In this document: positions 1 through 64,000 of the stretch, one piece after another
Layout: every line of letters starts with the position of its first letter
How positions within the stretch are numbered: position 1 is the stretch's first letter
Assembly (NCBI GenBank): GCA_964035545.1
Contig: OZ037771.1
Coordinates: 496,001 to 560,000, forward strand
DNA from: Bugula neritina
Lineage: Eukaryota > Bryozoa > Gymnolaemata > Cheilostomatida > Bugulidae
Length of the DNA stretch: 64,000 nt
Direction of reading: 5' to 3'
Position numbers and translations under genes: made by a program
Notes under the pieces: model-generated
Database searches by the model: none
Told to the model about the DNA's origin: nothing
The model's input: only the letters and a program-made list of their open reading frames with translations

Positions 1-1821
1 GCATTTACTGGACGAATTTCTTGAACTCCATTCAAAGAATGACTACTTCTTTTGGTGGTTTTTAAACGGTTTGAGTCACCAGACTTTTGAGCCCCTTTCT
101 AGAGTGGATTTGGACTACTACCACTTCTTCAAGAAGCATTTTGATAAAGGTTAGTTTTATTTCTACTTGACAATGCAACTTGTATATTAATACAACTTGT
201 ATATTATATGACGGAGTAATACAACTTGTATATTATATGATGGAGTAATACAACTTGTATATTATATGATAGAGTAATACAACTTGTATGTTATATGACG
301 GAGTAATACAATTTGTATATTATATGATAGAGTAATACAACTTGTATATTAACTGATGGAGTAATACAACTTGTATATTATATGATAGAGTAATACAACT
401 TGTATATTAACTGATGGAGTAATACAACTTGTATATTAACTGATGGAGTATATTAACTTCCAGGTAGTTTCAAGGACACGCTGCTGATATTTGGCAGTGA
501 CCATGGAAACAGGTTCAGTAACCTCAGAAAGTCATATGTAGGTCAAATGGAAGAACGACTTCCTTTGCAGTTACTTGTGTTCCCAGACTGGTTCAAGACC
601 GAGTACAGTCATCTGTACGAGACTTTGCTGGTAGGACTTGCTCCGTCACCTCCTATTTGACAGTAGATGGTGATGTCATTTCCTCTCGCTGTGCTGTGTG
701 TTTTTACTAGTGTTACCATGGTTACTGTATAGTATACCCGTGTTACCATGGTTACTGTATAGTATACCCGTGTTACCATGGTTACTGTATAGTATACCCG
801 TGTTACCATGGTTACTGTATAGTATACCCGTGTTACCATGGTTACTGTATAGTATACCCGTGTTACCATGGTTACTGTATAGTATACCCGTGTTACCATG
901 GTTACTGTATAGTATACCCGTGTTACCATGGTTACTGTATAGTATACCCGTGTTACCATGGTTACTGTATAGTATACCCGGTTACCATGGTTACTGTATA
1001 GTATACCCGTGTTACCATGGTTACTGTATAGTATACCCGTGTTACCATGGTTACTGTATAGTATACCCGTGTTACCATGGTTACTGTATAGTATACCCGT
1101 GTTACCATGGTTACTGTATAGTATACTCGTGTTACCATAGTTACTGTATAGTATACTCGTGTTACCATGGTTACTGTATGTACTTACAGAATAATAGCAA
1201 CTCTCTGACCACACCATTTGACATGCGTGAAACTTTAGCTAGCATAGCCTCAGAGCTTAATCAACCTCTACAGCCTTCTGCACCACGGAGAGGTAACTCC
1301 CTTCTCTAAAGCATGCTTCAGTCGGCTAGTTAATAGAATAGATATTTCTCATATTAATATGAATTTGGAATTTTTCAGGATTGAATTTATTCAAGACGCA
1401 AGTGCCTTCCACACGGACATGTGAGACGGCAGGAATTCCGATGAAGTTCTGTGTTTGCAAGAAGCTGAGTCCCGTACCCGTGACCAACGAGGACGTGGTG
1501 AGAGCTGCGACTGTTTCCCTCTCCCACATCAACCAGCTGCTAAGTGAGCCCGCAGTCAAACTCTTGTGTGCCAATCTCACTCTCAAGGTCATTGTAAGTG
1601 CACAGGCTACCATAGCCAGCAGTAAGAGACGTTTCCGGGACTATAGGATTATTTTTGAAACACTTCCTGGAAGAGGGCGGTTTGAATCAACAGTTAGGAA
1701 AATCGTGGAGACTGGGAAGATGAATCTGTTGGGTGAGGTGACTCGCATCTCATTGTACGGCAATTCTTCTGTCTGTGTGTCTTCTCAGCTACTTAAGAAC
1801 TATTGCTATTGCATGCACTGA
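1..1821 (+). CDS. DUF229 family ectoprotein (alkaline-phosphatase-like fold), 3' part
   Basis: Exons 1-149, 464-630, 1190-1292 and 1379-1821 join in phase and end at TGA 1819-1821; the 5' part lies off the window. The protein reads HLLDEFLELHSKNDYFFWWF, then the hallmark LLIFGSDHGNRF followed by an EERLP segment, and ends in a Cys-containing stretch (GIPMKFCVCKK). The D-H-G triad with a downstream EERxP is typical of DUF229/sulfatase-like proteins, common in nematodes, molluscs and cnidarians. In this superfamily the Asp-His pair binds metal. The family is usually secreted or type II membrane-bound, but the N terminus that would show this is missing. Substrate is unknown. Introns 1 and 2 are filled by their own minisatellites. 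Confidence 0.88.
190..455. repeat. Intronic minisatellite, ~29-bp unit
   Basis: About nine copies of a unit containing agtaatacaacttgtatatt fill the intron between DUF229 exons ending at 149 and starting at 464. Some copies carry taactgat in place of tatatgat. Confidence 0.9.
697..1180. repeat. Intronic minisatellite, 30-bp unit, about 16 copies
   Basis: A near-perfect 30-bp unit (gttaccatggttactgtata plus 10 bp) fills the DUF229 intron 631-1189. Because 30 is divisible by 3, long repetitive reading frames occur on both strands; they are not genes. The last partial copy leads into the acceptor at 1187-1189. Confidence 0.95.
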
Positions 1822-2452
1822 GTTATATATTCTACTACTTCACATCAATGCATAGACAAATACTGTTTTGCTAAGTTTAGTTTTAGGTTCAGTTTCAATT
1901 CATGTAGGGTAATTTGTTTTGTAATTAGCAGCGAATATTTTAAACTTAAAATTTTATTCAACTTTATTTGAAGATTTTGAACATCATAGAATTTAATACT
2001 GAACAGTGTTTGGGATGAGTACTTTTATACTGCCATGTGGACACAATTCCTACACTATTAACTTGTTGCTATTGAATTCTGAGGGTTATTAGTCAGGGTA
2101 GCAGAAAGCTTATCTGATTTCACAGTGTCTGTGGTCCTATTCTATAATTTGTCTACTAATTGCCAGCTGAGAGAACTTAGTTGTATTTGGAATGTAATAA
2201 ATAAATGTCTAAGAGAGAAGTATTGTATACAACGCATTCAGTGATTGGCTGTCGTTGTAGTCAGCACAGAGTCTGTTATCCAATTAGGGATGAGCTTCAG
2301 ACCGTTCTAGCGTGTCCACCTCTTTCACTACATCAACACAAGGAGCAAGTTATAACTATACTCAAGTAACCCATTAGAATAATCAAGGATGCAGCTAATA
2401 TTATATATTGTGATATATTGTAACACTTCCCCTGTTCAACTCATCAACCCAG
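1822..2452. other. Intergenic gap between convergent genes
   Basis: AT-rich sequence between the DUF229 stop and the stop of the minus-strand gene. Apart from the AATAAA at 2197 I see no coding exon, RNA gene or repeat array. Confidence 0.6.
2197..2202 (+). terminator. Candidate polyadenylation signal of the DUF229 gene
   Basis: AATAAA lies about 375 bases after the DUF229 stop codon, just before the convergent gene ending at 2453. No other canonical signal was noticed between them. Confidence 0.45.
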
Positions 2453-5400
2453 TTACCTGGAGACTGAGGAATCCATGGAGTAGTTGGATGGAACGTATGT
2501 CTTCTCAAAAGTTCCTCCAAAGGAAATGGCATTTTTCTTCTTCCCCGTCTCTTTCGCGCCATTACCTGTCTGTTTCTCTTCTATATTGGGGACTTCCTTG
2601 GGCATTGTGAAGTTAGCACCTTCTTCACCTTGTTTCTCTGTTGGTACTGGATTAACTGCTGCAGATTTCACTTTATCTAAATATACATAGTAGTCTGTAG
2701 ATCAACACTGAATGGCTGTTAAAACATTTCAAACTTACACTACAGGATTTAAAGTCGCTGTTAAGTAATATTATTGACTAAAATTTAATAATTAAAAACA
2801 TATTTTTGTGTATTTTGAAATTTATTAGCTGATCGAGTTTTTGTTTTAAAATGAATTATATCTACAATATTACTATTAATCTGTATGTCACTATATTACT
2901 ACTGTATGTCACTATATTACTACTGTATGTCACTATATTACTACTGTATGTCACTATATTACTACTGTATGACACTATATTACTACTGTATGTCAATATA
3001 TTACTACTGTATGTCACTATATTACTACTGTATGACAATATATTACTACTGTATGTCACTATATTACTACTGTATGTCACTATATTACTACTGTATGTCA
3101 ATATATTACTACTGTATGTCAATATATTACTACTGTATGACAATATATTACTACTGTATGACAATATATTACTACTGTATGTCACTATATTACTACTGTA
3201 TGTCAATATATTACTACTGTATGACAATATATTACTACTGTATGACAATATATTACTACTGTATGTCACTATATTACTACTGTATGTCACTATATTACTA
3301 CTGTATGACAATATATTACTACTGTATGTCACTATATTACTACTGTATGACAATATATTACTACTGTATGTCACTATATTACTACTGTATGTCACTATAT
3401 TACTACTGTATGTCACTATATTACTACTGTATGACAATATATTACTACTGTATGACACTATATTACTACTGTATGACAATATATTACTACTGTATGTCAC
3501 TATATTACTACTGTATGTCACTATATTACTACTGTATGTCACTATATTACTACTGTATGACAATATATTACTACTGTATGACATTATATTACTACTGTAT
3601 GTCACTATATTACTACTGTATGTCACTATATTACTACTGTATTTCATTATATTACTACTGTATGACATTATATTACTACTGTATGTATATGTGATGTACC
3701 GATATTTTCTGTACCTCCCTCATTTCCAACTGAAGTGGCTGCAGCATCGCTGTGAGCTTTAACCAGCGAGTCCTTGGCAGTGGAGCCGAGTGCAGACCCT
3801 TGGGATGCTGCCTGGGCTGGCTTTGGCTTAGCACCAGTGGCGGACGCTTTTGGACTCATCGCTGGTTTGGGAGCAGCAATAGAAGCTTTTGATTGGATAA
3901 CCTTTGACATTGCGTTGGACTTGATCTGAGATTGACTCTTTGCCTTTGATGTGTTTCTTTGACTAGGTGAGTTCACTTTGCTTGCTTTGTTCATGATTTG
4001 GGATGGCTGAGGTTCACCAGCTCTGGACTTTTTACTCCCTAATCTTGACGGCTGAGGTTTCAACTCCTCATCTGAACTGTCTGATGAATTGCTCCAATTT
4101 CCAACTTTTTGGAAGAGCTTTGATTTGCTTTTAAATTTTGATGGCTGCCTGCATACAAATAAGGACAATAATTGGTGAGTATGAAGTTATCTACACATTT
4201 ATTCTCTAAACAGTTTTAATGACACTGCATTTTGTGTAAGATAAATGTAAACTTTTGACATTAAATGCTTGTTGTAAAGTTAAGGGGTTCAATATTCTCC
4301 CGGTCTACTTAGAATGATAGAGCAGTGTAAAGTAATATCAAAGGTTACCATACATTTGCCTGTCCTTCTATTATACAATTATACAGTGTTTGCTATGCTA
4401 GTTGGAATAGGCATAAAGAGAGTTCAAGAAGTTACAACTGAAAGAGCGTATGCTCTAATTATGTCATGCATCTATTGTCAGCAATATGTCATTTACAATC
4501 TGAACAATTTTACTGAAAAGCAAACTTGCCTTTTTTTGAGTGCTGACTTAAAGTTTGAAGCTTGAGCTTTAACTGGAGCTGACTTAGATTTCTTAAGTGT
4601 TGTGCTCAAAGGAGCAGCTTTGTCATCGTCTGATTTTTTATCTTCAAAGTCAGTATCATCATGCTGGTCATATTTATAGGCTAAAATAAAATACCCACTT
4701 TGGTTGACACAGTTTACACTTACTTGACATAGTTTACACTTGCTTGATGCAGTTCACACCTACTCACTTGATTTAGCTGTAGATTTTTTGGGTTGCAGAG
4801 TGGATCTGGTTTGGTGAATCTCCGAAACTGAGGAATGCGTGTTGCCGTGAGAGCTGGATTTTCGGCGAGACCTCCTGTCTTCGTGGCGCGAGTCTGTTTG
4901 GTGAAGACGTCTAGATTCTGTTTGGTGGAGACGTCTAGATTCTGTTTGGTGGAGACGTCTAGATTCTGTTTGGTGGAGACGTCTAGATTCTGTTTGGTGA
5001 GTTGACTCTTTGCTGCCAGTGTCTCTGTCTATGTGAGGGTGGCCGTAGCTTCTGCTGTGAGGGGTGGATTGAAAAATGTGGTTGTAGGGGTAGTTGTCTG
5101 GGGGCAGGAGTGGGTCAAGGTGGTTCATTGAACAAGGAGTCTCTCCTAAGAATATAACACCAACATTTGTTATATAAACATGGTGGTGCTGAAGTTGATG
5201 TAAAGTAATATTAGCAGAGCAATAGCCAATGAGTGCTGCAGTACCATTTCATATACACTGTCACTTTATCAGTCTGCACACACACACTAGTTGTTTCTGT
5301 AGGTATATTGTATGGTAATAAAACGTCACTGCAGAAATTTTACTTCGTGATTTCATTCACCTTTTTAGACATAACAAATCAACTGAGCGGACACAAACAG

Positions 5401-8293
5401 CTGGCAGTAGAAATGTATTACATTTACCCCCTGTTCACACATTGCCTTATCGTACACTGAACATAAAATGTCTAAGCTTCCTGTAGGTACGGTGCTAGGG
5501 TACTTTAGGATCAAGCACTGCTTGATTCAAACTAGTTGCGGCGGGTTCCTATTGGACAGAAAAACTTTTGCGTCAGCTTATTGGATAAAATTGTCTAATA
5601 GCGGACTTTGTAAACTTCAGCCCGGACACATTAAAGATGGCTGATATTTAACATTACGGCGTACGATACGTTAATGTGTGAACAGGGGGTAAGTGTGAAC
5701 AGGGGGTATGTGTGAACAGGTGGTATGTGTGAACAGGGGGTAAGTGTGAACAGGGGGTATGTGTGAACAGGGGGTATGTGTGAACAGGGGGTATATGTGA
5801 ACAAGGGGTAAGTGTGAACAGGGGGTATGTGTGAACAGGGGGTAAGTGTGAACAGGTGGTATGTGTGAACAGGTGGTAAGTGTGAACAGGTGGTATGTGT
5901 GAACAGGGGGTATGTGTGAACAGCGGGTAAGTGTGAACAGGGGGTATGTGTGAACAGGGGGTAAGTGTGAACAGGGGGTAAGTGTGAACAGGGGGTATGT
6001 GTGAACAGGGGGTAAGTGTGAACAGGGGGTATGTCGGCATGTTATGGACTAGCAAAAAGCAATAATCTATTTTTTTTACCGGTATGATTACTTTTACAGG
6101 TTATTTTTGTATAGATTGAGAATCACCTTTAACTACCTTGACAGAGAGGAAAGGATTGAGGGCACCCCATACTGTTGTAAGTATTGTCAAGGTAGGAACC
6201 CGGGTAGTTGGCGAGACTAGCTCCAGTTGGATGAATATTACTGCTGATGATGACGGGTGGGTTCGGAGGAGATGGGTTAGCCGGGTCACAGTTCCAAGTT
6301 ACTTTGTGAGTCCAAGGATTGTACTGGTAGCAGTCGTTAGCAGCTGGATATGGGCAGTACTGACCTGTGTTTGGAATACAATTTATATTTATATTATTTA
6401 CTGGGTTGTATAATACCATACACTACGTTGTATTATATAAATATATTTGTTTTACTATCAGGGGTAGGCAACTGGGGGCCCCAGGGTCACCTGTGGTCTT
6501 TGCCTAATTTTAGTGGACCTTATAATGTTTAAGATAAGTAAGAACTGACATATGCATTGTTTGGTGACAACATACTTTACATTATAAGAAACTTTAATAT
6601 GTGTACAATCATGTGGTCCTTTCTTTTGGCTGACTTCTGAACTTGGCCCTCATAAAAAAGTTGCCCACCCCTGCTATATATTATGTGTTGTATATAGTTT
6701 AAAGGAAAGACAACTACTTAATATTGAATGCAATGAATCCAAGTCATTAGGGCTAGCTAATGTAACCGATTTTTAACTTGGCTAGATTTACTTAAATATA
6801 GAGTTGTTCCCTCTCTATTTATATAGTAGCAAGGGAAGATAACCAAGTTAAAATTCCGATACAACACTATAGCAAAGCAAAAATCTAATTGAAATTAGAG
6901 TATAATTACAAGAAAATAATTGAAGTTAAATTTATTAATTTAATTTAAAATTTCAAAAAAAAACAAACAAATTTTTTGCAACAAAATTTAATTTAGCAGG
7001 CAATTTAGTAAGCGCCATTTAATATGCAAAATGTAGGAGAAAGCAAATCTAGTAGCAAAAATTGCATTTGATTTGATTGTCAGTTGTGTTCTCCTGAAAA
7101 CATTTGTTGAATTACTTTTAAGAGTTTTCCCCTCTTTGCTGGAAAATTTAATTTAGCAGGCAATTTATTTAGTAAGCACCATTTAATATGCAAAATGTAG
7201 GAGAAAGCAAATCTAGTAGCAAAAATTGCATTTGAGTTGATTGTCAGTTGTGTTCTCCTGAAAACAATTGTTGAATTACTTTTAAGAGTTTTCCCCCTTT
7301 TTGCTGGAAAATTTAATTTAGCAGGTAATTTATTTAGTAAGCACCATTTAATATGCAAAATGTAAGAAAAAGCAAATCCTGCAGCAAAATTTACATATGA
7401 GTGGATTGTCAGTTGTGTTCTCCTGAAAACTTTTGTTCTAGTGCTCTTAGGAGTTTTCCCCTCCACAAGTTCAAAACCTTTTACAGTAGGTACATTTTTA
7501 GGCTATCATTTTGCAGAAAACAGACCAACTTCTAGGTTTTTATTATTAGAAAGTTGTGGTGGAGTAGAGGTAGTGGCTGTGCCAGGAGATCATGCTCTTG
7601 TGGGTTCTAGGACAGGTGTGGTCCATTTTTTTTTAGCTGCTAAAGCAATTTTTTTTGTAAAGCTGATAAATAGTAAAAAAATTAAAAAAAGCTACCCTAA
7701 TGAGAGTCGAACCCACACTTCTGTGGACACTAGGCAGTGTCCTCTACTGCTGAAGCTATTTCGACTTCTTGCTTTTAGAGGTTTGTAACTCCTTCTGATG
7801 TTTGACAGCTTCAATTTTTGAGCAAAAAAGTGATCGCGCTATGCAGTTAGGATGGCATTTTAATTGCTGGCTGATAGTTCACTGTTGGAGCGATAATTAG
7901 CTGGTGCTGAAGATTTTGCAAGCTGTTTGTGTGTTGGGGAATACCCATTAAAAGCTTATGCTGAGCGCGTGCTTTGATTTTGTAAGGCATACCATTGTAG
8001 CAGGTTATTGTAATTAGCTAGGAATGGGCAACCCAAAGTGTGTTGTATGTATAAATAAAACAGCAGAGAAATATTGAACTATAAACCTGAATATTTATTA
8101 GAGAAGAAAAATATCAAATTGATGGACATTTAATTGCACTGATGCAAAGTGTGTGCAAAGTTAATCATATAAATTTAGTTAATGCTTTTTCTCTAAAATT
8201 ACATAAAATATTGAAAATAGAAAAATGTTTCAACACCCGCTGTAATTAAAGTGAAATTACAAAACATTTTTAATTAAATTAAATAAATTAAAC

Positions 8294-8356
<63 letters not shown>

Positions 8357-8393
8357 ATATGTATATATATATATGTATATGTATATATATATG

Positions 8394-8467
<74 letters not shown>

Positions 8468-11400
8468 GTTAAAATTTGTACAAAAGGTTGCAGGAAAACT
8501 AACATTCAAAAATAAAATATTGTTTGCACAAAATATAAAGTTATATGCTAAAAATAGTTGGCCATTATAACATACTATTGTCATGCATACTACTATTACG
8601 GTGTACTATGTTGTAGTACCTGTCTTCCCATATAATACTAATAATACTATGTCATGTTATCTTGATATAATATTATATATCATATCATGTGGTATAATAG
8701 CCTGTAATTATTACACTAAAATACACTACTAAAGTACAATTATAATATACTATACTGTACTACACTATACTACATTACGCTATACTACACTGTACTATAC
8801 TATACTATACTATACTACACTGTACTATACTATACTATACTATACTGTATTATACTATACTACACTATACTATACTATACTATACTATACTATACTATAC
8901 TGTGCTATACTACACTTTACTATACTACACTATACTATACTGTACTATACTATACTATACTATGCTATGCTATGCTATGCTATACTATACTATACTATAC
9001 TGTGCTATACTATGCTATACTATACTACGCTATACTATACTACACTACACTTTACTAGACTACACTGTACTATACTATACTAGACTATACTATACTATAC
9101 TGTGCTATACTATGCTATACTATACTACACTACACTTTACTAGACTATACTATACTATACTATACTACACTGTACTATACTACACTACACTATACTATAC
9201 TATACTATACTATACTATGCTATGCTATGCTATGCTATGCTATGCTATGCTATGCTATACTATACTATACTATACTACACTACACTTTACTATACTATAC
9301 TATACTACACTGGACTATACTACACTACACTATACTATACTATACTACACTGGACTATACTACACTACACTATACTATACTATACTATACTGTGCTATAC
9401 TACACTTTACTGTACTATACTATACTATACTATACTGTACTATACTATACTACACTATACTATACTATACCACACTGTACTATACTATGCTATACTATAC
9501 TACACTACACTTTACTAGACTACACTGTACTATACTATACTAGACTATACTATACTATACTGTGCTATACTACACTGTACTATACTATACTATACTATAC
9601 TGTACTATACTATACTACACTATACTATACTACACTATACTATGCTATACTATACTACACTACACTTTACTAGACTACACTGTACTATACTATACTAGAC
9701 TATACTATACTATACTGTGCTATACTATGCTATACTATACTACACTACACTTTACTAGACTATACTATACTATACTATACTATACTATACTACACTGTAC
9801 TACACTGCACTGCACTGCACTGCACTGCACTGCACTGCACTGCACTGCACTGCACTGCACTGCACTGCACTGCACTGCACTGCACTGCACTGCACTGCAC
9901 TGTACTACACTATACTATACTATACTGTGCTATACTACACTTTACTAGACTATACTATACTAATATAATATACACACTACTATGCACTGCTGCAGCTGTC
10001 TACCCACCACTATAGTCAGGATCGTACTGCCTTTTCCCGCTCTCATCAACGACGTAGCGCTGACCAATATTGTCATACACCCAGGTTCTTCCCACGTCAT
10101 CCGACATCCATGGCTTGCCATTATAATGAGGGTCCAGTAGCTTGTTTCCGTTGGCATCATATACAAATCTCTTGCCATTCTCCTCGTAATGATACCTGCA
10201 AGACACCATCAGCAGTCTTACAAAGTGACACTAGAACCTGTACACGTATAGTCACTATCTTTTACTCTATTGTGATTATATTTTACTGTTCCAACAGCTT
10301 CTTGATAATAAATTTCTATACAAACATTCACACTGGAAGATTTTCCTTTAAATTATATAAATTTATGTTACATAATAATTTAATCATGTCAAATGATAAA
10401 CAATGATGTAATAAATAATATTCCCAGTGGGCTTTCAATCTAAAAATCTATTAATTGTTTGTCATGAAGAGTTCCTCAAGTCACATCCAAAATCAATTAG
10501 AGTAAAAGCTAAGCTTCAACTCCCACCATAAATGCTAGAGAACCAGAGGAGAGACTTACGGTCTTCCAGTGCGGTCTTGCTTGGCTGGCTCCGGCTGCCC
10601 TTGGTCACACACTCCGCCCACACAGTTGATATGGTGGTTCAGTAATGGAGGGTGTTTCAGAGAGGAGTGTGGATCTGGTGTGGACTTGGTGACGTGTGTC
10701 AGACTAACTGTAGCGGAACATGAGAGCTGCAGGGGAAGACAACCCACAATAACACACAATGACTGTAGTCATAGGAAAGTATAGATGTAGCTAAATATAA
10801 CTGTAATGACGCACCTGGTGATTGATTATCACGATATGAGGTGCTCTCATGTGATGGAGGTAGGTTTGAGAAGCCTGCTGGGGCTCTTTGACTGGAGCAA
10901 CCTAACGTACAATACAAGAACCTATAACAAGCATAATATTACTGACTCAATCATAAAGTTGTGCTTGAATAAAAGCTTGCATTAAATTCTCAACAACTTG
11001 ACTTTGAAAAGTAAGATCCAAAAATTTGCATTCAGCCCCTTTGCTTCTCGTCTACTCAGGCAGAGCTACAACGTAAACAGGAAATGCTGCGTACCGGCTA
11101 TGCGTCGATTCCCGCAGTTATCCACGATCAGGAGCTGTCCTTGCTGGGTGTACATCGGATCACAGAACTTCTCGCCGTTTCTCCCCATGATGAAACGTCG
11201 GCCGAACAAGTCCCACTGATACTTGATGCCCTGTTTGTTTGCCAACACGTTGTTGTAGGGCATCCCTTCGCTGTCCACCACCATTTCCGTGTATATTTTA
11301 CCAGGTGGCAGCAACTTGGATCTACAAGTACCACACGTTTGCACACTATTTTAAACTCACAGCTGATGAGTTCTTTAGAATATATACTATAATATTTGAT

Positions 11401-13217
11401 ATGTAACAGCTTATAGCAGTTACTAAGTTTATGCTATGCTTGTAACCATGACGATAAAAGAGAGAACCAACTTACCTAGCATCTCCAGAAGGTACATTTC
11501 TGAGAGAATTTAGAAGAGTTGGTCTGGCAGCCGGAGTTGTAGGTGTGATTGCTGCCGGGATGTCCTTGAATGAGAGAACACTCTGTAATACATAATATAA
11601 ACAGTATAGGCAGTATAGACAGTGTATACAGTATAGACAGTATAAACAATATAGACAGTATAGACAGTATACACAGTAATACAGTATATATAGATAGTAT
11701 ATATAATACACAGTGAATACCTTAGGTTTAGAGAGAACAGGATCGCCAACGCCGTAGGTACCACCTCTACCACGATGCTGCATCTCCTCCTCAGCCAGTC
11801 TGAGTATGGCCTGGTGGACAACCAGGTCAAACCTGTCAGCCATCGTCTTGTTCGGCCACCGAATACAGAAAGACACGAGTTTTGGTTGCTGAGTGGACTG
11901 GTCGATGTTAGTCCAGCGAATCATATTCCTTGAGGTATCTCTGTAAGAAAGAGTGTGATTGGCTACATTCACCAGCTAATCAGATGTCTGAATGATGAGA
12001 ACGTAGAGAATGTTCTCTGCAGCTACTCAGCATAAAGTCTATAATCATTCATAAGAATCTAAATGAAGAATATCCCAGAGTAGCAACTTGAGCATCACCT
12101 GGAGACCTGCAGATATCACCTGGAGACCTGCAGATATCACCTGGAGACCTGCAGATATCACTTGGAGACCTGCAGATATCACCAGGAGACCTGCAGATAT
12201 CACCAGATAAAGCCGTACCTCTGAAACTCTGTTTTACGGGAAACACTCTGGTTGATGAGGAGGTCTCCGTTGGAGTTCTTCATGTACAGCCGGTAGTCCA
12301 GTGGCTTAGAGTTGAGAACAACAATGAGGTCTCCAGCACCACACGACTGTAGAATATGACAGATACAATGACCTCTACAGCACCACATGACTGTAGAATA
12401 TGGCAGATACAATGACCTCTACAGTACCACACGACTGTAGAATATGACAGATACAATGACCTCTACAGCACCACACGACTGTAGAACATGGCAGATACAA
12501 TGACCTCTGCAGGACCCTGAAGTAACTCACCTTCCAGACGTGGTTGTGCTGATAGACGAACAACTCACAGTGTCCGTTGAACACAGTAGCATTGGAGTCA
12601 AAAGGATTGTCGAACCAGTCCAACAGCCACCCGTAACCTAAGGACCTAGCTGAGAGATAAAACACAGACTACAGCTGAGTTATATATAATACGTCAACAC
12701 TACACATTAATAGTTACTAGTTATATATATAGTTACAAGTTATATATAGTTACTAGTTATATATAGTTACAAGTTATATATAGTTACTAGTTATATATAG
12801 TTACTAGTTATATATAGTTACTAGTTATATATATAGTTACAAGTTATATATAGTTACAAGTTATATATAGTTACAAGTTATATACTGTAGACTAAGTTAC
12901 TTACCCAGAGTAGCCTTGTGTCTCCAAATACCAACCGATACTTGCACAGTGAGCACAAACACCCCAAGATACACGAAATTCACAAACAGATTCTCAACAC
13001 TAAAGAGGTAGTTCAGCAGACCAACAACTTTCAATATGAAGTGAGGACTCTCCATATTGCCTACAAGCCAGATGGCTGCATAGCCACATGGCAGTACAGC
13101 TGTGATAGGGAAGGGCGTAGCCTCTCGGTGCCCGCATATCAGGAACTTAGTGAGTAAGAACTCAGCCACTGGAATTACACTTAGTATTGTCAACAGATCC
13201 AACAGGCTAAGCTGCAT
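2453..13217 (-). CDS. Unrecognised 988-aa membrane protein with a RanBP1-like domain
   Basis: Exons (5'->3', minus): 13217-12905, 12649-12531, 12346-12219, 11940-11721, 11582-11476, 11321-11095, 10901-10815, 10707-10560, 10195-10008, 6364-6137, 5145-4768, 4680-4530, 4148-3700, 2676-2453. All phases agree; total 2967 nt. Residues 1-104 form several hydrophobic segments ([20 protein letters not shown] first). Residues ~120-245 resemble a Ran-binding/PH-like domain: [38 protein letters not shown], then RW...[16 protein letters not shown]. Residues ~296-371 and ~450-512 are Y/G/D-rich repeats such as [20 protein letters not shown] Cys/Pro-rich exon (6364-6137), an 8-residue HQTESRRL-type repeat and a Ser/Lys/Ala-rich tail follow. 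The start is the first ATG of the hydrophobic exon; an upstream exon cannot be excluded. The acceptor of exon 8 (10707) was chosen because it alone keeps the frame open after exon 7. Function unknown. Confidence 0.75.
2880..3690. repeat. Intronic minisatellite, 21-bp unit, about 38 copies
   Basis: Unit tgtatgtcactatattacta plus c, with swaps of gtca and gaca and of cact and caat. It lies in the last intron of the minus-strand gene and runs almost to the donor at 3699. Its length, a multiple of 3, opens spurious repetitive reading frames on both strands. Confidence 0.95.
4524..4530 (-). promoter_or_regulatory. Non-canonical GC-AG splice donor
   Basis: Exon 4680-4530 ends AAAAAAAG followed by GCAAGT on the minus strand. 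Only this GC donor (phase 2) joins in frame to the next exon at 4148 to give KKRQPSKF. The nearby GT (GTTTGC) would run into a stop at once. AG|GCAAGT is the usual form of a GC-AG intron. Confidence 0.7.
4893..5000 (-). repeat. Coding minisatellite, 24-bp unit, about 4-5 copies
   Basis: Inside the exon 5145-4768 a 24-bp unit encodes HQTESRRL repeated four times, then a diverged HQTDSRHE copy. The array is in frame, so copy changes would alter protein length by 8 residues. Confidence 0.9.
5668..6035. repeat. Intronic minisatellite, 17-bp unit, about 21 copies
   Basis: Unit gtaagtgtgaacagggg / gtatgtgtgaacagggg. It sits in the minus-strand intron between exons 6364-6137 and 5145-4768. Confidence 0.93.
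6459..6673. mobile_element. Non-autonomous hAT-like element (MITE), ~215 bp
   Basis: The left end reads caggggtaggcaact and the right end agttgcccacccctg, an inverted repeat with one mismatch. The CAGGGGTNGGCAA type terminus is familiar from hAT transposons. The interior has no transposase frame. Flanks (tttactat left, ctatatat right) are only roughly alike, so an 8-bp target duplication is not clear. It lies in an intron of the minus-strand gene. Confidence 0.75.
6980..7466. repeat. Three tandem copies of a ~163-bp satellite unit
   Basis: Copies begin near 6988, 7150 and 7313, each with atttagcagg, accatttaatatgcaaaatg and gtcagttgtgttctcctgaa at the same spacing. The third copy is more diverged. 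The unit is far longer than those of the other intronic arrays. No coding content is recognised. Confidence 0.8.
7685..7780 (-). mobile_element. Possible tRNA-like SINE head
   Basis: On the minus strand the stretch has an A-box-like tagcttcagcagtagagg, and about 35 bases later a B-box-like gggttcgactctc, spaced as in a tRNA gene. The acceptor stem does not pair well, so a tRNA-derived SINE or relic is likelier than a working tRNA. Confidence 0.4.
8296..8465. repeat. (AT)n microsatellite
   Basis: About 170 bases of almost pure AT dinucleotide with scattered GT steps, in a large intron of the minus-strand gene. Confidence 0.95.
8740..9960. repeat. (ACTAT)n pentanucleotide array with an inner (CTGCA)n block
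   Basis: About 1.2 kb of period-5 sequence (actatactatact) with regular variants such as acact, actag and gctat. The block 9807-9902 switches to pure ctgca repeats. It ends about 50 bases before exon 10195-10008. All long reading frames in it are artefacts. Confidence 0.95.
11590..11715. repeat. Short intronic repeat, tatagacag-type
   Basis: Loose ~9-10 bp repeats (agtatagac, agtatacac) between exons 11940-11721 and 11582-11476. Confidence 0.8.
12095..12205. repeat. Intronic minisatellite, 21-bp unit, about 5 copies
   Basis: Unit cacctggagacctgcagata plus t. It ends close to the donor of exon 12346-12219. Confidence 0.9.
12330..12512. repeat. 44-bp repeat carrying copies of the exon 3 acceptor
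   Basis: Four copies of a 44-bp unit. On the minus strand each contains attctacag followed by tcgtgtggtgctg or a one-base variant, which is exactly the acceptor and first bases of exon 12346-12219. The copies sit in the intron upstream of the real site. Confidence 0.88.
12707..12890. repeat. Intronic repeat, tagttacaagttatata-type
   Basis: About ten ~17-19 bp copies (tagttactagttatata / tagttacaagttatata), ending next to the donor of the first exon (13217-12905). Confidence 0.9.
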
Positions 13218-13852
13218 CTTACCTTCAGCCACTTCCTTTCACTCGGAATGCAAAACAATCATCTAGCAAATTGCTGTGGCTTCTATGTTGTCATGACAAC
13301 CTCAGTATCATAGCAACAGGCAAAATAATACAAATGATTCCAGTGTTTATGAAAATAAGAATGATTATTACGTCATCAAGTTATAAAATTGTACAGCTAG
13401 ACCTGTCCATGAGACTCCAACAGACCTTTAAATTGACAGAAACAACAAATCCACCTTACGTGTTGACACAGCATACTTTTACTGTAAGCTTTTGAGTGAA
13501 ATAAATATTATTTAAATTTGAGTTCCAAAATATCTTTTTTAAACTTTTGTAGACAATTTGAATAACAGCACAATGTTACCTGGCAACTGTGTGCAAGTCT
13601 ATGTGGTACACAGTCTACCTGGTACACAGTCTACGTGGTACATAGTCTACGTAGTACACAGTCTACGTAGTACACAGTCTATGTAGTACACAGTCTATCT
13701 GGTACCCAGTCTACCTGGTACACAGTCTACGTGGTACACAGTCTACGTAGTACACAGTCTACGTGGTACCCAGTATACTTGGTACACAGTCTATGATAGC
13801 TCTACATAGACTGTGGTCCAACAGAGAGGCGAGTAGGTGAGAGTAAGGGTGG
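13218..13852. other. Gap between two same-strand genes, with a 16-bp repeat
   Basis: This is the 5' flank of the gene starting at 13217 and the 3' flank of the CNG gene. Positions 13590-13795 hold about 13 copies of a 16-bp unit (gtacacagtctacgtg). The remaining ~400 bases show no exon I can support and no clear TATA box. Confidence 0.7.
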
Positions 13853-16800
13853 CTACGTGTCATCTTCGTCTGTCTTTACTTCCTCTATGTCTGTCAGGAG
13901 AATGGGTGCTGCCTGATGGCTGACAGCGGAGTGTGTAGACTGAAAACCAGCATGCGTAGCCTTAGGAGCCTGTGGAGAATATATGGAGGAGCTACTTGGC
14001 CCCTCCTTTAAAGATGCAAAGTCACTTTTTATTATTCTTTCCAATTTGTTCATTTTGGCGGTGAGACTGGAGATCTCAGTGAGAGTTGTGGAGATAAACT
14101 CCCCGACTTGGTTCTCCAGTCGTGTCATGTTCTCTTCCATGGACAGAACTCTGTTGTGGACCAGACTGGACGACCCTGACACAACACAGCAATATGTATG
14201 TGAATAGTCATCAGTTTATGTGTACCTGACTCAGCTAGTACAATACAGTCATCAGTTTATGTGTACCTGACTCAGCCAATGATATGAGAGACTGACGATC
14301 AGCTGGCCTATCAAAAGCATTGAGTTCGTCTGCAATGTTCAGCATATCTCTCCCCCTTTCATACAGCCTCTGCCTTGCCTAGTGTACAAAAAGAGGAAAC
14401 AACTATTAACTGTGTTTAATTTGAGCAGTTCTTACCAAACCCAATAATATTGGATTACATAAATATACTGTTAGTACTACTCACTCACACTGTTAGTACT
14501 ATTCACTGATACTGTTAGTACTATTCACTGATACTGTTAGTACTACTCACTGTTACTGTTAGTACTACTCACTCACACTGTTAGTACTATTCACTGATAC
14601 TGTTAGTACTACTCACTGATACTGTTAGTACTACTCACTCACACTGTTAGTACTATTCACTGATACTGTTAGTACTATTCACTGATACTGTTAGTACTAC
14701 TCACTGATACTGTTAATACTACTTACTACAGGGTAATCCTTCAGAAGAAGCCACAGATCTGATTTACTCAGGATCAGACAGTCGGTGTAGCCCACACTGA
14801 TCACGTCAGCCACTCTTCTGTTTCCAACTCTGCTGCCAGGAATCTCCAGGATGCTCAGTTCCCCGCACACGTCCCCTTGTTTCAGCCTCGTCAGTTCAGA
14901 GCCATCGTCACTTCGAACCTGCATTATGATGATGTTGGTTACGTATTATAATGCTGACTTTCACAATAAGCCACTGGCTCAGATTTCACTTAGTCAGTCA
15001 GTGAGTCAGTGAGTCAGTGAGTCAATCAGTCAGTGCAGACTAGAATATGACTGGCACTCACCGAAAGTATTCCTTGTTTAATGATATACATTTCTCTGCC
15101 AATATCCCCCTTCTTACACACGTAGTCACCAGGACTAAACACCTGTAACTTTAGCTTCAGGACCAACTCGGCCAGCAGGCCTGGCTCACAGTCTTTAAAT
15201 ATGGAGAGTCTGTTGAGAACTTTGAGATTGACGTGCATAACTATTTCAGCTCTGCAACAACATTATACTGTATACTATATAACACACAGTAGACTAACTG
15301 TATATTATATAACACACAGTATACTAACTGTATACTATATAACACACAGTAGACTAACTGTATATTATATAACACACAGTAGAACTAACTGTATACTATA
15401 TAACACACAGTAGACTAACTGTATATTATATAACACACAGTAGAACTAACTGTATACTATATAACACACAGTAGAACTAACTGTATACTATATAACACAG
15501 TAGAACTAACTGTATATTATATAACACACAGTAGAACTAACTGTATACTATATAACACACAGTAGACTAACTGTATATTATATAACACACAGTAGAACTA
15601 ACTGTATACTATATAACACACAGTAGAACTAACTGTATACTATATAACACAGTAGAACTAACTGTATATTATATAACACACAGTAGACTAACTGTATACT
15701 ATATAACACAGTAGAACTAACTGTATATTATATAACACACAGTAGAACTAACTGTATACTATATAACACACAGTAGAACTAACTGTATATTATATAACAC
15801 ACAGTAGAACTAACTGTATATTATATAACACACAGTAGAACTAACTGTATATTATATAACACAGTAGACTAACTGTATATTATATAACACACAGTAGAAC
15901 TAACTGTATACTATATAACATGCTGTGTAAGGCAGCAGCTCTAATGTCAGCATGAGTAGCCCGATACAGCTAATCAAGTGGACTCTAAAGAGAGCATTTC
16001 ATTGATTTAGTAGATATTAATAGAGAGACTGACAGCAGTGGTCTGGATATACCTCAGCTTGTCCGGCAGTGACAGCATGCAGTCCTCATCGTCCACACTC
16101 TCCTTGTTTGTCCACAAATAATCAAACCAGTTGATGACTTTCTTTTCCAGACGAGCACTTACTTTCCTTATCTTCATGTACCTGCAGTTACGTATATATT
16201 ACAGTGTTACGTATATATTACAGTGTTACATATATACTGTGTTATATATATACTGTATTACATATAGACTGTGTTATATATATACTGTGTTACATATATA
16301 TACTGTGTTATATATATACTGTGTTACATACATACTGTGTTACATATATACTGTGTTATATATATAGACTGTGTTAAATATATACTGTATTACATATAGA
16401 CTGTGTTATATATATACTGTGTTACATATATATACTGTGTTATATATATACTGTGTTACATACATACCGTGTTACATATATACTGTGTTATATATATACT
16501 GTGTTATATATAGACTGTGTTACATATATATACTGTGTTATATATAGACTGTGTTACATATATACTGTGTTATATATATACTGTGTTATATATATACTGT
16601 GTTAAATATATACTGTATTACATATAGACTGTGTTATATATATACTGTGTTACATATATATACTGTGTTACATATATATACTGTGGTACATATATACTGT
16701 GTTACATATATACTGTGTTATATATATACTGTGTTATATATAGACTGTGTTACATATATATACTGTGTTATATATAGACTGTGTTACATATATATACTGT

Positions 16801-19800
16801 GTTACATATAGACTGTGTTACATATATACTGTGTTACATATAGACTGTGTTACATATATACTGTGTTACATATATACTGTGTTACATATATACTGTGGTA
16901 CATATATAGACTGTGTTACATATATAGACTGTGGTACATATATACTGTGGTACATATATACTGTGTTACATATATAGACTGTGTTATATATATACTGTGA
17001 TACATATATACTGTGATACATATATACTGTGTTACATATATACTGTGTTATATATTACTGTGGTACATATATACTGTGTTATATATTACTGTGGTACATA
17101 TATACTGTGGTACGTATATATACTGTGTTACATATATACTGTGGTACATATATACTGTGGTACATATATACTGTGTTATATATTACTGTGGTACATATAG
17201 ACTGTGGTATATATATATATACTGTGGTACATACACATGATCAGCCATAAGAATCAATGAATGACCTTAAAATAATCAACTGCATTATTTGAAAAACACG
17301 ACACTTAAAGGTCATTTAACTCAATGTCCTTTTGCTGTCTATTTTTGCGTGCTGCACGTCAATCCTGTAACCTAGCAACAGGTACACAAAAAGAAGGGAG
17401 TTAGGTCACTGCATTGAAGAGCTTCCTGGGTACACACAAGGGAGATAAAACATAGAACTGATAGTCAACTAGGTTAGTAGAATATATGTATATTAATGTA
17501 TCACAGAATTATACTATACCACCCATTGATATTGTGCTTACAGAAACCTTTAACTCACAGTATTACCACTGAGGTAGCCAGGAAACATGTGTATGGAAGG
17601 TCTAATAACTATTAAACTATTCACACTAGAATAGTTTGAGTGATAAACTCGACATGAGATAACGTCACCTTTTCATTCCATCGAGTTTCTGAGTGAAGAC
17701 GCTACGCTCGTGATTCATGTTGGTAATCATGGAGCCCACGTTGCCAACTATCGTAGCAAAGATGAGAACTCCGACAAGGAAGTCGCAGACGACAAATATA
17801 TACTCCACATCTATCTCTGGGTGGGGGGTCTCTCCTGTAGCAGAACAACAATTTATACACACTGACACCTGTCACTGACACCTGTCACATACACTGACAC
17901 CTGTCACATACACCTGTCACATATACTGACACCTGTTGGTACAGACACTGACACCTGCCACATACACCTGTCACATACACTGACACCTGCCACATACACT
18001 GACACCTGCCACATACACTGACACCTGTCACATACACCTGCCACATACACTGACACCTGCCACATACACTGACACCTGTAACATCACCGACACCTGCCAC
18101 ATACACCTGTCACATACACTGACACCTGTCACATACACTGACACCTGTCACATACACTGACACCTGTCACATATACTGACATATGTCACATCACTGAATT
18201 AAAAGAAAACAAGCATCTGTGACATGACTTACCAATGGTGAGCAGTGTGAGAGTAGACCAATAGAAAGAATATATATATTTCCTGCTGAGTCTAGCAGCT
18301 GCATCAGTAGAGTTGGTAGTGTCAGGGTACACCCACCGATCTGAACCAAACCCTATCCATCGACTAAGTAGGTAGTAGAAGCATGCATTCCAGTGGACGA
18401 TTATTAATATATAGAGCACCAGGTTGAGAACACGAAACGCATTCGGGTAGCTATAAATAAACATTAGTCAAGTGCATGTACATGTATATATCAAACCATC
18501 ACCAATAGACTGATTGAACTCATTACTGGCAGCAATGATGTCTCACTTGGTTCTGCGGATAGTCCGGTTGAAGAACTCCCCTAGTCTGTGTAACCTCAGC
18601 AGACGGTTGATACGAACCATGGAGTTGTTAGAGAAGGCAAAGTAGAGGAAGTCGGTGGGCAGGATACTCAGTACATCAAACTTGAACTCCGTCGACGAGA
18701 CGTAATTACGAGCTAGTTTCCTGCTTTCTCTTACAACCATTCCATTTTCAAGAAAACCTATAAAATATAACTAATATAATACCTCAGATAAAACTAACTG
18801 TAATAACAATAGTTGCTGTCACACTATCACTACTGACTGTCACAATATATACTGTCACTATATATACTGTCACTACTTACTGTCACTATATATTGTCACT
18901 ACTATCACTATATTGAGTCACCTGTATTGAGTCTGACCAGCATATCAAGCAGGTAAATAGTGTCACACAGATAGTCTAGGGTGTACCAGGTTGCACTATA
19001 ATCAAGAGCAAGCTGGTCAAACACGGCTCTCGCTATCACAAATATGATGTTGTATAGAATGGCTATAGAGATGACAATGAGCCAGATGTAGTAACCAGCC
19101 ATGGAGGGCTCTATCACAGAGTGTCTCCATCGGTGGAAACAGCAGAACCTGCAGACAAATATGCTTATGATCATTAATAGCGTGAGTGATGTCACAGCTA
19201 GTGTTTATGATGTCACAGCTAGCGTGTGTGATGTCACAGCTAGTGTGTGTGATGTCACAGCTAGCGTGTGTGATATCACAGCTAGCGTGTGTGATGTCAC
19301 AGCTAGTGTGTGTGGTGTCACAGCTAGTGTGTGTGTGTGTGATGTCACAGCTAGTGTGTATGATGTCACAGCTAGTGTGTGTGATGTCACAGTTAGTCAG
19401 TGTGATGTCATAAAGTAGCAGACTGCGCAGGGAACATATTGCGTGGTGAGAGATGCTGATTCAGGTTATACAGTAGAGAGACATACAGCTTGTGATTGCA
19501 GCAGCCGTCCTTGCGTATTCGGCAGCTTGCCGGGGATCTCTGGTCAGCAGAGGTCATCTCTATAGTAGTGGAGAATCTGTGTAACGCCCCGTATTGAGAC
19601 TTTGGTCTTTTAGCAAGCAGTTGCTACAAGTATATTGGATACAGGGCTATATTACGCTGTGCAGTAGTACCATAGCAATATGCCCTGATGCAATGATTAT
19701 TTTAGGAATAAATTGATACAGCCAGAGTATTGGAAAAGATGATTGCAATATATTCAGTATATTAATACAATATATCCAGTATATTAATACAATATATCCA

Positions 19801-22800
19801 GTATATTAATACAATATATCCAGTATATTAATACAATATATCCAGTATATTAATACAATATATCCAGTATATTAATACAATATATCCAGTATATTAATAC
19901 AATATATCCAGTATATTAATACAATATATCCAGTATATTAATACAATATATCCAGTATACTAATACAATATATCCAGTATACTAATACAATAAGACATAA
20001 TATTATTTTACACAGCTTAGTTATATACTATATACACTGCTATAGTTATATACTATATACACTGCTATAGTTATATACTATATACACTGCTATAGTTATA
20101 TACTATATACACTGCTATAGTTATATACTATATACACTGCTATAGTTATATACTATATACACTGCTATAGTTATATACTATATACACTGCTATAGCTATA
20201 TACTATATACACTGCTATAGTTATATACTATATACACTGCTATAGCTATATACTATATACACTGCTATAGTTATATACTATATACACTGCTATAGTTATA
20301 TACTATATACACTGCTATAGCTATATACTATATACACTGCTATAGTTATATACTATATACACTGCTATAGCTATATACTATATACACTGCTATAGTTATA
20401 TACTATATACACTGCTATAGTTATATACTATATACACTGCTATAGCTATATACTATATACACTGCTATAGTTATATACTATATACACTGCTATAGTTATA
20501 TACTATATACACTGCTGTTGCTGCTGGTTTAACACAGAGCCAGATATCGGCAGTTACTGCATACATAAATACATGCTAATTAGCCGAGACTAACTAAACA
20601 TGGCTATAGCTACACATCCTAAGTAAAGCACTAACCAGGCAGGGTGGACAACACAGAGCCCGTAGACACAAGTTGTTCTCATCAACACAGCCTGCAGAAG
20701 AACATTGTGAAGAGGTGTTATCTGCAGCAAGAGCTGCAGTCTGTCCCTCCGCTTTGGGAATAGTTGAGTTGACTCTGTCCGTCTGCTGAAACGCATCAGT
20801 TGGTACGAGTGAGCTAGCTCTTTGAGATATGGTGAACAGTCTGCTGTAAATAGACGCCGTATTACTACACCAGACTCTGCCTTATCACTATACCATGTCG
20901 TATTACTACACCAGACTCTGCCTTATCACTATACCATGTCGTATTACTACACCAGACTCTGCCTTATCACTATACCATGTCGTATTACTACACCAGACTC
21001 TGCCTTATCACTATACCATGTCGTATTACTACACCAGACTCTGCCTTATCACTATACCATGTCGTATTACTACACCAGACTCTGCCTCATTACTACACTA
21101 TGTCGTATTACTACACCATATAGTCATATATGAGTCAAGGAAACACAACATAGTAACCAGCACTTGAAGCAATATGAAAAGCACTAGAGAGCTGGAGTTG
21201 GAAGACACTACAGCTGAGTTAATTAGCTAGTATTCTATACTGAAAGTAAACATATATTAGTGTTGAAATATCTCATCAGCACTAGGGAAACACTGTGAAA
21301 TGTTGAATGCCCTTGTCTACTATCAACTCACGCATATACTGTACTATGAACAAAGTTCAAGAAATAAATTGGTTGTAGCAGCAGAACTTGAAGATGGGTG
21401 AGAGGGGAGGTGTCAGCGTGTCAGCTGTGTACCAAACTTGTTACTTTGTGTCAGCAACCTCAGCTGACAAAACACTACTCCAACATTGACCGGTCAACTA
21501 TGTCATTCCAACAAGAAATTCAATAAACTGCTTTAACAGACTGAAAATGAAATTTTAAATGACGGGTGAATTCAAATACAATATTAATCTCACAAGTCAT
21601 GTGACACAGTAGGTAAACATGAGAAGATTGCGTGGTACTGCAGTATTACACTCACTAAATGACTGTGGTAGCATAATACCGTGGCATAATATAGTACTTA
21701 CACGTCGTGGTTATTGGAAACTGCTGGATGAAAAGCGTAGATTTCAGGATCTTCGTTTTGTGATCCTCTAGACTTGTAACTACAACAAAATGTAGTTAAT
21801 ACAACAGTGTGTAGTTAATACAACAGACTGTAGTTAATACAACAGTGTGTAGTTGATACAACAGTGTGTAGTTGATACAACAGTGTGTAGTTGATACAAC
21901 AGTGTGTAGTTGATACAACAGTGTGTAGTTAATACAATAGTGTGTAGTCAATACAACAGAGTGTAGTTAATACAACAGAGTGTAGTTAATACAACAGTGT
22001 GTAGTTGATACAACAGTGTGTAGTTAATACAATAGTGTGTAGTCAATACAACAGAGTGTAGTTAATACAACAGAGTGTAGTTAATACAACAGTGTGTAGT
22101 TGATACAACAGTGTGTAGTTAATACAATAGTGTGTAGTTAATACAACAATGTGTAGTTAATACAACAGTGTGTAGTTAATACAACAGTGTGTAGTTGATA
22201 CAACAGAGTGTAGTTAATACAACAGTGTGTAGTTAATACAACAGAGTGTAGTTAATACAACTAACACACATGTAACCAAACTGTCTCATAAAACCAAAGA
22301 ATAATATTCACGCAATGCAGTATTGAGTGCAGGATGACGTCCACTGAAAGACACACAACAATGCTAATGTGTAGATACAGTAACTTTTGTGAGCAGAATA
22401 GAATGTTAAAATGTTTGAACTTCTCTCCTAATACCACTTCAGGCTCCTAACAAAATTATGTCGTGTATTTTACTTTACCAATGGTGACTAATTACATGCC
22501 CATTTGTCTATATATACATATGGTAGTTGTCTACACTCTTTAATAATTATTAAAAACTGAAATACTACCCCTAAATTTATATCAATTAGGATTTTAATTC
22601 TATGTTTTTGAGTTAAAACTCTGCAGATGAAACTAACAATGTAAACAAGCAAAACATCAGTGGTTAGACTGTACTCTACTGCACAAACACATCTTAGGAT
22701 GAAGTAAACTCTCCTTACAGGAAATTGAATGCAAGTCTAGTCTTGTAATAAAGATTGTTAAACTAATTTCCATTGATGAAGTTATCCGCGGTATTCCCAG

Positions 22801-24316
22801 TGTGGGACGCGTGCCAGCAGCTACGATGTAGCATGCGCAGGGCTAAATCGGAGCTCATGTGCACCAACAATGTCAATGCTATTAATTGAGACTTGTTAAT
22901 AATATAGTGCATTACATTGATAGGTACATGTAGAGTAGAGTGGCACAGCAGAGCATTAGAGGTAGTAGTCCATTTAATCTATACAGATACTAATTACACC
23001 TACAGTTTTAATACGAACTAAATAGTATGTCAACCATTTCATCTGAAGTAGTATCATGTGTTCTAGTTGTATCTCAGAGTAGGCAGCTATGTAGTCCTTA
23101 GCGGAGGAGACAACAACTGATAGTTAGAATATAGCTATCAGTAAACTACTTGAGTCACCCAACATGGCTGACAAAGTGTGAAAACAGCCGAGTTATTATT
23201 AACCAGTAATGTATGAGGTAGAGGTGAGTAGAGCATAGCCTGGGTCCAGCTAGTCTATGCTCTGCGTCATGATACACCAATATACTAACAACTGAAGTCC
23301 TTTTCTAGTTATTTCTACAAATTGACTAAATTTATTTAATCTATAAGATTACATATTTTCATCTGTTCTAAGAATGAGATTTATAATATTAAGACTTGAC
23401 ACTTATTTAAGTTCTTTGAGATAAAATTTAAATATAGAACACAGAGTATATAACACAAAGATGTAGAACACAGTCTATATAACACAAAGATATAGAACAC
23501 AGTCTAAATAACACAAAGATATAGAACACAGTCTACATAACACAAAGAGGTAGAACACAGTCTACATAACACAAAGAGGTAGAACACAGTGTAAATAACA
23601 CAAAGGATATAGTGGAGAAAGTTATTGGAACTGTCAATGGTTCAACATGCAAAGTGCACTTTTTATTGAGGAGGGGGTGTAGTGATGAATTAGTGTAATG
23701 CGGGCTATTACCTAGTGCCCGTATCATGATATAGCTAATGGTAGGTCACTCAGCAACAGAGGAATGAAGACATTCAACAGAGAATCTGACAGAGACCTGG
23801 GGAGACTCAACCACACAGGTGAATAAGACAGAATGAGTGTAGACAGCACATTCCAGACAGATGACTAACCTGCTACTGGCTTGATACTCCCTACAGAAGG
23901 TAACTGTTAACATGTCATAACCAGTCTCTACGCAACACCTCCCAGTCACGTTTACTGACAACAGCCAGAAATGTCAGTAAACAAACAGATCATGACAAGA
24001 GATTTAGAAACCACTTGGTTGTGAAAACAAATACTGGCTGAATAATACCTTCCCATAATACACCAGCTGCCAATTAAGAGCTCATGAAATTCAATTTAAA
24101 CTCAAAACAAACTCATCACACAGCTTCAACAACTGAAAGTTACAAAAATACGCAAAAAGAAGGAATTCTATAGAAAAACAAACCAAATAACAAAACAATA
24201 AACTAAAACTGTCAAGTTTAGAATATTGAAGAAAGAAGATGCTGAACTGACAAGATTTACCTCAGAACTTGATTGTCTCTCTTAAGTGAAGACAGAGCAG
24301 CAAATTTCCCGTACAT
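13853..24316 (-). CDS. Cyclic-nucleotide-gated cation channel, alpha-type subunit
   Basis: Thirteen exons: 24316-24261, 21779-21702, 20819-20636, 19623-19487, 19148-18922, 18757-18547, 18450-18233, 17834-17669, 16181-16053, 15251-15062, 14918-14727, 14378-14267, 14175-13853. They sum to 2223 nt, 740 aa, matching the usual CNGA size, and all phases fit. After a divergent N terminus (1-150) come S1-S6: [20 protein letters not shown], the Arg-bearing S4 [19 protein letters not shown], and TNYPNAFR...HWNACFYY. The pore is [14 protein letters not shown], the filter Glu at about 371. The C-linker has [13 protein letters not shown] and [13 protein letters not shown]. The cyclic-nucleotide-binding domain has [27 protein letters not shown] and [13 protein letters not shown]. 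The tail has a leucine-zipper-like coiled coil ([16 protein letters not shown]), as in the CLZ of CNGA subunits. It should form a tetrameric plasma-membrane cation channel opened by cAMP/cGMP in sensory cells. The first exon is short and rests on its ATG, donor and phase only. Confidence 0.93.
14460..14725. repeat. Intronic minisatellite, ~22-bp unit
   Basis: About twelve copies of actgttagtactactcactg-type sequence directly follow the donor of CNG exon 14918-14727. The first bases of the intron (gtaagtagtattaacag) are themselves a diverged copy of the unit (gtgagtagtactaacag). Confidence 0.92.
15268..15925. repeat. Intronic minisatellite, ~30-bp unit, about 21 copies
   Basis: Unit built from aactgtatattatataacac and acagtag, sometimes with an extra aact. 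It sits in the CNG intron upstream of exon 15251-15062 (minus strand). Confidence 0.93.
16190..17235. repeat. Intronic minisatellite, tatatactgtgttaca-type, ~1 kb
   Basis: About sixty 16-19 bp copies (tatatactgtgttaca, with atagactg and gtggtaca variants) fill most of the CNG intron between exons 17834-17669 and 16181-16053, ending just upstream of the acceptor of the latter. Confidence 0.94.
17865..18190. repeat. Intronic minisatellite, ~19-bp unit
   Basis: Copies of cacatacactgacacctgc/t in the CNG intron between exons 18450-18233 and 17834-17669, filling most of it. Confidence 0.93.
18830..18912. repeat. Short intronic repeat, atatactgtcact-type
   Basis: A few imperfect copies of tatatactgtcacta in the CNG intron just downstream of the donor at 18921. 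Confidence 0.75.
19180..19415. repeat. Intronic minisatellite, 21-bp unit, about 11 copies
   Basis: Unit gatgtcacagctagtgtgtg plus t, in the CNG intron just upstream of exon 19148-18922. Confidence 0.93.
19740..19995. repeat. Intronic minisatellite, 22-bp unit, about 11 copies
   Basis: Unit ccagtatattaatacaatat plus at, nearly perfect, in the CNG intron between exons 20819-20636 and 19623-19487. Confidence 0.94.
20015..20515. repeat. Intronic minisatellite, 25-bp unit, about 20 copies
   Basis: Unit tatagttatatactatatac plus actgc, with a tatagcta variant at irregular places. It shares an intron with the 22-bp array at 19740 but is unrelated to it. Confidence 0.95.
20860..21118. repeat. Intronic minisatellite, 41-bp unit, about 6 copies
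   Basis: Unit contains tattactacaccagactctg then ccttatcactataccatgt. It lies just upstream of CNG exon 20819-20636 on the minus strand. Confidence 0.94.
21780..22262. repeat. Intronic minisatellite, 19-bp unit, about 25 copies
   Basis: Unit caacagtgtgtagttaata, with variants agag and agttgat. It begins immediately upstream (minus strand) of CNG exon 21779-21702: the acceptor gttgtag is part of a first, diverged copy. Confidence 0.93.
22263..24260. other. First CNG intron, remainder
   Basis: About 2 kb of AT-rich intron between CNG exons 1 and 2. Positions 23430-23610 hold about eight ~23-bp copies of tagaacacagtctatataac type. The rest shows no coding exon or RNA gene that I can support. 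Confidence 0.7.
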
Positions 24317-25767
24317 TATCAGAGGTACAGTGTGGTGAGAGAGAAGTCACATGAGCTACATGTTGACGCTGCCAAACAACTGGAAAACGGCAGCAGAAGA
24401 TATTATAAGGCAGCAGTGAGCAGGCCACGAGGGATAGAATTCATTATTCCTCAAATCAAATGTATAACCTAATACTGTCTATTGATTTTTTAAGGCTAAT
24501 GTCATCATACTTGGCAAAAAGCAATTAATTCTGCACAGATAGCCAGGCATTAAATCATGACAAGTGGGCATAACTCTGAGTGTATTTCTACTATTGCTAT
24601 TAAATAAACACGTAGCGACATGTTGCTATTTTGCAACACTTTCTGTAACCGACTCTGCATGCAGTGAGCAGGTTTGCACTTCAACTCACCTTGACAGAGC
24701 GAACAGATACAGGCTCCTATCTTCACCTCATACAGTCACCTTACAGCAGGTAACACAGCAAGTCTCTCACTACAAAACTGCCGGACTACACGTACAGATA
24801 AGTGTTGACAATCAACTGGTGTCACTTCAACATTATAACTTCTGTCAACATTTAGTAAAGCAAGCACACTCAGGCTATCATAGCCCTAGCCTCTCAAAGA
24901 GGAAATGGCACACAGCCAAGCTGCATGTTTAAACCGGTAAAACTTTGAATTCTACTTTAACTAAAAACTCTTGAAAATACTGAAAATCTATAGCAATCTA
25001 CTTTTATTTCACATAGAATAGAATATAGATGAAAGGTCATTCGTTTCACATACTAGTCAAGTGTTTATTGAGTTTCATGTACAATAGATATACTCGTGTG
25101 CACAAGTATATTATACCTCGTATTACATACATTATAACCTAGCATACGGGTTAAATGATAGTCGACACGTATAATTGTCATAAAACAAAAATTTCTTTTT
25201 CAATATAAAGTGGAGATTGAATCAAATTCAAAGATCACTAAATTTAAGGTTTTGCTATTTGATGGCTAAACTAATAAGCAAGTACATGTTAACCATTAGC
25301 ATAGTGATATACACTAAGAGTCAACTCACTGTATACTAAGAGTCAACTCACTGTAAACTAAGAGTCAACTCACTGTATACTAAGATTCAACTCACTGTAT
25401 ACTAATAGTCAACTCACTGTATACTAAGAGTCAACTCACTGTACACTAAGAGTCAACTCACTGTACACTAAGAGTCAACTCACTGTACACTAAGAGTCAA
25501 CTTACTGTATACTAAGAGTCAACTCACTGTATACTAAGAGTCAACTCACTGTATACTAAGAGTCAACTCACTGTATACTAAGAGTCAACTCACTGTATAC
25601 TAAGAGTCAACTCACTGTATACTAAGAGTCAACTTACTGTATACTAAGAGTCAACTCACTGTATACTAAGAGTCAACTCACTGTATACTAAGAGTCAACT
25701 CACTGTACACTAAGAGTCAACTCACTGTATACTAAGAGTCAACTCACTGTATACTAAGAGTCAACTA
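24317..25767. other. Gap upstream of CNG and downstream of the zinc-finger gene
   Basis: The CNG 5' flank should hold its promoter; no clear TATA box was seen. A plus-strand frame at 24564-24932 begins hydrophobically but has no ATG or splice support. Positions 25300-25767 hold about 21 copies of a 22-bp unit (actaagagtcaactcactgt plus at), which reaches the stop of the zinc-finger gene. Confidence 0.7.
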
Positions 25768-28700
25768 TTAAGCACTAAAGAGAGGCTGTATTTCAGTCAA
25801 TCCTGTAGCCTCAGTGGAAAGTCTGTAAGTTTGAGTAGTGGTAGCAGAGCCACCCTTCTCTGGCAGCATACTAGACTGTGAACCTGAAAGTTTTAAAACT
25901 TGGTGATAGTTTGACAGCCACTGTTTGACCTAAGGCTTTAAGCTAAGAGACACTACCTACACATCCTGCTTTTCAACAACTTTACAGTATGAATATAAAG
26001 TTTAAAAACTTACAGCATATAAACCCAACATTTGAGTATGCTTTAAGAGTTATGCTCACTTGCTCATCATTTAGAATCAAGGGGCTGAAAGACTAAACAT
26101 TTTACCATTTGTAAACGAGGTAAGGCTTCCACTGCAGGTAAAACTTGTCATCCCAGTTTCAATTCTAGTGTTTGCAGGTGCTTGGCAGGTGTCAGCTGCC
26201 ACAAGTTTCTGGTGACAGGTGTCACCTGGTGTCTGATGAAACAGCCTGTCTTCAGCTGCAGACAGAGGAAGGGGGAACTCGGTATCAGCATGTGTCTCTG
26301 CTTCGTGAGCAGCCAGTTTGTTTACGTCTTCAAATGTCTCTCCACAAATGCACTGATATCCACTGACCTAGATACAAACAAGCTGACCTAGATACAAACA
26401 AGCTGACCTAGATACAAACAAGTTGACTTAGATACTAACAAGCTGACCTAGATACAAACATGCTGACCTAGATACAAACATGCTGACCTAGATACAAACA
26501 TGCTGACCTAGATACAAACATGCTGACCTAGATACCAACAAGCTGACCTAGATACTAACAAGCTGACCTAGATACATATATGCTGACCTAGATACAAACA
26601 TGCTGATCTAGATACAAACATGCTGACCTAGATACAAACAAGCTGACCTAGATACTAACAAGCTGACCTAGATACTAACAAGCTGACCTAGATACTAACA
26701 TATCTCAGACCAGGTAGACGACTCACCACAGAGTCTGTGAGATCAAGGCCCGTAACTTGAGACGTGGAGGAGAGAAAAGTCTTCTCCTCAGCAGTGCCGT
26801 CATACATCTGCAGGTGCTTGTAGTGGTTGTGTCGGTTCAGGTCCGCCTCCGAGACAAACAGTAGAGAGCAAATCCTACACACAGCCTTTAGCTGGTCCTG
26901 TGAAACACACAAACAATGCTATACTGTAGTATACTATAATATACTGTGACTATGATATATAGCATAATACAATAAACAATAATATTATATAGTATAAAAT
27001 AACAAACAATAGTATAATTTGATTAACTATAACATATCACAATACAACATATAATTATGATACAACAGAATAAAAGGTAACATTATTCAACCAGGTGACT
27101 ACAATAACATATTACTCTATCAGGTGAGAAGTAGTAATATGATAATATATAGCTAGAGTATCAAGAGAAGATAACACCAGCTAAGGATATCACACAACCA
27201 ATAATACTATAAAAGATCCATTAGAATAGACTTGGGCTGAAGATAAACACCTTGTGCACGACTCTACAGTGCTTGTACACTGCACCAGCCGACTTGAACG
27301 TCTTCACACAGAACTGGCACTTGATAGCTGAGAGTTTGGAGCTGTGACTTGCTAATTGGTGCTTCTTCAACCCTTGACTTTGAGCAAACCTTTTCTTACA
27401 AATCTAAAGTATATAATACACTATACAGTATATAATATCACTATACAGTATATAATAACACTATACAGTATATAATATCACTATACAGTATATAATAACA
27501 CTATACAGCATATAATAACACTATACAGTATATAATATCACTATACAGTATATACATACTATCACTATAAAGTATATAATAACACTGTACAGTATATAAT
27601 ATCACTGTACACTGTCATACCGTACAACTGTAGTTCTTAGTCTTAGAGTGGGTTCTCTCGTGAGCTCTCAAGTCTTTACTAGTGTAGAATGCTCTGGAAA
27701 TAACAAACAATACAGGAAACATACCAACATAGAACACACAATATTCTCTATACAATACTTGCACAGCGTATCAGAGTATCTCCATATAGCGTGTCATATA
27801 CTACCAACTGTAAGCTACATGTATATTCAGCTCACTATAGCATGTGGTATGCAAGGATATGAAACACAGGTAGAGAGAGAGTATACCTGGAGCAGGTAGA
27901 GAGAGAGAATACCTGGAGCAGGTAGAGAGAGAGTATACCTGGAGCAGGAGAGGCACTGGTGATCCCGCACTCCCTTGTGAGCTCGTAAATGCTCAGTGAG
28001 TCGGACTTTCTGTAGGAACGCAGCACCACACATGTCACAGACGTAGTCCCGCACACCACTGTGCACCTTGACGTGGTTGTCCAACCCTGACTTGGTTGTA
28101 TAACACTTGTCACATGTCTGAAATAGAGAGAAGGCACAGAGGTGAAAGAGAGAGTTCCTCCACCTTTACACAGCCAAAACACAGATACTCTCTCTCAATA
28201 CATCATGCAATAAAATGACGTAAACTTTATTCTGAATTTTTGATAAAACTAGAGCATTTTTCATCATACACAACTCAAAGTAAATGGAATTATCCTCTCT
28301 CTACACACAACTCAAAGTAAATGGAATTATCCTCAAACATCTCAAAGTAAACACAGCCGATACAAGGAATAAACTTCCCACTCCAATATTCCTCACTGAG
28401 TTTATAAACAGAGAGACAATACCTGACACTGGAATGGTTTGTTGTTTTGGTGAACGCCACTGATATGTAAATTCAACGATCTCTTCGACTTGAAATCTTT
28501 TTCACAGAGAACACATTTGAAGGTCAATGAAGAATTGTGAGTATTTCTCACATGACTGAGCAAAGATCTTTTAGACGTGAAGCGCTTTTGGCAGAGGTGG
28601 CATTCCACTCTGAAATAGTCAAAAAGAGAGACATAAACAATTACCTGTATACACATGTCAACTACTGACATGTACTACAATGTACTTGCATTCACGTGTC

Positions 28701-31700
28701 AACTACTGACATGTACTACAATGTACTTGTATTCACATGTCAACTACTGACATGTACTACAATGTACTTGTATTCACGTGTCAACTACTGACATGTACTA
28801 CAATGTACTTGCATTCACATGTCAACTACTGACATGTACTACAATGTACTTGTATTCACGTGTCAACTACTGACATGTAGCTTCATGTATTTGTGTTTAC
28901 ACTTTGACTCACAACTCATGCTGCTGATGTGTTTTAGTAAAGTGATTTTGTAGAGTTGTCAGCTCCTGGTAAGTCTGTTCACAAAGGCGACACCGGAATA
29001 TTCTGGAAGACAGGTGGAATTCCCTTGCATGAGTTAGCAGACTCTCCTCACTGGAGTAACCTTTCCCACAGAGTGAGCAGAGATAGCGTGTCCGTCTCCA
29101 TTGCTCCAGGGTAACTACAAGCATGTGTTGGAGTGTGAGAGTAGACTGAGTCCCCAACAGACATCACATGATTGGTATGACCTGGTCTACAGGCTATGGT
29201 GCAGCTGAAGGTAGTGAAAGGGTCTAAAGTAAATTATATACACATTTTCACCTGTACATAATATAGATCCAACTCAAACTATACTTTAATCATATGATTA
29301 TTGTGAATATTCAAGTCCAGGGCCACTAAAACACTCCGTTTGACATTTAAACAATTCTATAAATTAAAATACTCAACTATTTTATGACTCAATACTAGTC
29401 CAATCACTAGTCTCCAAACATACCATTCAAGTGTTGAGTAGAGACTACGGATTGATAGCATTCTCCCTGCTCGTGTATTCTAAGAGCTGATTGGTCAGTG
29501 TACATTTCATGACACAAGTAGCACCTGCTGTCAAAGCCTAGGCAGTCAGGTGAAGACAGGTGTCTTTTATACCCAGCAGTAGAACTACAAACCACAGAAC
29601 AACATTTCAACTCCAAACAGTCCTGGCAAGTAACACACTGTGCTAGCATAAGTAGACACAAGTAGATGAGCTAACTTGAATATGACGTGGCAGTCCGTAC
29701 ACTCAAACATCTTCCTCGTCTCATCTGAAACAATCGACACTTCCTGTACGATCTCTACGGGTGCTGGACAGCTTTCCGACTCTACAAACACAGAGTGAGT
29801 GTCACTATACAGAGTAAGAGTACAGAGTCACTATACAGAGTAAGAGTACAGAGTCACTATACAGAGTACAGAGTCACTATACAGAGTACAGAGTCACTAT
29901 ACAGAGTAAGAGTACAGAGTCACTATACAGAGTACAGAGTAAGAGTACAGAGTCACTATACAGAGAAAGCAAGCAGGAGTGGAATGTATACCTTCTTCTC
30001 CATCTGATGATGTCAGATAGACACCTTGTTGTGATGTCATCAGAGGATAACCCGATGATGTCACTGAAGAGCTCCTCAATGATGTCACAAGGGAATTCAC
30101 TACAGATGTCGTGGTGTTGTCAGGAGGAGCGTTGTGGTTATTTGTCTAAAAACATTACCAACTGGTAGTTAGGCTTATATTTACCATGTATACTGTCAGG
30201 TAATATACACTACCAACTACCAGGTAATATATACTACCAACTACCAGGTAATATACACTACCAACTACCAGGTAATATACACTACCAACTACCAGGTAAT
30301 ATACACTACCAACTACCAGGTAATATATACTACTAACTACCAGGTAATATACACTACCAACTACCAGGTAATATACACTACCAACTACCAGGTAATATAC
30401 ACTACCAACTACCAGGTAATATATACTAACAACTACCAGGTAATATACACTACCAACTACCAGGTAATATACACTACCAACTACCAGGTAATATACACTA
30501 CCAACTACCAGGTAATATACACTACCAACTACCAGGTAATATACACTACCAACTACCAGGTAATATACACTACCAACTACCAGGTAATATACACTACCAA
30601 CTACCAGGTAATATACACTACCAACTACCAGGTAATATACACTACCAACTACCAGGTAATATACACTACCAACTACCAGGTAATATACACTACCAACTAC
30701 CAGGTAATATACACTACCAACTACCAGATAATATACACTACCAACTACCAGGTAATATACACTACCAGGTAATATACACTACCAACTACCAGGTAATATA
30801 CACTACCAGGTAATATACACTACCAACTACCAGGTAATATACACTACCAGGTAATATACACTACCAACTACCAGGTAATATACACTACTAACTACCAGGT
30901 AATACACAGTTGCTACCTGCTCACTCTGAAGCAGCTTCTTCTGATACAGTCGCAGGCTGTGCCGAGGTTCTCCCGTTAGCTCATAAACTAGAGGGCAGCT
31001 CTCACTCGTACTACTGGTAGGAACTGAGTCTATTTGTTACACAAAAAGAGCACAGATACTAATTTATGAAACACATATAGAAAGTTTCACGAGTTTTAAA
31101 ATGAAGTCTCTGTTGATTATAAATAATCCAGCTCAAAGTCAATGATATTTACACAAAAACCTAGACGACAATACTGCATTTAGCTACCTGCAGTGGAGGT
31201 GGGTGGAGATGAATTGGGGTCTTTCTGCAGAAGACGGAGAGTTTTTGTTCTAGGTCTACCTTTACCAAAGTGAACAATGGGCAACCCCCTGAAGTCTAGC
31301 CCTATGACCTTGTACCTCTGTGACTCGAGTTGGCTCGCTGATACCCAGCCTCCCCTGTCATCTCGATACATAGAAGTATTATCTGAAATATTATTCTATA
31401 CAGAGTATCTCCAACTTGCATGTGATAAAAGACAGCCATATTGAAACGCACATGCCACAGAGAAAGACAGGCACAGGCTCTGCATACCTGTAAGAGTCGA
31501 ATCCCAGCTTACTTCACTATCAACACCTTCTGCTGATGATTTTCTAAATTTTTTAGCCTTAAGCTTGGACTGAAGCTCAGGGCGCACATTGAGAACTTTA
31601 CTGAGCAACTTTTCCAGTTGATCACTAGGAACATTCAGCAACTTTTCTTCCAAGCTAGCCTCTGATGATGGAGTGTGAAAAGGAACTTTCTCTGATTTGT

Positions 31701-31707
31701 CCTCCAT
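25768..31707 (-). CDS. C2H2 multi-zinc-finger protein, 763 aa
   Basis: Fourteen exons: 31707-31488, 31382-31188, 31029-30917, 30145-29992, 29781-29676, 29584-29424, 29114-28913, 28609-28423, 28117-27939, 27693-27621, 27403-27251, 26897-26727, 26367-26106, 25883-25768. Phases agree throughout (2292 nt). The start is the first ATG (MEDKSEKVPF). The N-terminal third has no fingers and holds an AT-hook-like core (GKGRPRTK) in exon 2. About thirteen fingers follow: two C2HC-like (CTDCHVIF, CYLCHEMY), then C2H2 units including YLCSLCGKGYSSEESLLTH, FKCVLCEKDFKSKRSLNLH, YVCDMCGAAFLQKVRLTEH and YSCTICKKRFAQSQGLKKH; the last (YQCICGETF) has C-x-C spacing. Fingers are often split between exons, unlike KRAB-type clusters coded in one exon. 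Likely a nuclear DNA-binding regulator; no ortholog is recognised. Confidence 0.88.
26362..26702. repeat. 20-bp minisatellite made of acceptor-like sequence, about 17 copies
   Basis: Unit ctagatacaaacaagctgac. On the minus strand each copy reads tatctaggtcagc, almost the same as the acceptor of zinc-finger exon 26367-26106 (tatctag|gtcagtgg). The array touches that acceptor and spans the intron to exon 26897-26727. Confidence 0.92.
27405..27612. repeat. Intronic minisatellite, actatacagtatataataac-type
   Basis: About ten ~20-bp copies between zinc-finger exons 27693-27621 and 27403-27251, filling nearly the whole intron. Confidence 0.9.
27867..27950. repeat. Three-copy ~26-bp repeat holding the splice donor of exon 9
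   Basis: On the minus strand ctccaggtatactctctc recurs near 27940, 27920 (diverged, gtattc) and 27896. The first copy is the real donor of zinc-finger exon 28117-27939; the others are downstream copies. Confidence 0.85.
28635..28885. repeat. Intronic minisatellite, ~41-bp unit, about 6 copies
   Basis: Unit contains tgtcaactactgacatgtac and tacaatgtacttgtattcac. It fills the intron between zinc-finger exons 29114-28913 and 28609-28423. Confidence 0.93.
29800..29965. repeat. Intronic repeat, agagtcactatacagagta-type
   Basis: About nine irregular copies of 16-26 bp between zinc-finger exons 30145-29992 and 29781-29676. Confidence 0.88.
30185..30905. repeat. Intronic minisatellite, 24-bp unit, about 30 copies
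   Basis: Unit aactaccaggtaatatacac plus tacc, nearly perfect. It starts a few bases downstream of the donor of zinc-finger exon 31029-30917 on the minus strand. Confidence 0.95.
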
Positions 31708-33820
31708 AGTGGAAGTCAAGCCCTAATCTAATACCAGCAGAGAGCAGCAGTGATATAAGTAGCCTACAATAAGATATTTGTTAGTTATCCTAATAACAAG
31801 ATAAACCAGCTTGGTGCCATCAGCTAATTTAATTACAAAGGCAGATAAATTTAATTCCATTGAGTGGTGCATAAATAACACAATATTCAGTGCACATGAT
31901 AATATAACTATAAATTCCCTATAAAATAAATATGACCTCCTATTTTATTTTAAAACTGTGTGCTCAGTTATTTATATCGAATGAAAGGCAACAATCAATT
32001 CAAATTTGCCACTGGTTAGCATTGGTTGAACCAGTATTAGACATTATAATTATGATTAGAAGTTTTCCATTCTAGTTACTAGCCCCCTAGTGTAAGCCTT
32101 GTTATTTTTGACTCAAATTAAAAATGAAATCGAAAGTTATTGCTAAGTTGCTATCAAAATCATGTTCCTATTGAAGTTATATACTTAGAATTACCTTTTA
32201 CTTTTCCACTTAGTATCAATATTATATAATATTAATGTTAGTAAATAACTAATCGCTAACAGTAACTCTTACTCTAAGTCTAATTTTAGGCATATAGTAA
32301 TCAAGTTTGACAGCAGGTTAAACATAAAATTAAATAATAAAATTAATGTATTTAAAACTTGAACTATCCTTATTATTATGACTCAAAGATATTATTATTA
32401 AATTTATTATCATAATAATAAAATAAATATAACTTACATTTATTTTATTATTATAAGTAATACTAATAGTAATATTAATACTAATAGTAATACTAATATC
32501 ACAAGTTTCAAGTTTATCAATCAGTAGTACTAGTCTAGTAATATTACTATTAGTATTAGTATTACTATTAGTATTAGTATTACTATTAGTATTAGTTATC
32601 TGCTAACTTTAACCATTAAATTTAACACTAATACTAATTCTGAGTAATAATCTTGAGCAATTCACTAATACTAATAGTAATACTAATAGTAATAATCATA
32701 TTCGCATTTAATTTTATATCGAATTCAATGAATAAATAATAATACAAAATAAAAATTGAATACTAAAAATAAAGTAAAAGTGAAAGTATAGTAAAACTAA
32801 AAGTAAATCACTAGATGTAATTTCGAATGCCCATTCTGATTCTGAGTAAAAGTAAAATACTAAATACTAATACTAATACTAATAGTAATAGTAATACTAA
32901 CCCTATTACTAATACTAATACTAATACTAAGAGTAATACTAATAGTAATACTAATAGTATTACCTATTACATTTACTATTAGTATTAGTAATAGCCAATA
33001 GGTAATAGGGTTATTACATAATTATTAAAAAAAAATGCAATTGCTAATCATATAAACGCTTTATACAAAAATAGTTTAATATCATAACAGTTTGAGAATA
33101 TTAAAAGTAGTGTTAATAAAAAAAATCAAATTAAAATTAATGTCTTGGAGTTGGTAACACAGCTCCTTACGCAAAGCTATCTGCTGCAGAGCAATTGAGT
33201 TTAACCTTGACCCGAAAGCCTAAATTCCGTCGTTAGATTGGGGAATATTCCTTTCTATGGTTAGAATTCGTTTCTTTTAAGTCATCTCCTCGTGCTGCAA
33301 AAACTCTTGCGCAATAAATTAAGCTTCGTTTAGAATTATGTACATGATCTTTTAAAATGTTTACTTTTAAAAAGTTCATACTCTACTATACGCATATAAT
33401 TATCAACACTAAAAAATATGAATTGCTATTGGATCCCCCATCATTACCTCCTTTTGGGTGATGCCCCATATTTTTCTACTTCTTATTACACTTGTTTGAT
33501 GAAATGAAATAAAACAAATAAAAACAAATTTTAACAAGATGTCATCATAAGCCTAAAAAATTGCTCCATTATACATAATTTGTATTTTAAACATAATCTA
33601 AGAGCTTAATTAACATACTTTTGAGATAATTATATGCAAAGCAATAATAGTCACCATAAATAGTCACATATCACCATGGTAACTTCTCCCTGATTAGTTA
33701 AATAGGAAGAGGGTGTGCAGCAAGCATGTCACTGCTGTGGAATGTTGCCTTATAATGGTAGAATCTCAACTCAGTCATCTCATAAGTTGAAAGTTGTTCT
33801 TTAGAAAGGAGTAAACAAAT
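31708..33820. other. Divergent intergenic region, very AT-rich
   Basis: This separates the start of the zinc-finger gene (minus) from that of the WAP gene (plus), so both promoters should lie here. Positions 32450-33010 carry dispersed tactaatagtaata and attagtattactat blocks in both orientations that could fold back on each other. A GC-richer patch at 33140-33320 is not repetitive and shows no coding frame. No RNA gene was recognised. Confidence 0.65.
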
Positions 33821-36800
33821 ATGGCTAGAATTATATTCTTCATACTATTTTGCCTAGCATTCAGTTTATCATATGGACAAAGCAACTCTAATAATGGCCA
33901 TAACAACAGGAATTGTGGCAAGTGTGGACAAGCAAATGGAGGGTGAGATAGTTATGTTGTTTTACTTACTGACATTTAATATAGTCAACTGTCTAGTAGG
34001 CTTGTATATTGTAAAATACCAGTAGGCTATGATAGAATGTATATTATATAATATTCTGATATTATATAATATCCTAATATTATTTAATATTAGAATATTA
34101 TATAATATTAGAATATTACTTCTGTCACATAAGCAGCCTATAACTCACAGACAACTATCTCTGAATCTTTGCTAATCAACGTAAAACTTAATTTAAGAAC
34201 TTCCATTAACCCTTTCCTTTGATTGTTTATATTCACATCAAGCCTTCTGTTAATGGTGATATTAAGTAGTATGCTATATGTGTGTGTGATGCTGCATATT
34301 AACTATAATGTACAATATATTATAATATTATAAAACGGTGCTAGTGCATAAAGACATATATAACAACGCATATTGCAATGCAACAAAAATATAACATAAT
34401 ATAACATAATAAAGTATTACATTACAACTATAGTAAGCTATGTAATACAAAGTCATAAAAATTAAAATGTAATTGCTATACAATTTAATGTAATATAATA
34501 CAACTTATATAACATAATATAATATAATTATATAATTTGGTGTATTTGCTAGGAATGCCATGAGCCCTGGAAGTCTACAAGTTTTTAATCAGCTGAAAAG
34601 ACATCTGCCATTTCTAAACCGTTTGGTACGTGTATTCAGTACATAGTATCTATGTCTATGTGTATTCAGTATATAGTATCTATGTCTATGTGTATTCAGT
34701 GTATAGTATCTATGTCTATGTATATTCAGTATATAGTATCTATGTCTATGTGTATTCAGTGTATAGTATCTATGTCTATGTGTATTCATGCAGTATATAG
34801 TATCTTTGTCTATGTATATTCAGTATATATGACAGACAGACATGCATATAATATACATACTAGTAGAACTGGTCATCTGTTCTTGTATGATGTTTCATAC
34901 TTGTTTATTAAGAAAATAAAATCTAATCTCAATTTTCTATTTTTATATCGCAATTTATTTAACAATTTATTCATCTCCTTACACACAACCTAGCACACTG
35001 GCTATCACAATAAAGCTCAGCTGTGTGAGATACTTGTTATGTTGTTATTAGACTTGTTCTCTCTGTATTGTAGAATGGGAACCAACAGAATGTAAGTACC
35101 CCTGCCTGTATTCTGTTTGGTTTAGTCTAGTGAGTAACAACTCTAAACTGATGTCTTTTACCAATTTTATAGAAATTGCAAACATGTGTTTGCATGTAAA
35201 CATATATGGTTTACACCAGTATTAGTATACATTCAAGTTTCAGTGGTTTAAAAGAGATTTCTGAAAGTAGTAAGGCTGTATGAGTAGACTTGGCAGGAGC
35301 TGTTAGAGATACTTGTAAAGTTATTGACTATAAGTCACTCTGCCGTTAGAGATACTTGTGATCATAAGTGTGGGAAACACTATTACCATGGAGCTTTATA
35401 CCAAATGTCATGCAATACAAGTTAAATATAGAAACAAAGTGCCGGGGATACACTCTGATGCAGAGCTGTCAACTTGTCTGGAGATGCTACATCTGTGGGC
35501 CGGAGAATATATCTTATGAACTTCCTTAAATTGGAATAGTTGCATGAGTCAAGTCAGCCAACTTAGTGATCATACCACATGTTTATTCAAACAGACAGGG
35601 AAACAGGGCCATGTGCTTCATCAAACACCAAACAGACAACAGTGTTTTTCAACTCTGATTAGTCCCAACATATTCAGAGCATAAAAAATAAGCAAACATA
35701 ATATTATGCAATAGTTCAGTAAATAAATTCTAATTATTTCCAGTCCATTGCTCTCTTGCATATGCAAGCTATGAATCAAGCTATATTTTTACTTGCTATA
35801 AAACACTTTCAATTGGCACTCCGTTGATTTCACCATTTCCGCTGAATTATAATATTCTTTTCAATATTTATCTTTGTGTGAATATAATAAATAATTCATA
35901 CATTGTACTAGCAGACTAGTTTCCTTGAAGGAGTGTATAATTTACTTGATTATGTAGGGTAACGACCAGATTATAGTAATAATATGGTATAGAGCCAGAT
36001 AAACACACCTTGACAAATGTAGTAATTTGTCTCTATGATATTCATCTTATAATCTATCCAAATACAACATCAGTATTTTAAAGCAAATTGTAGGTTGATT
36101 AACGTTTCATCTACATATAACATTTGCTGTGAGAGTTGTCACATGTTATATCTTGTAGGCGTTGGCTTGTCCAGTGTCTCAGGTCTTCTTTCCAACTACC
36201 AGATCTGAGCCGACATGCAATTCTCAAGCTGATTGCAGACGCTCTGGTGAATTATGTTGTCCTTGGGGCAATGACAATTATTGTCTAAGAGGAATCAACA
36301 CAACTCCAAAACCAGGTTCTGATCTTTATTTTAGACCACACGTACAGTAACATTTTAACATTGTGCAATTAGCATTGAGAAGTTTTCTTCAACTGTTCAT
36401 ATATAAGATTTTTGTCATGTTTCTTTAATCTTGTTAGGTGTTTGTCCGAACAACCCAAGAGTTAGCAGAAATTTGTGTAAACAAGACTTTGGGGGATGTC
36501 GTTTTGACTCAGAGTGTTCTTCGACTGACAAGTGTTGTGAGACTGTGGGTTGTGGCTACAGTGAGTGTACTCCTTTGAGATCTGTAAGACCGGCTACAGC
36601 TAGGCCACCACCAGTTGGACCTCCTACAGGTGGATTAGTTAGAGTAGCACCACCTACAAGTAGGCCACAGACTGTAAGACCACCCCCAATTGGACCTCCT
36701 ACAGGTGGACCTGTTATTTGCACACGCATTGCTTGTCCACCTGCTCCCGGCCCATCTTGTCGCCATATTGGACAAGTTTTTCCTAATGGACCTCTGTGTG

Positions 36801-39800
36801 GTGCCTGTCCTGTCTGTAATGATGTCATACATCCACCAACCACTAGACCAACTCCGGTAGCTTGCACTCGAATTGGCTGCCCACCACGTCCAAGTCCTTC
36901 TTGTCGCCATATTGGACAAGTTTTCCCTAATGGACCTCAGTGTGGTGCCTGCCCTGTCTGTAATGATGTCATACATCCACCAACCACCACTCGACGTCCT
37001 CCAGTAGCTTGCACTCGGATTGGCTGTCCACCACGTCCAAGTCCTTCTTGTCGCCATATTGGACAGGTTTTTCCTAATGGACCTCAGTGTGGTGCCTGCC
37101 CTGTCTGTAATGATGTCATACATCCACCAACCACCACTCGACGTCCTCCAGTAGCTTGCACTCGAATTGGCTGTCCACCACGTCCAAGTCCTTCTTGTCA
37201 AAATGTTGGACAAGTTTTTCCTAACGGACCTCAGTGTGGTGCCTGCCCTGTTTGTAATGATGCGCAATCCACATCTATTGTGCCACAGGTGAATATTTCT
37301 CAATAGCTATTGATGCTCATTTTACAATTCACACCAACGATGGAAGGTTTGCTTCTGTCCTAACCGCCTTGCCCCGCCCCTCCACTCTCTCGTTTGAGTA
37401 GCTAATAACAAAAATATATCTTATTAAAAGAGTTGCAATTATATACTAAATCAGATACAATCTAGAAGAGGAAAGTTGTTTGTGAATATAAGTAATTGTA
37501 GAGCTTCATACAGTATGTATTCATATAATAGTGTCAGTTACCAGGGAAATCATAAAAGGAAAAGAAAGATAATATGTTGTCAGCTTAATTAAGAATATTT
37601 TATAATTAAAAAAGAACTGGCACTTGAGATTATTTAGTTTTTAAATAACTTTTTTATTTTATTGGAACTAATTAACCATATTGATTGTCAAATAAGTTAT
37701 GAGCCAAAGACAATGACAGTAAATTGTTTATGTAGACTCTAGCCTGTCCGGTTTCTCCATTCTTCTTCCCGGCTACCAGATCTGAACCGACATGTAATTC
37801 TCAAGCTGATTGCAGAGGTGCAGGTGAATTATGCTGCTTCTGGGGTGTTAACAAGCATTGCCTGCGAGGAATTGATACAACCCTAAAGCCAGGTATACCG
37901 TTTATAAACTGCCAATAAGTGAGTGTAACATTACCAAGGTTACATCGCAATAATTACATCAATACAAATATTGCTATGAAGTAACAATTTCTAATATAAT
38001 ATAGGAGTGATGATTGGCACATCAACTTTACAATACAACGTATTATTTAAGCTGAAAACTTTTTAACTATATTTGACTTGCATAGAACAGATATAATATA
38101 ATTAAATTAAATTATATTATATTATTGATATATTCTGAAATTTGTTTCAATTTATATATAAAATTTAAATTCCAAAACTTTAAGACTTTATTTCCCATAC
38201 TTAATTTTAGGAGTATGTCCGAACAACCCAACAGTTAGCAGAAATTTGTGTAAACAAGACTTTGGGGGATGTCGTTTTGACTCAGAGTGTTCTTCGACTG
38301 ACAAGTGTTGCGAGACTGTGGGTTGTGGCTACAGTGAGTGTACTCCTTTGAGATCTGTAAGACCAGCTACAGCTAGGCCACCACCAGTTGGACCTCCTAC
38401 AGGTGGATTAGTCAGAGTAGCACCACCTACAAGTAGGCCACAGACTGTAAGACCACCCCCAGTTGGACCTCCTACCACAGGGCCTATTATTTGCACCCTC
38501 ATTGCTTGTCCACCTGCTCCCGGACCATCATGTCGCCATATTGGACAAGTTTTTCCTAATGGACCTCAGTGTGGTGCCTGCCCTGTCTGTAATGATGTCA
38601 TACCTCCACCAACTACTACTCAACGACATCCAGTAGCTTGCACTCGGATTGGCTGTCCACCACGTCCAAGTCCTTCATGTCGACATATTGGACAAGTTTT
38701 TCCTAATGGACCTCTGTGTGGTGCCTGCCCTGTCTGTAATGATGTCATACCTCCACCAATCACCACTCAACGTCCTCCAGTAGCTTGCACTCGGATTGGC
38801 TGTCCACCACGTCCAAGTCCTTCATGTCGACATATTGGACAAGTTTTTCCTAATGGACCTCAGTGTGGTGCCTGCCCTGTCTGTAATGATGTCATACCTC
38901 CACCAATCACTACTCAACGTCCTCCAGTAGCTTGCACTCGGATTGGCTGTCCACCACGTCCAAGTCCTTCATGTCGACATATTGGACAAGTTTTCCCTAA
39001 CGGACCTCTGTGTGGTGCCTGCCCTGTCTGTAATGATGTCATACCTCCACCAATCACCACTCGACGTCCTCCAGTAGCTTGCACTCGGATTGGCTGTCCA
39101 CCACGTCCAAGTCCTTCATGTAGACATATTGGACAAATTTTTCCTAACGGACCTCTGTGTGGTGCCTGCCCTGTCTGTAATGATGTCATACCTCCACCAA
39201 TCACTACTCGACGTCCTCAACTTCGAACAACAAGGGTGAGAATAATGATATTGTTTGTCAACTGAAATACTCATTTCTAGATATTCCATAGCATGGCAGC
39301 TTGCTAATGCCACCCTGTTTTGGTGGTCAGCAAGTTTGTAGTTCTACAAAGACACCAGCAGCTGTGGTGTCGCACATTCTTAGGTTAATTGACAAATTCT
39401 CCATGAAAACATCAGAAGTTATTCATTTTATTTTATTATTTTTTCATTGCACTTATGCAAATAAGTTCATTACAAATAAAATTTGTTATCTTATATTTAA
39501 CTTAATTTGTAAAAATTCAAAAGACTATATAAAGATTGCAAGTTCAGTGCAAAGCAATATTGAAGAATATTTTCAGGTATGCATATAACCTACGTCAGTG
39601 CACGATTGTGCACTTTTCCTAGCCGGGCTTATAACTTTATACCTACTTCCTATGATGATAATTACCAAAATATTTTCTGTACTTATTATATTTCAGCAAC
39701 CAGAATTCTCATTAAAAGGAACAATTAATTTTTATTATAAACCAACAGTAAAACTTCCAAGCCATATATTATGGCACCAACTAGTCTAAAAATATTTTAA

Positions 39801-41712
39801 GCTGTAGCATGTGACCGTATTTGGGCTAGAGGTCTAGCTCATTGGAAGTTTGGGGTTAATTGTACAACAGACTTGTATTCTAAATGAGAATAACATTGGA
39901 GAAATTCTGGTCAATTTGGCATAATCCTTTATTAATACCTGAAAGCATTGATGTAAAACAATTCACTGATATTGTATAAAAATGCTGTAAGATTGCATCT
40001 GCTTTAAGCCTGCAAAAAGTTGGCAATAATTTTAGTTTTTTTAAAATTTTCTTTTTAGCTGCACTACACTTTTACCTTTTCAAACCTGTAAAGTCCTTGA
40101 CTATTAAGCTTGCTGATCTGCAAAATTCTTCATTGGTCTCCATGAAAACTGCTTCAGTACAACATCAAGGACTCAAGCCACATGTATACAAATTCTATGG
40201 TATCTATTTGCAGCGAACAGTCACCCCAGCACCATCCCCAGCAAGCCGCACCTGTAGAACTATCTATGGTAAGTGTGGCTATCAACATACATCAGTAAAA
40301 TAGAATGCATGGTAAGTGGTGCTTAGGCTAAGTAGCTGTCATGGAAACAGCAAATAAACTGTGAGGAAGGGATGCAAGAGGTTGTGCTGTCATAGATTAT
40401 ATTGTTTGAGATATGGTAGTAGGTGTGCCTGTGAAGAAGTGGCTATGACCAAGTAGCGAGTGTCTGCAGGGTGAAACAAAAGCGGTACCGTTTTAAGGTA
40501 ACTGGTGTCAACCCATAGCTTTCAATTGAGTCCATAAGCTGGATTGATTGACACAAGTTTGACATTTTAATACGGGGAAGGAAAAGAGAAAACCTGAACA
40601 TATCATAATTCATAAGACAAAAGGCTCATTAAATAGCCTATTATATTAAATCAGGAAGTGGCAGAATTGGCTTGATGATGCCGTGACATAGTATAATATT
40701 TTAGTGAAATAATGCGCAAGTAATTATTACATACCATTCTTACTGGATGTGTTCATGGGTAAAGGTTGCTTAATTGAAATATTGATTCATGCACTTGAAT
40801 AGTTGCCATGTATTTTTACACAAGCTATTATTTATTTAGCTGGCCCTTCAAATTTGTTTACTTCAAACGGTTAATGACTACACATGAGAGACCATCAATC
40901 AGGTCTCTGTAACCTCAGAATATTATTTAATTGAAGAATGACATTAGCTATCACGGTCTGGTACAATTTGATTCTGTCTTGGCAACATGTGTCAACGTAT
41001 CCTAGCAACAAAGTAGTGAAAAGCAACTTTATTGTTATCTAAATGAGATGCTTGCATCATGATTAAGTTGCAGCAAACACATTTGACGTAATTTCATCGC
41101 TTGTTTTAACAAATAATATATAACAGTACTATTTTAACATCTAACAAATAAGATATTTTAAAAACTTTAAAAAAGTCAGACTAGAGCTATAAAATTTTCT
41201 CATTTCTCTTATTTTAATTTTTTTCCATTTCATATGCTAATGTCTATAAAAATTTATACTGAGCAAGTGTATGCATAAAGTATTGGGCATCAAAATCTTG
41301 AAATATTTTAGTTGAATAAATGAGATACTTTAGATAATGGTTGTGTGTGTTGTGTGTGCCTGTGCTATGTGCTGTGCATTCGTCTTGTGCATGTTGTATT
41401 TGTATGTTTGTGTGTGTGTGTGTTTTGCATGCTTGTGTGTGTGTTTGTATGCGTGTGTGTTTGTATGTTGGTGCATGTTCACATACGCAAGCTAAAAGTC
41501 ATCTTGTAATATGTTGTACTAACCATTAAAATACTCTCCATGCAGGTTACTACACTGTATACGACTACTGCCATCAGTTCTCGTACGGCACACCATCAAC
41601 TCACGGCTCCAACCCACCTACCCTAGCTTGTGCTCCCGGCACTCTGTTTGACTTGACTATATGCGGATGTAACCACCAAAGCAGAGTCCACACTCTAACC
41701 TGCAGATCTTAG
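33821..41712 (+). CDS. Secreted WAP and Cys-rich-repeat protein, 874 aa
   Basis: Nine exons: 33821-33942, 34553-34625, 35074-35091 (an 18-nt microexon), 36159-36315, 36438-37288, 37736-37892, 38211-39235, 40214-40268, 41546-41712. Total 2625 nt; all phases fit. It starts MARIIFFILFCLAFSLSYGQ, a clear signal peptide. Two copies of the same module follow: a WAP-like exon (157 nt in both copies), then a large exon with a perfect eight-Cys WAP (CPNN...CKQDFGGCRFDSEC..CC...C...C), a Pro/Thr linker, and 4 (first copy) or 5 (second copy) repeats of a six-Cys unit CTRIGCPPRPSPSC...CGACPVC, resembling antistasin/VWC-type folds. The C-terminal exon (YDYCHQFSYG...CAPGTLFDLTICGC) looks like a peritrophin-type chitin-binding motif. 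WAP and antistasin-like domains are commonly protease inhibitors or matrix and shell proteins; which applies here is not shown. Confidence 0.92.
34630..34845. repeat. Intronic minisatellite, ~31-bp unit, about 6 copies
   Basis: Unit contains tgtattcagtatatagtatc and tatgtcta. It begins at the donor of WAP exon 34553-34625. Confidence 0.92.
36716..37266 (+). repeat. Coding tandem repeat, four six-Cys units
   Basis: Four units of about 140 nt in exon 36438-37288 encode CTRI(A/G)CPP...CNDVIHPPTT. Nucleotide identity between units is very high, even at third positions, which suggests recent duplication or gene conversion. Confidence 0.93.
38491..39210 (+). repeat. Coding tandem repeat, five six-Cys units
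   Basis: Five units of about 140 nt in exon 38211-39235, matching those at 36716 but with a VIPPP linker. The first unit of each array (PAPGPSC) differs from the rest (PRPSPSC), so the arrays arose from a duplicated ancestral exon and then expanded separately. Confidence 0.93.
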
Positions 41713-41877
41713 AAATGTCTGATTAGATGAAGGAAATCAAGCTATGGTGCAATGTAACGCTTATTTTCACTAATTTTCACACTTATTTATACTTTGTTAA
41801 AATGTTTTTAAGGGGAAACTTAATATCTTGTGTTGGTTATGATGAGGTCAAATTTATTCTAGCAAAAGGTAACTGCA

Positions 41878-41983
41878 AATAAAATCTCTGTATCACCGTC
41901 TTTATAAATATTATTTTCAGCAATTTTTATTAAGGAGTTTTTATAAATAATATTAGTTTTGCAATGTTATTGTTTACAATAAA
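41878..41983 (+). terminator. Two candidate polyadenylation signals of the WAP gene
   Basis: AATAAA occurs at 41878-41883 and 41978-41983, about 165 and 265 bases after the stop codon at 41712. Confidence 0.6.
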
Positions 41984-42044
41984 ATCTACAACCATTTAGT
42001 TATCAACTTTAAACAACTTTTCCTCTGGCAGTTTACCATAAGGA

Positions 42045-42432
42045 GTCCCTTATGTAACTGTCTGGCATGGGTGTTATGTAACTGTCTGGCATGGGTGTTA
42101 TGTAACTGTCTGGCATGGGTGTTATGTAACTGTCTGGCATGGGTGTTATGTAACTGTCTGGCATGGGTGTTATGTAACTGTCTGGCATGGGTGTTATGTA
42201 ACTGTCTGGCATGGGTGTTATGTAACTGTCTGGCATGAGTGTTATGTAACTGTCTGGCATGGGTGTTATGTAACTGTCTGGCATGGGTGTTATGTAACTG
42301 TCTGGCATGGGTGTTATGTAACTGTCTGGCATGGGTGTTATGTAACTGTCTGGCATGGGTGTTATGTAACTGTCTGGCATGAGTGTTATGTAACTGTCTG
42401 GCATGGGTGTTATGTAACTGTCTGGCATGGGT
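42045..42432. repeat. Intergenic minisatellite, 24-bp unit, 16 copies
   Basis: Unit ggcatgggtgttatgtaact plus gtct, almost perfect, in the gap 41713-42458 between the convergent WAP and EB-like genes. It lies 26 bases beyond the stop of the EB-like gene, probably inside its 3' UTR. Confidence 0.95.
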
Positions 42433-42458
42433 GACTCCTAGAAGTCAGAGTTGAGCAG

Positions 42459-44836
42459 CTACTTTATTATTGAGTATTTCCGCTGTCGTCTTCCTAACCC
42501 CATGTCAGCAAAGTCATCAAACTCGTCTAAGATGGCCGGCTGTTGCTCAGGAAGCGGAGAAGGTGTGTCTACTGAGAGGGGAGGAGTTCTCCCTTCACTG
42601 ATGTCCCCGGTTGGTGTACTTGAGGAGATGTCTGGGGAGTGGTCTCGTGTACTTGGAGTCCATTTTACTTTCTTCTGTGGAATGTTTTCACCAGAAAAGT
42701 CGTCAGTTTCTGATCCCATTGAAGATGCTGATCTACTCGACGGAGTTTTGGAAATTTCCTTCGAGTCAAAAAGAGAAGCGTCATCAGAATAACTGTTTGA
42801 GTAATGACTGGAGACTGAACTCGGGGTCAAGGACTTCTCAGGGTCATCTAACTTCTTAGCCAAGTCTGGATGCTCTGAGTTGAACTTCTGTATGATGCTG
42901 CCAAGCCTTTCGCTCACAGGTGGAGGGTTTGACACTGGTTTCATTTTAAACCGCTTCTCCACCATTCCGGTATAGTGGGTACGTCTGCGAGACGGGGAGT
43001 AGTACTGAGGGTCACCTTTCTCTTCCAACGCAAATGGATTTGATATTGATGGATCAATACTCAGTTTCTAAAATACATACAACTACACAATCTTATAAAT
43101 ACAACCTAACGGCTTATAATTTGCAATGACTTTAGTTTTGAAGCCATGTTTGGTAGAAATCACTTCTATAAACTAAATTTTTTCAAGGCGGTTATTTGTA
43201 TGTACAGTACATCTATGGAATTACTATACACATGGCATGTACAGTACATATGTACACTTACAGTACATCTATAGAGTTAATAAAGTTCAGAAGTAATTAA
43301 ATGGGATGCACTGCTAGTAGAGGTAACTATAATGTCATTTCTCATATAAAATAAGTATTTCTAGGACCTGGCCTCAGAGTCTGAACTAGCCGCCATATTC
43401 ATACAATAATCTTATAATAATAAGTTTAATAAAGCTGCAGGGAGAAGTAAAAACAATACCTAATTGCATTTTGAATATAACTCCCCATAAGGAGTTTAAT
43501 AAGAACACTAATAAAGGACAGCTATCAAAGTATTATTTGTATGCATTAGGCAACACCCTGGAACCTGTTTCACCTAATTTGTACTATTCTTGCACAGTTT
43601 TATAGTTTCGTAGATATTCCCTGTGTATAGACTGAGGCATGGAGTCTGAGCACTAGTAAACTAACCTGGGTTCTTGACTGGCGTATGGGACGGACACTGA
43701 AGAGAGCATGAGCCACCACCAGGACTAGAGCTGACGCGAGAATGACTCCTCCAACTATTCCAGCGTATACCCAGAATCCCAGAGCCGGAACTTGTTTGGG
43801 CTGTTGATTGAAGGAGTCAAACTGAGCATACTTCAGTCCTTCGCAGCCACTGGCTGACATAACCATACCGTAGTTGCATAGGCAGACACCTGTAGAGATA
43901 CTTGTACAGTAGTGTAGAGACACTTGTACAGTAGTGTAGAGACACTTGTACAGTAGTGTAGAGATACTTGTACAGTAGTGTAGAGATACTTGTACAGTAG
44001 TGTAGAGACACTTGTACAGTAGTGTAGAGATACTTGCACAGTAGTGTAGAGATACTTGTACAGTAGTGTAGAGATACTTGTACAGTAGTGTAGAGATACT
44101 TGTACAGTGGTGTAGAGATACTTGTACAGTGGTGTAGAGATACTTGTACAGTGGTGTAGATATACTTGTACAGTAGTGTAGAGATACTTGTACAGTAGTG
44201 TAGAGATACTTGCACAGTAGTGTAGAGATACTTGCACAAGAGTGTAGAGATACTTGTACAGTAGTGTAGAGATACTTGTACAGTAGTGTAGAGATACTTG
44301 TGCAGTAGTGTAGAGATACTTGTGCAGTAGTAAACACTCACCAGACACACAAGCTGCATTGGTTTGTCTACAGTCAGTGTCCATCTCACAAGGCACCAAA
44401 CACCGCCCAGTAATACATCGCTCTCTGAGAGGGGTCTTTCCCGATCTGCATGTCGCTGAAGAACTGCATCTACAGTAGTCATTCTATACTTACACTATAT
44501 ACAATACATCTAGTATACACATATCAACATATACTATATACAATACATCTAGTATACACATATCAACATATCATAGTACATATCAACATATAGTATATAC
44601 ATATAAACATATTATAGTATATACATATTACCATCTAGTTCTACCCTCTACTCTATGACTAGGATATAAACTCACGATCTAAGAGGATGGTCAATCACCA
44701 AGTCTCCAGGGTTACACATTCGAGAAGTGTTGTACCAGAGAGAATTTTCACACAAACATAGCTGTTGGATGCATATAGCAGCCCCGCTGTCGATTGGACA
44801 CGGTGAACCAGAGCATAAATTAGCCAACGCTGCCAT
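42459..44836 (-). CDS. Single-pass membrane protein with EB/EGF-like Cys-rich ectodomain
   Basis: Exons 44836-44676, 44469-44342, 43889-43666 and 43067-42459 (1122 nt, 373 aa, phases fit). The ectodomain (about 1-120) is Cys-rich with EB-module-like spacing: LCSGSPCPIDSGAAICIQQL, CRSGKTPLRERCITGRC, CEMDTDCRQTNAACVSG, then CLCNYG. One transmembrane helix follows at about 135-160 (WVYAGIVGGVILASALVLVV). The cytoplasmic tail of about 210 residues is Ser/Pro-rich and charged, with LGSIIQKFNSEHPDLAKKL and an acidic end DEFDDFADMGLG. No signal peptide follows the ATG at 44836. An acceptor-like atggcag spans it, so a further 5' exon with a signal peptide is possible. No family name is assigned; role unknown. 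Confidence 0.8.
43890..44338. repeat. Intronic minisatellite, 22-bp unit, about 20 copies
   Basis: Unit acttgtacagtagtgtagag plus at. It spans the whole intron between exons 44469-44342 and 43889-43666. The acceptor of the latter (tctctacag|gtgtc) is a one-base variant of the repeat (tctctacac). Confidence 0.94.
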
Positions 44837-45608
44837 GTTGATAGTATCTCACTTAATGTTTAATATCTAACAATGACACTAAAACATTGTGTTACAAAAA
44901 TGCAACTATGAAACTGCGACAATACTATTGTTGGCATGCGGCTTTCCCAATACATTAAAATTGAAAGATATTTCAGTATCTTGTGTTTCAGCTAAAAGGA
45001 ATTGAAAGTCTATAAACTAAAATGTGCATTCTATCACAGAGAACAGTAAATTAATAATATAATGTTTATAGTAGCTAAAGACACTATCGGCCGGTGCAGG
45101 GTTGACAACTCCTGTGTTACACAGCAATGCAGACCTAGGAGTAGGGAAGGGAAGTCAAACCTGTCTCATAGACACACCCACAAGCTACACCCAATAAATT
45201 GTAGTGCAATTTACATAAAACTATAGCTTTAATTACAATTAGAGCTTATATAAGAAAGTGAAGATATTGTTCCCTGAATGTACGAACAATTCAATACAAG
45301 ATACAGGAGTTGTTACATAACACAGATGGTTTGGATGATTTTCTTTTATTTCTTCATTCTTTATCAGGTTAAAAGTAAAGCACTGTTTCTTTCAGCTCCA
45401 GTAGAAACATACCTTTTCATCTTATTTTTTAATTTATTCGTATTTTGAGTTTATTGAGAACATATCATATTGGACAGACAAATAGCCATGCACCAGATCA
45501 TTTAAATTAACTGTCTAGCTGCATGTAGCTGTATCAGTATTGTTAAGTTAAACCCAGTGAGAATATAGTTGATGTACAATACAAGACTGTAGACTGAGCA
45601 CACCTAGT
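44837..45608. other. Gap between two minus-strand genes
   Basis: AT-rich, without a repeat array. A TATA-like tatataa at 45248 precedes a short plus-strand ATG frame (45329) of hydrophobic residues, but no further exon could be linked. A signal-peptide exon of the EB-like gene might also hide here. Confidence 0.55.
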
Positions 45609-48600
45609 CTACTTGCTAGGTTGTCTGAGGCAGTCCACAGACAAGCGATAATCTTTTCGAGCAGTCTTTGAGAGTCGTCTGATATAGACTATTGCATAGC
45701 TCTTAGACATTCCCAAGTAGTGAAGTAGGGCAACTCCCCATTCTTCTATTATTCTCCTAAAAATAATAATACTCGGCAATAGCAAGGAACCCTGTGTGTA
45801 CCCTGTATGTACCTGGTGTATACTCAGCTAATAGCAGATTCAGTATTAAACTACTACGATAATATCACCCTCTGGCAAATCTGTTACTGTTGTGCAGCAA
45901 ATAAAACGCTAACCTAATCTTATTGGTCAGTTTCTCTCTCTCCTTTGAATAGTGCATTGTGATTGGATCATCTTGAGACCATGTCCTGGATTCTATGGTC
46001 CAGTGTCTAGAGTAGTCCTCTAACATCTTCATTAGTTTAGCTCGGTGAGCCAGTTTCCTGCAAGAGAAAGCAACTACCAGAGAAAATGCAAGAGAAAGCA
46101 ACTACCAGAGATGATGCAAGAGAAGACAACTACCAGAGATGATACAAGAGAAGACAACTACCAGAGATGATGCAAGAGAAGACAACTACTAGAGATAATG
46201 CAAACACACCGGCACATACAAGCTCTGGGTTTTCAATAAACCCTACCAGTTTTAAATAATTTTGCACTTTCTACAAAATCCTAAAACTAGAAAACTGGTT
46301 TACAGGAATACAACTCTGAATATTAAATTCAAGGGTAAATACTTGAACAAATCAATACATTATTGTTATAATATATTATGTTTAGTGCTATATACTGTTA
46401 TAGATGATACGCCATCAAGTGACTTACTCTAACTGACTATCTCTGTTGATCACTGGGTTACTTTCATTATGTATAGCGTGGTTACTTTCAACTCGATGGG
46501 CTTGCTTAGTTACCATGGAAACAGATTGTCTGTCTTTAGAGTGTTTCTGGTTATGCTGCCGAGTGGATGAGAGGGGAGAACTTTTCCTTCTTGCTGACAG
46601 GATGACCGCTCGAGCTCCACCCTGCAGCGTGTAACATTATTATGCAATAGTATATAATATTACCTGCATACACTATACATACTATAATAATACATACACT
46701 ATACATACTATAATAATACATACATACACTATACATACTATAATATTACCTGCATGAAATATACATACTATAATATTACATACACTATACATACTATAAT
46801 ATTACCTGCATACAATATACATACTATAATATTACCTGCATGAAATATACATACTATAATATTACATACAATATACATACTATAATATTACATACATACA
46901 ATATACATACATACATACATACATAAATGCAATATACATACTATAATAATACATACAATATACATACTATAATATTACATACTATAATAGTATACAATAA
47001 CAGATCTGTAAGGAATAAACAAACCTTTAGGCTGGGCTTTCTCTTTGATGCAACACTGTACCTATAAACAGAACAGGTCACTTTATTGGAAGCAGAGCTT
47101 AAAACATGTTAACAGGAAAAGGTAGAGGAAAAATAGGGAGAGTTGGTTTAGGGGATATAACTGGTTAGAGTATGTTAAATAGAGAGAGGAGTAATAGATA
47201 CTAGTACAACATACAGTATAAACTAGAGAGAGGAGTATTAGATACTAGTACAATATACAGTATAAACCAGAGAGAGTATTAGATACTAGTACAACATACA
47301 GTATAAACTATAGAGAGGAGTAGATACTAGTACAACATACAGTATAAACTAGAGAGAGGAGTAATAGATACTAGTACAACATACAGTATAAACTAGAGAG
47401 AGGAGTAGATACTAGTACAATATACAGTATGAACTAGAGAGAGGAGTAATAGACACTAGTACAACATACAGTATAAACTAGAGAGAGGAGTAGATACTAG
47501 TACAACATACAGTATAAACTAGAGAGAGGAGTAGTAGATACTAGTACAACATACAGTATAAACTAGAGAGAGTATTAGATACTAGTACAATATACAGTAT
47601 AAACTAGAGAGAGGAGTAATAGATACTAGTACAACATACAGTATAAACTAGAGAGAGGAGTAATAGATACTAGTACAACATACAGTATAAACTAGAGAGA
47701 GGAGTAATAGATACTAGTACAACATACAGTATAAACTAACAGAATAGATCAGTTAGCCAAGCAACACTACCCCAACTCCCACTCATGTGTGAATGTGACA
47801 GTTACAGAAAGTATCTATACTGTAAGTCAACTATCTCACAGGTGTTTACCTTGTAGATAGGGACGGGCTCCTTGAGCTCCTGCGAGTGTTCTAAAATTAA
47901 AAAAAGTTCTCAACCATTATCTATTTACTTGATTCAATAGCAATACAGGCCCTTTCAATAGAGAGTTTTACTCTCCTAATAAAACATAAAAATATCTCGT
48001 CACACTCTTCACCTCTAGTCATGTCATCTTCCAAATAATATAACAACTTCATAATGTGGAGAAAGAAAACTGTAAGCAGATTAACACACAGCATGATATG
48101 TAGCCTGTGATAGCGTGTACAGCGAAACTACCTGACTAGTGTGGTGAAGCAATCTCGGTAATTTCTAAAATATAGCAAGAACATAAGCTATATATAGTTT
48201 TAGCTACGATGTCATGCAGGGAATAATATAGCTAACTTACATGCCAGCAACAACATAAAATAAATTTAACACTGGAAAGCTAATTTCCAAGGGATGTATA
48301 GTATGGACAAACAACTGGTCACTGAGGCAACAAATCCACAGTCTGAGAATATAACTACTCAGCGCAGGTAACTGTTTGATGAGCAGGTAAATTTTACCTA
48401 CACGTTTGGAAGACAGGTGATCCTCGGAGTTGACACTTTCAGGTGCAGGTTTCTTTATATAGTAGTCATACATGTCATCAGTTAGTGGTGGTAGAGCTGC
48501 AGGGGGTAACCTTGACTTGAACTACACGATACAATTTATCGTCTTTAAATACAGGAACATATGTATACACTACAGTAATAAGTGCAGAGCACACTACAGT

Positions 48601-51600
48601 AACATGTGCATAGCACACTACAGTAACATGTACACAACACACTACAGTAACATGTACACAACACACTACAGTAACATGTACATAACACACTACAGTAACA
48701 TGTGCATAGCACACTACAGTAACATGTACATAACACACTACAGTAATAAGTGCAGATGTTCATCCTAAGATTGTTTAGCATACGACACTGAAACTACTGC
48801 TTTAATTTTCCATCTTCTTACCTCTCACCTTATTGGCTAGCAAATACAATCTTAAGTCTCACCTTATTGGCTAGCAGAGACATGACCTCTGACCCTTCTA
48901 GAAGCTGCTGACTCACAGGACAAGGACCGTCTGGCAGCATCTCAGGTCTGTGATCTCTGGCAGCGAGACTCGAGTATAAACCTGGTGGCATCCGCGTCTT
49001 CTATAGAACACACAAGCAGAGTTTGGGAGACTGTGTACAGGTGGTACAGGGTATCACAAAGTATGATGTCACACATTTCCTGGTAGCGGAACGAGTGAGT
49101 TTAGTTTGTACTTTGATAGACTTAATCAGAGAGACAGCATAATATTATAGCTTTTGTCTTACACACTTCGAACGCAACTCTTCTTTGGTGTTGAAGATAA
49201 GATCTGCATGTTCCTTCTTAGTTTCAACTACGAGAGTGACTTGGTGCTGCTCACATTTGAAGTGCAACTTCCACCTGTTTCCTGGGGAGATCTTGACGGA
49301 AATATGTTCGTTGAGCTGAAACAGCAATCCACAGGCTATACTGAACAGTAGTCTACAGGCTATACTGAACAGTAGTCTACAGGCTATACTGAAGAGTAGT
49401 CCACAGGCTATACTGAACAGTAGTCTACAGGCTATACTGAACAGTAGTCCACAGGCTATACTGAACAGTAGTCTACAGGCTATACTGAACAGTAGTCCAC
49501 AGGCTATACTGAACAGCTGCATATATTTATAGCTAATTACTGCAATAACAATAGCAGTATATTTTATTTATAGCTAATTACTTTGAGTGTAGCAGGGGGC
49601 GGCGGGTCGCCTGGAGCCCACCCTTTCCTTATTCTTCCACCAGGATAAAACCACAGTCCACATGACTTGCTGTATTTTAAGAAAACACAACTAAAGTTTA
49701 CAATGCTGAATAACAAAACTCAGAAGTGATTTTATATACACGGTTATATCATTCATATTACAGACTAATGAATGTGTATGTTACCAACTCATTGCTTACA
49801 TTGTTTGTTATCCAACTTAATAGAAGTCAAAATAGACACCATATCATATCACAATATATCATATAACAAGATATCATATCACAATATATAATATTACAAT
49901 ATATCATATCATAATATATTATATCACAATATATAGCACAATATATCATATCACAATATATCATATAACAAGATATCATATCACAATATATAATATTACA
50001 ATATACCATATCATAATATATCATATCACAATATATAGCACAATATATTATATCACAATATATATAACAATATATTATATCACAATACATCATATCACAA
50101 TATATCATATCACAATATATAATATCACAATATAATGCAGCACAAAGATATTAACAAGCTATACATACCTATGCATGTAACACAGCTCACCATTAGAATA
50201 ATAGAAAGAGCAAGTACCACCGGGAGTTATCAGTCCTCTGAAGGGACTGTCACACTTAGCACTAGCGTCTAGTAGCAGGTAATAAAACCCACCAGTTGGG
50301 CTGCGGCTTCTGACAATGGCAGGTAGACCAGTCGAGTAGCTAGCGACATATTACGGCAATGAGCAACAATGTAATGAAACACACTTTATGCTGAGAGTAT
50401 AAACTTATACGATGAAGTTTAAAAATAGTTGGAATTAAAATAAATCTGAAAACTCAAAAATATGCAAAACCAGATTAAACTGGGTGACTCTAAACTAACT
50501 AAAATATAATGAATCAACACTATTTAAATAACACTCAACACTGGAATACACAACCTATATTGAAATAGTGAGAATGTATTATTCATAGTGTTGCAGTTTA
50601 ATCATTCATTATATATAGTCACAATAGTACCCATCTAAGAGGATCTAACAACTTATAAACTCAGCTGCATTTGGTTAAAGTCATCTCGGAGTAAGTCACC
50701 CCCCCCCCCCGCCCCCCACCACACAGTTGCACTTAGAACTCACGCCCTAAACCATCAACTAAAACACAAGGCATTATTCTGTACGTAGATAAGCTCAGTG
50801 CCAGAGCCTGACTCTGTGAGAGGAAGTTATACTTACCATATGACTTGACTGCCGTCTGCTACTGTTGACGTGAACACTGACTTCTTCGTAAGAGGAAGGG
50901 AGTTGGTTAAAGACTTCAATGCCTCTTTACTTGACTTTAGGAGAGACTTTTGGAGCTGCAGTACATCTTTTTCAGCAAGAAACGACTGAAACATACTTTT
51001 GTATTATATACAGTAAGTACATACAGTATATACTGTAAGTACATACTGTATATACTGTAAGTACATGTATACAGTAAGTATATACTGTATATACAGTAAG
51101 TACATACAGTATATACTGTAAGTACATACTGTATATACTGTAAGTACATGTATACAGTAAGTATATACTGTATATACAGTAAGTACATACAGTATATACT
51201 GTAAGTACATGTATACAGTAAGTATATACTGTATATACAGTAAGTACATACAGTATATACTGTAAGTACATGTATACAGTAAGTACATACTGTATATACT
51301 GTAAGTACATGTATACAATGCATACATTTATCTTAGCTTATAAAACTTGATTCACAGAACATTCCTTACTCTCACACATTTCACCTACTCTATCACCTCC
51401 AGTTCACCTACTCTACCACCTCCAGTTCACCTACTCTATCACCTCCAGTTCACCTACTCTACCACCTCCAGTTCACCTACTCTACCACCTCTAGTTCACC
51501 TACTCTACCACCTCCAGTTCACCTGCTCTACCACCTCCAGTTTACCTACCTTACGACCTCGAATGTCTAGACGTCTGAGTGGGACTGGCTGGTTCCGTTT

Positions 51601-54600
51601 CTCCCCGTAGTACACAATTGATGGACTCACCAAAGTATTTTTTGCTTTTAGCTCAGCTTGAAATGTATTTCTGAAATAATATGGAAACCAGTGTGTGAAG
51701 AACCAAATTGCATATTGTAACAGTTACTGAAGAATCAAACAGTTTATTGGTAACTTTACCGGTGAATTATCTGTTTGCACAGCTGAAGTTGTTTTTTTAG
51801 ATGAACAGAACACGAATATCATGTAGAATGCATGCTGCTGAGAAATATCATGTAGAATACATGCTGCTGAGAAATAATAAAATCTTGTATTTTGGTTATT
51901 CAAAATAAAATGCTAGAAGAAAGATGCATCATTATTGAAACTTACATTTTTGCTGCTTCAACCTTCAATTTGGCAGCACAAATCAGCTCTCTCTTTATAC
52001 TAAAAAGCAGTAGCATCAATTTGAATTTGTTTTTGCATAGGAAAATATACGTATGAAAACATGTATATTAGCTTACTACACCTGTCTTGAATGCAATGGC
52101 CTTAAAATCCAATAGATATAGTACTCTACACAGTACACTATAAATGCTTACCCACTACTGTTCAAGTAGTCTGGGGAAGGAGACTGGATGTCAGATGTCA
52201 GATTCTTCAACGAGGGATGAGATTCTATGATTGACTGAAAATAGAACATCAAATGTAATAGCTGGGACTAGTAGTTAGGTATATACAGCTAGTAGTTAGG
52301 TATATACAGCTAGTAGTTAGGTATATACAGCTAGTACAGGTATATACAGCTAGTAGTTAGGTATATACAGCTAGTAGTTAGGTGTATACAGCTAGTAGTT
52401 AGGTATATACAGCTAGTAGTTAGGTATATACAGCTAGTAGTTAGGTATATACAGCTAGTAGTTAGGTATATACAGCTAGTAGTTAGGTATACACAGCTAG
52501 TAGTTAGGTATACACAGCTAGTAGTTAGGTATATACAGCTAGTAGTTAGGTATATACAGCCAGTACAGGTACATACAGCTAGTAAACAAAAACAATACCT
52601 GCTTCACCAGCTGACTCCAAGCCACGCTGACTACAGAAGTGCTACTGGCTGACTCAGATGGTGTCCCAAGAGAGAGTTTTCTCAGCAAGTATTGAGCTTC
52701 AATGTCCACCTTTGGGTCTAATGGAGGTAATGTCCTGCTCGTGGGTCCTGGAAGGCAAGAAAGCACGTCGCTAGATGATGGAGTAGAACATTTCTCTCTA
52801 CGAGTTGATTTTCTTCTGGAATTCTTACTTTCTACAATATAACATAATATAATATAATATATATACTTTCTATAATATAATATAATGTATATACTTTCTA
52901 CAATATAATATAATATAATATAATATACTTTCTATAATAAAAATTTTAAAAATATAAAACTGATTGACATACTGATGCAAATAGTTTTGAATTCTTTTAC
53001 AGTAAAGCTTTAGTTCCTTGAAAACATGCAGTTGAAATAATGTGCAGAATGGAAATAGCGACTGTGGCATATGATGATGATATAAAACTAAATAGAGAGG
53101 GGTGCATCAAAATACGCTATAGACAATACCAGTTTACCATAATCAGGTCTATGTAATTGATTATAGTATAATAAATTAATAGTTGAGGGGTTGACTATTA
53201 ATTGCAGAAAGCATATCTGAGACAGAGACGTGCCAACCGCCTACCGTATTGAGTCGAGGCTACACTATTAGGAACACTGGCAATACTAGTTCTTTGGTCT
53301 CCACAGACTGCTTTATTAGTCTCTGTGTTCTAAAACATACCACCATCCTGGTAGACATTGTGCTGACAACTTGAGAATATGTGCTAACAATTCACTGCAA
53401 GCAGTTCACCGCAAACAGTTCACTGCCAACAGTTCACTGCAAACAGTGGATACATTTAACTGCTTAGTGAGATGAACACAATATCTCTCAACTGTAACTC
53501 TGAGCGTACTCTGTGGGCAAGCTTATTATGTCAAGTATAGAAGCAGGGTGTTTTCTGCTATTTATATAGTTGCTATAGCAACAATCACTTACTGTCAAAC
53601 CCTTCACTGGATATGACTGGACTTGTGGAGTTATCACTCCAATGTTATTCTCATAATCTATTGAACTCGCCGAGTTCCGACTGACACGAGACTGCCTACT
53701 GGTCATTTCATCATCAACAAGAGATGTTACATCTTCCGTGATTGGCTGAAATGGTAATACATCATTCATACATTATTTATGCATTAGTTGTGTATATATT
53801 AGTCATCCATATTAGCTATATCTTGGGAAAGTTTATAGTCATCATCACTGTGAGAAAACCCCTGATGGAAATACTTTTTTGTTAAATTGGGCTAAGGACT
53901 TATTCAGATGGGGCACAGGAGCAATTATGACTGGATGCTCTTCACCAATGGCCTTTGCCTGAGTTCAAACCCATGACTTGGTATTTACTAAGCCCCTCGA
54001 CCTGGCTGCTTCCTATAATATATTAGTTACACATTATGTAATACCTTCAACAGACTCTTCTCATTGTTAATGAGTAACATCAGAGCATGGTCAACATCTA
54101 CATGATCGTCACCCTGAAACCACAACATAAGGTCAAGGTCAATCGTAGCAAAACTCATTCAACAGCATGATATCTTGAATAGCTTTAGTCAACAACCCTG
54201 AAGTTAACAGATATGGTAGAATTAATATTCCCAGGAAACAGTGCACATATCTGCTGTACTGAAACTGTCAGTGTGCAATACTGCACCATCCAGTGGCAGT
54301 GTCGTCCATAATCTAATCTAATAACACCTGCTTGCATATACCATATAACTATAGCATGCTATAATATAGTATGACTATTGCATTATGGTACAGTATGACT
54401 ATTGCATTATGGTACAGTATGACTATTGCATTATGGTACAGTATGACTGTTGCATTATGGTACAGTATGACTATTGCATTATGGTACAGTATGACTATTG
54501 TATTGTGGTACAGTATGACTATTGCATTATGGTACAGTATGACTATTGTATTGTGGTACAGTATGACTATTGCATTATGGTACAGTATGACTATCTGTTG

Positions 54601-54775
54601 CATTATGGTACAGTATGACTATTGCATTATGGTACAGTATGACTGTTGCATTATGGTACACTATGACTATTGCATTATCATACCACAAAGTTACTGCAGC
54701 TTTTACCTTCACAGATACTCTAAGCTGAGTCTTCATACTTCCAGGTCCAATAAACTTCCAGTTACTTCCAGGCAT
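45609..54775 (-). CDS. FAM194-domain protein (ERICH6-like), 760 aa
   Basis: Twenty exons: 54775-54707, 54113-54045, 53745-53593, 53329-53245, 52831-52599, 52234-52152, 51999-51946, 51670-51550, 50985-50837, 50339-50169, 49669-49582, 49315-49163, 49000-48863, 48521-48402, 48164-48132, 47890-47850, 47061-47025, 46621-46428, 46057-45914, 45756-45609. They sum to 2283 nt and every junction is in phase. Residues ~335-475 match the FAM194 domain of vertebrate ERICH6: STGLPAIVRSRSPTGGFYYL, RGLITPGGTCSFYYSNGELC, GLWFYPGGRIRKGW, then LNEHISVKISPGNRWKLHF. The N-terminal half is Ser/Thr-rich with a Lys-rich helical stretch (KRELICAAKLKVEAAK). The C-terminal 250 residues are basic (LAHRAKLMKMLEDYSRHW, then LRQPSK*). 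The molecular role of the family is poorly known. Exon 48521 has a weaker alternative acceptor upstream. Confidence 0.82.
46070..46200. repeat. Intronic repeat, ~29-bp unit
   Basis: About four copies of agaagacaactaccagagat plus gatgcaag, in the FAM194 intron just upstream of exon 46057-45914. Confidence 0.88.
46640..46995. repeat. Intronic repeat, atacatactataatattac-type
   Basis: Irregular copies of 17-32 bp (catacactatacatactata) in the FAM194 intron between exons 47061-47025 and 46621-46428. Confidence 0.88.
47165..47740. repeat. Intronic minisatellite, ~38-bp unit, about 14 copies
   Basis: Unit contains agagaggagtaatagatact and agtacaacatacagtataaa. It fills most of the intron between FAM194 exons 47890-47850 and 47061-47025. 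Confidence 0.93.
48560..48755. repeat. Intronic minisatellite, 24-bp unit, about 8 copies
   Basis: Unit cacactacagtaacatgtac plus ataa, in the FAM194 intron upstream of exon 48521-48402. Confidence 0.93.
49325..49518. repeat. Intronic minisatellite, 24-bp unit, about 8 copies
   Basis: Unit agtagtctacaggctatact plus gaac. It runs up to the acceptor of FAM194 exon 49315-49163; the polypyrimidine region of that acceptor is a diverged copy. Confidence 0.93.
49840..50140. repeat. Intronic AT-rich minisatellite, atatcacaatatatcat-type
   Basis: About twenty short copies of 12-17 bp between FAM194 exons 50339-50169 and 49669-49582. Confidence 0.9.
51000..51318. repeat. Intronic repeat with self-complementary units
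   Basis: Copies of tatactgtaagtacatac and its near complement tatacagtaagtacatac alternate in both orientations. The array could fold into hairpins. It lies just upstream of FAM194 exon 50985-50837. Confidence 0.92.
51370..51548. repeat. Intronic minisatellite, 23-bp unit, about 7 copies
   Basis: Unit tctaccacctccagttcacc plus tac. It ends at the donor of FAM194 exon 51670-51550, whose minus-strand gtaggt is shared with the repeat (gtaggtgaac). Confidence 0.92.
52265..52585. repeat. Intronic minisatellite, 21-bp unit, about 15 copies
   Basis: Unit agctagtagttaggtatata plus c, between FAM194 exons 52831-52599 and 52234-52152. Confidence 0.94.
53865..54013 (-). mobile_element. tRNA-like SINE, ~150 bp
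   Basis: Read on the minus strand, the head has an A-box-like agccaggtcgaggggc and, after a tRNA-like spacing, a B-box-like gggtttgaactc. A body with aagagcatccagtcataatt follows, a type of stretch that recurs in tRNA-derived SINEs. It sits in the FAM194 intron between exons 54113-54045 and 53745-53593. Confidence 0.55.
54355..54685. repeat. Intronic minisatellite, 24-bp unit, about 13 copies
   Basis: Unit tatgactattgcattatggt plus acag, close to the donor of FAM194 exon 1. It gives spurious repetitive frames on both strands. Confidence 0.94.
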
Positions 54776-57355
54776 AGTTGACCTTCAGCAAGTCAATCTG
54801 TGAAACAGTGAACTATAGACAGTAGTATATACACCACGAGTTTAGCACCATATACTCAGTAATATATACTAATACATCATATACTCAGTAATATATACTA
54901 ATACACCATATACTCAGTAATATATACTAATACATCATATACTCAGTAATATATACTAATACATCATATACTCAGTAATATATACTAATACATCATATAC
55001 TCAGTAATATATACTATTACATCATATACTCAGTAATATATACTAATACATCATATACTCAGTAATATATACTAATACATCATATACTCAGTAATATATA
55101 CTATTACATCATATACTCAGTAATATATACTAATACATCATATACTCAGTAATATATACTAATACACCATATACTCAGTAATATATATACCACGAGTTTA
55201 GCATCATATATTTACTATCTATTCTTAATTATTGTTTTAGAATCTCTAAGACTGTAGCTTGTACACTCAGAAATAAACTTGTAGTATGTTATACATTAAT
55301 ACAATATACTGTAATACAACATATTACAATAATATAATGTACAATAATAATGCCATGTACTATAATAATACAATGCACTACAATACAATGTGAAATAATA
55401 ATACCATAGAAAATAACTTACAATGTAAAAGATAACAGATGTTTTGCCATTCTACATTATTGTTAGCAGAATGCATTACTTCAAGTAATTTCTTGTGTTT
55501 ATGTTGAGCAGCAACCACTACAAACATCTTTAATTGACTAATCTAATGAAGCATTATGTTGTATTACAGCAATTATATATTTTTTATTTTGAGAGACTTT
55601 AATGAACAACTAAACAACTAAACATGTATGCACTTCCTTACAGTAAACATGTATGCACTTCCTTACAGTAAACATGTATGCACTACCTTACAGTAAACAT
55701 GTATGCACTACCTTACAGTAAACATGTATGCACTAGCTTACAGTAAACATGTATGCACTACCTTACAGTAAACATGTATGCACTACCTTACAGTAAAAAT
55801 GTATGCACTTCCTTACAGTTAACATGTATGCACTACCTTACAGTAAACATGTATGCACTACCTTACAGTAAACATGTATGCACTACCTTACAGTAAACAT
55901 GTATGCACTACCTTACAGTAAACATGTATGCACTACCTTACAGTAAACATGTATGCACTACCTTACAGTAAACATGTATGCACTACCTTACAGTAAACAT
56001 GTATGCAGTACCTTACAGTAAACATGTATGCAATTTTTGTTTGTTATGATAAATGGAAATTTTCAGTAATTTAGATACAGTCACACAATCAAACCTGATA
56101 ATAACTAAAAGTAAGAATAAAAGTGTTAAACTACTCAAACTTGTTAGGATCATATTAAAAAGACGTAGCACACAATATTGATACTCCAGGGAACTTCAGG
56201 TGGTGGTTACTAAGTGCAGTGAATTATTTGTAGGGAGAGCTGTCACTGTATATCTTCAGTGAAACTGGAAACGCTAGAAAAGCATATACTGTAATTATAA
56301 TGAATATAATAACTAGTATAAGCCTGGTTTCACCACACAGAACACAGTTTATGGGTTAATAAGTTCATCATAGTGTTTATAACATGTATTACGGAGGAGT
56401 TACCTTGCAGTCTCAAGGCAATTATATTCTCACCTATCTCCGCTTTGTCCTGTATGGTAAGTAAGTCAGTAAGTAAGGTTTAAGTTTGATTGTTAAGTAT
56501 ATTGAGGTGTAAATCCAATTGCAGCCCAACATTGCCAGTATTGAAGAGCAAAACCAATACTTATTTCCCCTGTACCCAAATATATGGCCATGGTTTCTGC
56601 AACCCATTCATTCCAGCCACATGATATGATATGCCAGAGGATGTACCCTCCAAGTACAATAGTAAGTGTATGTTTAGGTACATGCGAAACTACAGGTGTA
56701 AGTGGTGCTTAAAGCAGAGGGCATTGAGAGTAGAGAAAGAGCATGCTGGAGGTTATATATTATATATTTGAAAAAGAGACCAGAATAAATATATATATAT
56801 AACAGGTGAGTATTTATCACTATATAGTGATAGGTAATAGTGGAGAGGTGTAACTGAAAATAGAAAAGGGCACAGGCACGATCAATATTACATTTTATTA
56901 CTGTAAAAAATTACAAAGAAATGATAACTTTATAGAAATTGAAGCAACATAATGTAAATACTAGTAAAAAATCATTTGCATAGAAAATATGGCTTAATAT
57001 CAACAAAATCCTTCAAAAGTTTGATTGTTTCAAAAATGGACTTCTTAACCACCAAGTCTGTGTAAAGAACTAACAAAGAATAGTTGTGATAATAATTTCT
57101 TTTTTTTATAAGTTATGCCCGACTAGCATTAGTTAATATGTATACTGATGACTTAACTGCTAGAGTGAAGATACAGCGGCACGGTAGACACTCCAGCCTA
57201 CCAGCTTGGCAAATTAGCTTCAAAACGTAACAAGTGTTTCAAAAGTCAGTAAAAAATAAAAATTTAAAACCTTTCACCAAAAATAGAAGAGATAAGAGAA
57301 TGGAAAAAAGATATAGAACTGCATGCATATAATAACTAGTAAACTAACTCCACTG
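54776..57355. other. Intergenic region between TIR-STING (3') and FAM194 (5')
   Basis: Two minisatellites: 54850-55195, ~29-bp unit (atatatactaatacatcata plus), about 12 copies, and 55618-56035, 25-bp unit (cagtaaacatgtatgcacta plus cctta), about 16 copies. A short plus-strand ATG frame at 56384 with a donor at 56458 could not be linked to a second exon in phase. No RNA gene recognised. Confidence 0.7.
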
Positions 57356-60300
57356 TCATAACCTCGTCATACCAAACCACGACTTGATGAGAGACGTCAG
57401 TTTTCCTTTATTTCTACAACAGGGCAAGCAGCTGCAAGGAACTGTATTCGTATTGATATGAACTCATTATATCATGTCTACACAACTCCTTAGGCATATA
57501 ATAGAAACTACACCATTGCACAGTTGAAAGAAATATAAAATACATTATATTTAAATGGCCCACAGCTTTAAATTCCACCAACTTCTGGACCTCTATTGAT
57601 GTACAAGTAATGCAATACATGTGAAGTGAAGTGTAGCCCTTACCTCTCACCTGCAGAGTCTGAAGTTGCTGTAACGACTGCTCCTTGGCTGAAATATAAA
57701 ACACAGTTTTGAAGGCAATGACTGTAGTAAAAACGCATAACGCTATCACAGAGTAGCGTAGGACTGAAGGCAATGACTGTAATACAGACACGTAGAGCTA
57801 TCATAGAGTAGCACAGGACTGGCGTACATACATGACACTCACCTTGTTGCTTCTCTTTCAGGATCACTTCTATCTGGTTAATTATTGTTGAGGATAAATC
57901 AGCTCTCCCGTCAGCATCAGCTGAGAAACAGGACAAAGAGTATAACTAACATGTGACTAACAGATGATACAAAGAGTATAACTAACACGTGACTAACAGA
58001 TGATACAAAGAGTATAACTAACATGTGACTAACAGATGATACAAAGAGTATAACTAACACGTGACTAACAGATGATACAAAGAGTATAACTAACATGTGA
58101 CTAACAGATGATACAAAGAGTATAACTAACACGTGACTAACAGATGATACAAAGAGTATAACTAACATGTGACTAACAGATGATACAAAGAGTATAACTA
58201 ACATGTGACTAACAGATGATACAAAGAGTATAACTAACATGTGACTAACAGATGATACAAAGAGTATAACTAACACGTGACTAACATGTGACTGTCATGA
58301 CAGTTCCACAACAACACGAATGTCCTATTCAGTGGCCTAGTATTGCAGATTATTAAATGCAGTGAAATGAACAGGGAATCGTTGAAGTGAAAACTGACTG
58401 CCTACTTGTAAAGAAGACGAGTCTAAACATATAGAGGGAGCGGGAAAGCGGGCTATGGGAGAGAACTTGGTCTAGAAGGTCTTTGAAGTTCCTGACTTGG
58501 TGCATCATCTCGTCCTTTGACAGTCCAGCCAATCCCTCGCGACTCATTTCATACATGGATACCACAGGAGTTGCGTACTCTAACAATGCGTAATACTCCT
58601 GGGAAAACCCTACATGTGTGTACTATATGCTTCAAGCACATTTGAAAACATTGAAATAGTTTCACAAAATAAAATATGATCTAAAAACAAAAAATAGTAA
58701 ATTATTTAATTAATAAAGATTAGAATTCTTGTTGACTTTATTTAAATCACATACAATACTCAAACTAAAAACCAACATTTTATATTAAATTATGCTAACT
58801 TTGAAAAAATGAATAATTTTAGAGGTTCAACTTTTAGGAACTGCATTTTCATATTACATATATGAGAGAAAACCAGTTTGAAAACCCAACACGAATATGC
58901 AGCAAATAAACAAGTGTGTTCATAAGTTACATTCTTATAACAAACCTTGCCTTCGTTGTCCTTCACGCTGTAGATGTAGTTGTTGTAGTTGCGAGCAATG
59001 ACACCAGCACGGTTGACCTTAGCGGCAGCGAGGGGCGCCAGTTTCTGGATGCGAGGGTCACAGTTGGAGATGTCGCTATGACAGTTCCCGCTGGCAGGCA
59101 CGAGAATGAACAGGGTGGGCAGGAACGGCTTACCCTCCTGGTTGTAGTACTCGGAGCTCTCACATCTGTCTTCAAGGGCTGGAAATAATGATGAAGATGA
59201 TTGTTATAGTAGTAGGGTAATGTCATGCTGCATGCTTCAATCTCTATGTAGTATATATGTTTGAGCAACTTTAACAACACACAGTTAATGAATATAATAG
59301 ATGAGTTATTGTCAAGGGAGATAATAGTCTTGAGGTGACAGGTCTGTTTGGGAAGAGGATGGACACAGTAACACAACTCCACTCAGTTCTGAAATGAAGA
59401 GTGAAGCAGTACCTGATTGCTACAAATAAACACATCCTGTAACAGTTAGACAGGTGTGATTCACCAGGAATTTAGACAGTTGTCAGGTTTCTCCTGTCCA
59501 AATCTTTGTTTGACAACCAGTTACTGCTAGCAGATTTACCACAATTGGCAGTGAAACAAGCATGACTCATTTGCTTACGTCTAAATAATAGAAATTCTCT
59601 GTGCAACTAGACACATTGATAGCCTATGCAGTGCATTCATGGAAATTATTGATAAAAACAAATTCATGAGAAAGTATTTGGAAATTGAGGCCACTAACAC
59701 ATAACTCTCCAGTTTTACAGTTATAATTTAGTGGGTGAGGCAATGCAATATACATGGTTAGACAGTGGTGTGTGCAGACATGTGCATAGGAAAGCTTAGA
59801 TAAAAGACGGGCAAGTCTAGAGCTCAAAGAGTTCACAGGGAATACTCACAGGGAATACTTACAGGGAATACTTACAGGGAATACTTACAGGGAATACTTA
59901 CAGGAAATACTTACAGGAAATACTTACAGGGAATACTTACAGGGAAATATGAGTTTCAGATAGCCGTAGTAGTAACTCCACACCAAACCCTGAGCCACAT
60001 TGCCACATGGTAACGACACTTTCAGCGGAATATCAGGACCTACAGTCACATGACCAGTAGTGTCACCTGACTAGAGATGTCACATGACCAGTAGTGTCAC
60101 CTGTCTAGAGATGTCACATGACTAGCAGTGTCAGCTGACTAGAGATGTCACATGACTAGCAGTGTCAGCTGGCTAGTAAGAACTCACCTAAGCTGTCTAG
60201 AAAACTTTGAAAATTTCATTAAAACCTAAAGTTTGCGTTTTAATAAGTTGCGCAGACTATCCACTGTTAATGAGTTGGCATGAATCCATCATAACAAAGT

Positions 60301-61637
60301 AAATAATGACATATTTTTGCTAGTAGATTTAATTAGCATAACATTTACCTGCCACAGCCTGACTTATTCTCAGCAGATCAATGTCGGTACCTTTGTACTC
60401 AAGATAGGAGTATGAGTAGACACCCAACCTGGTTGTCTTGGCCTCTTCCTCAGACAAGTCCAAGCAGACTGGCACCAGCAGCTGACGTTTGTGTGTGTTA
60501 TTGTTGTGGATGAATAGGAGAGTCTCGTGGTCAAAGTAGTTGCTAGAAGATGATGATAAAGATGATGGGAGCTCTTAGCCTTACCAGTATGTGGGGTTTT
60601 GGACAATAAGTTGATTAAGAGGTAAGATTCAGGACTGAGCCAGTAACTAATAGGTGAAGTGTAAACCAAGGGATGCATACGAGCAAAACTCAACCAAAGA
60701 AGCCGTTCTTAACTGTTGTTTAGAAAGTTTATTCAAAGAAACTTTAATTTAATTTGTTGAAATTTGTTTGGCTAATTTTCAAAAAGAAAATCTACTGCTC
60801 TGAAGAAGTCACAAGGAAAAACAGTCGAGAGTTGTCTGACCAGCTATAATTGATACCTTTTCAGGTAGCTCTTGCTACCAGCTATAATTGATACCTTTTC
60901 AGGTAGTTCTTGCTAAGGAGGACTACCACTCTTCGTGACTTCTGCACACATCTCTCTATGTTATCAGCTAGAGGTACGCCCAGTTTAAACTCCAGGCATA
61001 TTGCTACTTTGAAGGAGTTTGACTTCAGGTAACTAGCAATCCGTTCAGCTAGTAGTCAGTAGGAGATAAATAGTAACAATCACATCAATGAAATAACACT
61101 ACTAGAAACTGAAACCAGCTGCAAAGTTCAAATATGTTTATACAGCTTTAAGAAATAAGAACAATACATTTTAAAAAACAAACATTCAATTGAACCCTCA
61201 AATTACCTGATGGATTTAAAGATGGTATACTTTTAACAATAAAACATTAAATTTTTTGCAGTAGTGTATTTTGATTAATACATTATTGAAATTTTACCCG
61301 TTTTGCAGTAATTAAAAATTATTTATACTTTATTTTCAGACATCAGCTATAGTTTTATGCAAACAAAACTATTTATAGACAATAATTTATTTTGTGTCAA
61401 CGCAAACATTTCTGAGCTGAGAAAAGACTGAAAAATAAAAATTACATTTATAGCTAGTAATTATACTACATAAGTTCTTGTGCAGTATCAACAAAACATA
61501 TTACAAATGAGCTTCTACTAACACTTAATATACTCTAGCTTACCAACGTCTTTATCTTCATAAGAGAATGCTATAAAACAATGGTACTCTAAGCTCCCAT
61601 CTAAACTGGGTACCTCGCAGTCTCTTTCAGCATCCAT
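57356..61637 (-). CDS. TIR-STING fusion: TIR domain joined to a STING cyclic-dinucleotide-binding domain
   Basis: Exons: 61637-61544, 61048-60895, 60542-60349, 60039-59941, 59178-58946, 58598-58406, 57920-57843, 57688-57644, 57405-57356 (1140 nt, 379 aa). Phases fit. The last junction is ambiguous: other splice choices end the protein within a few residues. TIR (about 17-140): YHCFIAFSYEDKD, BB-loop-like EFKLGVPLADN (51-61), SRRVVVLLSKNYL, and Glu89 in NYFDHETLLF at the usual NADase Glu place. STING domain (about 158-355): NVAQGLVWSYYYGYLKLIFP (human [20 protein letters not shown]), NRAGVIARNYNNYIYSV, LEYATPVVSMYEMSREGLAG and ADADGRADLSSTIINQI. Equivalents of human Y167, R232, R238, Y240, E260 and T263 are Y174, R237, R243, Y245, E265 and T268. 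No transmembrane helices and no signal peptide, so it is probably cytosolic. Expected role: dimeric cyclic-dinucleotide sensor whose TIR may cleave NAD+ or recruit partners. Confidence 0.93.
57925..58288. repeat. Intronic minisatellite, 36-bp unit, about 10 copies
   Basis: Unit contains taacagatgatacaaagagt and ataactaacatgtgac. It lies in the TIR-STING intron directly upstream of exon 57920-57843. Confidence 0.94.
59833..59945 (-). repeat. 13-bp array of consensus 5' splice sites
   Basis: Minus strand: exon 60039-59941 ends ...CCCT and the intron opens gtaagtattccct, repeated with unit 13 bp. Seven perfect gtaagt motifs and one gtgagt follow one another. Each is a strong donor consensus; the first, at 59940-59935, keeps the protein in phase. 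Confidence 0.93.
60053..60178. repeat. Intronic repeat, ~31-bp unit, about 4 copies
   Basis: Unit contains agagatgtcacatgactagc and agtgtcagctg, adjoining the acceptor of TIR-STING exon 60039-59941. Confidence 0.9.
60838..60917 (-). repeat. ~40-bp tandem duplication spanning a splice donor
   Basis: Two copies of ccagctataattgatacctt plus ttcaggtag(c/t)tcttgcta. On the minus strand each holds ctacctgaaaag|gtatcaat, the end of TIR-STING exon 2 and its donor. Using the second donor would read through an in-frame TAG, so the first (60894) is the working one. Confidence 0.9.
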
Positions 61638-63021
61638 AGATCTAAAGTTTCAAAACTTTCATCATCAGAAAACTAATAAGCAACCGCTAATAGTACGTTC
61701 ACTTATGTTTGGCTCATCCTATATCATATAAATATATGTTTGTTATTTCAACTCTTCATATACCATAAAAGGAAAACTATTTTATCACTTGCAAGTTCCA
61801 TGAGTTACAAAATGTTAATGAATGCAACATTCACTTTGGCAATGCTTTGGTTGGCTACTCTAATTTTAAAGACTTGCTAGAAATATTTTTTAAAATTTTA
61901 TTGCTGAAATAGTTAATAAAAATCACATTATATTTATATTATAATAAATAATATATACTATACAGTATGCTAATACTTAATCTTATAGTTATACTATAAA
62001 TTTTATGGTAATAACTATAACTATAAGTTAATTTACTATAAGTATAATAATTATAAGAAGTTTTAGTATAAATATTTTATTTGCAAGAAAATTATTAAAC
62101 TAGGTCTGACTATACAGTATACTTTTGAGTATAATTGATAGCAAAAAATGACTTGCTAGAAAATTTTTTTAAATTTCATTGCTGAAATAGTCAATAAAAA
62201 TTATATTATATTTACATTATAATAAATAACATTTACTATACAGTATACTAATACTTAATCTTATAGTTATACTATAAATTTTATAGTAATAACTATAAGT
62301 TAATTTACTATAACTACTATAACTATAAGTATAAGTATAAGACTAAGTAAAATTTAGTAATACCAATACTCAATAGTAATACTAATACTAATAGTATAAT
62401 AATAATTTCACTATAATAATTATAATTTCAATTTCTAAGAATTTTTAGTATAAATATTTTATTTGCAAGAAAATTATTAAACTAGGTCTGACTACACTTT
62501 TGAGTATAATTGATAGCAAAAATGACTTTTAATCATTATGATTATCATGATAGTATTTAATTTTCTAGATAGCGTAAAACTAAACTAGCAACACTAAATT
62601 AGAAACTTGCAGCAGATTTCTAGTGAGTCCTTGGGTAATAACCTAGATGCATATTTTAACGCGCAGCGAAAAGTTTCCGGGGTCGCCTTAAAAAGCCATC
62701 CAAATACTGATCGGGTTTGCTGATTTCAGCTAAATTCGCGCTAATAAACTAAATGCCAAGGCAAAACCAATTGCTAATAGGAAATCGAAAGACCATTGGG
62801 TATTCACTGTAAACAAAGAAAGAACTTTAACCCACGTGGACTATTTTCGGAGACCAAGCTCTCTATTGCCGCATGCCTGGTTAGCCAGTTGAACCATCAA
62901 GTATAGCTGCAAGTTGATGTAGTTGAGTTTTGGCGGACACACTCATTAATAATCAAAGTGATCGCAGTTAAATCTTTGATTGAACCACAAACTTTTTTCC
63001 AGCTTTAATTTGAATTTAAAA
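61638..63021. other. Divergent intergenic region between TIR-STING and PPAT
   Basis: About 1.4 kb that should carry both promoters. It contains a direct duplication: unit 1 about 61871-62149, unit 2 about 62150-62525, both starting gacttgctagaaa and sharing gaaaattattaaactaggtc. Unit 2 has an inserted stretch rich in taagtataagtata. The last 350 bases are less AT-rich and adjoin the PPAT start. Confidence 0.75.
62672..62735 (-). repeat. Possible 5S-rRNA-derived relic
   Basis: On the minus strand, agctgaaatcagc followed by gatcagtatttggatgg and then ggcgaccccggaaac resembles the 3' half of animal 5S rRNA (agctaagcag, ttagtacttggatggg, gaccgcctgggaa). Matching is partial and the 5' half was not found, so a 5S pseudogene or 5S-headed SINE relic is only a guess. 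Confidence 0.3.
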
Positions 63022-63968
63022 ATGGAGCATTACTGTGGCGTGTTCGGCTGTATCACAGCCGGGCCGTGGCCAAACGAGTCCAACTTAAATGTTGCTCAAC
63101 TCATACGGAGGGCTCTAATTGGTCTCCAACATAGGTAAGCATTGACTTTAGTTAAAGTTTGTAATTTACTTTTAGTTTTAGCATTGACAACGATTTTGAT
63201 GTGCAATTACCAGAGGTTTAATCGAAAATAACTGTATAAATAATAATTGATTAATATCAATATCAATATGACTATGTTAATCATAATGATAATGTATAAC
63301 TATAAGTACGAATTATTGAATACCAAGTCCAATATGATAATAATTATAATATGAATGTAATAATATCAATATTATTATATATTACTAATTATAATATATT
63401 TATAATTTAAATTATAAACGCTGATGTAAGGTAATATCGATGTGCCTATGATAATCATAATGATGGGGATATACGGATAGCATCTTGAAGTGATCTTGAT
63501 ATTCATGTAGACTTGAAGCTTTAAAGCTAAAAAAACATTAGATTATCAAATTTAATCTCTAATACTCGAATACAGTTTTGTGAAAATGCATGTAGCACTA
63601 TTACTATTAGTATTAATAATAATTTATTTTAAACATCCAAGTCTTTTTTAATATTATAATTAAATTTCAGTTTAGCCAGACAGTATTCATATTCATATTG
63701 AAACACCACCTTTGACAGATAGGCCTCTTGACAGAAATATGTATTTAATTTTATTTGTCTAGAAGTAGATGCCACTTAGTTTTAGTAAAGACTTGCAACT
63801 ACTGCAAACTTTTATCTAATTCACTTCTGCTGGGTGGTTTCCTTATCCTAGCCCTAATCAAATGGTTGTAATTCTAGAGGCCAAGAGAGTGCTGGCATTG
63901 TGACTAGCTACGGAGGGGTCAATGCGAAGGACATGTTTTCATGGAAAGGTCACGGACTAGTTAATCAG
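63022..63968 (+). CDS. PPAT: Amidophosphoribosyltransferase, first two exons
   Basis: Exons 63022-63134 and 63878-63968 join in phase 2; the rest lies beyond the window. The protein reads MEHYCGVFGCITAGPWPNE, then LIRRALIGLQHRGQESAGIV, SYGGVNAKDMFSWKGHGLVN. CGVFGC and GLQHRGQESAGI are hallmarks of the class II glutamine amidotransferase half of PPAT, which makes phosphoribosylamine from PRPP and glutamine in the first step of purine synthesis. Cys5 would be the N-terminal nucleophile after removal of a very short MEHY propeptide; vertebrate propeptides are longer (about 11 residues). The start is the ATG directly before this motif. It is transcribed away from the TIR-STING gene. Confidence 0.93.
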
Positions 63969-64000
63969 GTAAGGCTACCATATGTAATAACATGCTGTCG

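What the first reader, a model, noticed from the sequence alone, without database searches (positions are those of the whole stretch)
57356..61637. TIR-STING fusion gene without transmembrane helices
The sequence shows a TIR domain spliced in phase to a STING ligand-binding domain, with about 20 linker residues and no hydrophobic span. Vertebrate STING has four N-terminal helices and no TIR. The known parallels are bacterial TIR-STING anti-phage effectors and oyster TIR-STING. Conservation of the equivalents of human Y167, R232, R238, Y240, E260 and T263 suggests real cyclic-dinucleotide binding. This points to a soluble animal immune sensor whose output may be TIR-driven rather than TBK1/IRF3-driven.
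Basis: partly seen in the sequence, partly recalled or inferred. Interest (0 to 1): 0.92.

Follow-up and report, generated by a model that had tools for sequence, protein, structure and literature searches.

The report
Bryozoan TIR-STING immune sensor gene
This is an intact animal gene for a predicted soluble immune sensor that joins a TIR signalling domain to the cyclic-dinucleotide-binding part of STING; it is the bryozoan version of a fusion already known and solved in oysters, so it is a real but expected member of a known kind.

Summary
A nine-exon minus-strand gene model (61637-57414) encodes 366 aa: an N-terminal TIR domain (Pfam TIR_2, E 2.3e-16) and a complete STING ligand-binding domain (E 8.1e-44), fused in phase, with no hydrophobic span. 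The closest solved structure is the oyster 'Metazoan TIR-STING fusion' 6wt6/6wt7, matched across both domains; the closest protein found is a 359-aa TIR-STING of the bryozoan Watersipora subatra, named STING-like by NCBI. It is a new member of a known kind: TIR-STING is in print for oyster and the annelid Capitella. Added here: it is the only STING gene found in this genome; the genome has a cGAS-like receptor gene and TBK1-type, IRF and Rel matches; the TIR passes the animal-type and not the bacterial TIR-STING-type Pfam model.

The parts
57414..61637 (-). TIR-STING gene, coding span of the model, 9 exons, 366 aa
61544..61637 (-). exon 1: start codon, N-terminal strand of TIR (YHCFIAFS)
   Evidence: start lies at the same place as in Watersipora P0001
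60895..61048 (-). exon 2: TIR domain, middle
60349..60542 (-). exon 3: TIR domain, Glu89 helix (YFDHE) to end of TIR
59941..60039 (-). exon 4: linker and start of STING ligand-binding domain (NVAQGLVWSYYYGYLK), Y174
58946..59178 (-). exon 5: ligand-binding domain with R237, R243, Y245
58406..58598 (-). exon 6: ligand-binding domain with E265, T268 (EYATP)
57843..57920 (-). exon 7: end of ligand-binding domain, C-terminal helix
57651..57688 (-). exon 8: C-terminal coil (alternative donor after 57644)
   Evidence: tail not confirmed by homology
57414..57431 (-). exon 9: last codons and stop; with the alternative donor the stop ends at 57397
   Evidence: uncertain
63022..63138 (+). first exon of the divergent neighbour, amidophosphoribosyltransferase (PPAT), bounding the 5' side

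Best explanation
A Bugula neritina (bryozoan) gene for a soluble, cytosolic TIR-STING. Most likely working: a cGAS-like receptor senses foreign nucleic acid or another ligand and makes a cyclic dinucleotide; the STING domain dimer binds it through the conserved pocket, closes and stacks into oligomers; this crowds the TIR domains, which act as an assembly platform that passes the signal to TIR-type adaptors and/or the TBK1-like kinase, ending at IRF and Rel factors. Shown here: domains, in-phase fusion in the DNA, pocket residues, absence of membrane helices in the model, one STING gene found, a cGAS-like gene and matches to downstream genes in the same genome. Inferred: expression, ligand binding, oligomerisation, the link to that cGAS-like gene, and the output. 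Identity as TIR-STING about 0.97; CDN receptor about 0.85; TIR as scaffold rather than enzyme about 0.6.
For: Pfam both domains over cut-off; alignment across both domains to oyster 6wt6 and to Watersipora, an unnamed 'lgn' protein and Tegillarca; 6 of 6 pocket residues; no hydrophobic span; cGAS-like gene with a GS..DFD motif and a further aspartate, best PDB match cGAS-like receptor 1, E 2e-14, Mab-21_C E 2.4e-16; TBK1_CCD1, IRF and Rel matches; TIR closest to Toll-like receptor TIRs in PDB and over the cut-off of PF01582.
Against: No transcript or protein was seen. The TIR alone matches PDB chains weakly (best E 5.7e-8), and among the better hits is a 'TIR domain protein' 7uxr (E 6e-6), with the NAD+ hydrolase AbTIR at E 0.019. 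The glutamate used by NADase TIRs is kept (E89), so an enzyme is not excluded. No TIR adaptor such as MyD88 was looked for with its own model, and none was shown. In oyster, the authors concluded that STING and TBK1 were not downstream of cGAS, and reported that the STING ligand-binding domain bound dsRNA and dsDNA itself (PMC8218723, passages); that weighs against the cGAS-like-to-STING step. In the cGAS-like gene, most of the score comes from the C-terminal half: the stretch with the GS motif has i-Evalues of only 0.036 and 0.026, that with the aspartate scores as chance, PF03281 stays below its cut-off (19.5 against 24.1), and I joined its exons by eye. Both TBK1_CCD1 matches read through one stop codon, which may be intron sequence. 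Structure prediction of the Watersipora orthologue was too weak to use (mean pLDDT 52.4).
Confidence: 0.77

Rival explanations
1. The TIR is a ligand-gated NADase: cyclic-dinucleotide binding drives filament formation and NAD+ loss, killing or arresting the infected cell as in bacterial TIR-STING.
For: Glu89 sits at the position of the Glu of SARM1's WxxxE motif (that this is the catalytic Glu of SARM1 is recalled); bacterial SfSTING works this way (PMC9402430, passages); 7uxr 'TIR domain protein' (E 6e-6) and AbTIR (E 0.019) are among the PDB hits of the TIR.
Against: All 9 rows of the alignment keep this Glu, two Toll-like receptor rows included, and Toll-like receptors are not regarded as NADases (recalled), so it is not diagnostic; the tryptophan is Tyr here; the TIR passes PF01582 but not PF10137, the model of the clade that holds SfSTING.
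Confidence: 0.17
2. Output is through TBK1/IRF much as in vertebrates, with the TIR only aiding multimerisation.
For: TBK1-type, IRF and Rel matches are present. In oyster, knock-down of the TIR-STING lowered IRF8 nuclear entry, and the authors cite an interaction of TBK1 with it (PMC8218723, passages).
Against: No PLPLR motif in the predicted protein; its one LxIS string (LRIS, residues 140-143) lies at the end of the TIR, not in a tail. In the passages seen, the oyster knock-down read-outs were expression and localisation.
Confidence: 0.3
3. Gene-model artefact: two neighbouring genes, or missing 5' exons that add membrane helices.
For: No RNA evidence; four minus-strand stop-to-stop stretches with hydrophobic runs exist upstream, in DNA of 26% GC.
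Against: Watersipora's annotated protein is one chain with the same start and spacing; PPAT starts 1.38 kb upstream in the other direction; the Watersipora protein has no such N-terminal hydrophobic stretch, so the upstream runs are probably AT-rich chance. They were not searched for homologues.
Confidence: 0.03

Closest known systems
Oyster (Crassostrea gigas) TIR-STING, PDB 6wt6/6wt7
   Same: TIR then STING LBD, aligned over residues 9-344 of this protein
   Different: 28% identity; oyster has Gly where this protein and human STING have Thr (T268; human T263), so this pocket is closer to human at that site
Watersipora subatra stimulator of interferon genes protein-like (P0001)
   Same: similar length, same domains, start and spacing; 44% identity, 155 of 356 aligned residues
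   Different: another species; differs at some positions of the lid, such as Lys for A242 (human D237)
Bacterial TIR-STING (SfSTING, CBASS)
   Same: same two domain types in the same order (domain order of SfSTING recalled); Glu at the catalytic position
   Different: animal-type TIR by Pfam, intron-containing gene on a chromosome-scale animal contig, no Mab-21 match beside it; animal TIR-STING is published as convergent (PMC10732462, passages)
TM-STING (vertebrates, insects)
   Same: same ligand-binding domain family and pocket residues
   Different: no N-terminal membrane helices here, and no PLPLR motif of the vertebrate tail

Membership tests
Metazoan TIR-STING | N-terminal TIR domain | tested here: met
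   PF13676 60.9 bits, PF01582 40.1 bits, residues 18-118
Metazoan TIR-STING | STING ligand-binding domain C-terminal to it in one chain | tested here: met
   PF15009 149.6 bits, residues 161-340; splice phases; Watersipora protein. No RNA seen
Metazoan TIR-STING | no transmembrane helices | tested here: met
   19-residue hydropathy at most 1.06 in the model; upstream exons not formally excluded
Metazoan TIR-STING | cyclic-dinucleotide pocket residues | tested here: met
   6 of 6 named residues identical to human
Metazoan TIR-STING | binds cyclic dinucleotides | not testable with these tools
   needs protein
Metazoan TIR-STING | one clade with mollusc TIR-STINGs by LBD tree | tested here: inconclusive
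   one side of a branch in the best tree, support 62/60 only, 9 rows, two long branches, no outgroup
Bacterial TIR-STING (CBASS) | TIR of CAP12/Pycsar type (PF10137) | tested here: not met
   12.2 bits against cut-off 24.7
Bacterial TIR-STING (CBASS) | beside a CD-NTase gene | tested here: not met
   no Mab-21 match fell in the window; the cGAS-like gene lies on C3. Bacterial-type CD-NTase models were not run
Bacterial TIR-STING (CBASS) | NADase activity | not testable with these tools
   Glu position kept but not diagnostic
TM-STING | four N-terminal TM helices | tested here: not met
TM-STING (vertebrate) | C-terminal tail with PLPLR and pLxIS | tested here: not met
   no PLPLR anywhere; the only LxIS string is at 140-143, not in the tail; motifs recalled

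The most novel reading that the evidence does not exclude
In cheilostome bryozoans the soluble TIR-STING has wholly replaced membrane STING: it is the animal's only STING, descends from a fusion older than the split of bryozoans and molluscs, and links cyclic-dinucleotide sensing to a TIR output in an animal in whose transcriptome a published survey found no Toll-like receptor (PMC8609888, passage).
Probability: 0.4. Interest if true: 0.5.

Novelty: new member of a known kind. Interest (0 to 1): 0.34.

Why it matters
It extends TIR-STING to Bryozoa (this gene and the Watersipora protein) beside the molluscs and the annelid in print, which bears on the published view that eukaryotic TIR-STINGs are rare and a recent convergence (PMC10732462, passage). 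If it is the sole STING, Bugula would be a simple system to ask what the TIR of an animal TIR-STING does: one STING found, one cGAS-like gene with active-site motifs, and candidate TBK1, IRF and Rel genes.

Tried and rejected
Two genes or a pseudogene: rejected by intact phases and by the single-chain Watersipora homologue. Bacterial contamination or transfer of a whole bacterial TIR-STING: rejected; eight introns, TIR and LBD models of animal type, chromosome-scale contig. My first idea that the NADase glutamate was replaced was wrong: I had picked the wrong column; with SARM1 in the alignment the Glu is kept. LBD tree to decide one or several fusion origins: inconclusive. PF03281 search for cGAS-like genes gave 0 matches at E up to 0.001 in this genome, but nothing rang in the controls either; PF20266 then gave 6 matches at E up to 1: two at C3 (the cGAS-like gene), two at C7 (a Mab21-like type in which the motif search found no GS..DxD), and two on C1, one just over the cut-off (E 0.0054, one stop inside) and one below it (E 0.627), which I did not resolve. 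Of the six stretches fetched, the TBK1 one (L028) was not looked at further and L027 was only scanned for the motif. The last homologue search, with joined exons of PPAT, was meant to name the organism and did not (hits of 53-61% identity in many phyla among the 120 listed of 7997); the name came from chromosome lengths. Structure model of the Watersipora orthologue: mean pLDDT 52.4, so no fold search was run. Rfam and tRNA scans of the window: nothing.

Papers: passages only of PMC10732462, PMC8204762, PMC9980059, PMC8218723, PMC9402430, PMC9334734, PMC6723221, PMC10855445, PMC13142454, PMC11480708, PMC8609888, PMC6040629. The 2020 paper on the oyster structure (10.1038/s41586-020-2719-5) and 10.1093/nar/gku569 are not held and were not read. 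I found no bryozoan TIR-STING in print in the listings (10 of 34 listed), a library of open-licence papers only; that is not proof of absence.
Full report
What is there. On the minus strand, exons between 61637 and 57414 join into a 366-residue protein with no inner stop; the eight introns of the model begin GT and end AG. Pfam finds TIR_2 at residues 21-115 (60.9 bits), TIR at 18-118 (40.1) and STING_LBD at 161-340 (149.6), all above their curated cut-offs. The two C-terminal exons are the least certain part: an alternative donor after 57644 gives a 374-residue protein with another short tail ending at 57397.

It is one gene. A PDB search aligns residues 9-344 to the oyster 'Metazoan TIR-STING fusion' (6wt6, 6wt7) at E 7e-33 as the top hit. 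A search of 5.8 billion proteins, limited to candidates that share short exact words, gave 4 proteins at E up to 0.001 among 4254 candidates: Watersipora subatra (44% identity, 92% coverage), an unnamed protein of source 'lgn' on a contig of 1813 bases, Tegillarca granosa, all three with TIR and STING domains, and the bee Xylocopa violacea with STING only. With a five-row alignment as query, 6 proteins came back among the 7996 candidates scored: the same 4 and two other TIR proteins, one named from a Burkholderiales bacterium. The Watersipora protein starts at the same place and has the same spacing throughout.

No membrane part. The most hydrophobic 19-residue stretch averages 1.06, against 2.78 in the Xylocopa STING, and 0.86-1.26 in Watersipora, P0002 and Tegillarca. 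Upstream, a divergent amidophosphoribosyltransferase gene begins at 63022 (family confirmed), leaving 1.38 kb. That stretch (26% GC) holds four minus-strand stop-to-stop reading frames with hydrophobic runs; nothing ties them to the gene, but only RNA can exclude them.

Pocket. The oyster protein keeps 5 of the 6, with Gly for Thr263.

TIR. In PDB the TIR alone is nearest to Toll-like receptors 6, 1 and 15/2 (E 5.7e-8 to 1.1e-6); next comes a 'TIR domain protein' 7uxr (E 6e-6), and further down the NAD+ hydrolase AbTIR (E 0.019) and oyster TIR-STING (E 0.022). It passes PF01582, which a recent atlas ties largely to its clade 1, where MyD88, TIRAP, Toll-like and interleukin receptors fall, and fails PF10137, tied to the clade that holds bacterial TIR-STING; the same atlas says that TIR_2 does not separate types (PMC13142454, passages). 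The glutamate at SARM1's WxxxE position is kept (E89), with Tyr for Trp; all 9 rows of the alignment keep it, two Toll-like receptor rows included, so it does not separate enzyme from scaffold.

The organism. The window is C7:496001-560000 of an assembly of 215,847,546 bases in 295 contigs. Contig lengths seen, C1 35,640,107, C2 33,575,671, C3 32,418,041, C5 17,720,077 and C7 15,813,509, equal those of chromosomes 1, 2, 3, 5 and 7 of Bugula neritina tzBugNeri2.1 (35.64, 33.58, 32.42, 17.72, 15.81 Mb; PMC11480708, passages). That paper gives 216.00 Mb in 320 scaffolds, so the held copy lacks about 0.15 Mb in small pieces; the match of the five lengths still leaves little doubt. The assembly is annotated in Ensembl, so this gene is probably already a predicted gene there; I could not look.

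The pathway. STING_LBD matches in the genome: 3 of 3 at E up to 1 lie in this gene; a search with this domain itself gave 4 of 4 in this gene at E up to 10. So one STING was found, with the caveat that the assembly's BUSCO completeness is 83.4% and an exon-by-exon search can miss divergent copies. One STING is usual: in a published survey most animal genomes (88%) encode only one STING receptor (PMC9980059, passage). A cGAS-like gene at C3 about 2.584-2.588 Mb carries GSAYERVQAGEPKDFDV and FTIDLVNSL, where cGAS has GSYYEHVKISAPNEFDV and EISVDI (alignment); its best PDB match is cGAS-like receptor 1, E 2e-14, most of it from the C-terminal half, the motif stretches scoring weakly on their own. 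TBK1_CCD1 matches twice in one place, each with one stop read through, IRF at two places, Rel at two places. A survey of Toll receptors found none in the B. neritina transcriptome, though TLR-like proteins were present (PMC8609888, passages).

How it works, and what is known. The best-supported reading is a cytosolic cyclic-dinucleotide receptor whose oligomers present animal-type TIR domains. Bacterial SfSTING shows that STING stacking can drive TIR packing (PMC9402430, passages). Whether the animal TIR recruits partners, cleaves NAD+, or only helps TBK1 is open; a 2023 study calls the role of the TIR in animal TIR-STINGs unclear (PMC10732462, passage). In oyster, TIR-STING knock-down cut the IFN-like, TBK1 and IRF transcripts and IRF8 nuclear entry after poly(I:C), and TBK1 binding was cited (PMC8218723, passages); that weighs against a purely TIR-driven output. 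The same authors concluded that oyster STING was not downstream of cGAS and found that its ligand-binding domain bound dsRNA and dsDNA itself; that weighs against the first step of my reading, and I lowered its confidence slightly for it (0.78 to 0.77).

Novelty. TIR-STING in Lophotrochozoa is in print for oyster and Capitella teleta (PMC6723221, passages), with an oyster structure in PDB. This is a bryozoan member. The ligand-binding tree puts the five TIR-STINGs on one side of a branch but with support of only 62/60; window and Watersipora pair at 95/91, and the unnamed P0002 joins them at 91/90. A single old fusion is plausible but not shown.

Noticed in passing
window 60839-60915: A 38-bp tandem duplication (2.0 copies) copies the 3' end of exon 2 together with its splice donor; use of the second donor would bring an in-frame stop.
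   Followed up: partly
window 57933-58286, 59835-59946, 60045-60176: Minisatellites inside introns of the gene (36 bp x 9.8, 13 bp x 8.6, 34 bp x 3.9); the 13-bp unit repeats the exon-4 donor sequence CCTGTAAGTATT, giving several copies of a strong-looking donor.
   Followed up: no
window 61874-62417: A 278-bp unit in 1.9 copies (79% matches) in the AT-rich stretch between this gene and PPAT.
   Followed up: no
window 36407-37303 and 38162-39262: Two similar plus-strand reading frames with a WAP domain over its cut-off and repeated cysteine-rich units, probably secreted protease-inhibitor-like tandem duplicates.
   Followed up: partly
L003 and L004 (G000:C17, contig of 17,395 bases): Two long open TIR reading frames on a short contig (IFISYSSTERPE.., IFISYAHDDD..), bacterial in look; perhaps a symbiont or contaminant contig in the assembly.
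   Followed up: no
L025 (G000:C3:2582500-2592000), about 1856-5153: A cGAS-like receptor gene with active-site motifs, the likely upstream partner of this STING.
   Followed up: partly
L024 (G000:C7:5177500-5187000): A Mab21-like gene, by look of the developmental type, on the same chromosome.
   Followed up: partly
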